Assembly: GCF_014635825.1 (NCBI RefSeq)
Contig: NZ_BMDO01000003.1
Coordinates: 124,001-188,000, forward strand
Reading direction: 5' to 3'
Length of the DNA: 64,000 nt
From: Mucilaginibacter galii
GTDB lineage: Bacteria > Bacteroidota > Bacteroidia > Sphingobacteriales > Sphingobacteriaceae
The translations under genes were made by a program, and so were the position numbers. Positions 1 to 64,000 of this stretch are shown here, piece by piece. Every line of letters starts with the position of its first letter. Within the stretch, counting starts at the first letter, position 1. The notes under the pieces were generated by a model. It did not search any database and was not told the origin of the DNA. It saw only the letters and a list, made by a program, of their open reading frames with translations.

Positions 1-681
1 GCACCGGTCGATACGCATCCGCAGGTATTATATCATGTGCCTAACTTTGGCACCAAGCTTAACCTGCTGCGCCTGTTTATGCAGGACGAAGACTTGTTTA
101 CTAAAACAGTAGTATTCGTAAACACCCGCCATACCGCCGAAAAATTGTACAAAAGCCTGGAAACCCGTGTAAATAACCGGGTAGCCCTGCTTAATTCCTG
201 GTTTTTTGAGTGGACCGGTTTTGCCGAGGTGGATGATTTTAAGCAGAGTGCCCAAACTAAAATACTCATCGTAGCCAACGAAGGCTTAGAGCCTATATCG
301 CTGCACGGGGTGCCTTTCATCATCCATTTTGAATTACCGGCCGAAAAAGAAACTTACGTAAACCGCATGGTGAACGAAAACCTGAGTACCGACGAAGAAA
401 CCATGGCGCTTACCTTTGCCACCGACCTGGAATTAGGCATGGTGCGTAAAATAGAGCAGGTGCTCGGACAAAAAATTCCGGTAGGCGAACTGCCCGATGA
501 CCTCATCATAGAGCGGGAACGCAAGAAAAATACCGAAGAAGAGAAACCTGCCGCCAAAAAGAAATCTGACGAGCCAGTTGTAGGCGAAGCCTTCCACGAA
601 AAGAAAGCCAGCAATAGCAAAACCTATAACTACACCTCAGGCGAAAAAGCCAAAATGACTAAGAAAAAGAAATACGGTTGA
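1..681 (+). CDS. DEAD-box-like RNA helicase, C-terminal part (5'-truncated)
   Basis: The reading frame is open from base 1, so the N-terminus lies outside the window. What remains is a RecA-like helicase C-terminal domain. Motif IV is recognisable (VVFVNTRHTAEKLYKSL), followed by the strand that normally carries motif V. The usual TDVAARGID is replaced by ANEGLEPIS, and the usual HRIGRTGR of motif VI by NRMVNENL, so the arginine-finger residues appear to be lost. The tail is Lys/Glu-rich and ends in KKKKYG, typical of RNA-binding extensions. It may bind RNA without normal ATP-driven unwinding, or be a divergent paralogue. The family assignment is fairly secure; activity is doubtful. Confidence 0.7.
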   Translation, partial: APVDTHPQVLYHVPNFGTKLNLLRLFMQDEDLFTKTVVFVNTRHTAEKLYKSLETRVNNRVALLNSWFFEWTGFAEVDDFKQSAQTKILIVANEGLEPISLHGVPFIIHFELPAEKETYVNRMVNENLSTDEETMALTFATDLELGMVRKIEQVLGQKIPVGELPDDLIIERERKKNTEEEKPAAKKKSDEPVVGEAFHEKKASNSKTYNYTSGEKAKMTKKKKYG

Positions 682-805
682 TGCGGTTGGAAGAAGGACT
701 TGGAGAAGAAGGACATTTGGAGGAAGGACTTTAGGAAAGTTAAAGGAAGGGAAGGTAAAGGAATTGAAATGGAGCTAAAACAATCCGTTTCAATCATGCA
801 TTTTT

Positions 806-847
806 CCTCAGTCCTCAGTCCTCAGTCCTCAGTCCTCAGTCCTCAGT
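806..847. repeat. Heptanucleotide tandem repeat (CCTCAGT x6)
   Basis: Six perfect head-to-tail copies of CCTCAGT, preceded by a purine-rich stretch (about 690-770) with imperfect copies of GAAGGACWT. The array runs into the 3' end of the minus-strand VF530-like gene, whose last codons and TGA stop (829-831) lie inside it. A change in copy number would alter that protein's C-terminus or stop position. Confidence 0.85.
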
Positions 848-1062
848 CTCTCCTGGCTTTCCACATACAGGTCTTCTACTTTTTTGCGGGCCCAGGGTGT
901 TTTGCGTAAAAATTTGAGGCTTGAGGAGATGCTTGGGTCGGCGGTAAAGCAATTGATGCGGATGCGTTTGCCCAGTTCCGGGAAGCCATAATAGTTTACC
1001 AGTTCGGTTAAGATGTTTTCCAGCGTTTTGCCATGAAGCGGATTGTTGGGTTGCGTGGGCAT
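829..1062 (-). CDS. VF530/DUF2132-family small protein
   Basis: A 77-aa protein if it starts at the ATG at 1062; an upstream TTG at 1068 is less likely. The sequence carries the hallmarks of the VF530 (DUF2132) family: [10 protein letters not shown] near the start, [14 protein letters not shown], and [12 protein letters not shown] before the C-terminal VEDLY. VF530 proteins are small, mostly helical and suggested to bind DNA; their cellular role is unknown. The last residues (ERLRTED) and the stop come from the CCTCAGT repeat array, so the true ancestral C-terminus may have been shorter. The gene is monocistronic and diverges from rlmF. Confidence 0.8.
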
Positions 1063-1155
1063 GGTCAAAAATAGCTATTTAATGTTACCGGCTAAAAAAA
1101 GTAAGTTTATTCAATGCATTAAATTGAATAGTTTCGCACTATCAATAACCTCTGT

Positions 1156-2103
1156 ATGCCGGTAAATCCAAAACTTGTTCCTGAAGAAAAAATTCAACTC
1201 CACCAGCGGAACAGGCATAAAGGCCTTTATAATTTTCCGGAACTTATCAAATCGAGCCCACAACTGGCGTCGTTTGTGAGTATGAATCAGTATAACAATT
1301 TATCTATTGACTTTAAAGACGCGGACGCGGTAAAAGCGCTGAATAAGGCGCTGCTCAAGCACTTTTACGGCGTCGAACTTTGGGATATCCCTGAAGGTTA
1401 CCTTTGTCCGCCTATACCCGGCCGGGCCGATTACCTGCATTATGTGGCCGATCTGCTGGCTCAAAGCAATAGCAGCCTGCCCCGTGGTAAAACGGTAAAA
1501 GTGCTGGATGTGGGTGTGGGTGCTAACTGTATTTACCCCTTGATAGGTCATCATGAATACGGCTGGAACTTTGTGGGAGCCGATATTGATGCGTTGGCGG
1601 TAAGGTCGGCCATGAATATTGTAGAGGCTAACGGGTTAGGCAAGTACATCAGCATCCGCAAGCAAAATGCCAAAACGCAGTTCTTCAAAGGCATCATCAA
1701 TGCCGGAGAAAAGTTTAGCCTCACCATTTGTAACCCGCCATTTCATGCATCGTTGCAAGAGGCGGTGGCTGGTACCGAACGCAAGTGGAAAAACTTAGGC
1801 CATCAGCAAAAAGCAGATGCAACACTCAATTTTGGCGGGCGGCAAAACGAACTGTGGTGCGCCGGTGGCGAGGAAGGTTTTGTGCGCAATATGATCGAAG
1901 AAAGCAAAACCTTCGCAACTTCGGTATTGTGGTTCACCTCGTTGATCTCTAAAAAAGAATCATTGCCCGGCTGCTACCATGCCCTCAAACAGGCAAACGC
2001 AGCGCAGGTACAAACCATTAATATGGCACAGGGCCAAAAAGTAAGCCGTTTGCTGGCGTGGTCGTTTATGGACGAAGCGGCTCAACAACAATGGTGGAAA
2101 TAA
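1156..2103 (+). CDS. rlmF: 23S rRNA (adenine(1618)-N(6))-methyltransferase RlmF
   Basis: 315 aa. This SAM-dependent enzyme N6-methylates A1618 of 23S rRNA. The SAM-binding motif I region (VLDVGVGANCIYPLIG) lies at about residues 116-131 and the catalytic N6-adenine motif NPPFHAS at about residue 193. The N-terminal HQRNRHKGLYNFPELI and the LWDIPEGYLCPPIPGR block are typical of RlmF. A possible -7 box, TAGTTTCG (1129-1136), lies 19 bases before the ATG. The GNAT gene follows 24 bases downstream on the same strand and may be co-transcribed. Confidence 0.93.
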   Translation: MPVNPKLVPEEKIQLHQRNRHKGLYNFPELIKSSPQLASFVSMNQYNNLSIDFKDADAVKALNKALLKHFYGVELWDIPEGYLCPPIPGRADYLHYVADLLAQSNSSLPRGKTVKVLDVGVGANCIYPLIGHHEYGWNFVGADIDALAVRSAMNIVEANGLGKYISIRKQNAKTQFFKGIINAGEKFSLTICNPPFHASLQEAVAGTERKWKNLGHQQKADATLNFGGRQNELWCAGGEEGFVRNMIEESKTFATSVLWFTSLISKKESLPGCYHALKQANAAQVQTINMAQGQKVSRLLAWSFMDEAAQQQWWK

Positions 2104-2127
2104 CCTGAATAATACATTACTCCTAAT

Positions 2128-2580
2128 ATGGCAATAGAACTTAAACGCACACAAAGTACCGATCCTGATTTTAAATTACTGGTAGGCCAACTGGATGCCG
2201 GGTTACGTGTAACCAACGGTGACATCATGGACATTTACGAACAGCATAACATTATTGAAAGCATAGATACCGTTGTAATTGCCTACCTTGATGAAAAACC
2301 AGTGGCCTGCGGCTGCTTTAAGCCATTTGATAGCGAGGCTGTTGAAATAAAACGCATGTTCGTGAGCCCCGAAGCAAGGGGTAAGCGCATCAGCGCTTTG
2401 GTATTACAGGAACTGGAAGCATGGGCTAAAAGTATAGGTTTTAAAGCCACCGTTTTAGAAACAGGATCGAGGCAGGTAGAAGCTCAAAGTTTATACAAAA
2501 AGACTGGATATGTGCCTATACCTAAGTATGGCCCTTATGTTAATTTGACTGATAGCTTTTGTTTCCAAAAGAATTTGTAA
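2128..2580 (+). CDS. GNAT-family N-acetyltransferase
   Basis: 150 aa with a GNAT fold: the beta4-alpha3 acetyl-CoA segment is VEIKRMFVSPEARGKRISALVL (about residues 71-92; the R-G-K-R/S-A-L portion corresponds to the Q/RxxGxG/A loop). The C-terminal half reads LETGSRQVEAQSLYKKTGY, the usual final strand and helix. The acceptor substrate cannot be read from the sequence. The gene lies directly downstream of rlmF, which might hint at a translation-related target, but this is only position. Confidence 0.85.
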   Translation: MAIELKRTQSTDPDFKLLVGQLDAGLRVTNGDIMDIYEQHNIIESIDTVVIAYLDEKPVACGCFKPFDSEAVEIKRMFVSPEARGKRISALVLQELEAWAKSIGFKATVLETGSRQVEAQSLYKKTGYVPIPKYGPYVNLTDSFCFQKNL

Positions 2581-2645
2581 GGTTTATTTAACGGGGGCTG
2601 TTTCAAAGTGACGGGCGTAAACGTATTGATATAAAAATCTGAATT

Positions 2646-3113
2646 ATGACTATCACAAAATTGATCAAAGCAAACTTAGGCCTGGTTTTAATGGCTGTAG
2701 TGCTGCTATCGGCAGTTGCCTGTAAAAAAGATAAGGCTAAACCTGAACCAAAACTTGCCTTGCACGGCGAATGGCAGGAATTGGGCCTAAGCGCTGGGTT
2801 AGAACGCAATCTCTATTTCAGTTCAGACAACGGTTTTAAAATGGATGTTATAGACAGAATTTCACCGTCAAATATTATAAATATTTATACCGGTTCTTAT
2901 ACCCTCGTTAATGATAGTGTTAAGGTGAAAATTAACAAAAAGCAAACGATTAAAGATAATATGCTTGTTTCTTCGGAGGTTGTTGATAATGATTTGTTTG
3001 AGAAAGGTACCTATCAAGTGGAAGGCAATGTGCTCACCCTGAAATATATTACCTACCCGGCAGATGCACCCGCAAGAACAGAAATTAAATATCGCAGACG
3101 TCTTATCGACTAA
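2646..3113 (+). CDS. Hypothetical lipoprotein
   Basis: 155 aa. The N-terminus is a lipoprotein signal peptide: KLIKANLG, a hydrophobic stretch, then LLSAVAC with the lipidated Cys at about residue 27, followed by KKDKAKPEP. Basic or charged residues after the Cys are usual for Bacteroidota lipoproteins. The body begins LHGEWQELGLSAGLERNLYFSSDNGF and continues in alternating strands (YTGSYTLVNDSVKVKI, KGTYQVEGNVLTLKYI), which resembles the lipocalin-like 'GxW' domains common in these bacteria. I do not recognise a specific function. A hairpin terminator follows. Confidence 0.75.
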   Translation: MTITKLIKANLGLVLMAVVLLSAVACKKDKAKPEPKLALHGEWQELGLSAGLERNLYFSSDNGFKMDVIDRISPSNIINIYTGSYTLVNDSVKVKINKKQTIKDNMLVSSEVVDNDLFEKGTYQVEGNVLTLKYITYPADAPARTEIKYRRRLID

Positions 3114-3132
3114 ATTTGAGACCTATTAAAAG

Positions 3133-3163
3133 AACAAGGCCGCTGATTATCAGTGGCCTTGTT
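3133..3163. terminator. Bidirectional hairpin between convergent genes
   Basis: A 13-bp stem with one wobble (AACAAGGCCGCTG / CAGTGGCCTTGTT) around a 5-base loop, with T-rich sequence after it on the plus strand and TTTTAATAG on the minus strand. The right arm overlaps the stop codon of the minus-strand GH9 gene (3150-3152). It probably ends both converging transcripts. Confidence 0.8.
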
Positions 3164-4946
3164 TGTTTGATACAGCGCTGTATCCGCGTTTATATTGCAA
3201 AGCTTCTATAGCGTTAATGAGATAGGCAAAGGGTGCGTTCCAGTTGATGGCTATTTCGTTTACGGCATAGGCCTGGTCGTTGTCAACAAACGCCTGGTTA
3301 GGTATCAAAGAGGGGAGCTCAACCTTATCCTGCCTGCCCGGGTTTGGTCCGCCCGAAAGTAAGCCGGGCACCGGTTCTGCAATACCATCGGCTATGGATG
3401 GCCGGTGATGCGGGTGCATAATGGGTTTGCGGCCAAAGCCGCTCTCGTAGCAATAGCCTGTTCCGTTACGGCCCAGCAGGTAATCAAGGTTGGAGAGCGC
3501 CGCATCAGCGTATTCATTTTTACCTGTTAATAAATAAGCTTGCAGCAAGGCAATGCCCTGGTTGGCAGCATTGGAGTTGCTGCCCCAGCCAAAATCTTTA
3601 GCCGTTTTGCCCATTACAGTTTCGTAGGCAGTGTTATTCCAGCCTTTCATTAGGTTGCTGGCAAAAGTAATGAGCTGCGCCTGCAGGGCAGGGATAAGCG
3701 CTTTACCGGCAGGGGTTAGCTTGGTGCGGTTTCGCAGTAAACTATAATAACCCAGTGTGTTTACCTGTGGCCACGAAGGTATATTAAACCTGGCGTTGGT
3801 AGCATTGGCACCTTTTAGGTAAGCATCGTTTAGGGTAGTGATATATAATTCGGTAGCAGCCCAGGTAAATTCGTCTTCAAAATGCTGATCGCCATAGGCG
3901 CCCGTACTCACCTCTGGTTTAAAGCGGGTGTTCATCGCATCCTGGTTGTATGCTACGTTTGGATTTGCCAGCGCCCATTGCCAAGCCTGTACAGCTGCTT
4001 TCAGGCATGAATCTGAAAGTCCGGGCAGTGGCTTATTGTATGCTTTGTAAACGCGACTGGCCTGCGCCATTACAGCAGCAAAATCGAGCGTTGCTGCGGT
4101 GCCCTTTTGCACCACGTAACGCGGCGTGGTAGCCTTATCAGGCATAATCATAGCATCAAAAGCCGCATTGGTTAGTTTGTGGTAAACGCCGCCATCGTTA
4201 GGGTCTTGCATAGTGAGCATCCAGCGCAGGTTCCATAAGGTTTCGTCGAGCACATCGGGTACTTGGTTAGTGCTCTCGGGAATGTTCAGGCGCACGGTTT
4301 TCATGTAATCCGGAAAATCTTCGTACAAGGATAGCAAAGTGCCCATGCTAATGCCGCTGTTTACCACGTATTTATTATAATCGCCGGCATCATACCAGCC
4401 TCTGGGCGAAGAGATCACCGTTCCGGCAGGGCGTTTTTCGGTTGCGGCGGATGGGTGGATGAGTACTTTATCATCCGGGTGACCCATTGGCCGTGCCCAT
4501 TTGCCTGCATGTTTTTGCGGTAGCGCTATTGATGCCCGCTGATAATAGAATGCCTTAATAGAGGCCGCGGCCGCCTGGGCATGTATGCCCGGTTTAATTT
4601 CCATTGGGTAAGAAGCCCCCATCTCTGGTATTGCCAGCCTGTAACGTCCCCGCATTTGCAGGGCGGTAAAGTTGGCAATGTAAGTAACCCGGCCTGCAAG
4701 ATCGGGTTGGGCAGAGGCTTTTAAAGTGCCCGCAAATACTTGTTCATTATCACCCTTAAGGATGATGAATTTGTGTGGTTTGCCAGAAAGCACCACCGCT
4801 ATTTTACCCGCATTTGGATAAAAGCCTACCTGGTTTAACCGTATACTGTCGGCCGATATGGTTGGTAACTGGCCGCGTGCGGTTATACTCGTAGCAGATG
4901 TTATTGCAAACGTTAGGAGCAGGCTATAGGTGAGGCATTTAAACAT
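3150..4946 (-). CDS. Secreted glycoside hydrolase family 9 (endoglucanase-type)
   Basis: 598 aa with an N-terminal signal peptide (to about residue 25). Next comes a cellulase N-terminal Ig-like domain (SIRLNQVGFYP onward, to about residue 120), then a GH9 (alpha/alpha)6 catalytic domain. Catalytic signatures are visible: GWYDAGDYNKYV at about residue 185, with the Asp pair for the inverting mechanism, and VNEIAINWNAPF near residue 563, with the general-acid Glu. GH9 enzymes cleave beta-1,4-glucans and related beta-glycans. The gene lies 21 bases after the GH2 gene on the same strand, suggesting an operon for one polysaccharide. Substrate could be cellulose, mixed-linkage glucan or a glucosamine polymer; the exo-glucosaminidase-like GH2 neighbour leaves the last open. 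Confidence 0.9.
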   Translation of the reverse strand: MFKCLTYSLLLTFAITSATSITARGQLPTISADSIRLNQVGFYPNAGKIAVVLSGKPHKFIILKGDNEQVFAGTLKASAQPDLAGRVTYIANFTALQMRGRYRLAIPEMGASYPMEIKPGIHAQAAAASIKAFYYQRASIALPQKHAGKWARPMGHPDDKVLIHPSAATEKRPAGTVISSPRGWYDAGDYNKYVVNSGISMGTLLSLYEDFPDYMKTVRLNIPESTNQVPDVLDETLWNLRWMLTMQDPNDGGVYHKLTNAAFDAMIMPDKATTPRYVVQKGTAATLDFAAVMAQASRVYKAYNKPLPGLSDSCLKAAVQAWQWALANPNVAYNQDAMNTRFKPEVSTGAYGDQHFEDEFTWAATELYITTLNDAYLKGANATNARFNIPSWPQVNTLGYYSLLRNRTKLTPAGKALIPALQAQLITFASNLMKGWNNTAYETVMGKTAKDFGWGSNSNAANQGIALLQAYLLTGKNEYADAALSNLDYLLGRNGTGYCYESGFGRKPIMHPHHRPSIADGIAEPVPGLLSGGPNPGRQDKVELPSLIPNQAFVDNDQAYAVNEIAINWNAPFAYLINAIEALQYKRGYSAVSNKQGH

Positions 4947-4967
4947 TGGTTAGGTAATTAAGTGTAG

Positions 4968-7742
4968 CTAATTTACCGTTTGTTTAGCTACATTCCACCC
5001 TTCCACGGTAATAGTTGGCGTGCCGTTAATTTTAGATAGTGGTGCGCTTACCGATATTGTACTGCTTTGATGAGGCGCCAGGGTGATATAGCTGGCCGAC
5101 CAGTAACTTGGCCTCAATTCTTCGCCTTTAACCATTAGTTGCGGCCGCACAAAAAAGGCCAGTTGGTTGCTGTTATTGCTAATTTGTAAGGTCCATTGCT
5201 GTTCCGTTTTGCTTTTTACGGTTTTGAGTAACGTGGTTTTTAACTGAGTTTTAGGCAGCTTATTCAAGGCTGTATAATCGTTACCCGGCGCCATCCAATA
5301 AGTATTGCGCGAGAGTACTTGCCCTTTTACGTTCTTTAATGATAGTTCTACAAAACTCAGTTCTTTAACCGGCTTCAGTACGTAGGCCAGCGGTATCACA
5401 TTTTTAACGCCTTCATCGTCTAAACTGGCGGTAGCTAATTGGTGAAAGAGCTGTTTGGTGCTGGTGTTATAAACATTGGCTTCCAGCATCAGCGTACCGG
5501 TAGGTTTGTGCATGCGGTTAACCACGGCTACGGTGGAGTCGTTTTGGTTAAACTGGATGTGCAGTGGTTCAACAGCATTTTGCATAAAGTAGTAGCCAGC
5601 ATTAGGCTGAAGGTACCAATCGTATATCTGCCATATTACACTCGGGAAAGCGGCATTAAGCTTCCATAGCATCACGCCGCCGGTTTCGGTAAGTTTATGG
5701 CCGGCTGCCTCAAAAATGCCCTGGTAGCCGGTTGCATTCATGAGCTGCATTTTGTTGGAGAAATCTAACCTGCTGGTAGGCTTGCCGTAACGGCTTACCA
5801 TATCGTTATAATATTCATCGTACTTGCCTGCGCCGGTAGCAGCATCATGGTAACCCCACATGTTGTTAAGCGGGAAAGGCAGCTTTTTGTCCCACGTGGT
5901 ATCGGGAATGTTTTTAGCCAGTGTGTTATAAGGTGGCTGCGACGGCAGGCCGGTTTCGTCTTTAAAAACCCAGTCTTTACCGGCATCGGCTAACTTGTAG
6001 TATTCTTTAGGGTCTTTCCAGGCATAAGGGCCACCGCTATATACGCCTGATGGCTTATTATCGGGCCAGGCACCTTCCCAACCAACTGGCAACTTGGCAA
6101 AGCCCGATGAACTTGGGATGAATGGACGCGTGCCGTCTAACATAATAATGCTGTTGCGCATTACATCGTACAACTCTCTGCGGGCATGTCCCTCGTTTCC
6201 TCCTGTCCAAACCAGTAGACTGGGGTGGTTACGGATGCGGTAAATGGTACTGATCACGTTTTTGGTAAATACGTTTGCTTCTAAAGGGTAGTCTGGCGAT
6301 CCTTTGAATTCGCCCTGTGTATCGCCGGTGATCCAGAAATCGGACCATACCATTAAACCATATTTATCGCAGGCGTTCCAGAAATGATCGGGCGGGGTAA
6401 TACCGCCACCCCAAATGCGTACCAGGTTAACGTTGGCCGTGCGGCACAGGTGCAGTTCGTGATCGTAACGGGCCGAATCGCGGTTAACCATCATATCGGG
6501 CACCCAGGCACCGCCATTCAGGTGTACCCGTTTACCGTTCACATAAAATTCGCGGCGGGTAAAGCCGTTTACATCCGTAGCTTTAGAGCTCACCGTGCGT
6601 ATACCGAACACAAATGTAGTATCGTCGGTTACTTTTCCGGCATTGCTATACTGCAGCCTGATGCGGTAAAGGTTAGCGCGACCATACCCGTTTGGCCACC
6701 ACAGTTTAGGATTACGCACATACAATTCACTAATTTGCGAAGGCGTTAGGCTTAACGCCTTGGCCTCGCCAGCCTTTACCGCAATGGCTTTAGTAAATTG
6801 TATGGCTTTACCTGTAAAGTTTTCGGGCTTGATGTTCACCAAAAGTTTTCCGCTGGTGGCTTGTTGAGTGTAATTTGACAGCGTTAAGCTAAGCGATAGG
6901 TCTGCCGTGCTCGTATCAGGCAGCGAAGCTAAATGGGTTACCAGTTTGGGGCGGCCAATGGTTACTGCGCCGGTAGTGCGCAGGTATACGGGTTGCCATA
7001 TACCCATGTTACGGTCGCGCACGGGTGGCATCCAGTCCCAGCCGGCAGAGCATAGCATGGTTACGTTCTTGCCAATATCGCCGGTGGGGCCACCATTTAA
7101 GTAGAATGGGCCCATAGCTTCCAGCTGTTCCTTATCAGGCAGTCCGGGATAATCTAAGGGGTAAATTTTTACGGCAAGTGCGTTGTTGCCGCCTGCCAAT
7201 ACCTGGCCGCTTACATTGAGATTATGCTCGGCAAACATGCCCACCATTTGGGTAGAATCGGCTATGCGTTTACCGTTGAGCCAAACCTCGGCCCGGTAAT
7301 TTATTCCTTTAAATATGAGTTGAAATATCTTACCCTTATCTGCCGCCGGTACCTTGAATGTAGTGCGGTACCAGTAAGGCTTCTTCCATGGATTAGGATT
7401 GCCCGGAATATGACTGAACTTTTCCAGGCCGTATTGCTTATTAAACTCGTCGCTGGCATCGGGGATACGCATGTTGTTTAAAGCTTGGTAGGGGCTGGGG
7501 TAAACGCCGTTGGCTACTAAGCCTGTAAGCACTGTAGACGGCACCTTAACCGCATACCAAAGGTTTGCCGACTTATAGTTTACTGCCGATAACGCGCTAC
7601 CGCCCGTTTTTACAATTGCCGAAGACTGCAGTTGAAAATTACTGAGCTGCACCTGCTTTACGCCGCTGTTTTGTGCCCGTAAACTCATTGCAGAAAAGGT
7701 GCATACGAGTATAAGGTATGCCACACGATTATATATTTTCAT
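4968..7742 (-). CDS. Secreted glycoside hydrolase family 2 (exo-beta-glucosaminidase/mannosidase-like)
   Basis: 924 aa from the ATG at 7742. The frame is open 17 codons further upstream, but this ATG directly begins a signal peptide (MKIYNRVAYLILVCTFSAMSLRAQ). A GH2 sugar-binding domain (WYRTTFKVP, VWLNGKRIADS), an Ig-like domain and a TIM barrel follow. The acid/base Glu is in WTGGNEGHAR at about residue 514 and the likely nucleophile Glu in KDETGLPSQP at about residue 594. RIWGGGITPPDHFWNACDKYGLMVW and the ETGLPSQP block resemble exo-beta-D-glucosaminidases and beta-mannosidases more than LacZ. It precedes the GH9 gene by 21 bases; together they could release monosaccharides outside or in the periplasm. 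Confidence 0.87.
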   Translation of the reverse strand: MKIYNRVAYLILVCTFSAMSLRAQNSGVKQVQLSNFQLQSSAIVKTGGSALSAVNYKSANLWYAVKVPSTVLTGLVANGVYPSPYQALNNMRIPDASDEFNKQYGLEKFSHIPGNPNPWKKPYWYRTTFKVPAADKGKIFQLIFKGINYRAEVWLNGKRIADSTQMVGMFAEHNLNVSGQVLAGGNNALAVKIYPLDYPGLPDKEQLEAMGPFYLNGGPTGDIGKNVTMLCSAGWDWMPPVRDRNMGIWQPVYLRTTGAVTIGRPKLVTHLASLPDTSTADLSLSLTLSNYTQQATSGKLLVNIKPENFTGKAIQFTKAIAVKAGEAKALSLTPSQISELYVRNPKLWWPNGYGRANLYRIRLQYSNAGKVTDDTTFVFGIRTVSSKATDVNGFTRREFYVNGKRVHLNGGAWVPDMMVNRDSARYDHELHLCRTANVNLVRIWGGGITPPDHFWNACDKYGLMVWSDFWITGDTQGEFKGSPDYPLEANVFTKNVISTIYRIRNHPSLLVWTGGNEGHARRELYDVMRNSIIMLDGTRPFIPSSSGFAKLPVGWEGAWPDNKPSGVYSGGPYAWKDPKEYYKLADAGKDWVFKDETGLPSQPPYNTLAKNIPDTTWDKKLPFPLNNMWGYHDAATGAGKYDEYYNDMVSRYGKPTSRLDFSNKMQLMNATGYQGIFEAAGHKLTETGGVMLWKLNAAFPSVIWQIYDWYLQPNAGYYFMQNAVEPLHIQFNQNDSTVAVVNRMHKPTGTLMLEANVYNTSTKQLFHQLATASLDDEGVKNVIPLAYVLKPVKELSFVELSLKNVKGQVLSRNTYWMAPGNDYTALNKLPKTQLKTTLLKTVKSKTEQQWTLQISNNSNQLAFFVRPQLMVKGEELRPSYWSASYITLAPHQSSTISVSAPLSKINGTPTITVEGWNVAKQTVN

Positions 7743-8034
7743 GGTATAACAACCAAGGTTTTTGGTACCGGTATACACGCACTTACACCCCAATAAAAAG
7801 TGAAAGCTAACCGGCTACATGGCCTTAATTATTACAATAGTAACTACAAAAAATAGATCATCCTACACCATTTATGGCTAAAATTGAAGTGTAATACTAT
7901 TTTATCTGTAGGTTGCAACCAAATGGTTTATGTTGATGTTTTTTTAGCAGATAGCAGGAAATTAATTTTTAACAGGCTCTTGAATAACCAGTAGGTTCAT
8001 GAGCATGTTTTACACTTCCATGCTTACGGCAACA

Positions 8035-8529
8035 TCATTCGGTTATGTAAAATAACGTTGTATAATTAGCTATCGTGCCCTTGTCTTTCTCTACCACCTT
8101 ACCATCTATCGTAATTTTATCCGGATCATATTTTTGCTGGTTGAGCATAACTTTGATCTCGTAAGTTTTGTTGTCGCCTAATTTGAGGTATAAGGTGTCA
8201 TCGGCAGCCTGAAGGAAACCTACAGGGATTAACAAGTAATTGTAATTGAACTTTTCATTGCCGTAAGAAAAAGGCGGCCTGATATTGAAATCAACCGCTG
8301 TTACCTTTCCGGCGGCATCTTTACGGGTTATTTGAATCTTGCTCTTTTCGTAATAGCCGGTGATTTTATCACTTAACAGATCGCCGCCCAAGCTATTTTT
8401 GATGACCAGGTTGAGTGTCGGCACCTGGATAGGCGAACAGGCACAAAGTCCGCCGCCGCCAACATTCTCTTTTTTACAGGCTACGCTGGCAATAAATAAT
8501 ATGGTACAAATAAACAAGATCTTTTTCAT
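8035..8529 (-). CDS. Hypothetical lipoprotein
   Basis: 164 aa. Signal peptide MKKILFICTILFIASVAC with the lipidated Cys at residue 18, then KKENVGGGG and a second CAC. The remainder is polar and beta-rich (LNLVIKNSLGGDLL, SKIQITRKDAAGKVTAVDFNIRPP, TLYLKLGDNKTYEIKVML) without a motif I can name. It stands alone between the GH2 gene, whose upstream region it faces, and the tRNA-Gly gene. No assigned function. Confidence 0.7.
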   Translation of the reverse strand: MKKILFICTILFIASVACKKENVGGGGLCACSPIQVPTLNLVIKNSLGGDLLSDKITGYYEKSKIQITRKDAAGKVTAVDFNIRPPFSYGNEKFNYNYLLIPVGFLQAADDTLYLKLGDNKTYEIKVMLNQQKYDPDKITIDGKVVEKDKGTIANYTTLFYITE

Positions 8530-8696
8530 GGTGATAGCGTTTAGGTTTTGTAAGCGATATGATTTTTATACAACCATACGTTGCACTGCAGGCAGTTGTG
8601 ACAGTAGCTTAAAAATATTGCTGCCTCAAAAAAGCCATAGGAGGGTATTGTGTGTATTATCCTGACCTTAGAAACCGCGGATAAAATACTTCCAAT

Positions 8697-8730
8697 AAAA
8701 AAAGCCTTCCCTGAAACAGGAAAGGCTTTA
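8697..8730 (-). terminator. Rho-independent terminator after tRNA-Gly
   Basis: On the minus strand, two bases after the tRNA 3' end, AAAGCCTTTCCTG pairs with CAGGGAAGGCTTT around a TTT loop, then runs into a T tract. Good stem and U-tail. Confidence 0.85.
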
Positions 8731-8731
8731 G

Positions 8732-8804
<73 letters not shown>

Positions 8805-9020
8805 ACGGTTAATGCTGATAACAAAGCCCTGATGGATGAGCATCAAGGCTTGTGCGCTGCAAATATACGGTTTTGCACTAATCTTTAAAATAAAATTATG
8901 CTTTGGCGATGGTATGGTTTGTAGGCTTTTATAAATGAGGGTATTAAAGTTTATGTGTGTTATTTAAAACGAGGCAGAACCATAACCGCTTTTTCTTGTT
9001 ACTTAAAAAAATATAACGCC

Positions 9021-9269
9021 ATGAAAAATCCATTTGAAAAAGAAGACGATAAAAGCTTAGTAATTGTTGCAGTATCTGTTGGCGCTATTTTAGCTGGCGC
9101 CATTGCTTATTTGTACGCCAAAAGAACAGGCTTTTCTTTGAACAAAAAAGTAAACGAGGTGATAGAAGAAGGTAGTGAGCACGCTACTGATTACCTTACA
9201 AAGAAGGTCCCTCATTTGAAAAAGAAGAAGACCGATCTGCACGAGATTGAAGAAATTGTGAAAGGATAA
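9021..9269 (+). CDS. Small single-span membrane protein (YtxH-like)
   Basis: 82 aa from the ATG at 9021. Longer frames start at non-ATG codons upstream and lack any conserved look. The N-terminus is acidic (MKNPFEKEDDKS), followed by one membrane span (LVIVAVSVGAILAGAIAYLYA, about residues 13-33) and a charged, helical tail (VNEVIEEGSEHATDYLTKK, then Lys-rich). The architecture matches small envelope proteins of the YtxH/gas-vesicle-like type, often stress related, but the sequence alone does not prove this. A terminator-like hairpin follows. Confidence 0.65.
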   Translation: MKNPFEKEDDKSLVIVAVSVGAILAGAIAYLYAKRTGFSLNKKVNEVIEEGSEHATDYLTKKVPHLKKKKTDLHEIEEIVKG

Positions 9270-9294
9270 TATCTGCAAACATATTTTAATGAAG

Positions 9295-9332
9295 AGAGGC
9301 TGTCTCATAAGTACGAGAACAGCCTCTTTTTC
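9295..9332 (+). terminator. Hairpin terminator inside the MITE-like element
   Basis: AGAGGCTGT pairs with ACAGCCTCT (9319-9327) and is followed by TTTTTCTTT. It lies 26 bases after the stop of the small membrane protein gene. Confidence 0.75.
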
Positions 9333-9415
9333 TTTGATTTATTCGGATAGGTGGCGGAGAACGTTTTCGTATAGACGATTCTCAGAGCCTCTATTTTACT
9401 TATGAGACAACCTCT
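9295..9415. mobile_element. MITE-like element with 18-bp terminal inverted repeats
   Basis: AGAGGCTGTCTCATAAGT (9295-9312) and the reverse complement AGAGGTTGTCTCATAAGT (9398-9415) match at 17 of 18 positions and bracket 121 bp with no gene. Such GAGGYTGTCTCATAAGT ends resemble insertion-sequence termini. The left end also folds with 9319-9327 into a hairpin followed by a T tract (9295-9332), which can terminate the upstream small membrane protein gene. No clear target-site duplication could be seen, so an IS remnant is equally possible. Confidence 0.5.
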
Positions 9416-9484
9416 TTATTTGTAAAAATTCTTTTGTATTCTTGATTTATAGAACGTGGAAATCTTTAAAGCACCTATAAACCA

Positions 9485-9850
9485 ATGAACACAACCGTTG
9501 CACACGATGAGCGCATAGCCAAACTAACCTTTGCCTCCGTATACCCCATGTATGTGGCAAAAGTGGAAAAGAAAGGCCGAACCAAAGAAGAACTCGATAC
9601 GGTAATTACCTGGTTAACCGGTTTTGACACTGATATAATGCAACAACTCATCAACGACAAAGTAACTTTCGAAGCGTTTTTTAAGCAGGCCTCGCTAAAC
9701 CCCAACGCGCACCTCATTACCGGTGTAATATGCGGTTACCGTGTAGAAGAAATTCAAAACCCCTTAACGCAGCAGTTGAGGTATTTAGATAAGCTGGTAG
9801 ATGAGTTAGCTAAAGGTAGAAAGATGGAGAAGATTTTGCGTGGGATGTAA
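9485..9850 (+). CDS. DUF2200 family protein
   Basis: 121 aa. Very characteristic DUF2200 sequence throughout: RIAKLTFASVYPMYVAKVEKKGRT, then WLTGF, FEAFFKQASLNPNAHLITGVICGY, RVEEIQNPLTQQ and LVDELAKGRKMEKIL. The family is small, soluble and widespread, with no defined biochemical function that I know of. A tandem repeat cluster follows the stop codon within about 12 bases. Confidence 0.9.
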   Translation: MNTTVAHDERIAKLTFASVYPMYVAKVEKKGRTKEELDTVITWLTGFDTDIMQQLINDKVTFEAFFKQASLNPNAHLITGVICGYRVEEIQNPLTQQLRYLDKLVDELAKGRKMEKILRGM

Positions 9851-9861
9851 TTGGTTTGGTT

Positions 9862-10020
9862 AATGGCTTTTACGGCACACTTTGTAAGTGGTGCGGTGAA
9901 AACACCGACCACAGGCTGAATGGCTTTTACGGCACACTTTGTAAGTGGTGCGGTGAAAATACCGACCACAGGCTGAAAATGGCTGTTATTTATAAGCAAT
10001 GGGTGAAAACACCGACCCTA
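9862..10020. repeat. 57-bp direct repeat cluster with REP-like hairpin core
   Basis: Two near-identical 57-bp units (9862-9918 and 9919-9975) and a third decayed copy (about 9978-10017). Each contains the hairpin core GGTGAAAACACCGACC (9895-9910, 9952-9967, 10002-10017). A 31-base portion recurs at 63566-63596 in inverse orientation with only two differences, so this is a dispersed family and not only local slippage. The third copy abuts the stop codon of the peptidase E gene. Confidence 0.85.
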
Positions 10021-10683
10021 TGACGAAAATTGCTTCCAGTGCCCTTCAGATACAACTTCCACCAGATTACCGTTTACTTTTATTGCTGTTTGGTCATCAA
10101 TGGCATACGACGTTACTGGTAGTGAAGCCGCTAATTGTTCAATATTTGCTAATGAGTTTTGTGGGAACCACTCGTGGTCAAGGTGTGGGTGAATAGCAAA
10201 GTTTACGAAGTTGAGCGATTTATTAGTTTCAGATGTTAGTGTATGGTTTCCATAAGTAGTACCATAGCGAGTCATAACCATACTGCCGGCACTCAAGCCT
10301 ACATAAACCATTTTATGCAACAGTGGTGGCAACAAAGCGGCCAGTCCGCTCTTTTGCATCCAGTAACACAAGTACTGGCAATCGCCACCCCCAACAAGCA
10401 GTACGTCAGTTTCCTGCAGCATGGGCATCCAAAGTTCGGTTTTAACACTTGGCAGTGCTGTCAATTCTAATACGCCTATCGACTTCCAGCTTAACTGGCA
10501 AAAAGGATCGCCTATTGTTCCGCAAATTACTTTTGATATTATTTGCGAACCACCTGCTATACCATATATAGCAGTAGGAATAAACAAAGCGTTAGCCTCA
10601 CTTACGGGTTTTCCTAATAATTCGACCAATGCATTGTGAATACTTTTATTACTGATTCCGGCAGAGGTTAGAAGGAGTTTCAT
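10018..10683 (-). CDS. Peptidase E (S51 family aspartyl dipeptidase)
   Basis: 221 aa. Peptidase S51 enzymes hydrolyse N-terminal Asp-X dipeptides in the cytoplasm using a Ser-His-Glu-type arrangement. The nucleophile elbow GLSAGSM is at about residues 130-136, preceded by VLLVGGGDCQYLCYWM (family: GGGNtfxL). The downstream NFAIHPHLDHEW holds the conserved His, and SYAIDDQTAI matches the family's yalDdgtAi strand. The length is usual for the family. It is monocistronic and has no signal peptide. Confidence 0.85.
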   Translation of the reverse strand: MKLLLTSAGISNKSIHNALVELLGKPVSEANALFIPTAIYGIAGGSQIISKVICGTIGDPFCQLSWKSIGVLELTALPSVKTELWMPMLQETDVLLVGGGDCQYLCYWMQKSGLAALLPPLLHKMVYVGLSAGSMVMTRYGTTYGNHTLTSETNKSLNFVNFAIHPHLDHEWFPQNSLANIEQLAASLPVTSYAIDDQTAIKVNGNLVEVVSEGHWKQFSS

Positions 10684-10770
10684 AACACAAAGATAACCAG
10701 TAATAACGTCAATTAATGAGGTGTACCTGCGACGTAATCAAGGGTGAAGTGCGACAGTCGATACTTTTTA

Positions 10771-10855
10771 AACGAATAAAGCCCGGTACTTTCGTATCGG
10801 GCTTTGTAATCAGAGCGGGAATAAAACCCGCATTTCATTTATAGGAATAAGATTT
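10771..10855. repeat. Degenerate duplicate of tRNA-Leu 3' half plus terminator (possible att remnant)
   Basis: Over 85 bases this matches 11491-11575 at 74 positions with no gap and an exact offset of 720 bp. It contains the terminator hairpin (10776-10806, intact) and the T-arm/variable-arm part of tRNA-Leu(UAA). The terminator half is almost unchanged, while the tRNA half has accumulated substitutions, mostly transitions. It is a tRNA pseudogene fragment, consistent with the distal att site of an integrated element or with a tandem duplication. Confidence 0.75.
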
Positions 10856-10942
10856 CAGTACTGCTTACTATTCAAAAGATTTGATATCAAATAAAGGGTT
10901 AGATATTTCATAACTTTACTACATAATGATAATATATAGGCA

Positions 10943-11461
10943 ATGTCAGAACAGTTAAATTTTAAAAGTGAAAGATTCTTTGACTATCGTAGTCAGCATA
11001 CCAACCATTCCGGAACGGTTATAAAAGAATATACGCACAGACTAAAAATTGTTGCTGATTTAACACTTCATTGTATCTGCCCAGTTTGTGGTGCTCCCGA
11101 CTGCGGTAATGATATGTATTTATGGGCCGAATTTAGCGGTGAGAAGTGGGCAATCCACCTTGGGGCAGACTCATTTGATGCTTATTTAAATTGCTGGCAC
11201 TACGATGGAATTACAGAGGATGAATACAGGCAGCTTCCCGAATTAATCAGACATAGTAATGAGATGATCGGGTGGTGCGATATTTACTCGGAGCCTAACA
11301 ACGAAATTGATGCTTTCGACTTTTTGAAAAGCCTTGAAGTTATTAAAGATTCGGACTACGCAAATGATGGAGGTGAATTTTTAGAAATTTACTATCCTAT
11401 ATTAAAGTCATTTACAAATGCTGTTATTAAGGAAAACACAATTTTAAATGTATTAAAATGA
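10943..11461 (+). CDS. Orphan hypothetical protein between duplicated tRNA-Leu ends
   Basis: 172 aa, not recognised. It is soluble and acidic, with a CPVCGAPDC segment at about residues 48-56 that looks like a treble-clef or zinc-knuckle Cys cluster, followed by YLWAEFSGEKWAIHLGADSFDAYLNCW (hydrophobic/aromatic). The C-terminal third is helical (FDFLKSLEVIKDSDYA, YYPILKSFTNAVIKENTIL). Its DNA is visibly more AT-rich than the neighbouring core genes. It is the only gene in the 720-bp segment bounded by the tRNA-Leu fragment and tRNA-Leu, suggesting horizontal acquisition. Function unknown; an accessory or immunity-type role is only a guess. Confidence 0.65.
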   Translation: MSEQLNFKSERFFDYRSQHTNHSGTVIKEYTHRLKIVADLTLHCICPVCGAPDCGNDMYLWAEFSGEKWAIHLGADSFDAYLNCWHYDGITEDEYRQLPELIRHSNEMIGWCDIYSEPNNEIDAFDFLKSLEVIKDSDYANDGGEFLEIYYPILKSFTNAVIKENTILNVLK

Positions 11462-11495
11462 TATATAATGATTAGTCTAAATTTAAGCTAAACGA

Positions 11496-11526
11496 ACAAA
11501 GCCCGGTACTTTCGTATCGGGCTTTG
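11496..11526 (-). terminator. Terminator after tRNA-Leu
   Basis: Minus strand: ACAAAGCCCGATAC pairs with GTACCGGGCTTTGT around a GAAA tetraloop, one base after the tRNA 3' end. A nearly identical copy lies 720 bp away at 10776-10806. Confidence 0.85.
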
Positions 11527-11611
11527 TACTCAGAGCGGGAATCGAACCCGCACTCCGTTTACGGGAACAGGATTTTAAGTCCTGCGTGTCTACCAGTTCC
11601 ACCATCTGAGC
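11527..11611 (-). tRNA. tRNA-Leu (anticodon UAA)
   Basis: 85 nt class II tRNA on the minus strand. Acceptor GCTCAGA pairs with TCTGAGT (one G-U), discriminator A, CCA not encoded. The anticodon stem CAGGA/TCCTG encloses CTTAAAA (anticodon TAA). A long variable arm (TTCCCGTAAACGGAG) and the T-arm GGGTTCGATTCCC are present. Its 3' half is duplicated at 10771-10855. Confidence 0.95.
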
Positions 11612-11674
11612 AGGTGATCGTTGTGCGGGAGAAGAGGCAGGCGTCGGCCTGCACACCACACAACTATAAACCTT

Positions 11675-11709
11675 AAAAATAAATCCCTCCTGAAGTTCAA
11701 AAGGGATTT
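11675..11709 (-). terminator. Hairpin terminator between tRNA-Gly and tRNA-Leu
   Basis: Minus strand: AAATCCCT...AGGGATTT closes an imperfect stem and loop, followed by ATTTTTAAGG. It lies one base after the tRNA-Gly 3' end, so the two tRNAs are probably separate transcripts. Confidence 0.7.
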
Positions 11710-11710
11710 G

Positions 11711-11783
<73 letters not shown>

Positions 11784-11893
11784 ATTTTAGCTTGAAGTTT
11801 CTTTTAACAGATAACCCCTTGCGTTTTGGTGATGCAAATATAGGCACAAAACCGTATTACGCAAATAATTATTTTAAAAGTTTTTTAACTTTA

Positions 11894-12376
11894 TTATAAC
11901 TCGCTGTCTTTCAAAACATCATTGATCAAATCGCTCTCATATCCACGGCTCATAGCGTACTGTTGCAGCTTGTAGCGGCGTTTAAAAGTGTTTTTTTCGG
12001 TAGTTACAGCCTGTTTTTTCTCTATCAGTTTTTGCAAAGTGGCCAAATAAGCGTCGCCATCAATGGTTTGCAGGGCTTTGCTAATCAATTTATCGGGTAC
12101 TTGCTTCAATTTTAATCCTTGTTTTATTTTAATGCGGCCCCAGCCTTTCAGGTTAAATTTGCCCTGGGTATAGGCGCGGGCAAAACGTTCTTCGTTTAAA
12201 AAGTTACCGGTAATGAGTTGACTTATTACACTCTCTACGCCGGTAGGGTACATGCCTAATTCATATAACTTATTGCGCACTTCCTGTTGCGAGCGCTCCT
12301 GGTAGGCGCAAAAGTGTTCGGCCTTGGCCAGGGCTGTTTTTTCATCCGTAATTCTCTTCTTTTTCGGCTCCTCCAT
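11894..12376 (-). CDS. recX: Regulatory protein RecX
   Basis: 160 aa from the ATG at 12376. The frame continues 55 codons upstream, but that part overlaps the divergent murF start and lacks family features. RecX binds RecA filaments and restrains strand exchange. Three-helix repeats are visible: ALAKAEHFCAYQERSQQEVRNKLYELG, FLNEERFARAYTQGKFNLKGWGRIKIKQGLKLKQ and FKRRYKLQQYAMSRGYESDLINDVL. A TAAATTTG box (12383-12390, minus strand) ends 6 bases before the ATG, so the transcript may be nearly leaderless. Confidence 0.88.
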   Translation of the reverse strand: MEEPKKKRITDEKTALAKAEHFCAYQERSQQEVRNKLYELGMYPTGVESVISQLITGNFLNEERFARAYTQGKFNLKGWGRIKIKQGLKLKQVPDKLISKALQTIDGDAYLATLQKLIEKKQAVTTEKNTFKRRYKLQQYAMSRGYESDLINDVLKDSEL

Positions 12377-12433
12377 GCAAACCAAATTTACCAAAAATTC
12401 TTGTGTTTGTATAAATATAGCCACCTTAGTAAC

Positions 12434-14899
12434 ATGTTGAGCAGCCAGTATCCTATAGCCCAAGTGCAACAAATGATAAGCGCCGGCGGCACCATTGTAA
12501 GGGAAAACAACATCAGTACCCTCATTACCGATAGCCGGCAAATTAGCAACCCCGCCGAGAGTTTGTTTTTTGCGTTACATGGCCGCCGCGACGGGCACGA
12601 GTTTATTGCCGAGGCTTATAACCACGGTGTGCGCAACTTTGTGGTGCAAAGGCAACCTACGCAAGAGTACCCGGCAGCTAACTTTTTAATAGTTACCAAT
12701 GTACTACAAGCGCTGCAAACGCTGGCTGCCCATCATCGCAGCCGGTTTAATTTACCTGTTATAGGCATTACGGGTAGCAACGGAAAAACCATTGTCAAAG
12801 AGTGGCTGTACCAACTGCTCGCTACTGATAAAAACATTGTTCGCAACCCTAAAAGCTATAATTCACAAATAGGGGTGCCGCTTTCGGTTTGGCAAATACA
12901 GGAAGACAACGACTTGGGGATATTCGAGGCTGGCATATCTACCATTGATGAAATGGATAAGCTGCAAGCTGTTATTCAGCCCACCATAGGCGTACTCACA
13001 CATCTGGGCTCAGCACATGATGAGGGTTTTGATAGCTGCCGTACCAAGGTGCTCGAAAAGCTGAAACTGTTTAAGAGTTGCGAATTGCTTATACACAACT
13101 ACGACCAGTTGCTCGAATATAAGTCTGACCTGCCGGAGATAACCCAATTTACCTGGAGCATGAACTTTAAGGAGGCCGATCTCTACGTATTCAGCGAAAC
13201 AGTGATCTCTAAGCGCTTTTACCTGCGTGCTGTTTTCAAGGGCGATGAAATTGAGTGTTTGATACCGTTTCTGGACGAAGCTTCGGTGGAGAATGCCATT
13301 GTTTGTTGGGCAACCCTGCTGGCTATGGGCTACAATGCAACAGATGTGGATGAGCGCCTGGAGCACCTGAGCCCGGTAAGTATGCGCCTGGAAATGAAGA
13401 CAGGCATCAACGATTCGTCTATCATTGATGATTCGTACAACTCCGATATCCGCTCGCTTGAGATTGCGTTGAACTTTTTGCAACAGCAAAATCAACATAA
13501 AGTGAAAACGTTGATCTTGTCGGATATTTTCCAATCGGGTTTGCAGCAAGATGAGCTTTACCGGCAGGTGGCCGATATGGTAAAGAATAAACGGGTTGAT
13601 AAGTTTGTGGGAGTAGGCGAGGCGCTGCAACAGCATCAGGCCTATTTTGAAGGCATTCCGCAAACCTTCTTTTATACCCATACGGCCGATGTGCTGCGTC
13701 ATCGTAAGGAAATTAACTTTACCAACGAGGCTATCCTCATAAAAGGTTCGCGCAGTTTTGAGTTTGAACGCATTAGCCGTGCCCTGGTAGAAAAGGCGCA
13801 CGAAACCATGCTCGAAATTAACCTGAATGCCTTACTCAGCAACCTCAACTTTTATAAGTCGAAGTTGCAGCCGGGCGTCAAAGTAATGGCCATGGTCAAG
13901 GCGTTTTCTTATGGCAGCGGTACCTTTGAGGTGGCTAATATCTTACAATATAACAAGGTAGATTACCTGGCGGTGGCTTACATAGATGAGGGAATCTCAT
14001 TAAGGCAAGCCGGTATTACCCTGCCTATTATGGTGCTCAACCCCGAGCCATCTGCCTTTGACAGGCTGGTGGAATACAAGTTGGAGCCTGAAATTTACAG
14101 CTTTGGCCTGATGGACAAGTTTGTGAAATTTGCCCGCCTGCACAGCATCAGCCATTACCCGGTCCACTTAAAGATAGATACCGGCATGCACCGCTTGGGT
14201 TTTGAAGACTTTGAATGGGATGCCCTGTGCGATTTGCTCGAAGATAACCAGTACATCCAAGTGCAATCTATGTTTTCGCATTTGGTGGCCAGCGATTCGG
14301 AAGCGCACGATGCCTTTACCCTCAAACAAATTAAGCATTTTAAGCAAGCTTTTGAGCAAATAGAGGCAGCTTTAGGCTACGAGGTCATTAAGCATATTGC
14401 CAATACCTCGGCCATTACCCGCTGGCCCGATGCTCAGTTTAACATGGTGCGCCTCGGCATTGGCTTGTATGGTATTGATGCCGCCGTGCCCGACCATCTG
14501 AATGGACTGCAACCCATTGCTACTTTAAAAACCAGTATCTCACAGGTTAAAAACATAACAGCAGGCGATACCATTGGCTATAACCGCAACGGCAGTTTGC
14601 TGAAAGACGGCCGCATAGCCACCATCCGCATTGGGTATGCCGATGGCTACCTGCGGGCCTTTGGCAACGGCGTGGGCAAAATGCTGGTGAAAGGCGTGCT
14701 GGTACCCACCGTAGGTAATATTGCTATGGATATGTGTATGATAGATGTAAGCAGTGTGGAGGTAAAGGAGGGCGATGAAGTGATCGTGTTTAACGAACTG
14801 CAAACCATCGAAGACCTGGCCCAACAGATAGGCACCATTCCGTACGAAATATTGACCAATATTTCGCAGCGCGTAAAAAGAGTGTATTTTTATGAGTAA
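12434..14899 (+). CDS. Bifunctional MurF ligase / alanine racemase
   Basis: 821 aa from the ATG at 12434; the longer frame overlaps recX. The N-terminal half is MurF, which adds D-Ala-D-Ala to UDP-MurNAc-tripeptide: GITGSNGKTIVKEWL is the ATP P-loop (about residues 110-124) and IDDSYNSD the late ligase motif. The C-terminal half (from about residue 455, ETMLEINLNALLSNL) is a fold-type III alanine racemase: PLP Lys in VMAMVKAFSYGSG, catalytic Tyr region RIGYADGYLR, and NIAMDMCMIDV. The family consensus near the Lys is AYGHG; here it is SYGSG. The fusion, known in Bacteroidota, couples D-Ala supply to its use. DUF502 follows closely. Confidence 0.95.
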   Translation: MLSSQYPIAQVQQMISAGGTIVRENNISTLITDSRQISNPAESLFFALHGRRDGHEFIAEAYNHGVRNFVVQRQPTQEYPAANFLIVTNVLQALQTLAAHHRSRFNLPVIGITGSNGKTIVKEWLYQLLATDKNIVRNPKSYNSQIGVPLSVWQIQEDNDLGIFEAGISTIDEMDKLQAVIQPTIGVLTHLGSAHDEGFDSCRTKVLEKLKLFKSCELLIHNYDQLLEYKSDLPEITQFTWSMNFKEADLYVFSETVISKRFYLRAVFKGDEIECLIPFLDEASVENAIVCWATLLAMGYNATDVDERLEHLSPVSMRLEMKTGINDSSIIDDSYNSDIRSLEIALNFLQQQNQHKVKTLILSDIFQSGLQQDELYRQVADMVKNKRVDKFVGVGEALQQHQAYFEGIPQTFFYTHTADVLRHRKEINFTNEAILIKGSRSFEFERISRALVEKAHETMLEINLNALLSNLNFYKSKLQPGVKVMAMVKAFSYGSGTFEVANILQYNKVDYLAVAYIDEGISLRQAGITLPIMVLNPEPSAFDRLVEYKLEPEIYSFGLMDKFVKFARLHSISHYPVHLKIDTGMHRLGFEDFEWDALCDLLEDNQYIQVQSMFSHLVASDSEAHDAFTLKQIKHFKQAFEQIEAALGYEVIKHIANTSAITRWPDAQFNMVRLGIGLYGIDAAVPDHLNGLQPIATLKTSISQVKNITAGDTIGYNRNGSLLKDGRIATIRIGYADGYLRAFGNGVGKMLVKGVLVPTVGNIAMDMCMIDVSSVEVKEGDEVIVFNELQTIEDLAQQIGTIPYEILTNISQRVKRVYFYE

Positions 14900-14913
14900 A
14901 ATTGCACCTGGAT

Positions 14914-15507
14914 ATGAACAGGTTTGCCAGCTTATTATTCAGATACTTTATTAAAGGACTCTTGGTAGTAGTGCCTATGGGCGTTGCTATCTTCTTAATT
15001 TATTGGGCGGTTTCTAAATTAGATAATGCCCTCAACCTGAGCGATGTACTGTGGGTTAACCCCAAAACCGGGAAAGGCCTTTACATACCAGGGTTAGGCA
15101 TTTTAACGGTGCTGGTTTTGATCATGATTGCCGGGGTACTGGTGACCAGCGTAATAACCGACCCTATTCGTAACTGGCTTTCGCGATGGCTTAACCGTTT
15201 GCCGCTTTTCAAATTTCTTTACTCCTCCATTAAAGACCTTACCGAAGCTTTTGTAGGGGAGGAGAAGAAGTTTAACGAACCGGTGCTGGTTGAAGTAAGC
15301 CCGGGTGTAAAAAAGATAGGCTTCCTCACTCAGCATGATCTTTCGGTTATAGGCTTACCCGGCGATGTCGCCGTTTACTTTCCTTTTTCGTATTCTTTTG
15401 CCGGTCAGGTATTGATCGTATCTGCCGAAAACGTAACGCATATCGACAAAAGCGCCGCCGACATGATGAAATTCGTGATCTCGGGTGGGGTTACGGAGTT
15501 GAAGTAG
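14914..15507 (+). CDS. DUF502 family membrane protein
   Basis: 197 aa from the ATG at 14914; a TTG at 14902 would add four residues. Two membrane spans are visible: LLVVVPMGVAIFLIYWAV (about residues 16-33) and LGILTVLVLIMIAGVLVTSVI (about residues 57-77). Then comes the DUF502 signature PLFKFLYSSIKDLTEAFVGE and a beta-rich cytoplasmic or periplasmic tail (VLVEVSPGVKKIGFLT, VAVYFPFSYSFAGQVLIV). The function of DUF502 is unknown. It starts 14 bases after murF-alr and is probably co-transcribed. Confidence 0.88.
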   Translation: MNRFASLLFRYFIKGLLVVVPMGVAIFLIYWAVSKLDNALNLSDVLWVNPKTGKGLYIPGLGILTVLVLIMIAGVLVTSVITDPIRNWLSRWLNRLPLFKFLYSSIKDLTEAFVGEEKKFNEPVLVEVSPGVKKIGFLTQHDLSVIGLPGDVAVYFPFSYSFAGQVLIVSAENVTHIDKSAADMMKFVISGGVTELK

Positions 15508-15518
15508 TTGTTACAAAC

Positions 15519-15615
15519 CTGTCATCTCAAACGATAGTGAGAGATCCTGTTCAAATTGCAAAGTAAGCCACAGGCGTTGACAAACAAGATTTCTCGTTAG
15601 CACTCGAAATGACAG
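15519..15615. repeat. Dispersed palindromic repeat, family A (copy 1)
   Basis: A 97-bp imperfect palindrome. The outer arms CTGTCATCTCAAACGATAGT and the complementary ACTCGAAATGACAG side fold together. Clear homology to 31464-31557 in the opposite orientation (shared blocks: GTGAGAGATC, AACAAGATT, TCTCGTTA, CACTCG). It lies between the convergent DUF502 and MFS genes and may also act as a terminator. Confidence 0.8.
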
Positions 15616-15650
15616 TGCATTACGATTGACAACCCTCAATACCTCCATTT

Positions 15651-16889
15651 TTACTGCGCCGCTACCACCGGTCGCTTAAAGTTCCTGATCGCTATGATTG
15701 TACTAATAAGCATCAATATAGCCCCCAGCAAATACGGTGCGCCGGGGAAGTAAATAGATGAAGTTTTGGTGTTGGTGAAATGAGCAAATAAAGAGCTCAT
15801 TAATAACGGACCTATTACGGTAGTGATACTGAGCAAACTGTTCAAGCCGCCCTGCAATTCGCCCTGTTCGTTGGGTTCTACTTTGCTTGTAATTAAACCT
15901 TGCAGTGCCGGGCCCGATATACCGCCCAGGCAATAAGGTATCATATACAGGTACATCATCCAGCCCTGGCTGGCAAAGGCGATGAGTGTTAAGCCAATGG
16001 CATAAAACATCAACCCAACCACAATACTCTTTTCCTGCCCCAGTTTTGGAATAATGATCCTGATCAGGCCGCCCTGTATGGCAATTAAAAGCACGCCAAT
16101 AAAAATACCGAGGCTACTGATACTGCTCATGCTCCATTTAAATTTTTCGACCAGGAAAAATGCCAGCACCGTTTCTACAGCCTTTGATGCAATGTAAACC
16201 AGGCTAAATGCACTAATAAGCCCCGCTATGGCAGGGTACATGGCTAAACGTTTAAGTGCACCAATAGGGTTGGCCCGGCTCCAGTCAAAAGGGCGACGGT
16301 TTTCAACAGCTAAAGATTCGGGCAGTACAAAGTAGCCGTAAGCGGCGTTAAGCAGCGCTAAACCGGCGGCAGCCATAAACGGTATACGCAGCCCTACTTC
16401 GCCCAGGTAACCGCCCAGGCCAATACCTAAAATAAAACCTAAACCTGTTGCAGCGCCTATGATACCAAAGTTGGCGGCGCGTTTATCGCCCGTACTAATA
16501 TCTGCTATGTAGGCGGTGGCTGTGGTGCTGCTGGCACCGGCAATACCTGCAATTATGCGCCCTACAAACAGCCAGAAAACGGTAGGGGCAAATGCCATAA
16601 GCGCATAATCGATACCGAAGCCCACCATAGAGATCAGCAGCACAGGCCTGCGACCAAAACGGTCGCTCAGGTTGCCCAATACTGATGAAAATACGAACTG
16701 CATAAATGCATAGGCAAAAGTGAGGTACCCATTTATTTGAGAAGCCATGCTAATATCAAAATTGCCCAGCTTCTCGAGTAGTTTGGGTAACACAGGGATA
16801 ATTACACCCAGGCCCAACGTATCAATTAATACAGTAATAAAAATAAAGCTTAGCGCTGCAGGGCGCTTATGCCCGTTTGGTTCATCCAT
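15651..16889 (-). CDS. TCR/Tet-type MFS transporter (paralogue 2)
   Basis: About 412 aa from the ATG at 16889, chosen because MDEPNGHKRPAALSFIFIT aligns with the start of the upstream paralogue; the frame extends 13 codons further. It has twelve hydrophobic spans and the MFS drug:H+ antiporter motif A, GNLSDRFGRRPVLLISM (about residues 66-82), plus the IIPVLPKLLEKLG opening of TetA-like proteins. It probably exports a small molecule across the inner membrane, but the substrate is not predictable; calling it tetracycline resistance would be over-reading. Tandem paralogue with the gene at 16958-18205. Confidence 0.88.
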   Translation of the reverse strand: MDEPNGHKRPAALSFIFITVLIDTLGLGVIIPVLPKLLEKLGNFDISMASQINGYLTFAYAFMQFVFSSVLGNLSDRFGRRPVLLISMVGFGIDYALMAFAPTVFWLFVGRIIAGIAGASSTTATAYIADISTGDKRAANFGIIGAATGLGFILGIGLGGYLGEVGLRIPFMAAAGLALLNAAYGYFVLPESLAVENRRPFDWSRANPIGALKRLAMYPAIAGLISAFSLVYIASKAVETVLAFFLVEKFKWSMSSISSLGIFIGVLLIAIQGGLIRIIIPKLGQEKSIVVGLMFYAIGLTLIAFASQGWMMYLYMIPYCLGGISGPALQGLITSKVEPNEQGELQGGLNSLLSITTVIGPLLMSSLFAHFTNTKTSSIYFPGAPYLLGAILMLISTIIAIRNFKRPVVAAQ

Positions 16890-16957
16890 TTGTACAAAAC
16901 TAACACCTTTTAAAAGGCATTTGGTCAAAATTGTTTCATTAAAAAGTGCCTTTATCT

Positions 16958-18205
16958 TTAAACGGAGGCTTTAAGGTTGGCTGCGCGTGCCCGCCTGAAA
17001 CTGCGGATAGCCAGCAACGAACTTACCAGCATCAATACGGCACCCATCAGGAAAGGTGCACCGGGAAAGAGGAAAGGCGCACTTTTGCTGGTAAACCAGG
17101 CAAAAAGCGTGGTCATTAATGGCGGACCAATGATCGAGGTAACGCTGATCAAACTGGTTAAGCCACCCTGTAGTTCGCCTTGCTCGTTAGGCGGTATCTG
17201 ATTGCTGATCAACCCTTGTAAGGCCGGGCCGGCAATACCACCAAGGCAATAAGGTATCAATATGGCAAACATCATCCAGCTTTGGTTGGCAAACGCAAAC
17301 AAGAACAGGCCAATGCTGTAAAGCAGCAGCCCAATTACAATACTCTTTTTTTGCCCCAGTTTAGGAATTGTCACTCTAATAAGCAGCCCCTGCACCAAGC
17401 CCGACATTAAACCCACAAAGCCCAAAGAGTAGCCCACCAAACTCTCGCTCCATTTAAAGCGCTCCATGGTGAAAAACGTCCAGGTGCTTTGCACGGCATG
17501 GGCAGCTATGTAAATGAGGATGAGGGAGGCAATTAAGCCGCTAATAGCAGGGTACTTTTTGAGTTGCATCAATGAGCCTACCGGGTTAGCACGTTTCCAC
17601 TCAAACTCGCGGCGGTGCTCTTTTGATAAAGACTCGGGTAAAATAAAGTAACCATAAGCCGCGTTGAGCAAAGCCAAGCCGGCTGCGGCTAAAAAGGGAA
17701 GCTTCACACTGTACTGGCCCAGCACTCCACCCAACACCGGACCTATAATAAAGCCGATACCAAAGGCGGCACCAATAATACCAAAGTTTTGTGCCCTTTT
17801 TTCGGGGGTGCTCACATCGGCAATGTAAGCCGATGCCGTGGTGAAGCTGGCACCGGTTATCCCCGCTATAATACGGCCTATAAATAGCCACCAAATGGTA
17901 GGGGCAAAGGCCAAAAAAGTATAATCGATACCAAAACCTAACAACGAACCCAGCAATACCGGCCTGCGGCCATATTTATCGCTTAGGTTACCCAACACCG
18001 GCGAAAACAGGAATTGCATAATGGCGTAAGCAAAGGTGAGCCAGCCGCCGTAACGTGCAGCATCGCTCAAATTGCCATGTATTAAATGCTCAATTAACTT
18101 AGGAAAAACCGGGATCACGATACCAAAGCCGGTAACATCGATGAGTAGTGTAATGAAAATAAAGCCTAAAGCAGCCTCACGTTTAGGTTGTGCAGGTTGG
18201 TTCAT
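16958..18205 (-). CDS. TCR/Tet-type MFS transporter (paralogue 1)
   Basis: 415 aa, twelve predicted spans. [16 protein letters not shown] and motif A ([19 protein letters not shown]) place it with TetA-like MFS exporters. It aligns along its whole length with the following gene (shared [71 protein letters not shown]), so the pair came from a local duplication and has diverged considerably. A 68-bp gap separates it from its paralogue; co-transcription is likely. The substrate is unknown. Confidence 0.88.
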
Positions 18206-18358
18206 AATTAATGTAAATAAAGCTTTTTTATTTTGAATATTGATGTTAGCTAAGGCATTTTTCTATGTGTGTGGCCGTTCTGAACGTTAAAAAGCATTCA
18301 TAATACCCAACAGGTAATATGATGTAAGACAGCCCATCGATATAAATATATAAAATAA

Positions 18359-18401
18359 ACTTTCAATAATATTTGAAAGTTCAATAAAATACATACATTT
18401 G
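18359..18401 (+). promoter_or_regulatory. Promoter with overlapping palindromic operator
   Basis: TTTG (18372-18375), 18 bases, then TACATTTG (18394-18401) fit the Bacteroidota -33/-7 promoter, 44 bases before the ATG at 18446. A perfect 8-bp inverted repeat, ACTTTCAA / TTGAAAGT (18359-18366 and 18373-18380), overlaps the -33 element, with a second palindrome TTGAA-ag-TTCAA and a direct repeat TTCAATAA. This looks like a repressor site controlling the membrane operon. The divergent MFS pair could share it, but no regulator gene is adjacent. Confidence 0.55.
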
Positions 18402-18445
18402 TATTGTATTAATCAATCGAGATTTAACAAAAAAGGAGGGCAAAA

Positions 18446-18880
18446 ATGAAAGCATCAGACATCAACATTCAGCATTTAATTTTTTTGGCAGGCATTGGGC
18501 AAATATGTTTGGCTGCAGGCAGCGTGGTTATACCCAAATTATTAAACTGGGGCAAGGAAATGGCCAAGGTACAGCCGCTTATTAAGCAAATTTTTTATAC
18601 TTATGCATGTTATATCCTGGTTTTTAACTTCAGTTTTGGGCTGCTTTCTGTATTTGTTCACGCCGATCTTACCAACGGCAGCAGGCTGGCAACGCTTGTA
18701 AGTGGGTTTATCGCTGTCTATTGGATTTCACGCGTTGGCATCCAATTCTTTTATTTTGACAGGGCAAATTTCCCCACAAGCGGTTGGCATAAACTGGGAG
18801 AGGGTGTATTGGTAACACTATTCTTTTTTTTCAGCGCAGTATACAGCTATACCTTTTACTCCAACTTTATACAACTGTAA
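18446..18880 (+). CDS. Four-span membrane protein, unknown function
   Basis: 144 aa with about four hydrophobic spans (LIFLAGIGQICLAAGSVVI; FYTYACYILVFNFSFGLLSVF; LATLVSGFIAVYWISRVGIQFFYF; VLVTLFFFFSAVYSYTFY). I recognise no family. It has a strong Shine-Dalgarno sequence (AGGAGGG, 18434-18440, 5 bases before the ATG), unusual in this window, and the promoter/operator above. Its stop is 3 bases before the MBOAT-like gene, so the two are translationally linked and it may be a subunit or accessory of that enzyme. Confidence 0.7.
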   Translation: MKASDINIQHLIFLAGIGQICLAAGSVVIPKLLNWGKEMAKVQPLIKQIFYTYACYILVFNFSFGLLSVFVHADLTNGSRLATLVSGFIAVYWISRVGIQFFYFDRANFPTSGWHKLGEGVLVTLFFFFSAVYSYTFYSNFIQL

Positions 18881-18883
18881 GCC

Positions 18884-19852
18884 ATGAAAATTGAGCTGTT
18901 AACCCTGCTTCATTTTGCGCTGTTAAATGCAAGCTTGGTTTTTGTGGGTTACGTTTTAGTGAAAAGGCAGCAGCTTTTACTTAGCTGGCTGCTGTTGCTA
19001 CTTGGCGTAGGCGATGTCTATTTTGCTTTTGCAGCCGTGCATCCTATAATACAAATGCTGGCCATTATTGCCACCACGTTTACGGGTATGAAAGTTATTG
19101 CCGTTATCTGCGAGTATAAGGGTAAAGCGCCCAATTTAACAATGCCGCAATGGCTGGCTTTTGCGGTTGGTTGGGTAGGTATGCGGGCTAAACCTTTTGA
19201 AACTTTAGGCGGTAAACCGGTGCCGCAAGCCTGGCCAATAATTAAGTTTGGTGTAAGCCGTGTTATTGCCGGGGCTGCTGTTGTTTTGTTAGCACACCAG
19301 GTAGTTGGGTTACCATGGAATACCGGTTTAACCTATACTTTGGTGAGTATAATGCTGCTTGTAGGTTTTAGCCTGATACTACATTTTGGATTGCTGGGCA
19401 TAAGCGCCGGTACCTGGCGATTGGCGGGCGTAAACACCTACGTGTTATTCAGGCAGCCTGCCAAAGCCACCAGCCTTGCCGAGTTTTGGGGCAAACGCTG
19501 GAACTTAGCTTTTAGCGAGATGACCTCTATGGCCATTTTCAGGCCGTTAAAAAACAAAACGGGCGGCACTATTGCCCTGATGCTGGCCTTCCTGTTCTCT
19601 GGTCTATTGCACGAGCTGGCACTAAGCATTCCTGTGCACAGCGGCTATGGCTTACCAACATTGTACTTCTTTATACAAGGTACTGCAGTCCTGGTAGAAA
19701 AAGCTTTGGTATTGAACAAGTTTACCTTTGTGCAGCACTGGTTTTGGGCAAGAGCATGGGTGTTTTTTTGGTTGATATTGCCCATGCCCTTGCTGTTTCA
19801 TGAGCAGTTTATTAAGCAAATTGTATGGCCGCTGGCGGGGTTAAGTTTATAA
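18884..19852 (+). CDS. MBOAT-type wax-synthase-like acyltransferase
   Basis: 322 aa polytopic membrane protein. The segment SLAEFWGKRWNLAFSEM (about residues 198-214) followed by FLFSGLLHELALSIP (about residues 238-252, with the presumed catalytic His in SGLLHEL) matches the MBOAT_2 / wax synthase domain. Members transfer acyl groups to alcohols within the membrane. The bacterial substrate is unknown; long-chain esters or an envelope lipid are possible. It is smaller than plant wax synthases only by the N-terminal spans. Second gene of the operon starting at 18446; both may act together. Confidence 0.7.
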   Translation: MKIELLTLLHFALLNASLVFVGYVLVKRQQLLLSWLLLLLGVGDVYFAFAAVHPIIQMLAIIATTFTGMKVIAVICEYKGKAPNLTMPQWLAFAVGWVGMRAKPFETLGGKPVPQAWPIIKFGVSRVIAGAAVVLLAHQVVGLPWNTGLTYTLVSIMLLVGFSLILHFGLLGISAGTWRLAGVNTYVLFRQPAKATSLAEFWGKRWNLAFSEMTSMAIFRPLKNKTGGTIALMLAFLFSGLLHELALSIPVHSGYGLPTLYFFIQGTAVLVEKALVLNKFTFVQHWFWARAWVFFWLILPMPLLFHEQFIKQIVWPLAGLSL

Positions 19853-19919
19853 AAGATTTAAATAAATAGTTAAAAAATGTCTAATATAAGCACTGACAGA
19901 TATCGCAACCTCATCCATT

Positions 19920-21584
19920 CTAACCTGGAATAACCTTTAAGGCATAAGCTACTTGCCCCAGTCTGTCGGTAGGTAAAGTAACAGTTAAAGCATCGGTATT
20001 ACGTTCCATAGCCAAAGGTTGCTTAATGCCAACCAGCTCTACGCGGCCAATTGATTTAGGATATTTACTATTCCCTGTAGAAAGATTTTTGATCCTGATC
20101 TTACCGTCGGCAGGTGTGCCCAGGGCTATGGCATACAAAATATCGCCTTTGGTGGTAAAGCGTATGTCTTCGGCGGTAAAAGGTTTGCCTTTGCCTTCGT
20201 TAAAGCCCTGTGCACTCAGAGGTGCGGCATTTTCCATAGCCGGCCCTTCGCCAAATACCGTCCATGGGCGGGTAGCATATATACATTCACTGTTTTGCTG
20301 CATCCAGGTGGTTATACCGGCTACTATAGCCTTTTCCTGCTCATCAATTGTACCATCGCCGCGCACGGGTACATTTACCAGCAGGTTACCGTTTTTGCTC
20401 ACTACATCCACAAGGGTATGGATGATGGTTTGAGCACTTTTATAACGTTTTTGGTCGTACACCCGGCGGTCATAATGCCACTGGCCAATGCAAGTATCGG
20501 TTTGCCATATAAAAGGCTCAATTTTATTGCTTTGGCCGCGCTCAATATCCCAAACCATGCATTTTTGTTGTTCGGCATCCAATATCTTACCAAAAATTAC
20601 GGCTTCTAACTGGCCCTTGTGCTTTTTTATGCTGCTGTTGTACATATGTGCAGCAATACGCAAACCTGCATCGCTAACGGGCCATAGCGGCAGGGCGGTA
20701 TCGTCAAAGTACACAAGGTCGGGCTCGTATTTATCCAGCAGTTCTATGGTGCGGTTAAAAAAGTTATCACAATATGCCTTGCTGGGTGCTACAGCGCCGT
20801 TTTGCCAGCCCCATTGTTCATGAATAGCTCCGGGGTTTTGGCTGTCTGTACTTAAAGCATGGTTTTGTGCGTATAGTTCCTGAGGGTCTAATGCATCCCA
20901 CCACTTACCCTTGCCATCAGCTTTGGTTAGTTTACCATCATAGGGTAACCCGGCCAGCGGACCGGACTTATCTGCCAGTTGTGCCGACTCGTACCAGCGC
21001 CAGGCATGTGAAGCATGCACGCTTACTCCAAAACGCATGCCGTGCTTCTTAGCAGCTTTGGCCCAACCGTCTATCAGGTCTTTTTTAGGGCCTATTTTGG
21101 TAGAGTTCCAGTTGGGCTGGTACTTGCTTTTGTAGAGGTCAAAATTATCGTGATGGTTTGCCAGGGCAAAAAAGTATTGCGCACCTGCATTTTTATATAA
21201 GCCAACCAGTTCTTCGGGGTTCCAGTTTTCGGCCTTCCACTCGTTTATAACGTCTTTAAATCCAAATTTTGAAGGATGCCCATATTTTTGCACATGAAAT
21301 TTATATTGGTCTGAGCCTTCCTGGTACATACCGCGTGCGTACCAGTCGCCATGTTCGGGTTGGCATTGTGGTCCCCAGTGTGCCCACATGCCAAACTTGG
21401 CATCCTTGAACCAGTTGGGCACCTCGTACTGCTTTAAAGAATCCCAAGTGGGTTTAAATTTACCGGCGGCAATTCCTTCGCCACGTACAATTGGATTGCT
21501 TACCTGGGCAGCCTCGGCTACTTTGGCCAGCCATAGCGCAGCCGCTGTGGCGGTAATGCCCTTAATTGCGGTTCTTCTTTTCAT
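19920..21584 (-). CDS. Alpha-L-fucosidase (GH29), Tat-type signal
   Basis: 554 aa. The N-terminus MKRRTAIKGITATAAALWLA has a twin Arg before the hydrophobic stretch and AEA near a cleavage site, consistent with Tat export. The GH29 barrel begins WFKDAKFGMWAHWGPQCQPEHGDWY. Substrate and nucleophile regions follow: NHHDNFDLYKSKY, GVSVHASHAW, and LVYFDDTALPLW with the nucleophile Asp at about residue 292. A C-terminal beta domain follows. GH29 enzymes remove alpha-fucose with retention. The gene stands alone; nearby sugar-uptake genes are not obvious. Confidence 0.88.
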   Translation of the reverse strand: MKRRTAIKGITATAAALWLAKVAEAAQVSNPIVRGEGIAAGKFKPTWDSLKQYEVPNWFKDAKFGMWAHWGPQCQPEHGDWYARGMYQEGSDQYKFHVQKYGHPSKFGFKDVINEWKAENWNPEELVGLYKNAGAQYFFALANHHDNFDLYKSKYQPNWNSTKIGPKKDLIDGWAKAAKKHGMRFGVSVHASHAWRWYESAQLADKSGPLAGLPYDGKLTKADGKGKWWDALDPQELYAQNHALSTDSQNPGAIHEQWGWQNGAVAPSKAYCDNFFNRTIELLDKYEPDLVYFDDTALPLWPVSDAGLRIAAHMYNSSIKKHKGQLEAVIFGKILDAEQQKCMVWDIERGQSNKIEPFIWQTDTCIGQWHYDRRVYDQKRYKSAQTIIHTLVDVVSKNGNLLVNVPVRGDGTIDEQEKAIVAGITTWMQQNSECIYATRPWTVFGEGPAMENAAPLSAQGFNEGKGKPFTAEDIRFTTKGDILYAIALGTPADGKIRIKNLSTGNSKYPKSIGRVELVGIKQPLAMERNTDALTVTLPTDRLGQVAYALKVIPG

Positions 21585-21710
21585 AAAACAGGTGGTTATA
21601 ATTGAGCGTAAGGTAAATGTATTATCGATGATTTTAAAATCACGCTTAAAAACAAATTTAACTACTTACCCAGGCATTCAATCGAGGAAGGCAAATCCAC
21701 TTCAAAATAA

Positions 21711-21745
21711 AAGCGGGATCTTCCTGAAGAGATCCCGCTTGTTTT
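21711..21745. terminator. Bidirectional-type hairpin downstream of the LOG gene
   Basis: AAGCGGGATC / GATCCCGCTT (21711-21720 and 21731-21740) with T-rich sequence on both sides (GTTTT on plus, TTTATTTTG on minus). It lies about 23 bases past the LOG gene stop and most likely ends that minus-strand transcript. Confidence 0.8.
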
Positions 21746-21767
21746 AAATAATACTTTAATTGTATTG

Positions 21768-22475
21768 CTAAAAATTCGGCTTCAGCAAATACTTCTCGTA
21801 GAAACGGAAGATATGATCTACTGCTTCCTGCGGAGTATCTACCAGGCGGTAAAGGTGCAAATCATCAGGGCTGATGTTGTGCTCACTATGCAGCATTTTT
21901 TCTTCCACCCATTCAAACAAACCTTTCCAATAATCAACACCTACAAACACGATAGGGAAGCGGGCAATTTTACCGGTTTGAATTAAGGTAATGGCCTCAA
22001 ATGATTCATCGAGTGTACCAAAGCCGCCGGGCAGCACGATAAAGCCCTGCGAGTATTTCATGAACATTACCTTGCGCACAAAAAAGTAATCGAACTCAAG
22101 TAGTTTATCGCGGTCGATGTATTTGTTGTGAAATTGCTCAAAAGGCAGCTCAATGTTCAACCCAACCGATTTACCACCGGCTTCGTAGGCACCTTTGTTG
22201 GCCGCCTCCATAATACCCGGACCACCGCCAGATATTACGCCGTAACCCTGCTCGGTAAGCAAACGGCCGCATTCTACCGCCATTTCATAGTAAGGGTTGT
22301 CGTTTTTGGTGCGTGCCGATCCGAAGATAGATACGCAGGGGCCTATTTTGGCCAGTTTTTCAAAGCCATCCACAAACTCGGCCATGATCTTGAAGATCTG
22401 CCATGAGTCTGACGTTTTAATTTCGTGCCAGCTTTGGTTTTGGAAAGCGTGTCTTAGTTTATCATCACCTGTCAT
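21768..22475 (-). CDS. LOG-family nucleotide 5'-monophosphate nucleosidase
   Basis: 235 aa, the Rossmann-fold LOG (TIGR00730) family. Visible signatures: CVSIFGSARTKNDNPYY, GVISGGGPGIMEAANKGAYEAGG (with PGIMEA), and FIVLPGGFGTLDESFEAITLIQTG, which contains the PGGxGTxxE motif shared by cytokinin-activating LOG and bacterial nucleosidases. Such enzymes cleave the base from nucleoside monophosphates. In a non-plant-associated bacterium purine/pyrimidine salvage is likelier than cytokinin synthesis. It starts 27 bases after the symporter gene on the same strand. Confidence 0.88.
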   Translation of the reverse strand: MTGDDKLRHAFQNQSWHEIKTSDSWQIFKIMAEFVDGFEKLAKIGPCVSIFGSARTKNDNPYYEMAVECGRLLTEQGYGVISGGGPGIMEAANKGAYEAGGKSVGLNIELPFEQFHNKYIDRDKLLEFDYFFVRKVMFMKYSQGFIVLPGGFGTLDESFEAITLIQTGKIARFPIVFVGVDYWKGLFEWVEEKMLHSEHNISPDDLHLYRLVDTPQEAVDHIFRFYEKYLLKPNF

Positions 22476-22502
22476 ATATATGTTATATCAAAAGTATAGT
22501 AA

Positions 22503-24041
22503 TTATAACGCTGCTACTTTTGTTTTAGCCTTCGACGTTAGCAGCAAGCCGGCAAAGGTAATTAATCCGTTAATTATGATAAGTTCATTGTCGAAAACAT
22601 AGCCATGCAGTAAGCTGCCAATATTCGTTTTAAGCCAAAGGAATAAACCGGTTTCTTCAGGCGAGATCTTTTCAGATGCTATTTTAAGGCAGAAGCATAT
22701 TACCGGAGACAAAGTACAAATTATGGGTACCAACTTGTCATGTACCTGCCTGTTACTCATAAAGAGTCCAAAGCCATACAAACCTAACAAGGGCCCGTAG
22801 GTAAAAGATGCAACAGTAAATATGGCGCTCACCACCGCCGAGTTATTAACGGAGTTAAAAATGATGATCGTAATAAACATCAGCAGCGAAAAAGCAATAT
22901 GCACGTAATGCCTCACCCGCACCATCGGTTTGCTGTTAGTATCCGCGCGTTTGTTAAAATTTAAAAAGTCTACACAAAAAGAGGTGGTAAGTGCCGTAAG
23001 GGCCGAATCAGTTGTAGCAAAGGTGGCAGCCGTTAATCCCAGCATAAAAACAATGGCAGGTAGTACGCCCAAATATTTAAGGGCAATGGTAGGGTAGAGG
23101 TAATCAGTTTTCTCCACGCTGATGCCGTTTTTAGCGGCATAGATGTATAGTAAGGCGCCCACGCTCAAAAAGAAGATATTGATCACCACGAAGACCGCCG
23201 TAAAGCTGAACATATTCTTTTGAGCCTCGCCAATGTTCTTGCAGCTCAGGTTCTTTTGCATGAGGTCCTGGTCAAGCCCGGTCATGGCAATGGTGATAAA
23301 TAAGCCGCCTAAAAACTGCTTGCCGAGGTGAAGCTTACTGCTCATAAAATCGTTCACAAAGAAGATCTTGGAGTAGCTGCTGTTTTTGATGGCATCGGCC
23401 GCTTCAAAAATATTATAGTCCAAACTACGGCAAATGAAGTAGATAGACAGAAAAACCGACGATACCAGGAACAGCGTTTGCAGGCTATCGGTAATTATAA
23501 TGGTTTTTAAGCCTCCTTTAAAGGTGTATGACCATATAAGCACCAGGCAAAATAGCACCGTAGCCCAAAACGGAATGCCGTAACTATCAAAGATGAATTT
23601 CTGCAAAACGATAACCACCAAATACAACCTGAACGATGACCCGATGGTACGGCTGATGAGGAAGATGGTAGCCGCCGTTTTATAGCTCCATGTGCCCAAG
23701 GCACCCTCAATATAACTGTAGATTGAAGTGAGCTGCAAACGGTAATACAGAGGTAGCAGTACGGTGGCTATGACAATGAACCCGGCCGCATTACCCAGCA
23801 CAAACTGGAAGTAAGCGAACTCATCGCCGCTGGGTGCACCCACCTTGCCGGGTACCGATATAAAAGTTACGCCGCTTAGTGCCGTGCCTATCATCCCAAA
23901 GGCTACCAGGTACCATTTAGAATTGCGGTTGGCCACAAAAAAAGTATCGTTGTCTGATGCCTTGCGCGAGGTAAGGTAGGAGATGAGGATGAGCACCAAA
24001 AAATATCCGGCTATAAATAAAAGTAAAACTCCGGGAGCCAT
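22503..24041 (-). CDS. Sodium:solute symporter (SSS family)
   Basis: 512 aa, about 13 membrane spans. The early motifs YLTSRKASDNDTFFVANRNSKWYLVAFGMIGTALSGVTFISVPG and the later GLTAATFATTDSALTALTTSFCVDFL are typical of sodium:solute symporters. These drive uptake of sugars, amino acids, vitamins or nucleosides with Na+. The substrate is not predictable. It is the first gene of a probable two-gene transcript with the LOG nucleosidase, which may hint at nucleoside or base uptake (inference). A possible minus-strand -7 box TACTTTTG lies at 24118-24125. Confidence 0.88.
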   Translation of the reverse strand: MAPGVLLLFIAGYFLVLILISYLTSRKASDNDTFFVANRNSKWYLVAFGMIGTALSGVTFISVPGKVGAPSGDEFAYFQFVLGNAAGFIVIATVLLPLYYRLQLTSIYSYIEGALGTWSYKTAATIFLISRTIGSSFRLYLVVIVLQKFIFDSYGIPFWATVLFCLVLIWSYTFKGGLKTIIITDSLQTLFLVSSVFLSIYFICRSLDYNIFEAADAIKNSSYSKIFFVNDFMSSKLHLGKQFLGGLFITIAMTGLDQDLMQKNLSCKNIGEAQKNMFSFTAVFVVINIFFLSVGALLYIYAAKNGISVEKTDYLYPTIALKYLGVLPAIVFMLGLTAATFATTDSALTALTTSFCVDFLNFNKRADTNSKPMVRVRHYVHIAFSLLMFITIIIFNSVNNSAVVSAIFTVASFTYGPLLGLYGFGLFMSNRQVHDKLVPIICTLSPVICFCLKIASEKISPEETGLFLWLKTNIGSLLHGYVFDNELIIINGLITFAGLLLTSKAKTKVAAL

Positions 24042-24071
24042 AATTTCTATAAATGTAAAATATTGGTTAAA

Positions 24072-24107
24072 AAGCCCTCCCTTCCGGGGAGGGTTTGGGA
24101 GGGGCTT
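24072..24107. repeat. Dispersed CCCTCCC/GGGAGGG repeat, family B (copy 1)
   Basis: A GC-rich palindromic stretch of the form AAGCCCTCCC...GGGAGGGGCTT. Closely related to 35513-35547. Such repeats are often found between genes in Sphingobacteriaceae and can fold strongly. Confidence 0.75.
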
Positions 24108-24257
24108 AAAGCTACTACAAAAGTATTTACCTGCCTAATTCGTGTTTGTATTATTATGAAATTTTATGAAGTTTTTTGAAGAAATAATGGATTTATACCT
24201 ACTTATATGAAGCTGCGCTGACCCAATTTGAGCCTTATTTTGTGTAAATTTGGGCAT

Positions 24258-24875
24258 ATGAATTTTTCGTCGAAGTTGCTGGAAAACGCGGTGCTTGAAT
24301 TTTCAAAACTGCCGGGCATTGGCCAAAAAACGGCCCTGCGCCTGGTGCTGCACCTGCTCAATCAGGACAAGTCCGATGTGGAGCGTTTTAGCGTAGCCAT
24401 GACCAAATTGCGCAACGAAATACAGCATTGTCGGGTGTGTTTCAACATATCCGACCATACCGTTTGCGAAATATGCGCCTCGCACAAACGCGACCGTGGC
24501 ACCATTTGCGTGGTAGAAGACACCCGCGATGTAATGGCTATAGAGAATACAAATCAGTACAACGGTGTATACCATGTACTTGGCGGACTAATTTCACCTA
24601 TGGATGGCGTAGGCCCTTCTGACCTTGAAGTAGACACTTTGGTAGAAAGAATTAAGGCAAATGAGGTAAGAGAGGTCATATTCGCCCTAAGCGCCACTAT
24701 GGAAGGCGATACTACCATCTTTTATTTGCATAAGCGTTTAAAAGATTTCAAAATAAACATCTCCACCATAGCCCGTGGCATAGCCTTTGGAGGAGAGTTA
24801 GAGTACGTGGATGAAATTACCTTAGGACGGTCAATTGCTACCCGCGTACCTTACGAAAGTTCCCTTGCCAAATAA
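24258..24875 (+). CDS. recR: Recombination protein RecR
   Basis: 205 aa from the ATG at 24258; the frame extends 10 codons upstream. RecR works with RecO/RecF in loading RecA at gaps. The helix-hairpin-helix [12 protein letters not shown], the C4 zinc finger (C-x2-C...C-x2-[18 protein letters not shown]), and the Toprim domain ([40 protein letters not shown]) are all present. A TAAATTTG box (24245-24252) ends 5 bases before the ATG, suggesting a very short or absent 5' UTR. Heads the recR-GT2-SDR cluster. Confidence 0.95.
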
Positions 24876-24880
24876 GTGCT

Positions 24881-25720
24881 ATGAAATTATCTGTCATTAT
24901 TGTTAACCATAATACCTGTAACCTTTTAAAGCAAGCTTTGATTGCTTTAAAAGTGGCCATCCAGCAAATGGATGCCGAGGTTATTTTGGTGGATAATGCT
25001 TCGGCAGACCAATCGGTAAAGATGATCTCTACCGAATTCAGCGAGTTTCAGCTTATTGTAAATGACAAGAACGTAAGCTTTTCTAAAGCCGCAAATCAGG
25101 GTATTAAAGAGGCCACAGGCAGCCATATACTGCTCCTGCATCCGAGTATTATAGTGGGCGAAGATACACTGGATAAGATCCTTGATTTTATGAAGCTTCA
25201 CCCTGATACCGGAGGCGTATCTGTGCGTATGCTGGATGCAGAAGGACATTTTGTGCCAGAATCTAAAAAGAGCATGCCCGATAACTGGATCAACTTCTTC
25301 AAATACACAGGCTTATCCAAACTATTTTCTAAGTCACAGTTATTTAGCCACCATTACAAGGCAGGTTGGGTAGAAGAGTTTGAGAATACCGAAACCGATG
25401 TTTTGAATAACTGCTTTATGCTGCTGCGTAAGGATGCATTAAGCGAAATTGGGTTGTTTGATGAGCGTTTTGTTGTTTACGGGCAAGATATTGATCTTTC
25501 TTACCGCATCAGGCTGGCCGGGTTTAAGAACTTCTATTTTGCTAAAACTTTCGTTATTCAGCAACATACTTCACCGGTATCTAAAGCAAGCATGTATTAT
25601 ATCAGGAACTTTTATGGCGCAATGCTTATTTTCGCCGCAAAATATTTATTCAGGATGCCCGAGCTACGCATGAAAGCGATGCCAAGGTGGTCTTCGTCAG
25701 CATATGAACTTAAGCAATAA
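24881..25720 (+). CDS. Glycosyltransferase family 2
   Basis: 279 aa. GT-A fold inverting transferase: LSVIIVNHNTCNLLKQAL at the start, then VILVDNASADQS, NVSFSKAANQGIKEATGSHILLLHPSIIV, and the later FDERFVVYGQDIDLSYRIRLAGF with the DxD-like and catalytic-base acidic residues. This resembles rhamnosyl- and cell-surface glycosyltransferases. The donor sugar is unknown. It starts 5 bases after recR, and the next gene overlaps its end by 17 bases. Confidence 0.88.
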   Translation: MKLSVIIVNHNTCNLLKQALIALKVAIQQMDAEVILVDNASADQSVKMISTEFSEFQLIVNDKNVSFSKAANQGIKEATGSHILLLHPSIIVGEDTLDKILDFMKLHPDTGGVSVRMLDAEGHFVPESKKSMPDNWINFFKYTGLSKLFSKSQLFSHHYKAGWVEEFENTETDVLNNCFMLLRKDALSEIGLFDERFVVYGQDIDLSYRIRLAGFKNFYFAKTFVIQQHTSPVSKASMYYIRNFYGAMLIFAAKYLFRMPELRMKAMPRWSSSAYELKQ

Positions 25721-26519
25721 AGTTGTTATTATTACCGGTGCATCATCAGGCATAGGCAAAGCCTTGGCTTATGAAATGGCCGGCAAGGGAGCTAACCTCG
25801 TTTTAGGTGCCCGCCAGTACGTTACTCTCTGCGAAATTACGCAAGACCTCGAAAAGCAATTCAAAGTTAAAGCACTGGCTGTTCAATGCGATGTAAGCAT
25901 TGAAGAAGATTGTGCCTTTCTGATCAAACAAGCCATTTTAACCTTCGGCAAAATTGATGTGCTGGTTAACAATGCAGGTATATCTATGCGTGCCTTATTT
26001 AACGACCTTGACCTGCAGGTGCTTAAAAAACTGATGGATGTTAACTTTTGGGGCACGGTTTACTGCACCAAATATGCACTGCCCGAAATATTGAAAACCA
26101 AGGGTAGCATAGTTGGTGTATCGTCCATTGCGGGCTACAAAGGCTTGCCGGGGCGTACCGGCTATTCGGCCTCTAAATTTGCCATGAATGGATTTTTGGA
26201 TGCCCTGCGTGTAGAAAATCTTAAAACCGGTGTACATGTGATGACTGCCTGTCCGGGCTTCACCGCCTCCAATATCCGCAATACCGCACTCAACAAAGCC
26301 GCCCAGCAACAAGGTGAAAGTAGCTTGGATGAGGAAAAAATGATGAGCGTTGATGAAGTAGCTAAAATCATTACAGGCGGCATTGAAGGCCGTGCCCGTA
26401 CTTTGATCATGACTGGGCAGGGTAAGCTTACGGTTACTTTAAGCAAATTGCTGCCGGCATTGTTGGATAAGCTGGTTTACAATGTGTTTGCTAAGGAGAA
26501 GGATCCGTTGTTGAAGTAA
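25704..26519 (+). CDS. SDR-family oxidoreductase
   Basis: 271 aa classical short-chain dehydrogenase. NAD(P) binding TGASSGIGKALAYEM at residues 11-25, the NNAG motif (VLVNNAGISMRALF), and the catalytic Ser...Tyr-x3-Lys: GVSSIAGYKGLPGRTGYSASKFAM. The C-terminal stretch TACPGFTASNIRNTAL is typical of DltE/short-chain carbonyl reductases. The substrate is not predictable. Its start overlaps the GT2 gene by 17 bases, implying translational coupling. Confidence 0.9.
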   Translation: MNLSNKVVIITGASSGIGKALAYEMAGKGANLVLGARQYVTLCEITQDLEKQFKVKALAVQCDVSIEEDCAFLIKQAILTFGKIDVLVNNAGISMRALFNDLDLQVLKKLMDVNFWGTVYCTKYALPEILKTKGSIVGVSSIAGYKGLPGRTGYSASKFAMNGFLDALRVENLKTGVHVMTACPGFTASNIRNTALNKAAQQQGESSLDEEKMMSVDEVAKIITGGIEGRARTLIMTGQGKLTVTLSKLLPALLDKLVYNVFAKEKDPLLK

Positions 26520-26599
26520 AAAACAACCATTCCGAACCTACTCGCGAGGTAGGGCTCTGAGATAATAAATTATTGCAAGAGTAATCAGCTGTATTATAT

Positions 26600-27550
26600 T
26601 TACGTTGCCGGTAAGCTGGCTGTTGTATAATCGCTTATTTTATTCAGATCAAGTGTAACTAATCCATTAGGGTCATCATAAAAAGCCGGAGTGAATTTTG
26701 CACCCCAAACTATCTCATCATGAAGGTAAGATGTGCGCGAGTGTACGGTTTGCGAAAACGTATCGTCAAAAGCCTGCATTAAAACCACCAGATTAGCGCG
26801 GCCTGCTTCCATATCTTCTGCGGTCATATGGTACAAAGGACTATTTTCATCAATGGGATGTACCACCGTCCAGCTCAGGGTTAAAATGCTCACCTTACTG
26901 CGCTCCAGTTTAAGGTTATGAAACCGCCTTATTGTCTTTCCTGCTACCTCTTCGTTGTAAGAAAATACCAGTTCAATGTCTAAATCAATTAACACATTGT
27001 GGCGCTTGTTGGCTAAACGCAGCATCAAACCACGTCCGGTAGGGGCGTAAGGGGCAATTAATACCATATCGCTGTAGGCAACTTTGGCCGACGGCCTTGA
27101 TATACGCCCGTATAATAAGCCCGTGGCAATGGCGAAAGCCAGCAAACCCAGCATCGACTCAAAAGCGGCTACGAAGTTGGTGGGTATACCTTGTGGACTA
27201 ACATGACCGTAACCCACCGTAGAAAGCGTTTGTGCCGAAAAAAAGAAAGCGCTCAAAAAGTGGTGATAGTGCGTTTGCGTGTCGGCACCCAATAAGTTAT
27301 TGTCGCCTATGTTTACATATATGGTAGCAAACAGGATATTGGTTAATAAATAAACGCCAATAACGATGAACCAAAACTTTGGCCAGCGCATAGTGATAAG
27401 CGCATTATAGTTATCAGATGTGCTGAAAAAAGGTAGGCCCTTGCGTTTAATATTTATACTGCCATCGCGGTTAATAATGCGCTGTTTAATGGCTTTGTTG
27501 CCTAAGCCTAAGTCGTTTTGCGGATTATCGGGTAAGTTTTTGGGGGACAT
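26600..27550 (-). CDS. KirBac-type inward-rectifier potassium channel
   Basis: 316 aa from the ATG at 27550, since residues upstream look non-conserved. Outer helix WFIVIGVYLLTNILFATIYV, pore loop FFFSAQTLSTVGYGH with selectivity filter TVGYG at about residue 113, inner helix GLLAFAIATGLLYGRIS. A large C-terminal cytoplasmic beta domain follows (VLIAPYAPTGRGLMLRLANKRHNVLIDLDIEL). The FFF-TxSTVGYG pattern and the Ig-like cytoplasmic domain are typical of KirBac channels. It converges with the SDR gene and diverges from the trp leader. Confidence 0.93.
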   Translation of the reverse strand: MSPKNLPDNPQNDLGLGNKAIKQRIINRDGSINIKRKGLPFFSTSDNYNALITMRWPKFWFIVIGVYLLTNILFATIYVNIGDNNLLGADTQTHYHHFLSAFFFSAQTLSTVGYGHVSPQGIPTNFVAAFESMLGLLAFAIATGLLYGRISRPSAKVAYSDMVLIAPYAPTGRGLMLRLANKRHNVLIDLDIELVFSYNEEVAGKTIRRFHNLKLERSKVSILTLSWTVVHPIDENSPLYHMTAEDMEAGRANLVVLMQAFDDTFSQTVHSRTSYLHDEIVWGAKFTPAFYDDPNGLVTLDLNKISDYTTASLPAT

Positions 27551-27602
27551 AGACAGCAGCTTGAAATGATAACGGTATAAGTATGTAAAAATAGAAGTAT
27601 GA

Positions 27603-27634
27603 TTTGCATTTCGGAAAAACATTAATCATATTTG
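27603..27634 (+). promoter_or_regulatory. Predicted trp operon promoter
   Basis: TTTG (27603-27606), 20 bases, then CATATTTG (27627-27634), one base off the TAnnTTTG consensus. Transcription would begin near 27638-27640, placing the leader ORF ATG (27647) close to the 5' end. Located inside the divergent KirBac upstream region. Confidence 0.55.
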
Positions 27635-27646
27635 CCACACAAAATA

Positions 27647-27694
27647 ATGAAGATACAAAACAATAACTGGTGGTGGCTTAACGAGAAATCGTAA
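27647..27694 (+). CDS. trpL: trp leader peptide (MKIQNNNWWWLNEKS)
   Basis: A 15-codon ORF: ATG at 27647, three consecutive TGG codons at 27668-27676, TAA at 27692-27694. Trp is normally the rarest residue, so three in a row directly upstream of trp genes is the classic signature of a ribosome-stalling leader peptide. Its stop codon directly abuts the antiterminator arm (27695). The peptide itself probably has no function; its translation speed senses charged tRNA-Trp. Confidence 0.85.
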   Translation: MKIQNNNWWWLNEKS

Positions 27695-27762
27695 GGCAAT
27701 CTCCTGTTTATATAAATATGATATATTGAAGGATTGCCCCAAAGGCAATCCTTCTTTTTTTT
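27695..27762 (+). promoter_or_regulatory. trp transcription attenuator (antiterminator and terminator)
   Basis: Three arms are visible. Arm 2: GGCAATCT (27695-27702). Arm 3: GAAGGATTGCC (27728-27738). Arm 4: GGCAATCCTTC (27744-27754), a perfect 11-bp partner of arm 3 with a 5-base loop and followed by eight T residues (27755-27762). Arm 2 can pair with the GATTGCC part of arm 3 and so compete with the terminator. With scarce Trp-tRNA the ribosome stalls at 27668-27676 and 2:3 forms (read-through); with ample Trp it reaches the stop, covers arm 2, and 3:4 terminates before trpD. A short ACGA-GAAA-TCGT hairpin covers the leader stop. Confidence 0.85.
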
Positions 27763-27770
27763 GGCAGCTA

Positions 27771-28760
27771 ATGAAAGCAATATTAAACCACTTATTCGAA
27801 CATAAAACCTTTAGCCGCGGGCAGTCTAAAGATATACTTACCAACATTGCGCAGGGGAAATACAATGCCTCGCAAATGGCGGCATTTATGACGGCCTATT
27901 GCATGCGCACCATCACCGTAGATGAACTGGAGGGTTTCCGCGATGCCATGCTCGAACTTTGCCTGCCCATCAAACTGGAGGCCGATAGCCTGATAGATTT
28001 ATGCGGTACCGGGGGCGATGGTAAGGATACGTTCAATATATCTACGTTGGCATCGTTTGTAGTAGCCGGTGCAGGGTATAAAGTGGCCAAGCATGGTAAT
28101 TACGGCGTGTCTTCAGGCTGCGGTTCCTCTAATGTAATGGAGTATTTGGGCTACCAGTTTACTAATGATGAAAGTAAGCTGAACAGTAGTTTGGATAATG
28201 CCGGTATCTGCTTTCTACATGCCCCCCTATTTCACCCGGCCATGAAGACGGTAGCACCTATTCGCCGTGAATTGGCCGTTAAAACTTTCTTTAATATGCT
28301 GGGCCCTATGGTTAACCCGGCAAAGCCCAATAACCAGATGGTAGGCGTTTACAACCTCGAACTGGCACGTTTATATGCTTATTTATACCAAAAATCTACA
28401 GTTAATTATACTATTGTGAATGCGCTGGATGGCTATGATGAGGTATCATTAACGGGCGATTTCAAAACATTTTCGACCGAAGGCGAAAAGATCAACAGCA
28501 TTAGCGGGTTGGGTTTTGATAAAGTGGACGCTAACGAAATAACTGGCGGACATACGGTAGCCGATTCAGCAGAAATATTTACAAAAGTGCTTAACGGCAA
28601 GGGGAGCACTTCGCAAAACAACGTAGTGCTGTGCAACGCCGGCTTGGCAATACGTACCATAGAGCCGGCCAAAACCTTTTCCGATTGCTTTTACGAAGCC
28701 GAACAGGCGCTGCTAAGTCATAAAGCGTTAAACAGTTTCAAGCAGTTACTGCAAATCTAA
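27771..28760 (+). CDS. trpD: Anthranilate phosphoribosyltransferase
   Basis: 329 aa from the ATG at 27771, 8 bases after the attenuator T-run; a TTG-started extension would lie inside the terminator and is rejected. TrpD joins anthranilate to PRPP. The PRPP-binding CGTGGDGKDTFNIST, the KHGNYGVSSGCGSSNVMEYLG block, and PIRRELAVKTFFNMLGPMVNP with the anthranilate-binding Arg are all present. First structural gene of the operon, with trpF one base after its stop. trpE and trpG are not upstream. Confidence 0.95.
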   Translation: MKAILNHLFEHKTFSRGQSKDILTNIAQGKYNASQMAAFMTAYCMRTITVDELEGFRDAMLELCLPIKLEADSLIDLCGTGGDGKDTFNISTLASFVVAGAGYKVAKHGNYGVSSGCGSSNVMEYLGYQFTNDESKLNSSLDNAGICFLHAPLFHPAMKTVAPIRRELAVKTFFNMLGPMVNPAKPNNQMVGVYNLELARLYAYLYQKSTVNYTIVNALDGYDEVSLTGDFKTFSTEGEKINSISGLGFDKVDANEITGGHTVADSAEIFTKVLNGKGSTSQNNVVLCNAGLAIRTIEPAKTFSDCFYEAEQALLSHKALNSFKQLLQI

Positions 28761-28761
28761 G

Positions 28762-29379
28762 ATGAAGATAAAGGTTTGCGGAATGCGGTCCCCGGAAAAT
28801 ATAGATGCCTTAATGAGGTTACAGCCTGATTATATGGGTTTGATATTTTATGCTAAATCGCCCAGGCATGTAGGTGATTTGCAAATGACTGATTTGCAAA
28901 ATATGCCTGATAATTTGATTAAGACCGGCGTATTCGTAAATGAGGATATAGCGGTTATAATTAGCCTCATAGAACGCTTTGCTTTGGGAGCGGTACAACT
29001 GCATGGTAATGAAAGCCCGGCGCTGTGTGTGCAGTTACGCAGTAAGGTAACCGTGTTAAAAGCTTTTGGGGTTGATGAGAACTTTAACTTTGATACATTG
29101 AATGATTATGCAGGCAGCGTAGATTACTTTTTGTTTGATACCAAAACCGTGACACATGGCGGTTCGGGGCAAACATTCAACTGGCAGGTGCTAGAAAACT
29201 ATAAACTAAACGTTCCTTTCTTTTTATCAGGCGGGTTAAGCCTCGAAAACTTAGAAAACATAAAGCATATTAAACACCCTGCCTTTTATGGTGTTGACTT
29301 AAACAGCAGGTTTGAGATACAACCCGGTTTAAAAGATACAGACAAGCTTAGCGAAGCTTTTAAAATATTAAGAGATTAA
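28762..29379 (+). CDS. trpF: Phosphoribosylanthranilate isomerase
   Basis: 205 aa (beta/alpha)8 barrel. It catalyses the Amadori rearrangement of PRA to Cd[16 protein letters not shown] holds the catalytic Cys near residue 5, [12 protein letters not shown] follows, then VQLHGNES and the catalytic Asp in YFLFDTKT. Phosphate-binding loops [10 protein letters not shown] and GVDLNSRFE follow. It starts one base after trpD and ends one base before trpB. The usual trpC gene between trpD and trpF is missing. Confidence 0.95.
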
Positions 29380-29380
29380 C

Positions 29381-30562
29381 ATGAAATATAACGTTAACGA
29401 GCAAGGCTACTACGGCGATTTTGGCGGAGCATACATCCCCGAGATGCTGTACCCTAATGTAGAAGAACTGCGCCAGCAATACAATGCCATCATAACCGAC
29501 GAAGCATTTATTGCGGAGTTTGACCAGTTGATGAAAGATTACGTTGGCCGTCCTTCGCCCTTATACCTGGCTAAGCGGTTGTCTGAAAAATACGGCGCCA
29601 ACATCTTCCTGAAACGGGAGGATTTGAACCACACCGGTTCGCACAAGATAAACAATGCTATAGGGCAAATTTTACTGGCTCAACGCTTAGGTAAAAAACG
29701 TATTATTGCCGAAACCGGTGCCGGTCAACACGGTGTAGCTACGGCTACGGTTTGTGCGCTAAAAGGTATTGAGTGCGTAGTTTACATGGGCGAAATTGAC
29801 ATGGAGCGCCAAGCACCAAATGTTGCTCGTATGAAAATGCTGGGCGCAAAAGTAGTAGCTGCAACATCGGGTAGTAAAACTCTTAAAGATGCGACTAACG
29901 AGGCCATGCGCGACTGGATCAACAATCCTATAGATACACACTATATTATAGGCTCGGTAGTAGGGCCGTATCCTTACCCCGAAATGGTAGCCCGTTTCCA
30001 ATCTATCATATCGCTTGAAACAAAGAAGCAGTTGCTGGAGCATACCGGCAAAGAGCTGCCCGAATATGTGCTGGCCTGTGTAGGCGGCGGGAGTAACGCT
30101 ATGGGCATGTTCTATCATTTTTTAGATGATGAAGAGGTAAAGCTAATCGCAGTAGAAGCAGCGGGTAAGGGTGTTAACAGCGGTCGTTCGGCGGCTACAT
30201 CGGTGTTAGGCCGGGAGGGGATATTACACGGCAGTCGTACCATCCTGATGCAAACCGATGACGGACAGGTGGTAGAGCCATATTCCATTTCGGCTGGCTT
30301 AGATTACCCGGGAATTGGTCCGCAGCACGCGCATTTGCACAAGGTACAGCGCGCGCAATATGTAAATATTACCGATGACGAATCTTTAGAGGCTGGTTTG
30401 CTGGTGTCACAACTGGAAGGCATCATTCCTGCTATAGAATCGGCACATGCCTTTGCATACCTGGAGAAAATGAAGTTTGAGAAAACGGATAACGTGGTGA
30501 TCTGTCTTTCGGGCAGGGGCGATAAAGATCTGAGTACTTATATTAAACATTTCGGCTTTTAG
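29381..30562 (+). CDS. trpB: Tryptophan synthase beta chain
   Basis: 393 aa PLP enzyme that condenses indole with serine. The PLP Lys lies in [34 protein letters not shown] holds the catalytic Glu; the phosphate loop is [15 protein letters not shown]. Length and N-terminal [14 protein letters not shown] are those of TrpB1, the partner of TrpA. It begins one base after trpF. A dispersed palindrome separates it from trpA. Confidence 0.97.
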
Positions 30563-30573
30563 TAGTAAACAAG

Positions 30574-30661
30574 CGTCATTGCGAGGTACGAAGCAATCCC
30601 TGCGTAGAAAAGTCGACGGTTTACCTGTCGTGCAGAGATTGCTTCGTACCTCGCAATGACG
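30574..30661. repeat. Dispersed long palindrome, family C, between trpB and trpA
   Basis: Perfect 25-bp inverted arms: 30574-30598 and 30637-30661, beginning CGTCATTGCGAGGTACGAAG and ending with its complement, with a 38-bp centre that folds further. It resembles the CGTCATTGCGAGG-type dispersed repeats of many Bacteroidota genomes. Inside an operon it could stabilise or truncate the mRNA and lower trpA relative to trpB. Confidence 0.85.
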
Positions 30662-30678
30662 AGATATAAAACAAAAAA

Positions 30679-31449
30679 ATGAACCGCCTCAACAGCCTAT
30701 TCAATCAAAAAAAGAACAACCTTCTTTCAGTATATTTCACTGCCGGATACCCAACGATTAACAGCACCATCGATATAGCTGAAGCTTTAGAAAAAGCAGG
30801 AGCAGACTTTTTAGAAATAGGTTTTCCTTACAGTGACCCTGTAGCCGACGGGCCTACCATTCAGCATAGCTCGCAACAGGCTTTGGATAATGGCATGAAC
30901 CTGAACCTGCTGTTTGAGCAACTGGCCGAACTGCGTCAGCGGGTAAGCATACCGGTATTGCTCATGGGCTATGCCAATCCTATGGTGCAATACGGTGTAG
31001 AGCGCTTTTGCGCCAAAGCGGCCGAAGTAGGGGTAGACGGTGTTATTGTACCCGATTTACCCATGTATGAGTATGAAACCTTGTACAAAGACAGCTTTGC
31101 TAACCACAACATCAGCAATATATTTTTGGTAACCCCGCAAACCGCCGAAGCCCGCATTCGCAAAATAGATGAGTTGAGCAACAGCTTTATTTATCTGCTG
31201 TCGTCTGCCTCAATAACCGGTGGTAATTTAGCACTGTCAGACGTTACCGAAACCTATTTCAAGCGTATTAAAGATATGGAGTTGAATAACCCTATCGTGA
31301 TTGGCTTCGGCATTGGTAACAAAGCAGCATTCGATAAAGCTACGTCTTACGCCAACGGTGCCATTGTGGGCAGTGCTTTTGTGAAGTTTTTAGCCGAGGA
31401 CAACTATATGGAAAGAATACCGGAATTTGTGAAGGGGATTAGAGGATAA
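30679..31449 (+). CDS. trpA: Tryptophan synthase alpha chain
   Basis: 256 aa barrel. Catalyses aldol cleavage of indole-3-glycerol phosphate; indole passes to TrpB. The signature LEIGFPYSDPVADGPTIQHSS holds a catalytic Glu and an Asp pair, followed by VPDLPMYE and GFGIGNKAAF at the phosphate site. It lies 116 bases after trpB, separated by the family C palindrome. Last gene of the operon, followed by a family A repeat. Confidence 0.96.
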   Translation: MNRLNSLFNQKKNNLLSVYFTAGYPTINSTIDIAEALEKAGADFLEIGFPYSDPVADGPTIQHSSQQALDNGMNLNLLFEQLAELRQRVSIPVLLMGYANPMVQYGVERFCAKAAEVGVDGVIVPDLPMYEYETLYKDSFANHNISNIFLVTPQTAEARIRKIDELSNSFIYLLSSASITGGNLALSDVTETYFKRIKDMELNNPIVIGFGIGNKAAFDKATSYANGAIVGSAFVKFLAEDNYMERIPEFVKGIRG

Positions 31450-31463
31450 TCCTCCTCGCGTCC

Positions 31464-31557
31464 TTCATTCCGAGTGATAACGAGAATCTTGTTACTCCTG
31501 CAAGGAAAGCAACATGCAGCTTTAAACAAGATCTCTCACTGTCGTTTGGAATAACAG
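31464..31557. repeat. Dispersed palindromic repeat, family A (copy 2)
   Basis: Inverse-orientation homologue of 15519-15615 (shared GTGAGAGATC, TTGTT, TCTCGTTA, CACTCGGAATGA blocks on the complementary strand). It lies between the end of trpA and the convergent YciO-type gene, where it may serve as a terminator for both. Confidence 0.8.
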
Positions 31558-31576
31558 TCGTTCTTTTAAGCGGGGC

Positions 31577-32197
31577 TTATAAATAAGCGTCCAAATCGCC
31601 TTTGCCTTCACGTATAACCTCAAAATCTCCAGAAGTTACATCCACCACGGTAGAAGCTACATTTCCGCCGTAACCGCCGTCTATAACAAGGTCTACCAGG
31701 TTTTCGTACTTTTCGTGGATGAGTTCGGGATCGGTAGAGTACTCAATGATATCGTCATCATCTTTTATCGAAGTAGACAAAATAGGGTTGCCCAACTGCT
31801 TCACTATCTCGCGGGCTATATCATTATCAGGTACCCTTATACCTACTGTTTTTTTGTTTGAGCTTAATAGCTTAGGTACGTTGCCGCTGGCATTCAATAT
31901 AAAAGTAAATGGTCCGGGCAGGGCTTTCTTTAATACCCTGAACATGGCATTATCAATAGGCTTGGTGTAATCGCTCAAATTGCTCAAGTCGTGGCAAATG
32001 AAAGAAAAGTTAGCCTTTTCGGGTTTAATGTTCCTGATACGGGCTACTGCCTCAATAGCCTTGTGGTTAGTTATATCACAGCCTAAACCATAAACGGTAT
32101 CTGTAGGATAAATAATAAGTCCGCCTTTCTTCAGCACCTGCACTACTTGTTCAATAGCTTTAGGGTTAGGATTTTCGGGGTAGATTCGTATAAGCAT
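31577..32197 (-). CDS. YciO/TsaC (Sua5-YrdC-YciO) family protein
   Basis: 206 aa with the YrdC fold, which in TsaC makes threonylcarbamoyl-AMP for tRNA t6A modification. The nucleotide-binding strand GGLIIYPTDTVYGLGCD and the LPGPFTFIL, TVGIRVPDN and NPILSTSIK blocks are present. FICHDLSNLSDYT and the order of motifs look more like the YciO branch than Sua5 proper, so tRNA modification is not assured. A minus-strand -7 box TATATTTG lies at 32208-32215, 10 bases before the ATG. Confidence 0.85.
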   Translation of the reverse strand: MLIRIYPENPNPKAIEQVVQVLKKGGLIIYPTDTVYGLGCDITNHKAIEAVARIRNIKPEKANFSFICHDLSNLSDYTKPIDNAMFRVLKKALPGPFTFILNASGNVPKLLSSNKKTVGIRVPDNDIAREIVKQLGNPILSTSIKDDDDIIEYSTDPELIHEKYENLVDLVIDGGYGGNVASTVVDVTSGDFEVIREGKGDLDAYL

Positions 32198-32410
32198 AAG
32201 TAGATAGCAAATATACGTCGGGATTAGTTTTTAAATTGTGTAATATCCTGTCGACAAAGCATTAATTTCTTGTGTAAACAGTTGTATTTAAGACTAGGTT
32301 AATTGAGTAAAGCCTGGATTAATTATTACATTCATATTTTTCTGCTGAACTATTTTTCTTCAATTTCGTACTGTACCTACCTGAGTAATCACAAAATCAT
32401 CAAGGAGCTA

Positions 32411-34750
32411 ATGAAGTTGGGGCCGGTTCGCATATCCGTTATTTATTTATTAATCAGTATTATCTGGATCACATTAAGTGATAAATTGCTTTTTCTTTTC
32501 CGCAATTCTTTCAACGAAGATTTTGTAGAAATCATTAATAGTGGCAAAGGATTGTTTTTTGTTCTGGTTACCAGTATGCTAATATGGTACCTCATCAGGC
32601 TAAATAATAAGCGTCTTTCACAAAGTGAGCATAAGTACCGTTTAATTTATGAGGATAGCCCTATTCCCAATTGGGTATACGACCTCGAGAGCCTGAGGTT
32701 CGTTTCCGTTAACGAATCGGCCATTAAGCAATACGGCTACAGCCGCAACGAGTTCCTGTCCATGACCATTCTTGACATTAGGCCCGCCGAAGAGCAGTAC
32801 AAAGTATTAGAAGCGCTTCGCAGTGTTTCCTCTAATATTAAGAAGTCGGGTACGTGGATGCATTGTAAGGCAGATGGCACATTGCTTCATGTAATTATAA
32901 ACTCGCAGCAAATTGTCTTCGAAAACAAACCCTGCGTAATGGTTGCCGTGCAGGATGTATCAGAAACCATAAATTACGAAACTAAGTTAAAGCAACTGAA
33001 TGCCGATTTGTTAAGGCAAAAAGAAAAGCTTTCTGAAACACAGCAAATTGTACAGGTTGGTGGTTGGGAATTTTATCTCGATACCCGGCAGCTGCTATGG
33101 TCTGATGAGATGTACATTATTACCGATGTTGAGCCTAACCCAGCTTTGAATCTTTATGAACTATATGTAGATCATATTCACCCGGAAGACAGGCCGGCTA
33201 TGATAGAAGGTTTAGAGATGCTGGTGGAGAAAGGTAAGCAGCTAAACGTTACGCATCGTATTACCTTATTAAATGGTCAGGAGCGCTATTTAAGGCAGGT
33301 GGCCAGGTTAGAGTATTTGGATGGCAAGCCATATAAAGTAATAGGGACAACACAAAATGTTACTGAGCTCAAGCAGTTGGAATCAGAGCGTAATCGTTAT
33401 TTATTTAGCCTTGAAGATACCCTCAACAATATTAATGAGGGCTTTTACACGCTTAACGAAAACCTGGTATTTACCAACGTAAATAAAAAGTTTGAGTTAG
33501 AAACTGGTTTAAGCAAGGCCGACATCATTGGTAAAGAATTTAAAGAAGTGTTTCCGGGTGCCGAAGAAAGAATTACTTACAGGCAGTATGAAAAGGCGCT
33601 TGCCGAAAAAACATCCTTGAAATTTGAGGCTTATTGGCAGCACTTTAAACAATGGCACCATGTTTCTGCCTATCCCACAGAAGATGGTATTGCTGTATAT
33701 TTTACCGATATTACAGAAAAAAAACAGAACGAAATAAACCTGAATGAGGTTATTGAACGCTATGAGATAGTGACCAAGGCAACACAAGATGTAATTTACG
33801 ATTATGACGTAATAGACGACAGCCTAATATTTAACACTCGGATAACAGAGCTTATCGACTGTGAAATTGACCACATAGGCGGCGACCTACGTTGGTGGCG
33901 TTCTTTGATACATCCCGACGACCGGGAGGATGTTTTAAGAAGTCAGCAAAAGGTTATTGCCAATAAGGAGCAAATTTGGCGGTATGAATATCGCATAAAG
34001 TGTGGAGTGGATGTTTATAAGTACATCTATGCCCAGGCGTATTACATTTATAACAACGATAACGAGGTTGTGCGTATTATTGGTGCTGTGAAAGATATTG
34101 ACCAGTTAAAACGGGCTAATGAAGAAAATAAGCGCCTGGCCGATATTATTACCAAGGTTAACAATATGATTGTGGTGATGGATACGGAACACCGTATAAC
34201 CTGGGTGAATAAGGCATTTGAAATGTATACAGGCAATACTTATGCACAAGTTAAAGGCCATTATCCTAAAGATTTGTTAGGTGCCAGCTTAGTATCCGAA
34301 GAGTTAATTCAAGAGATATGCGAACGAAAACGTAAACTGGAAACCTTCACCGTAGACCTTAAGCATCACTTGAGAAACGACGAAATTCAATGGGTAAATA
34401 TTGAGTACACTCCGTTATTTAACGATTGTGCAGAGCATATTGGTTACATAGCCGTTTATAATAATATTACCGAACGAAAAGATAAAGAAGAGAAGATATA
34501 CAAGCAGAACAAAATTCTTCAGGAAATATCATGGCTTAGTTCGCATGAAATACGCAAGCCGGTGGCTTCCATATTAGGATTAGTTTATTTGGCCAAAGAT
34601 TCTGAAAGTGAAGAGGAAAAAGACGAGATCATTCAAATGATAAACATTTGTGCCGAAGAGCTTGACGAGATAGTACACACCATTACGGATAAAATTAGCA
34701 ATGAGCTTTACGTGGGTAAGGATAGCATAGAACTACAAGAATTGAAATAA
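32411..34750 (+). CDS. Multi-PAS membrane sensor with DHp helix but no kinase ATPase domain
   Basis: 779 aa from the ATG at 32411, preceded by AAGGAG; the longer TTG-started frame adds 36 unlikely residues. Two spans (VRISVIYLLISIIWITLS; LFFVLVTSMLIWYLI) anchor it. Then come about five PAS/PAC units, e.g. YRLIYEDSPIPNWVYDLES, GWEFYLDTRQLLWSDEMY and VDVYKYIYAQAYY, some ending in DITE/NITERK PAC motifs. The C-terminus has a histidine-kinase-like helix, ISWLSSHEIRKPVASILGL (His at about residue 712), and stops 68 residues later. No N, G1 or G2 boxes follow, so no autokinase ATPase domain exists here or just downstream. It may pass signals by dimer conformation or be phosphorylated in trans. Confidence 0.85.
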   Translation: MKLGPVRISVIYLLISIIWITLSDKLLFLFRNSFNEDFVEIINSGKGLFFVLVTSMLIWYLIRLNNKRLSQSEHKYRLIYEDSPIPNWVYDLESLRFVSVNESAIKQYGYSRNEFLSMTILDIRPAEEQYKVLEALRSVSSNIKKSGTWMHCKADGTLLHVIINSQQIVFENKPCVMVAVQDVSETINYETKLKQLNADLLRQKEKLSETQQIVQVGGWEFYLDTRQLLWSDEMYIITDVEPNPALNLYELYVDHIHPEDRPAMIEGLEMLVEKGKQLNVTHRITLLNGQERYLRQVARLEYLDGKPYKVIGTTQNVTELKQLESERNRYLFSLEDTLNNINEGFYTLNENLVFTNVNKKFELETGLSKADIIGKEFKEVFPGAEERITYRQYEKALAEKTSLKFEAYWQHFKQWHHVSAYPTEDGIAVYFTDITEKKQNEINLNEVIERYEIVTKATQDVIYDYDVIDDSLIFNTRITELIDCEIDHIGGDLRWWRSLIHPDDREDVLRSQQKVIANKEQIWRYEYRIKCGVDVYKYIYAQAYYIYNNDNEVVRIIGAVKDIDQLKRANEENKRLADIITKVNNMIVVMDTEHRITWVNKAFEMYTGNTYAQVKGHYPKDLLGASLVSEELIQEICERKRKLETFTVDLKHHLRNDEIQWVNIEYTPLFNDCAEHIGYIAVYNNITERKDKEEKIYKQNKILQEISWLSSHEIRKPVASILGLVYLAKDSESEEEKDEIIQMINICAEELDEIVHTITDKISNELYVGKDSIELQELK

Positions 34751-34753
34751 AAT

Positions 34754-34779
34754 AAGCCATGCGGTATATCACATGGCTT
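34754..34779. terminator. Hairpin between convergent PAS and yceI genes
   Basis: AAGCCATG / CATGGCTT with a 10-base loop; on the minus strand ATTTTATTTC follows. Probably ends the YceI transcript and perhaps both. Confidence 0.65.
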
Positions 34780-34801
34780 AAATATGTTTGTCAATCGCTG
34801 G

Positions 34802-35335
34802 TTATGCTTGTTTAGTAAACTGCGCGTTGATAATGAGCTTTACATCTTCACCCACTACAATAGAACCGGCTTCGGTTATACCATCCCAGGTTAAGCCAAA
34901 CTCTTTACGGTTAATTTTACCGGTAATTTCAAAGCCTGCTTTGGTCTGGCCATAGAAATCTGCCGCTGAACCACCAAACTCCACGTCCATGGTAACAGGT
35001 TTGGTTACGCCTTTAATGGTTAGGTTACCGTCAAGCTTGTAATCTTCGTCGCTCACCTTTTTCAACGAGGTAGACTTGAAATTAATAGTAGGGTAGTTTT
35101 CTGCATCAAAAAACTCAGCCGATTTTAAATGCTGGTCACGAGCTTCCTGCGTAGTATCAATACTGGCTACGTCTAATGAAAAATCAACTTCCGAGTCTTG
35201 GAAATCGTCGCTTTCAGTTACCACTTCGCCTTCAAACTTGCGGAAAGATCCGGTAACGGTAGAAATAACCAGGTGTTTAACCTTAAACTGTACTTCTGAG
35301 TGCATTGGGTCTAAAACCCATTTGGTAGTTGCCAT
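34802..35335 (-). CDS. YceI-family lipid-binding-like protein
   Basis: 177 aa beta-barrel of the YceI superfamily. WVLDPMHSEVQFKVKHLVISTVTGSFRKFEG at the start is diagnostic; later VDFSLDVASIDTTQEARDQHLKS, FFDAENYPTINFKST and LTIKGVTKPVTMDVEF. YceI proteins bind isoprenoids or fatty acids. Unlike E. coli YceI it has no signal peptide, so it would act in the cytoplasm. Single gene between PAS and sucC. Confidence 0.9.
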   Translation of the reverse strand: MATTKWVLDPMHSEVQFKVKHLVISTVTGSFRKFEGEVVTESDDFQDSEVDFSLDVASIDTTQEARDQHLKSAEFFDAENYPTINFKSTSLKKVSDEDYKLDGNLTIKGVTKPVTMDVEFGGSAADFYGQTKAGFEITGKINRKEFGLTWDGITEAGSIVVGEDVKLIINAQFTKQA

Positions 35336-35424
35336 AATATTATGATTGTTAAATGATTACACAATTATAAACATTCATGTGTTTAAACATGTAAATGTTT
35401 TTTAATTATAATTTATGGTTACAA

Positions 35425-35453
35425 AAGAAGGGAACATTTTGTGTTCCCTTCTT
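35425..35453 (-). terminator. Terminator for sucC
   Basis: Perfect 12-bp stem AAGAAGGGAACA / TGTTCCCTTCTT with 5-base loop, followed on the minus strand by TTTTGTAACC. Confidence 0.85.
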
Positions 35454-35481
35454 GATATTTGTCAATAAATAACATCAACCC

Positions 35482-35547
35482 GGCCCTCTCCAAAGGAGAG
35501 GGAGATGATTCTAAAGCCCTCCCTTTTGAGGTGGGTTGGGAGGGGTT
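35482..35547. repeat. Dispersed GC-rich repeat, family B (copy 2)
   Basis: Contains CCCTCTCC-AAA-GGAGAGGG (a perfect hairpin), a spacer GATGATTCTAAAG, then CCCTCCC...GGGAGGGG as at 24072-24107. Its end overlaps the sucC stop codon (35546-35548). Confidence 0.75.
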
Positions 35548-36736
35548 ATGCTAAAACTTCGGTTACTAACTGTGCAGCTTCTTTTAACAAGATAGCCGAG
35601 TAAACTTTTAATCCCGAGTTATCGATCAATTCTTTTGCTTCTTTAGCGTTAGTGCCTTGTAAACGAACGATGATAGGTACAGGAATGTTTCCAATTTCAT
35701 GGTAAGCATCAATTACACCTTGTGCAACACGGTCGCAACGTACAATACCACCAAAAATATTGATCAGGATAGCTTTAACTTTAGGGTCGCTCAAAATGAT
35801 GTTGAAGCCAGCCTTAACAGTTTGTGCATTGGCAGTACCACCTACATCTAAAAAGTTAGCAGGCTCACCACCGGCAATCTTAATAATGTCCATAGTAGCC
35901 ATTGCTAAACCGGCACCGTTAACCATACAACCTACGTTACCATCTAGTTTAACGTAGTTAAGGTTAGAGCGACTTGCTTCAACCTCTGTAGGGTCTTCCT
36001 CTGCAGTATCGCGCAAGGCGGCGTAATCTGCATGGCGGTACAAAGCGTTATCATCCAGGTTTACTTTAGCATCAACCGCTAAAATTTTATTGTCTGATGT
36101 TTTTAACACCGGGTTAATTTCAAATTGAGAAGAATCGGTAGCATCGTAAGCTTTGTATAAGGCAGCGATGAATTTTACCATATCCTTAAAAGCATCGCCG
36201 CTTAAACCTAAGTTAAAGGCAATTTTACGTGCCTGAAAACCTTGTAAGCCAACTTTAGGATCAATTTCTTCTTTGTGTATTAAGTGGGGGGTAGAGTGTG
36301 CAACCTCTTCAATGTCCATACCACCTTCGGTAGAGTACATGATAATGTTACGGCCTTTGGCACGGTCTAACAAAACGCTTATGTAAAACTCTTTGGTTTC
36401 GCTATCGCCGGGGTAGTAAACATCCTGAGCAACTAATATTTTGCTAACCAGTTTACCTTCCGGGCCGGTTTGTGGAGTAACCAGTTGCATGCCTAAAATG
36501 GCTTCTGCTTTTTCTTTAACCTCATCAAGGTTTTTTGCCAGCTTTACACCGCCGCCTTTACCACGGCCGCCGGCATGTATCTGGGCTTTAATAACCACCC
36601 AGCTCGAACCGTAATCTTCCTTCATCTTTTTGGCGGCTTCAACAGCCTCTTCCACAGTGTCGGCTACGATGCCTTCCTGTACTCTAACGCCAAAACTTTT
36701 AAGTATGGCTTTACCCTGATATTCGTGAATATTCAT
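35546..36736 (-). CDS. sucC: Succinyl-CoA ligase (ADP-forming), beta subunit
   Basis: 396 aa ATP-grasp enzyme of the TCA cycle; makes ATP or GTP from succinyl-CoA with SucD. N-terminal MNIHEYQGKAILKSFGV, nucleotide-binding VIKAQIHAGGRGKGGGVKLA, and EINPVLKTSDNKILAVDAKVNLDDNALYRH are diagnostic. The phosphate/CoA loop is LINIFGGIVRCDRVAQGVI. No sucD lies nearby in the window, so the subunits are split. The stop codon overlaps a family B repeat. A weak -7-like TAGATTTA lies upstream. Confidence 0.96.
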   Translation of the reverse strand: MNIHEYQGKAILKSFGVRVQEGIVADTVEEAVEAAKKMKEDYGSSWVVIKAQIHAGGRGKGGGVKLAKNLDEVKEKAEAILGMQLVTPQTGPEGKLVSKILVAQDVYYPGDSETKEFYISVLLDRAKGRNIIMYSTEGGMDIEEVAHSTPHLIHKEEIDPKVGLQGFQARKIAFNLGLSGDAFKDMVKFIAALYKAYDATDSSQFEINPVLKTSDNKILAVDAKVNLDDNALYRHADYAALRDTAEEDPTEVEASRSNLNYVKLDGNVGCMVNGAGLAMATMDIIKIAGGEPANFLDVGGTANAQTVKAGFNIILSDPKVKAILINIFGGIVRCDRVAQGVIDAYHEIGNIPVPIIVRLQGTNAKEAKELIDNSGLKVYSAILLKEAAQLVTEVLA

Positions 36737-36852
36737 TTGTTGTAAAGAATTTGCTGTAAATCTACAATTTAGGTTGGAGTTATGAAATTTTTTTAGTGAG
36801 TAGTTGAGTGGTTAAGTAGTTGATTGGTTAATAGTGAATGGTTAACTTGACC

Positions 36853-36884
36853 CAATCAACCAATCAACCAATCAACCAATCAAC
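36853..36884. repeat. 8-bp tandem repeat (CAATCAAC x4)
   Basis: Four perfect CAATCAAC units, then a partial one. An upstream complementary TTGATTGGTTAA (about 36821-36832) allows a hairpin with the array. It sits directly upstream of the lolD-type gene, so copy number could affect its promoter region. Confidence 0.85.
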
Positions 36885-36900
36885 CAATTTCTTTTTTAAT

Positions 36901-36908
36901 TACATTTG
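36901..36908 (+). promoter_or_regulatory. -7 box before the lolD-type gene
   Basis: TACATTTG ends 5 bases before the ATG (36914). No good TTTG -33 element is at the right distance. If used, the transcript would be leaderless or nearly so. Confidence 0.45.
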
Positions 36909-36913
36909 CAACT

Positions 36914-37570
36914 ATGCTAAAAGCACTGGGTATTCAAAAAACTTACGGTAAACTCCATATTTTAAAAGGAGTGAATCTCGAAGTACAGCAAGGCGAAATT
37001 GTAACCATAGTAGGTGCCTCAGGCGCCGGCAAAAGTTCCTTACTGAACATTATTGGTACCCTTGATAAGCCCGATGCCGGCCAGTTGTTTTTAAATGAAA
37101 CGGAGATCAGCGGCTTAAACAGTAAGCAATTGAGCCATTTTCGCAATACGCAAATTGGCTTTATTTTCCAGTTCCATCATCTGTTGGCTGAGTTTAACGC
37201 CTTGGAGAATGTTTGCATCCCTGCTTTTATTGCAGGTACACCCAAAGCTGAAGCCGAGAAACGTGCCGCTACATTGTTGGATATGCTGGGCTTAAGCAGT
37301 CGTATACATCATAAGCCCAACCAACTATCGGGCGGTGAGCAGCAAAGGGTGGCAGTGGCCCGTGCGCTGGTGAATAAACCGGCCATGATCCTTGCCGATG
37401 AGCCCTCGGGTAACCTCGATTCGGCGAACGCACGCGACCTGCATGAACTCTTCATCAGGCTGCGTAACGAGTTTAATCAAACATTTATCATCGTTACTCA
37501 TAACGAAGATCTGGCCGCGCTGAGCGACCGCAAAGTAACCATGAAAGACGGTTTAATTGTTCAATCATAA
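36914..37570 (+). CDS. ABC transporter ATP-binding protein, LolD-like
   Basis: 218 aa. Walker [16 protein letters not shown] (residues about 34-48), Q-loop in [28 protein letters not shown], signature [15 protein letters not shown], Walker [13 protein letters not shown], and H-loop FIIVTHN. The [15 protein letters not shown] and NLD-S patterns are those of the LolD/MacB group, which moves lipoproteins or drives outer-membrane processes. The permease partner is not adjacent. Heads a three-gene operon with a small protein and a HAD-like protein, both overlapping. Confidence 0.88.
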
Positions 37571-37574
37571 TATA

Positions 37575-37877
37575 GTGTATACTTTAATAACAGCAGCCAG
37601 TTCGGCAAAAGCTCACCAGGTTAAAAATCAGCTACAAACGCAAACCGTATTGTTGGGCGACTATCTTGATCTGCCCGAGGTAATGATCAAAGCAGGTAAA
37701 ATGGTAAAGCTGCCTGATCCCGGTAAAGAAGCTTATCCGCATCAAATGCTGGCTTTTTGCCTGGACTACAATGTAAATACAGTTTACGTGTTGCGTAACG
37801 AGGAGGCGCAAGCCCTGGCACCCGCCGGATTGCTTTTTAAAGAATACGGTATAGATATAATTGCTTCTTATGATTAA
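37575..37877 (+). CDS. Small conserved-looking protein of unknown function
   Basis: About 100 aa. The start is uncertain: GTG at 37575 (4 bases after the lolD stop) or TTG at 37557 (14-base overlap). Sequence VYTLITAASSAKAHQVKNQL, TVLLGDYLDLPEVM, GKMVKLPDPGKEAYPHQMLAFCLDYNVNTVYVLRNEE, LFKEYGIDIIASYD suggests an alpha/beta Rossmann-like unit similar to the N-terminal domain of ATP-grasp proteins, but without an ATP-grasp domain attached. No function assigned. It overlaps the HAD-like gene by 8 bases. Confidence 0.7.
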   Translation: MYTLITAASSAKAHQVKNQLQTQTVLLGDYLDLPEVMIKAGKMVKLPDPGKEAYPHQMLAFCLDYNVNTVYVLRNEEAQALAPAGLLFKEYGIDIIASYD

Positions 37878-38469
37878 GTACAGCGATATAGACCCACGCA
37901 TCAAGGGTTTCATTTTTGAGCTGGATAATGTGCTTTTCCCCGAAAAGGAATACCTGTACCAGGTGTATTACCTCTTTGCAAGCTTTTTGGAATACACCGA
38001 ACTGCTTAATGCCAAGGTACTGGTAAACCTCATGGTACAAGCTTATGAAAAGGAGGGTGCCAATGCCGTATTTAACACCCTACAGGAGCATTTTAAACTC
38101 GATGAAAAGTACCGCTTTAACTTTGAGCATTTACATACGGCAGCGCAGATTCCATTAAAAATAATGTTATATCCACACATGCTTACCTTATTGCAAGATA
38201 TTGTAGTAGACCGTAAACAAATTTTTATTTTAACCAACGGCAATCCCCTGCAGCAGCTCAATAAAATAAAACATACCGATTGGCAAGGGCTGGAAAAATA
38301 CCTTACCTGTTACTTCGCCGAAGAGGTAGCACCTAAACCCGAACCCGATATTGTTCATCTCCTGCTAGATAAGCATCACCTGCAACGTCGCGAAACCTTG
38401 ATGTTGGGCGTTACCGATACCGACCGTTTTTGCGCTGAATCTTGCGGAATTGATTATATAGCTTTATAA
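37870..38469 (+). CDS. HAD-like protein with Glu in place of the nucleophile Asp
   Basis: 199 aa from the ATG at 37870. HAD fold with cap (YQVYYLFASFLEYTEL...). Motif I reads FIFELDNVLF: the position of the nucleophilic Asp (normally DxD) is Glu and the second Asp remains. Motif II Thr is in IFILTNGNP, motif III Lys in EEVAPKPEPD, motif IV region GVTDTDRFCAESCGIDY. Loss of the nucleophile makes ordinary phosphatase chemistry unlikely. It might be a substrate-binding or regulatory pseudo-enzyme. Third gene of the lolD-type operon. Confidence 0.8.
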   Translation: MIKYSDIDPRIKGFIFELDNVLFPEKEYLYQVYYLFASFLEYTELLNAKVLVNLMVQAYEKEGANAVFNTLQEHFKLDEKYRFNFEHLHTAAQIPLKIMLYPHMLTLLQDIVVDRKQIFILTNGNPLQQLNKIKHTDWQGLEKYLTCYFAEEVAPKPEPDIVHLLLDKHHLQRRETLMLGVTDTDRFCAESCGIDYIAL

Positions 38470-38539
38470 ATATTGCTTTGCATTGTTTCCTTGTAATATA
38501 TTATTACATTGCACGTTAAAGAAAAAATATTAGCTGATA

Positions 38540-40078
38540 ATGAAAAAAATTATATACGCTCTGATTTTACTCGCCGTTACATTTACTTCATGTAAAAAGA
38601 ATAAAACAGATGGTGGAGATTTAACCGGTGGCCAGGGAACAACAAATGCATCAGCGCTTGATCTGTTGAAGGATTCTGTTTACGCATATGCGCGTGAAGA
38701 ATATTTATGGTACGATGCCTTGCCCGAAGCAAGTGTATTTAATCCGCGTAAGTTTACCGGCAGCAGCGATGGTGCTGCCTTGCAGGCAGAAATTGATGCT
38801 TTTTCGCAATTAAAGCTTAACCCTACAAATGCTAACAGACCGTACGAATACGATGCCAGCTACCCGGGTACAGCTAAATACTCGTACATAGATGAGGGTC
38901 AGGCGGCTACTTCAATAGGAGGCACCGGCGGGGATTTTGGCTTCTCGGTATTTTATAATGCCTATAATGATCTACGTATCCGCTATGTATATCCAAGTTC
39001 ACCGGCCAGTACAGCGGGTATTGCGCGTGGTTATAAAGTAACTGCTGTAAATAATAGCACAGACATTTATTACAATCCAAACAGTGCCGATCCTAACTCC
39101 GATCCTAATTTGTTGTCTGTAGTTAAAGCGCTGGGCGGTAACTCTATTACCTTAACCGTGCAAAAGCCCGATAATACTACCGCAACGGTTACTATTAATA
39201 AGGGTAGTTATACCATTAACCCCGTCATTAAGTACAGCGTTATCACCACTGGTTCGGGTAAAAAAGTAGGTTACTTTGCTTTTAGCCGTTTTACGGTTTT
39301 AACCAATGCCCAAGCAAAAATTGATGAGGCATTTGCTTTTTTTGCAGCCAATAATGTTACTGAATTGGTTGTTGATTTGCGTTACAATGGTGGTGGTGCG
39401 GTTGAGACATCTGAATATATTGCCAATTACATCGCTCCGGCTTCAAAAAATGGTACCGTAATGTTTACCGAACGTTTCAATGCTAAGCTACAAGCTGGTA
39501 CCTACCCTTTACTGGCTAAAAAATACAGTATACCAAACGGCTACTTTAGCTTGGCTAACAATACTTACAGTTTTGCTAAAAAGGGTACCTTAAACTTAAA
39601 CAGGGCATTCTTCATTGTAACAGGCAGCACAGCATCTGCCAGCGAGTTGCTGATCAATAACGTAATGCCAGCATTGCCGGGTGGTGTGCAGCTTATTGGC
39701 CGTACTTCTTATGGTAAGCCGGTTGGTTTCTTCGGTATTCCGGTAGGTAAATACGATTTGTATATTTCTGAATTTGAAAGCCAAAACTCACAAGGCAAGG
39801 CCGATTTTTACCAGGGTATGGTTCCGGGAGGAAACTTTGCAGGTGTAACTGCTAATGATGATGTAACCAAAGATTTTGGCGACCCGGCCGAGGGTTTACT
39901 GGCTCGTGCCATCAACTTCATCGAAAAGGGAAATTATACAGTAGCCAGCTTAAGTACGCTTAGCGTTACGCCAACTGCAGATCAAACCAAGCTGCGTGAT
40001 GCCAACATGCTTTTAGATACCAAGCAAGAGTTTAAAGGTGCTGTACATACCCGTTCGTTAGAGCGTTTACAACACTAA
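38540..40078 (+). CDS. Lipoprotein S41-family peptidase (C-terminal processing type)
   Basis: 512 aa. Lipoprotein signal MKKIIYALILLAVTFTSC followed by KKNKTDGGD. Then an S41 N-terminal helical domain (KDSVYAYAREEYLWYDALPEA), a PDZ-like segment (FGFSVFYNAYNDLRIRYVYPSSPA, with GIARGYKVTAVNN) and the tail-specific protease domain. VVDLRYNGGGAVETSEYIANYI and FIVTGSTASASELLINNVMPA hold the strand and the catalytic Ser (about residue 366). These act on C-termini in the periplasm. It converges with smc, with stop codons only 4 bases apart. Confidence 0.9.
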   Translation: MKKIIYALILLAVTFTSCKKNKTDGGDLTGGQGTTNASALDLLKDSVYAYAREEYLWYDALPEASVFNPRKFTGSSDGAALQAEIDAFSQLKLNPTNANRPYEYDASYPGTAKYSYIDEGQAATSIGGTGGDFGFSVFYNAYNDLRIRYVYPSSPASTAGIARGYKVTAVNNSTDIYYNPNSADPNSDPNLLSVVKALGGNSITLTVQKPDNTTATVTINKGSYTINPVIKYSVITTGSGKKVGYFAFSRFTVLTNAQAKIDEAFAFFAANNVTELVVDLRYNGGGAVETSEYIANYIAPASKNGTVMFTERFNAKLQAGTYPLLAKKYSIPNGYFSLANNTYSFAKKGTLNLNRAFFIVTGSTASASELLINNVMPALPGGVQLIGRTSYGKPVGFFGIPVGKYDLYISEFESQNSQGKADFYQGMVPGGNFAGVTANDDVTKDFGDPAEGLLARAINFIEKGNYTVASLSTLSVTPTADQTKLRDANMLLDTKQEFKGAVHTRSLERLQH

Positions 40079-40082
40079 GATA

Positions 40083-43000
40083 TTAATCGGCCAGTTGGCG
40101 TAAGTCGACCGGCACCACACGGGATATTCCCTGTTCAACCATAGTCACGCCGTATACTACATCGGTACTGGCTATGGTTCTTTTATTATGCGACACAATG
40201 ATGAACTGCGAGCTTGATGAAAACTTGCGGATAATGTTGTTAAACTTATCAATATTGGTATCATCCAGCGGGGCATCCACCTCATCAAAAATACAGAAAG
40301 GGGCAGGCTTTAACAGGTAAAGCGAGAACAGGATAGCCGTTGCTGTCAGCGTTTTCTCGCCGCCAGAGAGCTGATTGATAGATAGCGGTCGTTTGCCTTT
40401 AGGCTTCGCAATAATATCGATATCCGATTCCAGCGGCCGGTTAGGGTCGGTCAGAATCAAATCGCACGAATCTTCCTCGTTAAATAACGAGCGGAATACT
40501 TTGATAAAGTTCTCGCGCACCATAATAAAGGCCGTCATGAACTTTTCGCGGGCCGTATCATCAATCTCCTGTATGGTGGAGAGAAGCGAAGCCTTGGCTT
40601 CCATTAAATCTTTCTTTTGCGCTTGAATAAACTCATAGCGCTCGTTCATCTCCTTAAAAGCCTCTAAAGCCATAGGGTTAATGGCCCCAAACTCGTCCAA
40701 CTGTTTCTTAAGCTTCTCGGTGCGCTCACGCAAATCGTGCTCATTCTCTTCAGCAGGTATCTCGGTTTCCAGCAGGTCGTTAATGTCTATATTGAATTCT
40801 ACAGAAAGCCTTTCCTTTAAAGCGTTTAGTTCCAGTTTTAGGTTGGTGCGTTTGTCTTTCAGCTCATTTTCAATTACATCTGCCTGGTCTTTTTGGCGGC
40901 GTAATTGTGTGATCTCGTTCTCTTTTTCAGTCACCTGTCCGCGCGAGGTATAATAATCCTGCTCGGCCACTTTGGTAGCCTGTTCCAATTCCTCGAGCTG
41001 GCTATACATATCCAGCAGTTCATCGTCCGAAAAATCGGTTTGCTGCAAGGTTTCTAATAAGGCGGCCTGCACCTTTTCCATTTCGGTGGTGTTGGTTTGC
41101 AGGCGTGCTTCTAGGCTATCCTGCTGACTTTCGCGGTACTCTAAATCTTTATTTAAACCGGCTACCTTGTTTTGCTGTTGATGAAAGCGAATGTTTTCCT
41201 GGTTGTAAGCGTTGCTTTGTACGGTGGTATATTCGTTCAGTTCGTTAAAAGCTTCCTGCTTGTCTAACAACCGGTCGCTTTGTATCTCTTTCTGTGTTTT
41301 TAACTCGGCCAGTGCCGGGATAAGCTTTTGTTCTTCCTCCTGTATGCTGCGTATCTTCTGGGCAATATCCTCTTTGCGGTTACGGCTGTTGGTAATAAAG
41401 GTTTGATACTGCTCTCGCCGGGTGGTTACGGTAACCAGTTCGGTATGCAGGCGGTTTAGTTCTTGCTGTTTTTGCTGTATTTCAGCTGTTTTGCCTGATG
41501 CTTTTAAGGCCACCAGTTTGCTTTGCAGGGCTTCCTGCTCAGCTTTGTAGGCACCTATTTGTTGTTCGGTTTGGCGTATCTCTTTAGCCAGGTTTTCTAA
41601 ATTCTTAGCCCGGCCTATCCGCTTGCCCTCAAACAATCCAACCGATCCACCAGCCATGCTGAATACCGATTTGCTAAAGCGGCCGCTTTTACCCAGCAGC
41701 ACCCTGCCTTGTGGTACAGCTGAGGTATTCAAATCATTTTCGGCGGCATCATCTACCAGATATACGTTGCGTAGCAAGTAATTACACAACGGACGATACC
41801 GTGGCTCAACTTCCACTACGCTTAAAGCAGGCAGCAAACTTTCTGTTGCAGCAACCGGTGTTAGTTCACCCAATGCTTTATAATGATCTAATATAAAGAA
41901 CTGGGCTCGACCTCTGGATGAACTGCGGAGCAAGTTAATGGCTTTAATCGCCTGTTCGTAGTTATCAACTACAAAGTAGTTCATCAGTGGTTCCAGGTAA
42001 TTCTCAATGGCAATGCGGTATTCTTCACGGCAAAACAAAATATCGCTAAACAGCATAATGCTTTTTGCCCAGTCGGTTTGCTTCTTCAAAAAACGGATAG
42101 ATTCCGGGAAACCTTCCAGGTTATCTACCATACTCTTGGTCAAGTTGTACTCATTTTGCTTGGCGTCCAACTGCCTGCTGTACCCCGCTATATTATCCTT
42201 GGTGCCGGCAATCTGCCCTTCCGTTTCCCTGATCTGTTCCTGTAATTGCGCTTCAAATTCAACAGCGGCTCGTTGCTCGCCCTCGGCGGTCTGTAGGCGT
42301 TGCTCCAACTCAGCCACCAACTGGTTAAAGTGGCTTAGTTCCACCTCGCGGCTGGCCGTATCTTCCATGTTCCGTTGGCTTTCCTGCTCCAGGGCTTGTT
42401 GCTGAATGCGAAGTATGTCCAGGTCTTTTTCGGCCTGGTAAATTTGGTTTTGCAGCCGGTTATTAATGCTGCTTACCTCGTTTAGCTCGGCACGGGCAAT
42501 GGTTTGTTCCTGGCGCAGGTCGTCTACCGCTTGCTTTAAGTCGGCCAGTTTATTACTCACCGTTTCCAGGTTTTCTTCTTCCTGTAGCTTCTCTTCGTTA
42601 AGGCGTTTAATGTTGTATAGAACATGGTTCAGCTGGTTGCGGTCACGTTCCAGCTCCTCGGTTAACCGGGCCTCTTTATCGCGCTGAAATTTAAGCTGTT
42701 CGTTTTTGATCTTTTTCTCACTCTCGTAAGCCCTTATCTTAGAGATGCACTCATTGGTCGCTTTTTGTTGAACCGACAGATTTTTCTCTTTGTTCAAATT
42801 GTCCAGCTTTTGCTGCTGCAACGCGGCTTCAAGCGAGTCAATTTTTGAGGTAATGCCTGTGCGTTCCTCTCTATGTTTTTGTTCCTGCTCCTCAATGCGC
42901 ACCAAAGCATCGGTGAACGATACAATACGGAATGAAGCCAGCATAACGCTGAGCGATTTGTACTGCTCCTTAAGTTTGTAATAGCGTTCGGTTTTCTTGG

Positions 43001-43625
43001 CTTGGTTCTCCAGCGTTTTTAAGTTTTTTTCTATCTCAAAAAGCAGATCCTGTACCCGTTCCAGGTCGGCCTCGGTATCTTTGAGCTTGTTAAATGTTTG
43101 CTTTTTACGGAGCTTGTATTTTGAGATGCCCGATGCTTCCTCAAACAAATTACGGCGCGACCCTTCCTTGTTGGTGATGATCTCGTCTATCATCTTGAGT
43201 TCGATGATAGAGTAGGAGTCGGCTCCGATGCCGGTATCTAAAAACAGATCGGTAATATCTTTTAAACGACACTGCACATCGTTTAAGCGGTACTCGCTTT
43301 CGCCGGTGCGGTACAACTTGCGGGTCAACGTTACTTGCGAAAACTCGGTAGGCAATACGTTTTTGGTGTTATCAAAAGTTAGCGATACCTCGGCCAGGTT
43401 TGCAGGTTTGCGGCTTTTGGTGCCGTTGAAGATGATATTCTCCATCTTCTCTGATCGTAGGGCACGGGTGCTCTGTTCGCCCAATACCCAGCGAATAGAA
43501 TCGACCACGTTAGATTTACCGCAGCCGTTAGGCCCCACAATAGCGGTAACCCCCTCGTTAAAATTAATGGTGATCTTATCGCCAAAGCTCTTAAAGCCTT
43601 TGACCTCCAACTTTGTTAACTGCAT
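40083..43625 (-). CDS. smc: Chromosome segregation protein SMC
   Basis: 1180 aa, full length. The N-terminal ATPase half has MQLTKLEVKGFKSFGDK and Walker A GPNGCGKSNVVDSIRWVLGE (residues about 32-51). Two long coiled coils surround a hinge (about residues 500-660, FPESIRFLKKQTDWAK through GRVLLGKSGRFSKSV). The C-terminal half has the ABC signature LSGGEKTLTATAILFSLYLLK (about residue 1088) and Walker B FCIFDEVDAPLDD. SMC organises chromosomes with ScpA/ScpB, neither encoded nearby. Confidence 0.97.
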   Translation of the reverse strand: MQLTKLEVKGFKSFGDKITINFNEGVTAIVGPNGCGKSNVVDSIRWVLGEQSTRALRSEKMENIIFNGTKSRKPANLAEVSLTFDNTKNVLPTEFSQVTLTRKLYRTGESEYRLNDVQCRLKDITDLFLDTGIGADSYSIIELKMIDEIITNKEGSRRNLFEEASGISKYKLRKKQTFNKLKDTEADLERVQDLLFEIEKNLKTLENQAKKTERYYKLKEQYKSLSVMLASFRIVSFTDALVRIEEQEQKHREERTGITSKIDSLEAALQQQKLDNLNKEKNLSVQQKATNECISKIRAYESEKKIKNEQLKFQRDKEARLTEELERDRNQLNHVLYNIKRLNEEKLQEEENLETVSNKLADLKQAVDDLRQEQTIARAELNEVSSINNRLQNQIYQAEKDLDILRIQQQALEQESQRNMEDTASREVELSHFNQLVAELEQRLQTAEGEQRAAVEFEAQLQEQIRETEGQIAGTKDNIAGYSRQLDAKQNEYNLTKSMVDNLEGFPESIRFLKKQTDWAKSIMLFSDILFCREEYRIAIENYLEPLMNYFVVDNYEQAIKAINLLRSSSRGRAQFFILDHYKALGELTPVAATESLLPALSVVEVEPRYRPLCNYLLRNVYLVDDAAENDLNTSAVPQGRVLLGKSGRFSKSVFSMAGGSVGLFEGKRIGRAKNLENLAKEIRQTEQQIGAYKAEQEALQSKLVALKASGKTAEIQQKQQELNRLHTELVTVTTRREQYQTFITNSRNRKEDIAQKIRSIQEEEQKLIPALAELKTQKEIQSDRLLDKQEAFNELNEYTTVQSNAYNQENIRFHQQQNKVAGLNKDLEYRESQQDSLEARLQTNTTEMEKVQAALLETLQQTDFSDDELLDMYSQLEELEQATKVAEQDYYTSRGQVTEKENEITQLRRQKDQADVIENELKDKRTNLKLELNALKERLSVEFNIDINDLLETEIPAEENEHDLRERTEKLKKQLDEFGAINPMALEAFKEMNERYEFIQAQKKDLMEAKASLLSTIQEIDDTAREKFMTAFIMVRENFIKVFRSLFNEEDSCDLILTDPNRPLESDIDIIAKPKGKRPLSINQLSGGEKTLTATAILFSLYLLKPAPFCIFDEVDAPLDDTNIDKFNNIIRKFSSSSQFIIVSHNKRTIASTDVVYGVTMVEQGISRVVPVDLRQLAD

Positions 43626-43774
43626 TTACTCTGCAACCGTACCTTCAATTACGTTTAAACCTCCAAATTAACGTAAAAAAATGGTTTAACCATATACCGT
43701 AACTACAATGTTAACGGGCTTCAAAACATTTATACGGGTAAGTGTTTATACAATATTACTTGATACAATTTACC

Positions 43775-44416
43775 ATGAAAATAGCAGTATTTGGCGCAGG
43801 CGGTAAAATAGGCAGCCGCATAGTTGACGAAGCTTTAAACCGCGGATATTTTGTGACCGCCGTAGTGCGCAACCCGGTAAATTATAACCCCGGCAATAAG
43901 CCCGACTTAAAAGTGGCCAAGGCTGACATGTTCGATTCGCAGGAGGTAGAAACCGGAGCCTTTGACCATGATGTGGTGGTGAGCGCTTACAGCAACACAC
44001 ATGGTACACCGGCATCAACCATTTACGAGGTGGTATTGCCTTTACTTAATGGGGTTAGGCAAGCCGGTGTAAAACGTTTAATTGTAGTAGGTGGCGCAGG
44101 CAGCCTGGAAGTAGCGCCGGGTGTGCAACTGGTAGATACCCCCGAATTCCCCGAAGCTTACAAAGCCGTTGCGCTGGCACACCGCGAAGCATTGAAGCTG
44201 TATCAAAAAGAAACGGAATTGGAGTGGACCTACGTAAGCCCTGCCGCAGAAATTGCTTCAGGCGAACGTACAGGCGTTTTCCGCACGGGTACCAATCAGT
44301 TGATAGCAGATGAGCAAGGTCGCAGCTTTATATCGATGGAGGATTTTGCCGTAGCTGTTTTAGATGAGATCGAGCAGCCTCAGCATATTCGTGAACAGTT
44401 TACAGTTGGATATTAA
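43775..44416 (+). CDS. NAD(P)-binding atypical SDR (YwnB-like)
   Basis: 213 aa from the ATG at 43775; the longer frame adds hydrophobic residues without conserved look. Rossmann motif KIAVFGAGGKIGSRIVDEAL, then VTAVVRNP, KADMFDSQEVE, VVSAYSN, RLIVVGGAGSLEVAPG and WTYVSPAAE. This fits the NAD(P)H-binding 'NmrA/YwnB' group of atypical SDRs, which lack the catalytic YxxxK. Possible roles are redox sensing or an oxidoreductase with an unknown substrate. Confidence 0.87.
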   Translation: MKIAVFGAGGKIGSRIVDEALNRGYFVTAVVRNPVNYNPGNKPDLKVAKADMFDSQEVETGAFDHDVVVSAYSNTHGTPASTIYEVVLPLLNGVRQAGVKRLIVVGGAGSLEVAPGVQLVDTPEFPEAYKAVALAHREALKLYQKETELEWTYVSPAAEIASGERTGVFRTGTNQLIADEQGRSFISMEDFAVAVLDEIEQPQHIREQFTVGY

Positions 44417-44487
44417 ACAAAAGTTTTGTGTTGTAATTCTTACTATAACGAGTTTACGTCCTGATTTACAATGGCGACTATAAAAGC

Positions 44488-44904
44488 TTAATCAGCAGTT
44501 ACTGTACCATCAACGGCTACCCAAAAATGTTGAATTCCTAATAATTTGAGTGAAGGCGTTAGATGGCCAATGGCTTTTTTTATTAAAGTGTCATTAGGAT
44601 GAGCAATTGCAAATGTTGCATTAGGATGCAAATATTTGTCATCTAATATCTTTACGATCGCTTTTCCAAAATGCGTTTTAATTTGACCACTATCAAAGAA
44701 TATTCGCTTTTTTGTAGGTGATGCATCGCCAGCTTTAGCTCCTTTGACTTCTATAAAAAATTTTTGTGAATTTTTTGAGGCAATAATATCACAACCTCTT
44801 ATTTGTCCCAGGCAATGACTATCAATATTCCATCCATCTTTTGCTAAGTAGTCTATTAACAAAATGATGGTTTCATCCTCGGTAAGCTTTTGGCTTTGAA
44901 TCAT
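44488..44904 (-). CDS. Putative PD-(D/E)XK nuclease-fold protein
   Basis: 138 aa. GCDIIASKNSQKFFIEVKGAKAG (about residues 32-54) carries D...ExK spaced as in restriction-endonuclease-like folds (Asp in GCDII, then EVK). A conserved-type helix follows: DSGQIKTHFGKAIVKIL. The N-terminal helix DETIILLIDYLAKDGW precedes it as in Mrr-like and anti-phage endonuclease domains. There is no attached helicase or methylase. Its DNA is more AT-rich than its neighbours. Alone it could be a DNA-repair or defence nuclease; both are inferences. Confidence 0.6.
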   Translation of the reverse strand: MIQSQKLTEDETIILLIDYLAKDGWNIDSHCLGQIRGCDIIASKNSQKFFIEVKGAKAGDASPTKKRIFFDSGQIKTHFGKAIVKILDDKYLHPNATFAIAHPNDTLIKKAIGHLTPSLKLLGIQHFWVAVDGTVTAD

Positions 44905-44938
44905 GACATACTAGGTTTTAAATTATTCATTGTTATTT

Positions 44939-45727
44939 CTATATAACATATATCTCACCCTTCAAATAAGTGACCGCCTTACCACTCATCAGCACTCGTT
45001 CACCCTTAAATTCACACCACAACTCACCTTTGCGGGCAGATAGCTGGTAGGCATGCAGTTCTGTTTTACCCAGCTTTTCGGCCCAGTAGGGTATCAAATT
45101 GCAATGGGCCGAGCCGGTTACCGGGTCTTCGGGTACGCCGCAGGCCGGGGCAAAAAAGCGCGATACAAAGTCAACCTCTTTGCCGGGTGCAGTTACGATG
45201 ATGCCAATGGCATCTATCTTAGAAAGCAGGAAATGGTTAGGCTGCATGTCGATAATATTCTGCTCGTTTTCATATACCAGGAAATAATCGCGCGAGCGCA
45301 TTACCGCAATGGGCATTTTGTTATTTAGGCCTTCCAGTAAACCGTCGGGCATTTCGGCAGGGTAGGGCGGTCGTGATGGAAAATCGAGCGTATAACGGTC
45401 GTTATTTTTGGTGACCACAAGTTCACCGGCTTTTTCGGTGCTGAAATTTATGGAAGCGCCTGTAAAACCCAACTCCGTAAAAATAATATGGGCTGTTGCC
45501 AGGGTGGCGTGGCCGCAAAGGTCAATCTCCAGTTCGGGGGTAAACCAGCGCAGGTGGTAGCCATCTTCGGTTCTTACAAAAAAGGCGGTTTCGGCCAGGT
45601 TGTTTTCAAAGGCAATTTTTTGCATTACTTCATCGGCAGGCCACTTGGTTAATGGACAGACAGCTGCGGGATTGCCGCCAAATAATTCGCTGGTAAAGGC
45701 ATCGGCCTGATAAATAGGAATAGTCAT
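44939..45727 (-). CDS. PhzF-family isomerase/epimerase
   Basis: 262 aa diaminopimelate-epimerase-like fold with no Cys pair. The N-terminal IYQADAFTSELFGGNPAAVCPL, the catalytic Glu in FENNLAETAFF (about residue 45), LRWFTPELEIDLCGHATLATAH, and RFFAPACGVPEDPVTGSAHCNLIPYW are diagnostic of the PhzF family. Phenazine synthesis is unlikely since no other phz genes are near. Starts 10 bases after the ABC ATPase stop, likely in the same operon. Confidence 0.92.
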   Translation of the reverse strand: MTIPIYQADAFTSELFGGNPAAVCPLTKWPADEVMQKIAFENNLAETAFFVRTEDGYHLRWFTPELEIDLCGHATLATAHIIFTELGFTGASINFSTEKAGELVVTKNNDRYTLDFPSRPPYPAEMPDGLLEGLNNKMPIAVMRSRDYFLVYENEQNIIDMQPNHFLLSKIDAIGIIVTAPGKEVDFVSRFFAPACGVPEDPVTGSAHCNLIPYWAEKLGKTELHAYQLSARKGELWCEFKGERVLMSGKAVTYLKGEIYVI

Positions 45728-45737
45728 TAATTACTTG

Positions 45738-46388
45738 CTATATGCCACTAAGATAACCGTAAGTTACCAATTCTTCATGCTTAGCAATCATTTTTGTATG
45801 GCCGTTTTCTATCAAAATGATACGGTCACTTACTTCTAAAATATTCTGATACTGGTGATCGGTTACGATGAGTCCTTTGGTTTTGACACGTTTACGTAGT
45901 ATGGCTTTAAAATCATCGGCCTGTACGGGCGATATGTGCGTAAAAGGCTCATCCATTAAAATATAGGTTGCACTGCTATACAATATCATGAGCATTTCAA
46001 GCTGCCGTATCTCTCCGCCCGAAAGTTCGCCGGGCTTTTTATGCGCATGTGCCTGGTATGTAGGATAGGCAGCAAACTCTTCCCAATCTTTACGGTCTAC
46101 CAGCATAGGCGCCATTTTATTAATGGTAATGTTGGCAGGCAGGTAGTGATGTTGAGGCAGGTAAGCTATCTGGTTACCTACATACCCTTTTTTAACATAT
46201 CGATCGTCTATGCTTATGTACTTGTAATCAGGATTTAGTGTGCCAAATATGATCTTCAGCAAACTTGATTTACCGCAGCCGTTACGACCAAGTATGCCCA
46301 CAATTTCGCCGGGTTTGCAATCGAGGTAAATGTCTTGCAAAATCTTACGACCGTTAAAGGCTAATTGCACGCTATCAACCCTTAGCAT
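45738..46388 (-). CDS. ABC transporter ATPase with a tiny membrane partner
   Basis: 216 aa. Walker A VGILGRNGCGKSSLLKIIFG (residues about 31-50), Q-loop QIAYLPQHHYLP, signature ELSGGEIRQLEMLMIL, Walker B YILMDEPFTHISPV, and H-loop VTDHQYQNIL. The catalytic Glu follows the Walker B Asp. It overlaps the end of the upstream 107-aa membrane protein gene by 14 bases. No permease of usual size is present. It may pair with the small protein or with unlinked permeases. Confidence 0.85.
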   Translation of the reverse strand: MLRVDSVQLAFNGRKILQDIYLDCKPGEIVGILGRNGCGKSSLLKIIFGTLNPDYKYISIDDRYVKKGYVGNQIAYLPQHHYLPANITINKMAPMLVDRKDWEEFAAYPTYQAHAHKKPGELSGGEIRQLEMLMILYSSATYILMDEPFTHISPVQADDFKAILRKRVKTKGLIVTDHQYQNILEVSDRIILIENGHTKMIAKHEELVTYGYLSGI

Positions 46389-46698
46389 GAGGCGAAGTTA
46401 AAGTAGACTGGTAAACGGCTATAATGGCGAGGTAGAGCAAAAAATCTATGGCGTAACTATACAGGTAGAGCTTGCGAACAGGGTTCCCGGTGTTGCGGTA
46501 ATAAAAATAGATCTGCGGTGTAAAATAATTTTGGTAAAGCGTTGCACCAAGGTAACCGGCTAATTTTAAGGAGAAACTTACTATTAGCAAGCCTATTCCG
46601 TTCAGCATAACGAAGTAAAGGCCAAATACACTAAACATTAAATGGCATAGCCATAACGGTTTATTGAATTGCAGCAGCAGAATGGTAAGCTTATGCAT
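46375..46698 (-). CDS. 107-aa membrane protein linked to the ABC ATPase
   Basis: Three hydrophobic stretches: LWLCHLMFSVFGLYFVML, IGLLIVSFSLKLAGYLG, and YSYAIDFLLYLAIIAVY, with YFTPQIYFYYRNTGNPVRKLYLY between. It is far smaller than a normal ABC permease (usually 5 or 6 spans). Its stop overlaps the ATPase start by 14 bases. The NTGNPVRKLY segment could be a coupling helix. No family is known to me; likely a half-size or multimeric transmembrane subunit, or an accessory. Confidence 0.65.
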   Translation of the reverse strand: MHKLTILLLQFNKPLWLCHLMFSVFGLYFVMLNGIGLLIVSFSLKLAGYLGATLYQNYFTPQIYFYYRNTGNPVRKLYLYSYAIDFLLYLAIIAVYQSTLTSPHAKG

Positions 46699-46792
46699 GA
46701 AGAATTAAGTTGTGACTGACAGGGTTAAAGCTATCAAACACTAAAAAATCGGGCTTATTGTATTTGCTAGGAAATAAAGGTTGCGCCGTATA

Positions 46793-48226
46793 TCAGTTAC
46801 CTATCCACAAAACAGAGTTGCCTGTGTTGAATTCGTTTTGCTCCCATTGCCTGTTGCCGGGGTCAATTATCCAATTACCATCAACTATGTACTTGTAAAG
46901 TACTTTACCGGGTTTAAAGCGCATGCTAATGCTCCATTCATCACCGTTATGGGCCATGGTGTAACCATAAAAGTTCCATTCGTTAAAGTTACCGGCCAGG
47001 CGTACGGTTTTTGCAGAATTATTGCCTTTTAGTACAAAGGTATAATTAGGTTTAAGTGATAAAAATGAGTTGATATTCTCCGCAATAACGGTGGTATGGG
47101 GGTTTGTTGGGTCGGTCATCCACTGTCCGTCTACCACAAATTTGTAAAGGTAATTGCCTGCAGGGAGTGTGTATGGCAATACCCAGCCGGTAGCTGTTTT
47201 TTGAAAATGCAGCATATCGGGGTCCCAGTTATTAAAGCTGCCTGATAAACAAACGTCTTTAGCGTTGGCAAAGCCATTGAGCTTAAAAGTTATATGCTCA
47301 CCCAGCGTTAATACCGAATTCATGATACCGTCTTTAGCCGACTTATTTGCATTGGCCGGGTCGGTTATCCAGCGGCCATCAACCATAAAGCGGTATAAGT
47401 ACGTGCCTTCGTGCAAATAGAGTTGTTTTTCCAAGCGGCTGCCTTGCAGTGTCATCACCAGTTCACTAACATTAAAGTTATTAAAACTGCCTGCCAGGAT
47501 AACACGCTTCGCGGAGTTATAACCAGCCAATTTAAAGGTGTAGTTGTAACGATAGTAAATGGAATTATAGTTACCATGCCCGTCGTTCTCGGTAAGTTTG
47601 TTGTTCAGGTCGTGTATCCACTGCCCGTTTACAATGAACTTGTAGGCGTAAGGACCGGGCTCTAATTTAATGTCGCTAACCCAGCCGCTATCGGTCTTGG
47701 TCATTAATCCTTTTGAGGTGGTCCATCCGTTAAAGCTGCCCGACAACTGTATGCGCCTTACATCGGTACGACCCGGGAAAAAGAAACGCGTTATTCCCGA
47801 TGGCAGTTCGCGTACGGTTATCTTCGAAAAGTTGTTTACGCCGTATAAAACGTCGCCCGGGTAACCCGGACTCGATTCGGTTTTTACTATATTATTAGTA
47901 ACTAAATAATGGTTGAGTTGTGTAACAGGCTGGTTTTTGGTTAAAGGTTTGTTTAATTCTACCGCGCCGCCTTTAACTTTTTTAATACGCCAGCCACCAA
48001 CAATATTAGGTATACTGCCGCTGATGATCATATCGCTGGTTAAACCGGGTATATTGGCAATGCGGAGTAAACTGTCTATCTCGGCCTTGTTAGATTTTGC
48101 ATCCAACACCAGTACAAAGTGATTGCTCTTGATGAAGAACCGACTGCGGTTTTGTGCCACTGCCTTGGTAAAAGTACCAAGCACCAAACACATTACTATG
48201 AAATGTTTAAGCAGTTTCATCTCCAT
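46793..48226 (-). CDS. Secreted protein with four CBM48/AMPK-type glycogen-binding-like repeats
   Basis: About 477 aa from the ATG at 48226, which overlaps the protease stop in TGATG; an ATG at 48220 is an alternative. A signal peptide (KHFIVMCLVLGTFTKAVAQ) is followed by a region of about 120 residues. Four repeats of about 83 residues follow, with SGSFNGW, AGSFNNF, SGSFNNWDPD and AGNFNEWNF at roughly residues 164, 247, 330 and 412. Each ends in YKFIVDGxWxxDP-like text. These are E-set domains related to AMPK-beta and glycogen branching enzyme N-domains. There is no catalytic domain, so it likely binds alpha-glucan. Operon with the aspartic protease. Confidence 0.82.
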   Translation of the reverse strand: MEMKLLKHFIVMCLVLGTFTKAVAQNRSRFFIKSNHFVLVLDAKSNKAEIDSLLRIANIPGLTSDMIISGSIPNIVGGWRIKKVKGGAVELNKPLTKNQPVTQLNHYLVTNNIVKTESSPGYPGDVLYGVNNFSKITVRELPSGITRFFFPGRTDVRRIQLSGSFNGWTTSKGLMTKTDSGWVSDIKLEPGPYAYKFIVNGQWIHDLNNKLTENDGHGNYNSIYYRYNYTFKLAGYNSAKRVILAGSFNNFNVSELVMTLQGSRLEKQLYLHEGTYLYRFMVDGRWITDPANANKSAKDGIMNSVLTLGEHITFKLNGFANAKDVCLSGSFNNWDPDMLHFQKTATGWVLPYTLPAGNYLYKFVVDGQWMTDPTNPHTTVIAENINSFLSLKPNYTFVLKGNNSAKTVRLAGNFNEWNFYGYTMAHNGDEWSISMRFKPGKVLYKYIVDGNWIIDPGNRQWEQNEFNTGNSVLWIGN

Positions 48227-49197
48227 CAATGCTTGTAAATGTACATTTCAAATTCATTTTTTACGAAATTTATCGTAAAAATGCCGCGCGAAAAAAAGTC
48301 GTAGCCCAGCACAGCATCAACCGATTGTCCGTAAGCTTTACCCAAATTTTCGAGGTTGGTTATAAGTATGCGGTTGTTAATAAATGCATAGTTGCCAATG
48401 GTTAGCTTGTCAAATTTTGCGTAAACTATATCATAACGTAAGCCGCCAACGCCCACAATTTTTGATTTGTTAACAATACTCATTGACGATAGAATTTTAT
48501 CGGGAGCACTGGTATGCAGCAGGTTGCTTTCGGCACCGGTATCAAAAGCAAACCAAAGCTTTTTATCGTTAATTACACCTTGTATAAAAAGAACATCGTT
48601 TATGTTTTTAAACGGCATGCGCATGTCGGGCTGTGCAAAGGGGCGTTCCTGGTCGGCTAAGTTGCCCTTGTTATCCAGCTTGTGCAGGTACATTACGTTA
48701 TGAAAGAGATCTATGGTTATGGCAATCTTCCTGAATATTTGAGTGCCCAGCAAACCAAGTATTTTAATGTTTTTGCTGTTTTCAATAGCCGATAGGTCTA
48801 CAACATCGGCCGTTAGCTTATTATAATGCAGATCGAAGCCTATGCCAAAATTGCGCACCTGCGTTTTAAATGTGCCGGTGGCTGTTCCGTTAACCCCGTT
48901 TGATTCTCTCTCGCCCAGGTGGGGCATATCTCTGAAGTAAGTGGAATTAAGCACCAAGTAGGGAGCACCGGTATCCAACACAAAGTTGCCTGAAACTGAA
49001 TCTACCTGTGCCTCTACGATAATGAGGTTGCCTGCTCTTTTTATGGGGATGGTAACGGTTTTGGCATCATCGGTAAAAACAGGATCCGGGGATGTAAGAT
49101 CAATGCCCCCAGTGGTGATTTTTAAACGCGGTTTAGCTGCTGCCCTTGTACAGAGTAACAGAGCAAACAACAAGAATAACAAACCCAATCCGCGCAT
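48226..49197 (-). CDS. Secreted double-DTG aspartic protease (retropepsin-like)
   Basis: 323 aa with signal peptide MRGLGLLFLLFALLLCTRAAA. Two retropepsin-like lobes: FVLDTGAPYLVLN at about residue 73 and FAFDTGAESNLLH at about residue 219, each with the catalytic D-T-G and followed by family features (ILGLLGTQIF; DAVLGYDFFSRG). A single chain with two DTG motifs can form one intramolecular active site as in pepsin-like enzymes. The downstream CBM-repeat gene starts within its stop codon, implying coupled synthesis. Target unknown. Confidence 0.85.
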   Translation of the reverse strand: MRGLGLLFLLFALLLCTRAAAKPRLKITTGGIDLTSPDPVFTDDAKTVTIPIKRAGNLIIVEAQVDSVSGNFVLDTGAPYLVLNSTYFRDMPHLGERESNGVNGTATGTFKTQVRNFGIGFDLHYNKLTADVVDLSAIENSKNIKILGLLGTQIFRKIAITIDLFHNVMYLHKLDNKGNLADQERPFAQPDMRMPFKNINDVLFIQGVINDKKLWFAFDTGAESNLLHTSAPDKILSSMSIVNKSKIVGVGGLRYDIVYAKFDKLTIGNYAFINNRILITNLENLGKAYGQSVDAVLGYDFFSRGIFTINFVKNEFEMYIYKH

Positions 49198-49239
49198 TTA
49201 TTGTGATGTATAAGTAAGACGCGGGGTAGGGTACATTAG

Positions 49240-49947
49240 TTACAGCGTTATACCAAATATAGACAGTTGGCTCTTGTCTTTATGCTCAACCCTAATTTGG
49301 TTAACTAAAATATGCGCCTGCCGTGTAGGTTCGGGTATGCGGTAACCACGTATGCAATTTTTGATGATCTCTACACTTTGTGCCATGCTTACCCTGTGGC
49401 CCGGCGATATAAAGATGGGGTTGCAATTCTTTTTGCTGCGCAAGGCTATGCCAATAACCTCATCGCGGTCGTACATGCGGCTTTGGGCAAATAGTTCGTT
49501 AGCCGGTTCTTCATATTTGCCGCGTAGTCGGCTTTTGGCACTGCCTATGGTGGGTACATCGGTAATTAAACCAAAGTGTGTTGCAATACCCAAGCGCCTT
49601 TCATGAGCTATGCCCTGACCGTCCAAAACCATGAGGTCGGGTTTAATTTCCAGCTTGTTCCAGGCATCCAATAAAGCTGGTACTTCGCGGAAAGCCAACA
49701 GACCTGAAATGTAAGGGAACTTAGTACTGCTTACTGCTGATGCATGGCCAATTACTTCCATTTGCGGGTATTTGAACAGCACGATGCCTGCGTATACGGT
49801 TTCTTCAAATTTATTAAATGAAATATCGGCACCGGCTATAATGCGGATGGGTTTGTCCAGGGTTTCAATTTTGACCTGGAGACGCAGCTCCTGCTGATAA
49901 GCGATGGCTTGAGCGGCGGTAAGGCTTTCATAATCGGCTGGTTTCAT
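49240..49947 (-). CDS. nfi: Endonuclease V (deoxyinosine 3' endonuclease)
   Basis: 235 aa from the ATG at 49947; the 16-codon extension is rejected because it overlaps a terminator. Repairs deaminated adenine by cutting next to inosine. Metal ligands: ADISF (Asp), EVIGHASAV, VLDGQGIAHERRLGIATHFG with Asp and the GQG motif, and IGSAKSRL. The family's aromatic strand VYAGIVLF is present. It is likely expressed separately from rpoD given the terminator between. Confidence 0.9.
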   Translation of the reverse strand: MKPADYESLTAAQAIAYQQELRLQVKIETLDKPIRIIAGADISFNKFEETVYAGIVLFKYPQMEVIGHASAVSSTKFPYISGLLAFREVPALLDAWNKLEIKPDLMVLDGQGIAHERRLGIATHFGLITDVPTIGSAKSRLRGKYEEPANELFAQSRMYDRDEVIGIALRSKKNCNPIFISPGHRVSMAQSVEIIKNCIRGYRIPEPTRQAHILVNQIRVEHKDKSQLSIFGITL

Positions 49948-49964
49948 ACTGCTTAACAACAAAA

Positions 49965-49992
49965 AAGCCCTGCCGATGTGTCGGCAGGGCTT
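49965..49992 (-). terminator. Terminator for rpoD
   Basis: Perfect 12-bp stem AAGCCCTGCCGA / TCGGCAGGGCTT with TGTG loop (minus-strand reading CACA), then TTTTTTG on the minus strand. Confidence 0.9.
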
Positions 49993-50008
49993 CAAAATTA
50001 TTAAAAGG

Positions 50009-50869
50009 TTAACCTAAATAAGATTTTAAGATCTTGCTGCGAGATGTATGACGCAAGCGTTGTAATGCTTTATCTTTTATTTGACGTACACGTTCACGTG
50101 TTAAATTAAATTTTTCACCAATTTCTTCCAACGATAGCGGCTGATTGCTACCTAAACCGAAAAATAATACGATGATCTCGCGCTCGCGCTCTGTTAAAGT
50201 GGAAAGCGAACGTTTAATTTCTTCAGATAACGACTCGTTAATTAAAATAGAGTCGGTATTAGGTTCTTTATTCTCTAATACATCCAGCAACGTATTTTCT
50301 TCTCCCTGAACAAACGGTGCATCCATAGAAACATGGCGACCAGAGTTGCTCAACGTATCAGAGATCTTATCAACCGTGGTTTCCAATATATCGGCCAGTT
50401 CTTCGGGTGATGGCTCACGCTCGTACTCCTGTTCTAACTTAGAGAAAGCCTTGCTTATTTTACTTAAAGAGCCTACCTGGTTTAACGGTAAACGCACAAT
50501 ACGCGATTGCTCGGCAATAGCCTGCAAAATAGATTGGCGAATCCACCATACGGCATATGATATAAATTTGAAACCCTTGGTTTCATCGAAACGCTTTGCG
50601 GCTTTAATTAAGCCCAGGTTACCTTCGTTAATTAAATCGCCAAGGGTAAGCCCTTGATTTTGATATTGTTTAGCAACCGATACCACGAAACGCAGGTTGG
50701 TTTTGGTTAGACGCTCTAAAGCGGCCTGGTCACCCTCACGGATCTTTTGTGCTAATATTACTTCTTCTTCGGCAGTTATCAGGTCAACCTTACCAATCTC
50801 GTGTAAATACTTATCGAGTGATTGTGATTCACGATTGGTAATGGATTGGGTTATTTTGAGTTGTCTCAT
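50009..50869 (-). CDS. rpoD: RNA polymerase primary sigma factor (RpoD/SigA)
   Basis: 286 aa. The short form without sigma 1.1, usual in Bacteroidota. Region 1.2 [18 protein letters not shown]; region 2 ([61 protein letters not shown]); region 3 ([19 protein letters not shown]); region 4 [15 protein letters not shown] and [27 protein letters not shown]. It recognises -33/-7 promoters such as those noted here. A minus-strand TACCTTTG (50911-50918) lies 41 bases upstream. Confidence 0.95.
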
Positions 50870-50910
50870 CTACTTTATTACCTCGATTCTTGGTTTTAGA
50901 ATTGAACGTG

Positions 50911-50918
50911 CAAAGGTA
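50911..50918 (-). promoter_or_regulatory. -7 box of rpoD
   Basis: Minus-strand TACCTTTG, 41 bases before the start codon, in an AT-rich region; no convincing -33 TTTG at the expected spacing. Confidence 0.45.
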
Positions 50919-51046
50919 TAAATTTGTTATTATTTTTTATTGGCGTAATTGATAATTACAATAATGCAATTATAATAAACTTGTTTTAATACGTTCCAAT
51001 TTTATTGATTACATCACATAAGTTATACCAGGCAAATAATTGGCAG

Positions 51047-51895
51047 TTAAACATCTGTCAGCTGAAATACATCTTTTGCACGTATGCCTTTATCGGTTTG
51101 TTGCAACGTACAGCACTCATTTATAGCATCGTGTTCAAAGTATAAAATGTAGTCTTCCTTCATTGCTTTTTGCAGCCATTGACGCTTTTCATTCATGGCT
51201 TGCAGCGGGAACATATCATAGGAGGCTACATAAGCAATAGGTAGGTGGCCGGTAGTTGGAAACAGATCGGCTACAAACATTATTTTACGGCCTTTATACT
51301 GCAATACTGGCAGCATCATGCCCCTGGTATGGCCCGACACGAAATGCACGTGCATGTTGGGTGAAAATTGCAACCCTTCTTCAATAGCCAAAAACTGAAG
51401 TTTGCCGCTTTCTTGTAAAGGCATGATATTTTCCTTCAAAAAAGACGCCTTCTCGCGGTCGTTAGGATTAACAGTTGCCCAATCCCAATGCTCCTGGTTG
51501 CTCCAGTACGTGGCATTTTTAAATGCAGGTTTTAGCCCATCATTTTGGTGAATTACTGCGCCGCCAACATGGTCTACATGCAGGTGAGTTAAAAATATGT
51601 CTGTTATATCATCAGGATGAAAGCCATGCGCGGCTAATGAATCATTAAGCGTATCATTGCCATGCAAATGATAATAGGGGAGTACTTTGGCATGCAGTTT
51701 AGTGCCAATACCGGTATCTATCAGGATAAGCCTGTCTCCATCCTGTACTAAAAGACAACGCATGGCCAGGGTGCACAGGTTATCCTCATCGGCCGGGTTG
51801 GAACGGCTCCAAATGGCTTTAGGTACCACACCAAACATAGCGCCACCATCCAATTTGAACAGGCCGGTGTTGATAGTGAAAAGTTTTGAGTCCAT
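51047..51895 (-). CDS. MBL-fold metallo-hydrolase
   Basis: 282 aa. Zinc motif THLHVDHVGGAV (about residues 101-112), further His in VSGHTRGM and the Asp in MFVADLFPT, and C-terminal YILYFEHDAI. LIDTGIGTKLHAKVLPYYH precedes. This resembles AHL-lactonase/quorum-quenching-like and glyoxalase II-like MBL proteins; the substrate cannot be told. It is a single gene with no signal peptide. Confidence 0.88.
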   Translation of the reverse strand: MDSKLFTINTGLFKLDGGAMFGVVPKAIWSRSNPADEDNLCTLAMRCLLVQDGDRLILIDTGIGTKLHAKVLPYYHLHGNDTLNDSLAAHGFHPDDITDIFLTHLHVDHVGGAVIHQNDGLKPAFKNATYWSNQEHWDWATVNPNDREKASFLKENIMPLQESGKLQFLAIEEGLQFSPNMHVHFVSGHTRGMMLPVLQYKGRKIMFVADLFPTTGHLPIAYVASYDMFPLQAMNEKRQWLQKAMKEDYILYFEHDAINECCTLQQTDKGIRAKDVFQLTDV

Positions 51896-51997
51896 AGTCG
51901 ATGGTTAATATAAGATTCTCAGCAAGTGCTTAAAATACAATAGTCCATAGCAAAATTACTCACTATGGACTATCAACTAAGGTCTGTTGACTAAATG

Positions 51998-53389
51998 TTA
52001 TAAGTGGATCACTTCACCGTAAGCATCGGCGGCAGCTTCCATTACGGCTTCGCTCATGGTAGGGTGAGGGTGTACCGATTTAATGATCTCATGGCCGGTA
52101 GCTTCCAGCTTGCGGGCAGTAACTACTTCGGCAATCATTTCGGTAACGTTGTAGCCAATCATGTGTGCTCCTAAGAACTCTCCATATTTAGCATCGAAGA
52201 TTACTTTTACAAAGCCGTCTTTTGCACCTGCTGCACTGGCTTTACCCGATGCTGAGAATGGGAAACGGCCAATCTTAACTTCGTAACCTGCTTCTTTAGC
52301 CGCTTTTTCGGTATAACCTACCGAAGCAACCTCTGGTGAGCAATAAGTACAGCCCGGGATGTTGTTATAATTTAACGGCTCTACATGCTGACCTGCAATT
52401 TTTTCAACGCAGATAATGCCTTCGGCAGAGGCTACGTGAGCCAGGGCCTGGCCTTTAACAATATCGCCAATGGCGTAAATACCTTCGACGTTGGTTTTGT
52501 AAAAATCATCAACCAATACGCGGCCTTTATCAAACTTAACACCGGCTTCCTCTAAACCAAGACCTTCAAGGTTGGTAGCAATACCTACTGCAGAAAGTAC
52601 GATCTCGGCTTCCAGTGTTTCAATACCTTTAGCAGTTTTAACGCTGATCTTGCACAGGTCGCCGCTGCTGTCTACCGATTCAACGGTAGAACCGGTCATG
52701 ATGTTAATACCTTGCTTTTTAAGTATACGGCCTAATTGTTTTGATACTTCTTCGTCCTCTAAAGGCACAATATTATCTAAATACTCAACTACGGTAACGT
52801 TACAGCCCATAGCGTTATAGAAATAAGCAAACTCAATACCTATAGCACCCGAACCTACAACCAGCATTGATTTAGGCATTTTAGGCAATACCATAGCCTG
52901 GCGGTAACCAATTACCTTTTTACCATCTTGTGGCAGGTTAGGCAACTCGCGCGAGCGGCCACCTGTAGCCAATATGATGCTTTTAGCAGTATGTTCAGAC
53001 ATGGTACCATCGGCGGCTTTAACTTCAACGGCGCCTTTACCTTTAAGTTTGCCAAAACCCATGATCACATCGATCTTGTTTTTCTTCATTAAAAACTGAA
53101 CACCTTTGCTCATGCCTTCGGCTACACCGCGGCTGCGTTTAATTACAGCTTCAAAATCAGGCTCGCCTTTAACATCTACGTTAATACCGTAATCGGCAGC
53201 GTGATTAATGTACTCAAAAACCTGGGCGCTTTTTAACAAAGCTTTGGTTGGAATACAACCCCAGTTAAGGCATATACCACCCAGCGATTCTTTTTCGATG
53301 ATGGCTGTTTTTAAACCCAGTTGCGAAGCGCGTATTGCAGCTACATAACCACCAGGACCAGATCCGATAACAATTAAATCGTAGTTCAT
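51998..53389 (-). CDS. lpdA: Dihydrolipoyl dehydrogenase (E3)
   Basis: 463 aa flavoprotein of the 2-oxo acid dehydrogenase complexes. FAD motif VIGSGPGGYVAAIRASQLG, redox-active disulfide in GGICLNWGCIPTKALL, NAD motif MLVVGSGAIGIEFAYFYNAMG, IYAIGDIVKGQALAHVASAEG and the C-terminal dimer His-Glu region SVHPHPTMSEAVMEAAADA. No E1 or E2 genes are near, so it may be shared. A promoter is proposed just upstream. Confidence 0.95.
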   Translation of the reverse strand: MNYDLIVIGSGPGGYVAAIRASQLGLKTAIIEKESLGGICLNWGCIPTKALLKSAQVFEYINHAADYGINVDVKGEPDFEAVIKRSRGVAEGMSKGVQFLMKKNKIDVIMGFGKLKGKGAVEVKAADGTMSEHTAKSIILATGGRSRELPNLPQDGKKVIGYRQAMVLPKMPKSMLVVGSGAIGIEFAYFYNAMGCNVTVVEYLDNIVPLEDEEVSKQLGRILKKQGINIMTGSTVESVDSSGDLCKISVKTAKGIETLEAEIVLSAVGIATNLEGLGLEEAGVKFDKGRVLVDDFYKTNVEGIYAIGDIVKGQALAHVASAEGIICVEKIAGQHVEPLNYNNIPGCTYCSPEVASVGYTEKAAKEAGYEVKIGRFPFSASGKASAAGAKDGFVKVIFDAKYGEFLGAHMIGYNVTEMIAEVVTARKLEATGHEIIKSVHPHPTMSEAVMEAAADAYGEVIHL

Positions 53390-53415
53390 TATGTTTTTCT
53401 TTTTCAGTTCGAGGC

Positions 53416-53446
53416 CAAAGCTAAATAAAAAGCCTGATACAATAAA
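53416..53446 (-). promoter_or_regulatory. Promoter of lpdA
   Basis: Minus strand: TTTA, 19 bases, TAGCTTTG (53416-53423); close to the TTTG-N19-TAnnTTTG form. The -7 box ends 26 bases before the start codon. Confidence 0.5.
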
Positions 53447-53750
53447 GTGTGTTAGTTGAAGCTATTTAGTGGTAAGATGATTATGATTTACAGGTGATTA
53501 TTTAAGAATTTTAGATAAAATGCATTTTGACCCATATTATGGGGCAAAATGAGACTTTAGTTACACATTGTTTAATGAATGCATTATAATGCCGTTATAT
53601 ATTTAATTATCTTAACACTTTTATTACAAATTGTGCAAAAGTTATCTAAATTGTTAACATTAACTTAACACTGTAAATGAAGCCATTGTATATATTTGCA
53701 GGGAATTTTTTAAAAACTATTTAACGTTCATTAAACACAAAACAAAAAGC
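53447..53750. other. Upstream region of the TonB receptor gene
   Basis: AT-rich intergenic DNA between lpdA and the receptor. A TATATTTG -7 box (53691-53698) lies 52 bases before the ATG, without a clear -33 TTTG. Short repeats of TTAACA occur (53653-53670). No gene, RNA or strong hairpin is visible. Confidence 0.5.
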
Positions 53751-56700
53751 ATGAAGAAAACTTTACTTCTCGCATTATTCCTCCTGTTTTCTGCCGCGGC
53801 TACCTTTGCACAGGTAACCACCAGTAGCATGACGGGGCTCATTAAAGATGATAGGAATGAGGTTTTGATTGGCGCAACCGTCAAAGCCACACACGTTCCT
53901 ACCGGTAGTAATTATGTTACTACAACTAACAGCGAAGGCCGCTTTTTAATGTCCAACATGCGTGTTGGCGGCCCTTACACGGTAGTTATATCTTACGTGG
54001 GTTTTAAAACTGAAACCGTTACCGACCTGGTTTTAACCTTAGGTCAGCCTTTAACGGTGAATTATATCCTTAAAGGCAATGGTACAGAGCTTTCTGCTGT
54101 AACTGTAAAAGGTACAACGGCATCACGTGTACTTAACGGTGGCCGTCAGGGTGCTTTAACTAACCTTAACACACGCGAAATTGCTGCTATACCTACTGTA
54201 GGCCGTAGCGTTAACGATTTAACCCGTTTAACACCACAAGCCTCATCAACCAGCCAGGGTGCTATTGGCGGTGGTAACTATCGTCAAAACAACTTTACAG
54301 TTGATGGTGCAAACTTCAACAACCAGTTTGGTATCGGTGGTAACTTACCTGCAAGCGGTGCACCTATTTCTTTAGATGCACTTGCTGAGATCTCGGTAAA
54401 CGTTACGCCGTTTGATGTTCGCCAGTCAGGCTTTATTGGTAGTGCTATTAATGCCGTTACAAAATCAGGTACCAATCAGGTTACCGGTTCAATTTACGGT
54501 TATTATAGAAATGAGAGCATGCAGGGTAGCCATGTAAAAGACAATGTTAAGATTGTGAAGCAGGATCTTTCTCAAAAGACTTACGGTTTTAGCTTAGGCG
54601 GTCCTATCATTAAAAACAAATTATTCTTGTTTTTAAACGCTGAGCGTTACACTAACGATTACCCTGGTCAAACCAACTTTGCATCAACGGCTGCCCGCCC
54701 ATATGGCACAGCCAATCCTGATGTACGCAGACCTACTGCTGATCAGTTGACCACTTACAGTAATTACTTGAGAACTACTTATGGTTATGAAACCGGAGCG
54801 TTTGATAACTATGCATTCCGCGATGAGAACACCAAGATATTGGCACGCTTAGACTGGAACATTAACGACTACAACAAATTTACTGTACGTTACAGCCAGG
54901 TGGAAAGTACTTCGCCAAGTTTTGCCAGTACGTCACGTTCTCCGTTAGCGTCTTTCTCTCAAACTCGTACCAGCCAATATGCATTGCAGTTTCAAAACTC
55001 AAACTATGGTCAGGATCAAAACCTGTACTCTATTGCTGCTGAGTTAAACTCAAACTTTACCATGTTTGGCCGTAAGGTATCAAACACTTTGCGTGGTACA
55101 TGGACTCACCAAAATGATCCACGTAGCTCAAACAGTTCAGTATTTCCGTTCGTAGATATCTTATCACCAAATGGTAGTGACTTAAACGTTCCTTTAACCT
55201 CATTTGGTTATGAGCCATTTACTTATGGTAACCTGCGCGACGTTAAAACGTACTCGTTTATTGATAACCTGACCTGGAACATTGGCAAGCACAACTTTAC
55301 TTTAGGAGCTCAGGCTGATTTCAGTACTACTACTAACGGTTTCCAACGTTTTGGAACCAGCTATTATACTTTTGCTTCATGGGATGATTTCGTAGGTGGT
55401 AAAAAGCCTGTTGATTTTGCAGTAACTTTCCCACTGAACCAAGGATTTAATCAAGTATTCCCAACTTTTAAATTTGCGCAATACGCAGGTTACTTCCAGG
55501 ATGAGATCAACGTATCTGACCGATTCAAAGTTACTCCGGGCTTGCGTTTAGACCTGGCTACTTACCCTGGTGTTGAACAAATTAAAACCCACCCATTAGT
55601 AGCTAATTTGCTGTTTAACGGCGGTCAGTTTATGAACACCGGTTTATTGCCAACTCCACGTATTATGCCTTCACCACGTATTGGTTTTAACTACGATGTA
55701 TTTGGTAACCGCAGCTTACAAGTACGAGGTGGTACCGGTATCTTCACTGGTCAGGTTCCTTTTGTATGGATAGTTGCTCAATCTGGTGACTCTGGTTTGT
55801 TACAATTTACTCAAACTTATGAAACACCAGCGGCTAACAACGGTCGTGCATCTGCTAACAGTGCTAATTTTGTAACGCCTGGCCCTTTCAACGTTAACCC
55901 ATTTGCTTACGTTGATCCTAATGCTTACCAAAAAATTGGTACTTCAGTACCATCGGCTATCAGCGCTATCAGCCCTAAATTCAAAAACCCTCAACAATGG
56001 AAGAGTACTTTAGCAATAGATGCTAAATTACCATTCGGCATTGTAGGTACTATTGAAGGTATTTACGGCAAAGATCTGAACATTGCCAAAGGTGAGAACA
56101 TCAACTTAGTTGATCCAACTCCTTTAAATGTTGCCGGTTATCCAGATAACCGTCCAATTTATCCTTCAGCAGTTAGTGGCAAATTTATTAACCCGCTTAC
56201 TGCTGCTAACTCTGCTACACCGAACATCCCGGTACGCAATGGCGCTGCCAACGGTACTCAGGCCTTAAATGCTATCATGTTGAAAAATGCATCACAAGGC
56301 TACTACTGGTCGGTTACCGGTAAATTAGACAAACAATTTGGCAAAGGCTTTTTTGGATCAGTTGCTTATACTAAAAGCCAGGCTAAAAACCTGTATGATG
56401 GTAGCGGTGATCAGTTGATCAATACATGGTCAATTACCCAAATCTCAAATAACGCTAACAATCCTGATCTTGCTTCAGCAAGTTATGTAGTGCCAGATCG
56501 TTTGATCGCTTACGTATCATACCGTAAAGAGTACCTGAAACACTTGGCTACTACCTTATCATTATTTTATGAAGGTTCTATTGCCGGTCGTTTCTCTTAT
56601 ACTTACTCAGCCGACTTTAACCGCGATGGTCAAACCAACGATTTGATTTACATCCCTCGTAATCCATCTGAGATCACTTTTGCACCTAACACAGTAGGTA

Positions 56701-57149
56701 CAGGAGCTAATGCGGTTACTTATAGTGAAGCTACGCAATCGGAAGCTTTCTTCAAATACATAGCCCAAGATGATTATTTGAGCAAGCACCAAGGTGAGTA
56801 CGCTAAACGTAACGGAGCTCAAATTCCATGGAGAAGCCAATTTGACTTTAAATTTGCTCAGGATTTATTTGTTAATGTTGGTGGCAAACGTAATACTATC
56901 CAGTTTACTGCAGACATCCTAAACGTAGGTAACTTGTTGAACAAAAATTGGGGTACTTACAAATTGGTTAATAACAGCGCCATTTTAGCTCCTGCTAACG
57001 CTGCAGCTTTGGTAGCTGGTGGAACCGTTAAACCAACTTTCCGTTTAAACTTAGATCGTGGTAGCTTAATCTCTGAAACTTTCAGAGATAACAACACTAC
57101 TACTTCTACTTATTACATGCAATTAGGTTTAAGATACATCTTCAACTAA
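53751..57149 (+). CDS. Oar-like TonB-dependent outer membrane receptor
   Basis: 1132 aa. Signal peptide MKKTLLLALFLLFSAAATFAQ, then a carboxypeptidase-regulatory-like beta-sandwich (GLIKDDRNEVLIGATVKATHVPTGSNYVTTTNSEGRF, residues about 28-110). A plug domain follows (REIAAIPTVGRSVNDLTRLTPQAS, FDVRQSGFIGSAINAVTKSGTNQ) and a long beta-barrel ending with an aromatic residue (YIFN). Residues 200-245 match Oar/TonB receptors. No SusD gene follows, so it is not part of a classical PUL. Single gene with terminator. Confidence 0.92.
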   Translation: MKKTLLLALFLLFSAAATFAQVTTSSMTGLIKDDRNEVLIGATVKATHVPTGSNYVTTTNSEGRFLMSNMRVGGPYTVVISYVGFKTETVTDLVLTLGQPLTVNYILKGNGTELSAVTVKGTTASRVLNGGRQGALTNLNTREIAAIPTVGRSVNDLTRLTPQASSTSQGAIGGGNYRQNNFTVDGANFNNQFGIGGNLPASGAPISLDALAEISVNVTPFDVRQSGFIGSAINAVTKSGTNQVTGSIYGYYRNESMQGSHVKDNVKIVKQDLSQKTYGFSLGGPIIKNKLFLFLNAERYTNDYPGQTNFASTAARPYGTANPDVRRPTADQLTTYSNYLRTTYGYETGAFDNYAFRDENTKILARLDWNINDYNKFTVRYSQVESTSPSFASTSRSPLASFSQTRTSQYALQFQNSNYGQDQNLYSIAAELNSNFTMFGRKVSNTLRGTWTHQNDPRSSNSSVFPFVDILSPNGSDLNVPLTSFGYEPFTYGNLRDVKTYSFIDNLTWNIGKHNFTLGAQADFSTTTNGFQRFGTSYYTFASWDDFVGGKKPVDFAVTFPLNQGFNQVFPTFKFAQYAGYFQDEINVSDRFKVTPGLRLDLATYPGVEQIKTHPLVANLLFNGGQFMNTGLLPTPRIMPSPRIGFNYDVFGNRSLQVRGGTGIFTGQVPFVWIVAQSGDSGLLQFTQTYETPAANNGRASANSANFVTPGPFNVNPFAYVDPNAYQKIGTSVPSAISAISPKFKNPQQWKSTLAIDAKLPFGIVGTIEGIYGKDLNIAKGENINLVDPTPLNVAGYPDNRPIYPSAVSGKFINPLTAANSATPNIPVRNGAANGTQALNAIMLKNASQGYYWSVTGKLDKQFGKGFFGSVAYTKSQAKNLYDGSGDQLINTWSITQISNNANNPDLASASYVVPDRLIAYVSYRKEYLKHLATTLSLFYEGSIAGRFSYTYSADFNRDGQTNDLIYIPRNPSEITFAPNTVGTGANAVTYSEATQSEAFFKYIAQDDYLSKHQGEYAKRNGAQIPWRSQFDFKFAQDLFVNVGGKRNTIQFTADILNVGNLLNKNWGTYKLVNNSAILAPANAAALVAGGTVKPTFRLNLDRGSLISETFRDNNTTTSTYYMQLGLRYIFN

Positions 57150-57167
57150 TAGTAATAGTATAAAATT

Positions 57168-57200
57168 GAAAAGCCGGGTCAGCAATGATCCGGCTTTTTT
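57168..57200 (+). terminator. Terminator after the TonB receptor gene
   Basis: AAAAGCCGGGTCA / TGATCCGGCTTTT (one wobble), GCAA loop, then TTTTTTG. Confidence 0.9.
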
Positions 57201-57258
57201 GTGTCTTAGAATATGTAATATTTTCGAAATAAAAGTGCTTTTTAGTGAATTCAGGTAG

Positions 57259-57960
57259 CTATTTGCGCTCTTTATACGTTCCTAATAACCTGTCCCAAAT
57301 TGAGGTATAAAAGCCAAAGTTGCAGTTAATGTCCTGATGATGGTTGTGATGAAAAGAGGAAGTTCCCCAATATTTTAAAAAGGGATTTGTAGTGATGCTT
57401 TGGGGTAATGGCTCAAAGCCTAAATGCCCTATAATGCCGAAGATAACATTTAGGGTTAAGTAGGCTATCACAGCATAGAAATTAAAACCGTAAGCACTTA
57501 ATACAATTAACCACAGCGCGCCAAAACCTATGGTTTCAAGTGGGTGTAGCACGTACAGGTCGATGGGTGTGGGGTTATGATATTGATGGTGTAGCCCATG
57601 TATAACCTTGTATGCGGCGGTATGATGAATAAAGTAGTGGAAAATATACATGGCTAAATCCATAGCCAGAAAGAGGATTAAGAAATCGGATAACAAATGC
57701 CATGAAACCGAAAATTCAAGCCGGATATAGTGGTGTTGCCATAACCAAAAGCCAGCATAGGTAATAGCCGTATTAATAAGGTTGGTAAGCAGACATAGCC
57801 AATATTCTGAGGAAGTAACTGAAGGTACCTGTATTTTATAACGTCTTAAAATTAGTAAACCAAACAGCAGCGAGGTTGCGGTTACCAGCAAATTTTCGAT
57901 AAGAAATATGAGCCACAGTAAAACCGCAGATTGCTGGTTTAAAAAGTTTAAAACATTCAC
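57259..57960 (-). CDS. Sterol desaturase / fatty acid hydroxylase family protein
   Basis: 233 aa, about four spans. Di-iron His boxes: HYFIHHTAAYKVIHGLHHQYHNPTP (about residues 109-133) and HHNHHQDINCNFGFYTSIWDRLLGTY near the end. Members hydroxylate or desaturate membrane lipids, e.g. sphingolipids or carotenoids, in an O2-dependent way. The start codon is GTG (57958-57960), as no in-frame ATG fits. It begins 6 bases after the purM stop, so it is probably co-transcribed with it, an unusual partner. Confidence 0.87.
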   Translation of the reverse strand: MNVLNFLNQQSAVLLWLIFLIENLLVTATSLLFGLLILRRYKIQVPSVTSSEYWLCLLTNLINTAITYAGFWLWQHHYIRLEFSVSWHLLSDFLILFLAMDLAMYIFHYFIHHTAAYKVIHGLHHQYHNPTPIDLYVLHPLETIGFGALWLIVLSAYGFNFYAVIAYLTLNVIFGIIGHLGFEPLPQSITTNPFLKYWGTSSFHHNHHQDINCNFGFYTSIWDRLLGTYKERK

Positions 57961-57966
57961 TTCATA

Positions 57967-59148
57967 TTAATTATACACAAACTCGCCAAATTCCGATTTC
58001 ACAGTAACCTGCTTTTGATCAGCAGCTTCCACGCGCCCAACGATTTGCGCTTCAATACCAAAACTTTGCGAGATGGCAATGAGTTCCTGGGCTATATCTT
58101 CTGAAACGTAAAGCTCCATACGGTGCCCCATATTAAAGACCTTGTACATTTCCTGCCAGCTGGTGCCGGATTCCTGTTGTATGAGTTTGAACAGTGGAGG
58201 TACCGGAAAGAGGTTATCTTTAATAACATGTACATCATTTACAAAGTGCAGCACTTTGGTTTGTGCGCCTCCGCTGCAATGTACCATGCCATCTATCTGG
58301 CTGCGGTATTTATCCAATATAGCTTTAATCACAGGGGCGTAAGTACGGGTTGGCGATAATACCAGTTTACCCGCAGTTATGGTTTGTCCATTGCCGATAT
58401 CGATCAAATCGGTAAGGTTTTTACTGCCTGAAAATACCAGGCTTTCGGGCACCGCCGGGTCGAAGCTTTCGCTGAACTGCTGAGCTATAGACTTGTTAAA
58501 AACATCATGACGGGCCGAGGTTAATCCGTTAGAGCCCATACCACCGTTGTATTCTTTTTCATAAGTTGCTTGTCCATAAGAGGCTAAGCCTACAATCACG
58601 TTGCCCGGTTTAATGCGGTGATTAGAAATCACATCTTCGCGCTTTAAACGGCAGGTAACGGTAGAATCCACAATGATAGTACGCACCAGATCGCCTACAT
58701 CGGCGGTTTCGCCACCGGTGGAGTAGATGCCTATACCGTAGCTGCGAAGTTCTTCCAAAATTTCTTCGGTACCATTAATGATGGCTGCAATTACTTCGCC
58801 CGGAATAAGATTTTTATTACGGCCAATGGTTGAGGATAGCAGGATGTTGTCAGTAGCGCCTACGCAAAGCAGATCATCCAAATTCATAATAATGGCATCC
58901 TGAGCAATACCGCGCCAAACCGAAACGTCGTCGGTTTGTTTCCAGTATACGTAAGCAAGCGATGATTTGGTGCCGGCACCATCTGCATGCATAATATTGC
59001 AGTACAGCGGGTCGTTAGTTAATATATCAGGTATTATTTTACAAAATGCTTTAGGGAAAAGGCCCTTGTCTATGTTTTTAATAGCCTGGTGTACATCATC
59101 TTTAGAAGCCGATACACCCCGCTGATCATATCTTTGCTCAGAAATCAT
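57967..59148 (-). CDS. purM: Phosphoribosylformylglycinamidine cyclo-ligase
   Basis: 393 aa from the ATG at 59148. Converts FGAM to AIR in purine synthesis. The N-terminal RYDQRGVSASKDDVHQAIKNID and the ATP/Mg region ADGAGTKSSLAYVYWKQTDD match PurM-like 'AIR synthase-related' proteins, as do YSTGGETADVGDL, VGLASYG and NMGHRMELYVS. It is longer than E. coli PurM (345 aa), as usual for Bacteroidota. A minus-strand TATATTTG (59152-59159) ends 3 bases before the ATG. Head of an operon with a desaturase-type gene. Confidence 0.9.
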   Translation of the reverse strand: MISEQRYDQRGVSASKDDVHQAIKNIDKGLFPKAFCKIIPDILTNDPLYCNIMHADGAGTKSSLAYVYWKQTDDVSVWRGIAQDAIIMNLDDLLCVGATDNILLSSTIGRNKNLIPGEVIAAIINGTEEILEELRSYGIGIYSTGGETADVGDLVRTIIVDSTVTCRLKREDVISNHRIKPGNVIVGLASYGQATYEKEYNGGMGSNGLTSARHDVFNKSIAQQFSESFDPAVPESLVFSGSKNLTDLIDIGNGQTITAGKLVLSPTRTYAPVIKAILDKYRSQIDGMVHCSGGAQTKVLHFVNDVHVIKDNLFPVPPLFKLIQQESGTSWQEMYKVFNMGHRMELYVSEDIAQELIAISQSFGIEAQIVGRVEAADQKQVTVKSEFGEFVYN

Positions 59149-59207
59149 GGTCAAATATACGGCTTACGTTAGTAAAAATCGTTACTTTGCTTTACATCTC
59201 CACAGCT

Positions 59208-60989
59208 ATGCTGAAAACACTCTTACATAAAATTAACCACTGGCGCTCTAACCAGACTACACCGCGCAACTTTTTAATTTACTGCAGCGTGCTGGTTGGC
59301 CTGCTGGGTGGTATGGCAGCCGTTGTATTAAAGTACCTGGTGCATTTAATGGAAGAGTTAAGCCGCCATATAGCCCAGCAGGTGCCTTACCATTACAGCT
59401 TTTTATTATTGCCTGCTTTGGGCTTGTTACTCACAGTGGCCTATCAGCACCTCGTAAACCGAGATCATTTGCAAAAAGGGATAGGCAATATCCTGATGAA
59501 CATAAAGAAGAACAAAGCCAATATACCTTATGATAATGCCTACGCTCATTTAATCAGTAGCTCCCTAACCGTAGGCTTTGGCGGTTCATCGGGGTTAGAG
59601 GCACCGATTGTGGTGACTGGTGCAGCCATGGGTTCTAATGCAGCCCGCTTTTTTAACCTCAGTACATACGAAAAAACAGTTTTACTGGCGGCCGGATCAG
59701 CGGCAGGTATTGCCGCGGTATTTAACAGTCCTATAGCCGGGGTGCTGTTTGCCCTGGAGATACTGATAGGGGAAATAACCATCCCAACCTTTATACCGCT
59801 GCTGATAGCCTCGGCTACTGGGGTGGTGGTAGGTAAGTTGCTGCATTCAAGGCAGTTGTTTCACCTGGTTACCGAGGGATGGTTAATGACCGCGTTACCT
59901 TTTTATGTGGTATTAGGCGTATTAAGCGGCTTAATTGCCGTATACATTAATAAGGTAGCCCATAATCTTGAAAGCGGTATCCTCAAGAAACATAACCGGT
60001 ATTTGCGGGCCGCCGCAGGCGGTTTAATGCTGGGTGTGCTTATACTTCTGTTTCCGCCATTGCTTGGTGAGGGGTACCATTATCTGCAAGCTATTCTTAA
60101 TGGTAATGTGGAGGTGCTCAAAGAGGAGTCATTATATGCCGATTGGCTCTCCGATCCTATATTTATGCTGGTTTTTATAGCTGCGCTGGTTATGATCAAG
60201 ATCGTAGCTGCGGGCATTACTCTGGGTGCGGGTGGTAACGGTGGTACCTTTGCCCCAACCATGTTTACAGGTGCTTTCCTGGGTTTATTATTGGCTTACG
60301 GCGTTAACCAAACAGGGCTTATTCATCTGAGTACCAGTAACTTTATAGCAGTTGGCATGGCCGGTGCATTGAGTGGCGTATTGCATGCCCCGCTTACTGC
60401 CATATTCCTCATTGCCGAAATTACGGGCGGCTACCTGCTCTTTATTCCGCTCATGATCGTGTCAGCTATATCCTATATCATATCCCGCTTGTTTAATCCG
60501 CATAATATGTACTGGCATGCGCTGATCCATGAAAAGGACATTCACCCCGATCAAGATTACAGTATGTTGAACAATATAAGCCTGCAAAACCTTATTAATA
60601 AGGATTTTACAGCGTTAAGTAAAGATATGCCGTTGACTGATTTTTACAAGATATTATCCAGCAGTACGGCCAATATTTTCGCCGTAACCAACAGCCAGCA
60701 GCAGCTTGAGGGCGTAATTTGGATGGATGAGATACGTAAGCAAATGTTCAAAGTTAACAGTGCCGATGCCGTGGTAGGCGATGTTATGGTTAAGCCGCCG
60801 GCTATTATCAGTTATAATCAGCCTGTAAGCAGTGTAATGAACGTTTTTGACAACATGGACGTGTGGCAGTTGCCCGTTGTGAAGAACGAAAAGTTTGTAG
60901 GCTTTGTTTCCAAATCGGCGTTGTTAACGCAGTACAGGCAGGTGTTTATACAACAACACAAAGAGGCGGATTTCTTTGTAAAGCCGTAG
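59208..60989 (+). CDS. CLC-family chloride channel/transporter with C-terminal CBS region
   Basis: 593 aa from the ATG at 59208. CLC core with about 12 hydrophobic segments: selectivity region GGSSGLEAPIVVTGAAMG containing the gating Glu, FNSPIAGVLFALEI, and GAGGNGGTFAPTMFTGAFLG. The C-terminal 140 residues hold CBS-like units (INKDFTALSKDMPLTDFYKILSSST; VGDVMVKPPAIISYNQPVSSVMNVFDNMDVWQLPVV). It may be a Cl-/H+ exchanger; the LEAP motif keeps the Glu needed. Divergent from purM. Confidence 0.93.
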   Translation: MLKTLLHKINHWRSNQTTPRNFLIYCSVLVGLLGGMAAVVLKYLVHLMEELSRHIAQQVPYHYSFLLLPALGLLLTVAYQHLVNRDHLQKGIGNILMNIKKNKANIPYDNAYAHLISSSLTVGFGGSSGLEAPIVVTGAAMGSNAARFFNLSTYEKTVLLAAGSAAGIAAVFNSPIAGVLFALEILIGEITIPTFIPLLIASATGVVVGKLLHSRQLFHLVTEGWLMTALPFYVVLGVLSGLIAVYINKVAHNLESGILKKHNRYLRAAAGGLMLGVLILLFPPLLGEGYHYLQAILNGNVEVLKEESLYADWLSDPIFMLVFIAALVMIKIVAAGITLGAGGNGGTFAPTMFTGAFLGLLLAYGVNQTGLIHLSTSNFIAVGMAGALSGVLHAPLTAIFLIAEITGGYLLFIPLMIVSAISYIISRLFNPHNMYWHALIHEKDIHPDQDYSMLNNISLQNLINKDFTALSKDMPLTDFYKILSSSTANIFAVTNSQQQLEGVIWMDEIRKQMFKVNSADAVVGDVMVKPPAIISYNQPVSSVMNVFDNMDVWQLPVVKNEKFVGFVSKSALLTQYRQVFIQQHKEADFFVKP

Positions 60990-61247
60990 TTTTCGATTCA
61001 TATTTATTTAGTAAAGCTTCTGTTTTCTTCATAAAACTTCATATTTCTTCATTAAAGTAGATTGGTTTATTGGCAAGGTGGATAAGACTGGAAACTTGCT
61101 CGGATAGGCCATAAACCTGCCCGATAAATTGGCCCAATATTGCTGCAACATAACGCCCCCAAAATTGTTAGGTAGGGGTTACGACGGATTGGAGGTCAAA
61201 CTCTAAATCGTTGTAAAATTCAACTACATCCTTATTTATACTCCGGC

Positions 61248-61895
61248 ATGAAAAGTACGAACTGGAAAAAGAACTTATCCCTTTGCGCAATAGCTTTGCT
61301 GGCCTTACAAGCCTGCAATACCAAACCCAGCCACAAGCAAGAAGCTAAAACAAAGCAAGACTCAACAGTAAAAGCAACTTCAGGAGCGCAATATGCGCCG
61401 GTGAACACCTGGATTGATGATTTCCGCAACTTCAGGACGGCCGTTTACCAAAAAGATATTGATAAACAGAAAACCTATTTTGATTTCCCGCTAAATGCCG
61501 ATACCACCCAAATATGGGAACTGGTTTATGATGGTGCCGAAGAAGGTAAGCGCCCAAAAACATTTCCGGGTACTTTTACTGAGGCTGACTTTGTAAAACA
61601 CCAATCTGTCATTTTTACGGAAGCATTTACCAAAAGCCTGCTCAAGGAAAAAAGCGAAAAAATCACTCAAGCGGACGGTTACACCACGCCTAAGATTAAT
61701 GACGGTAAGGACGGCTATTACATGGTAGCCAGCTACGACAAGGCAGCAAAAACACTTACACTCACACTATCTTACCCGGGTGGTATCGATGAGGAGGGCA
61801 ATTATGTAAGCGAAGGCGAATACGCTATCATCTACTTCTTTAAAGTAGAAAATAACAAGTATTTGAAATTTGAAAAGGTGCTTTTTGCAGGGTAG
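61248..61895 (+). CDS. Hypothetical lipoprotein
   Basis: 215 aa. Signal peptide with lipobox LALQAC (Cys at about residue 24) then NTKPSHKQEAKTKQD. The body has an NTWIDDFRNFRTAVYQKDIDKQKTYFDFPLNADTTQIW start, acidic and aromatic repeats, and a beta-rich end (KTLTLTLSYPGGIDEEGNYVSEGEYAIIYFFKVENNKYLKFEKV). No family recognised. The upstream 258 bases carry no visible gene or clear promoter. Single gene. Confidence 0.75.
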   Translation: MKSTNWKKNLSLCAIALLALQACNTKPSHKQEAKTKQDSTVKATSGAQYAPVNTWIDDFRNFRTAVYQKDIDKQKTYFDFPLNADTTQIWELVYDGAEEGKRPKTFPGTFTEADFVKHQSVIFTEAFTKSLLKEKSEKITQADGYTTPKINDGKDGYYMVASYDKAAKTLTLTLSYPGGIDEEGNYVSEGEYAIIYFFKVENNKYLKFEKVLFAG

Positions 61896-61919
61896 TAACG
61901 GTTAACAACAGGTGGACTA

Positions 61920-62783
61920 TCAGTCCAGGGTTTGGGTTTGAGCATTCACTTTGTGGATGGTTTGATCAAGCTCACAGGCAGAGATTTCGAGTATAGTGAT
62001 CAGTTCTAACAAACTCGCCGGATCGCCTATACTTTCTTTCACCATGGGGATAACGGCGGTTATATTACATAGCGGCCGCCTAACCTCGTGCGAGTTGAGC
62101 CAGGCAATTTCTTTTAGTTGCGCATTTTGCGATTCCAGTTGCTGGCGGTAAGTGGTTACCTCATGAATATCCTGCATAGCGCCCAGCATCCTTACCGGTT
62201 CAAGGGCATCGTTAAGGATGAGGTACCCGCGGTCGGCCACGTATTTATAATTACCGTCGTGGCAAAGGTATCGGTACTCGGCAGCCCATCTTCGGTCGCC
62301 GCTGGTGAGTACATTTCTAAACAGCTCTATGGTTTGTTCGCGGTCGTGTGGGTGTACCCTCGGCATTCTCCAAAATGTATCTTTTACCACGGTGCCGTCC
62401 TGGTAACCAAACATTTCGTCATAGCCGCTTACCCATTTCAGTTCATCTTTTGCTATATCATAATCCCAAATACAGTCGTTAGTTGCTTCGTTCACATATT
62501 GGTAATCCTGCAAAAGCTTGTGCATTTTCTGCTCATGTTTTACCAGTTGACCGTTGAGTTCCTTTTCTTTCAAAAGCAGCCGGCGGTAGCGGTTTTGGGT
62601 TATGAGGGCAATGCTGGTAATGCTTACCACCAAAAACAGCATATCTTTGAGGTTGTAAACATATTGAAGATTAAAACCGGGAATTTGCACATTAACCTTA
62701 CGGATTAGCCAGGAACCGGCCACCAACCATACAAAGCCTACCAGCAGGTATATGGCAATTAAAGAAAACGTGAACTTCCTCAT
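61920..62783 (-). CDS. PAS-domain membrane protein with a DHp-like helix, no kinase ATPase domain
   Basis: 287 aa from the ATG at 62783, which begins two spans (FSLIAIYLLVGFVWLVAGSWLI; MLFLVVSITSIALITQ). One PAS/PAC unit follows (TNDCIWDYDIAKDELKWVSGYDEMFGY ... VRMLGAMQDIHEVT), then a coil and a histidine-kinase-like helix, IAWLNSHEVRRPLCNITAVI (His at about residue 231), and the protein ends with the partner helix (ISACELDQTIHKVNAQTQ). There is no ATPase domain. Same end architecture as 32411-34750, and the two C-terminal 70 residues are clearly related. Confidence 0.85.
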   Translation of the reverse strand: MRKFTFSLIAIYLLVGFVWLVAGSWLIRKVNVQIPGFNLQYVYNLKDMLFLVVSITSIALITQNRYRRLLLKEKELNGQLVKHEQKMHKLLQDYQYVNEATNDCIWDYDIAKDELKWVSGYDEMFGYQDGTVVKDTFWRMPRVHPHDREQTIELFRNVLTSGDRRWAAEYRYLCHDGNYKYVADRGYLILNDALEPVRMLGAMQDIHEVTTYRQQLESQNAQLKEIAWLNSHEVRRPLCNITAVIPMVKESIGDPASLLELITILEISACELDQTIHKVNAQTQTLD

Positions 62784-62963
62784 TATGATGATGTTTGTAC
62801 GTAAATCTATGAAATAATAATTCTCTTCGTAGCACCACGAGGGAGGTATTATCATTGAACGCCACAGGGAAGGCCTTACTACAACGTATAGTTTTAAGGT
62901 AGTGGCCAAGAAGCAGGAGTGAGGCCACCAGTTCTTGGGAGGATGGTAAAGCTTAAGATAAAT

Positions 62964-63398
62964 CTAACGCTCGTTTGCCGGTGTTTCTTCCCGCCATTTG
63001 CTTAGTGGTTTCAGGCTGTCATTCACCTCATCATACATGCTTATTTGATGGGTTTTGCCGTGCACCGCAAATATGTAGTAAGCCACCAGGCTGTTGCCAT
63101 TATCTTCGGCAACTTTTACCCAATAATTAGGATCTTTGGCGGTGGGCGGTGTTTCTACATAAGTTTCTAAATGCCTTTTACCTTGGCTGTCTTTTTCTAC
63201 CTGTGCGCTTTTGCGTTTTACCTCTGGTAAGTTTAAGATAAGGTTTACCACCTCGTCTTCCTGGTTAACGACTTTAGGTTTCGCCGTGTTCTTCACGCCT
63301 GGCTGTTCAACTTTTTTATCGGGTGAGGGATGGCAAGCCATAAGCATGATACCTGTAAGGAGAATGACTAAACTTTGATAGGAGCCGCTTATACGCAT
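62964..63398 (-). CDS. Hypothetical lipoprotein
   Basis: 144 aa. Signal peptide MRISGSYQSLVILLTGIMLMAC (Cys at about residue 22), then HPSPDKKVEQPGVKNTAKPK. Charged linker, a helical NLILNLPEVKRKSAQVEKDSQGKRHLETYVE and a beta-rich end (YWVKVAEDNGNSLVAYYIFAVHGKTHQISMYD). No family recognised; the end looks like small PepSY-like or lipid-anchored envelope proteins but I cannot prove it. Confidence 0.72.
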   Translation of the reverse strand: MRISGSYQSLVILLTGIMLMACHPSPDKKVEQPGVKNTAKPKVVNQEDEVVNLILNLPEVKRKSAQVEKDSQGKRHLETYVETPPTAKDPNYWVKVAEDNGNSLVAYYIFAVHGKTHQISMYDEVNDSLKPLSKWREETPANER

Positions 63399-63565
63399 GG
63401 TGATAAAATTAATAAATACTTTGAACTTGCCCCGTGTACTTTAAGTATCAACGTAGCCAAACGCTTTCAAAATCTATTTAATAAACAAATAAATAATTGA
63501 ATGTTTTACTTAGGATAGTTGAAGGTGAGCCCTGAATACCGAATAGCTGCGATAGTAAGCTTTTT

Positions 63566-63596
63566 AGCCTGTGGTCGGTGTTATCATCGCACCACT
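63566..63596. repeat. Remote copy of the GGTGAAAACACC repeat
   Basis: Inverse orientation, 29 of 31 bases identical to 9887-9917. Lies in the 258-bp gap between the last lipoprotein gene and the cyclase gene. Confidence 0.8.
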
Positions 63597-63656
63597 GTTT
63601 GAGTGCTGGAAAAGAATGGGGTAACAATTCCTTAGGCAGAAGCTACGTATTTATAG

Positions 63657-64000
63657 CTAATATAAACTATCGGTAGTAATAGAAAACAACTCCATTGCTT
63701 TCCCCCGGCCTTTTAACATGTTCTCGCCTACTGATCTTATTATGTATTTAGCCGGGAGCTGGAGCACTTTAACCATATCCGCCGAAACCAGTAATTCAGC
63801 GTTATGCTGATTGCAAAGTCCTTGGATTCTTGCTGAGGTATTCAATACATCTCCGGTGAACACAATTTCTTTTTTTAGTGATCCTATTTCGCCGGCGGTT
63901 ACCATGCCGTAGTGAAGCCCCGCCTTAAACCCCGGTAAAACGCCAAATTGCTGGTTGTATTTTTCTGACCGGCTTATTAAAGCGCGTTTCATGGCGAAAA
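63657..64000 (-). CDS. Class III nucleotide cyclase, C-terminal part (5'-truncated)
   Basis: The frame stays open to the window edge, so the N-terminus is missing. The remaining part shows FKAGLHYGMVTAGEIGSLKKEIVFTGDVLNTSARIQGLC, the second half of a class III adenylate/guanylate cyclase core, with the GxxxGEIG turn, the conserved Asp/Asn (GDVLNTSARIQ) and the metal/transition-state region. The end is a plain tail (YIIRSVGENMLKGRGKAMELFSI). Product (cAMP or cGMP) and sensor domains cannot be judged from here. Confidence 0.85.
   Translation of the reverse strand, partial: FAMKRALISRSEKYNQQFGVLPGFKAGLHYGMVTAGEIGSLKKEIVFTGDVLNTSARIQGLCNQHNAELLVSADMVKVLQLPAKYIIRSVGENMLKGRGKAMELFSITTDSLY

Follow-up and report, generated by a model that had tools for sequence, protein, structure and literature searches.

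The window analysed here is a 64,000-nucleotide stretch of the Mucilaginibacter galii genome, in which the tryptophan biosynthesis genes trpD, trpF, trpB and trpA follow one another on the forward strand behind a compact leader region (Table 1). The nearest named TrpD protein is that of M. aquatilis, at 89% identity, which fits the assignment to Mucilaginibacter. The leader region begins with two promoter-like boxes, 20 bases apart, and the second of these is separated by 12 bases from the ATG of a short open reading frame with three consecutive Trp codons. The initial annotation had proposed a fitting promoter here, and both boxes are present; inspection by eye also finds TTG or TTTG near the place of the -33-type box in many relatives. 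The short reading frame ends exactly where the antiterminator arm starts, as first described, and those coordinates are correct to the base. An intrinsic terminator follows, in which GAAGGATTGCC (27728-27738) and GGCAATCCTTC (27744-27754) enclose the loop CCAAA and run into eight T (27755-27762), leaving eight bases before the trpD ATG. The perfect 11-bp stem at 27728-27754 thus reads as claimed, and arm 2 folds with the first terminator arm, at 27731-27738, as had been proposed. On the opposite strand, a divergent ORF (26600-27622, -) resembles by eye an inward-rectifier-type potassium channel and has zero NCBIfam matches at 1e-10; if this ORF starts at 27622, it would run into the trp promoter.

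Table 1. Features of the trpD leader region and of the genes behind it, in window coordinates.
Feature	Position	Strand	Basis
-33-type promoter box TTTG	27603-27606	+	direct reading
-7-type promoter box CATATTTG	27627-27634	+	7/8 match to the Bacteroidota sigma-A consensus TAnnTTTG
Putative transcription start (27639) and 8-nt 5' UTR	27639-27646	+	inferred from the box position that the available text of PMC9723704 gives for Flavobacterium psychrophilum
Leader ORF MKIQNNNWWWLNEKS, 15 codons and stop	27647-27694	+	ATG 27647, stop TAA 27692-27694
Three Trp codons (sensor)	27668-27676	+	inside leader ORF
1:2 (anti-antiterminator) hairpin, GAAA loop	27669-27704	+	folding
Arm 2 GGCAATCT, antiterminator partner of 27731-27738	27695-27702	+	folding
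Intrinsic terminator: 11-bp stem of arms 3 and 4, then eight T	27728-27762	+	reading, folding, covariation
trpD	27771-28760	+	TIGR01245, 303 bits, cut-off 199.05
trpF	28762-29379	+	best family match NF002298, 158.7 bits, under the curated cut-off of 215
trpB	29381-30562	+	TIGR00263, 589.3 bits, cut-off 392.45
trpA	30679-31449	+	TIGR00262, 238 bits, cut-off 102.35

The remaining trp genes, trpEGC, form an operon of their own on a separate contig (C12; L147:927-4059), apart from trpDFBA. The trpE call is supported by PF04715 above its cut-off, with the NCBIfam trpE equivalogs below theirs; trpG meets TIGR00566, a trpG/pabA subfamily model, and trpC meets NF001377. This trpE is also preceded by a leader, MTTKLNNLTWWHLNNKAAR, and a terminator, and a leader with two adjacent Trp codons (WW) followed by a terminator precedes trpE in all 30 genus loci that were read, our genome included (the best-scoring 30 of 58 full-length matches in 61 genomes). 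Since trpEGC and trpDFBA each have a leader, the split pathway carries two Trp leaders. Leader-like ORFs were also seen by eye before other amino acid genes of the same genome. A Phe/Tyr-rich ORF, MINNSAFGFGFYYFYFSSKSRA, and a terminator-like hairpin precede pheA (L178, contig C8) and are likely a Phe attenuator, while hisG (L177, contig C7) has a His-rich ORF, MNGLVLHHLHMHHRPLWR, and a hairpin with no clear T tract.

The combination found before trpD is rare in sequence of comparable composition. The window holds a single short ORF with three adjacent Trp codons (WWW), namely the trpD leader, and a terminator stands behind it. Across 200 windows simulated with a first-order Markov model, eight short WWW ORFs occurred, none with a terminator, and 686 short WW ORFs occurred, eight of them with one. 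The fold of the 178-nt region is more stable than dinucleotide shuffles (z = -3.07) and was equalled by 1 of 200.

Conservation was followed across the genus with R1, a covariance model built from 31 leaders, and by reading individual loci. R1 matches 143 of 149 genus genomes. A trpD gene was detected in 142 of the 149, our own included, and all 142 have a strong R1 match (E <= 1.4e-14). The six genomes with no R1 match all lack a detected trpD, and a seventh such genome (G112) gives a weak R1 match only (E = 5.6e-4). Base-by-base reading covers the loci named here rather than all 142 trpD-bearing genomes: a leader and terminator precede trpD in 31/31 genus loci read as DNA, including that of the window, and both elements recur in 30/30 further R1 loci, drawn partly from the same genomes. 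An automatic check found trpD to be the next gene in 29 of those 30; the one left over, L051, coincides with L013, and trpD does follow there. In some Mucilaginibacter loci (L013, L024, L028 and L179) the terminator is separated from trpD by a long inverted repeat of the CCCCCTAAAGGGGG type, which may be a mobile palindromic element.

The element extends beyond the genus. Within the family, R1 matches 157 of 201 genomes, in 17 of the 25 genera, and leaders were read in 13 of the 17 positive genera, counting our own; the other four have only matches with E of 2e-4 to 9e-4. Among 34 family loci read, 31 have a leader that starts with ATG and contains WW or WWW, and all 31 have a terminator. The remaining three loci have a WWW leader with a likely TTG start (L105), a WLW leader (L114) and a single Trp codon (L099). 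Among 81 distinct family leaders, 76 carry WWW and five WW. Named database records, many of them from the same genomes as the genus and family sets, have a leader and terminator at 68 of 80 trpD loci. The WW ORF alone is found at 69 of 80, the additional case being an Allomuricauda ORF (L257) that has no terminator, looks spurious and was set aside; a whole-locus scan also flags a WW ORF at L252, likewise with no terminator. At most 600 nt from trpD, a WW leader was found in 24/24 Mucilaginibacter, 27/27 Pedobacter and 9/9 Sphingobacterium records, in the single records of Pelobium, Pararcticibacter and Parapedobacter (1/1 each) and in 5/8 unclassified records. None was found within that distance in Algoriphagus (0/5), Fulvivirga (0/1), Litoribacter (0/1) or Flagellimonas (0/1); as this search covered the region upstream of trpD only, these records may still have a trpE leader. 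Some further R1 matches were rejected after inspection by eye. Three in our own genome (L072-L074, E 0.007-0.07) resemble terminators that belong to unrelated genes, and four second-place matches (L107-L110) and a window match at 49954-50088 look like plain terminators.

This distribution bears directly on the possibility that a short ORF and a terminator became neighbours by chance. The region does double as the 5' side of the divergent ORF, but a WWW leader with a terminator arose in 0/200 Markov windows, and conservation in 142/142 trpD-bearing genus genomes and in other genera refutes a coincidence, which we regard as scarcely credible. Both the Trp codons and the hairpins, whose absence from relatives the initial annotation had named as grounds for abandoning its reading, are conserved, with compensatory changes.

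A known RNA family provides the closest comparison. The available text of Weinberg et al. 2010 (PMC2864571) catalogues 'Bacteroid-trp' (RF01692) for Bacteroidetes, and that of PMC6414381 mentions this RNA upstream of the F. psychrophilum trp operon; Rfam names it 'Bacteroidete tryptophan peptide leader RNA'. RF01692 is the best Rfam match at 27627-27738 in a 401-base search (37.3 bits, E 0.0075), a score below its gathering score of 49 bits, and the window locus (L001) is absent from the RF01692 matches at E up to 1 in a larger search. Six of 35 relatives' loci pass the RF01692 cut-off (L013, L008, L016, L095, L079 and L090). By group, 3 of 17 genus trpD loci pass, with L001 among those that fail, as do 3 of 20 other loci, comprising 19 family trpD loci and our own trpE locus (L119), which fails. 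In a set of 296 genomes from across the phylum, R1 matches 39 and RF01692 matches 29; R1 matches 23 of the 29 RF01692-positive genomes, at the same place in all 23. A search of those 296 genomes with stricter filters returned no RF01692 match in the window's family, and the absence that this suggested is contradicted by the R1 matches in the family and by the RF01692 scores at family loci.

RF01692 shares with the trpD element a Trp-rich leader ORF, a 1:2 stem and terminator arm 3, and the two differ in gene context and in layout. By eye, the next gene at ten RF01692 loci (L032-L041) is trpE in most and trpB in L036, whereas here it is trpD. At those loci arm 2 (GUCGUGA) complements the terminator loop and the start of the 3' arm (UCACGAC) besides the 5' arm, unlike the trpD element, in which arm 2 pairs with the terminator 5' arm. 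RF01692 is the same kind of element, so the trpD leader is not a first for Bacteroidota. The trp attenuator of E. coli works through four RNA arms and tandem Trp codons. Both of these features are common to the two systems, which differ in that the operon here begins at trpD and in that the 5' UTR looks very short. The Rfam Trp_leader family (RF00513) has no match in the window at E up to 10, and the score of one relative, L094, is 34.4, below the cut-off of 41. Vitreschak and colleagues (2004, FEMS Microbiol Lett) reportedly identified candidate attenuators of the same mechanism by comparative genomics, with mention of Bacteroidetes/Chlorobi. For F. psychrophilum, which belongs to the same phylum and to another family, the available text of PMC9723704 describes strong clues, short of mutational proof, for the same class of regulation, leader-peptide attenuation before amino acid operons. 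Among the open-licence texts searched, none was found to report an experiment that tests Trp attenuation in Bacteroidota.

The way the leader changes between relatives supports its translation, which we infer from codon evolution. Among 48 genus leaders chosen for WWW, Asn is kept at the three preceding positions in 48, 45 and 46 leaders, and AAC and AAT alternate at these positions in the genus while the residue stays. Codons are lost in frame: L010 has one Trp codon fewer, and L017 is shorter by one codon and has TGC in place of one TGG. Leu-Asn-Glu after the Trp codons is nearly fixed in the genus, a constancy that the RNA hairpin alone could explain. The Asn run was also considered as a sign of an arrest peptide; it is weak evidence for one, since it loosens outside the genus.

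These observations also address whether tryptophan might be sensed by an RNA-binding protein or by a tRNA, in a TRAP-like or T-box-like manner, with the Trp-rich ORF incidental. Terminator/antiterminator pairs occur in TRAP-like and T-box-like systems too, so the hairpins alone would suit such a sensor. The leader, however, evolves in a frame-preserving and synonymous manner and its Trp codons are conserved. A gathering-level Rfam scan of the window returned three tRNAs only, and the best match below threshold is the tryptophan peptide leader. We therefore consider a sensor of this kind very improbable.

The promoter-like boxes stand close to the leader. In a table that took in only leaders matching the box pattern, 7-18 nt separate the end of the -7-type box from the leader ATG in 82 of 84 rows; two rows were set aside, one for a spurious second ORF (L002) and one for an upstream alternative ATG (L069). 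As a control, among 50 window ORFs of at least 150 aa, AT[AC]TTTG occurs at that distance in one and TAnnTTTG in two; leader and control counts are not the same test, because the leader pattern is slightly broader than the control pattern. The available text of PMC9723704 places TAnnTTTG at -12 to -5 in F. psychrophilum, where the median 5' UTR is 24 and 5.5% of mRNAs are leaderless, and that of PMC7366714 gives about 3.7% of 5' UTRs below 10 nt for Bacteroides thetaiotaomicron. Judged by promoter position in these other families, the leader mRNAs probably have a 5' UTR of 3-14 nt.

We assessed pairing of the four arms in 81 leaders (50 genus and 31 non-genus), requiring both WW and a detectable terminator and counting identical ones once. 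Three of the 34 family loci (L099, L105 and L114) lie outside this set, as does, on its terminator, one of the ten RF01692 loci (L038). Each leader's own pairings were compared with arms exchanged between leaders over 5000 permutations, a procedure not fitted to a model. In the 31 non-genus leaders the 1:2 pairing is much stronger with its own partner than when swapped (-14.18 vs -10.34, z -9.73), and the same holds for 3:4 (-15.65 vs -11.67, z -9.04); 0/5000 permutations were as good in either case. Covariation was not found for 2:3 in these leaders (own -10.19, swapped -9.74, z -1.44, 380/5000), nor over all 81 (z -0.03), and in the 50 genus leaders own 2:3 pairings are slightly weaker than swapped ones, the wrong direction (z +1.67). 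Within the genus alone, 1:2 gives no signal (z -0.68) and 3:4 a modest one (z -3.59). Non-cognate control pairs over the 81 leaders give z -2.16 for 1:3 and z +2.86 for 1:4, with the others within 1.5. When 65 family leaders are aligned to the model, both partners vary in 18 of 22 pairs, and 0/500 shuffles reached as high; the swap test is the cleaner evidence, because a model-fitted alignment leans towards structure.

The 2:3 core, GGCAA/UUGCC, is nearly invariant, which gives 2:3 little scope for covariation. The mean energy of the arm 2-arm 3 pairing is -10.95 kcal/mol, compared with -5.40 for shuffled arm 2 (81 leaders) and with -1.24 for the linker (80 leaders), and 65 of the 81 leaders fall within the best 5% of their own arm 2 shuffles. 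The antiterminator is conserved and pairs better than shuffles, but with no covariation of its own. This leaves room for a scheme in which the leader ORF is real and control acts chiefly at a different step, for instance at Rho access or by a coupling between the leader and trpD translation, while the hairpin is an ordinary terminator. The 2:3 result, the long inverted repeat between terminator and trpD at L013 and L024, and the hisG leader of the same genome, whose T tract is unclear by eye, would all be compatible with it. However, a T-tract terminator follows the leader in 31/31 and 30/30 genus loci and in 31/31 WW-leader family loci, and the arm 2-arm 3 energy lies far beyond that of the linker. 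We judge control through such another step to be improbable.

Taken with the parts and their conservation, covariation in the 1:2 and 3:4 stems supports the E. coli-type logic put forward in the initial annotation, as does the way a ribosome footprint fits the arms. Our main reading, to which we assign a probability of about 0.9, is that the element before trpD-F-B-A is a classical, ribosome-mediated transcription attenuator, and the trp genes are very probably turned down by it when tryptophan is plentiful. Transcription would start at about 27639, and a ribosome would start on the leader ORF very near the RNA 5' end. With charged tRNA-Trp scarce, that ribosome would stall on the three Trp codons and hold the 5' side of the 1:2 hairpin. 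Arm 2 (27695-27702) would then pair with 27731-27738, so that the terminator is blocked and trpD is transcribed. When tryptophan is plentiful, the ribosome would reach the stop codon at 27692 and cover arm 2, and the 11-bp terminator would form. If no ribosome were present, the 1:2 hairpin would form and the terminator would again be free. In this scheme, stalling would depend on tRNA-Trp and read-through would change.

Folding calculations are consistent with each of these states. For the window copy, with a ribosome at any Trp codon and RNA made up to the end of arm 3, 2:3 forms, and the stretch as a whole folds at -10.8 to -13.6 kcal/mol. A ribosome at the stop codon leaves the RNA unpaired before arm 4 exists, after which the terminator forms (-17.2); in the absence of a ribosome, the 1:2 hairpin forms and leaves the terminator free. 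Once complete, the RNA favours the terminator whatever the ribosome state, so the switch must be kinetic, with 2:3 forming first, as in the textbook attenuator. The ribosome footprint is taken to extend 12 nt past the first base of the codon in the A site. With this geometry, arm 2 is free while the last Trp codon occupies the A site, and a ribosome at the stop codon overlaps it, in 81/81 leaders, a count that is partly by construction because arm 2 was sought only at least 8 nt after the last Trp codon. To our knowledge, tight transcription-translation coupling is unproven in Bacteroidota.

The element may also be a variant of Trp attenuation suited to bacteria with no Shine-Dalgarno initiation. 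A near-leaderless mRNA, with a 5' UTR of 3-14 nt, would load its first ribosome at once, and the conserved Asn run would aid the stall, which would then depend on more than Trp-codon scarcity alone; two such switches, before trpEGC and trpDFBA, would operate in each cell. We offer this as a tentative extension and think it rather unlikely as a whole.

The Bacteroidota Trp leader extends past what Rfam flags, as 31 of the 37 family loci tested fall under the RF01692 cut-off. Bacteroidota are described in the available text of PMC9723704 as having no Shine-Dalgarno sequences, and an attenuator of this kind implies functioning transcription-translation coupling in such a phylum. The very short 5' UTR would make the leader a direct test of how ribosomes load onto attenuator leaders, and the two leaders on the split pathway would provide a natural two-reporter system.
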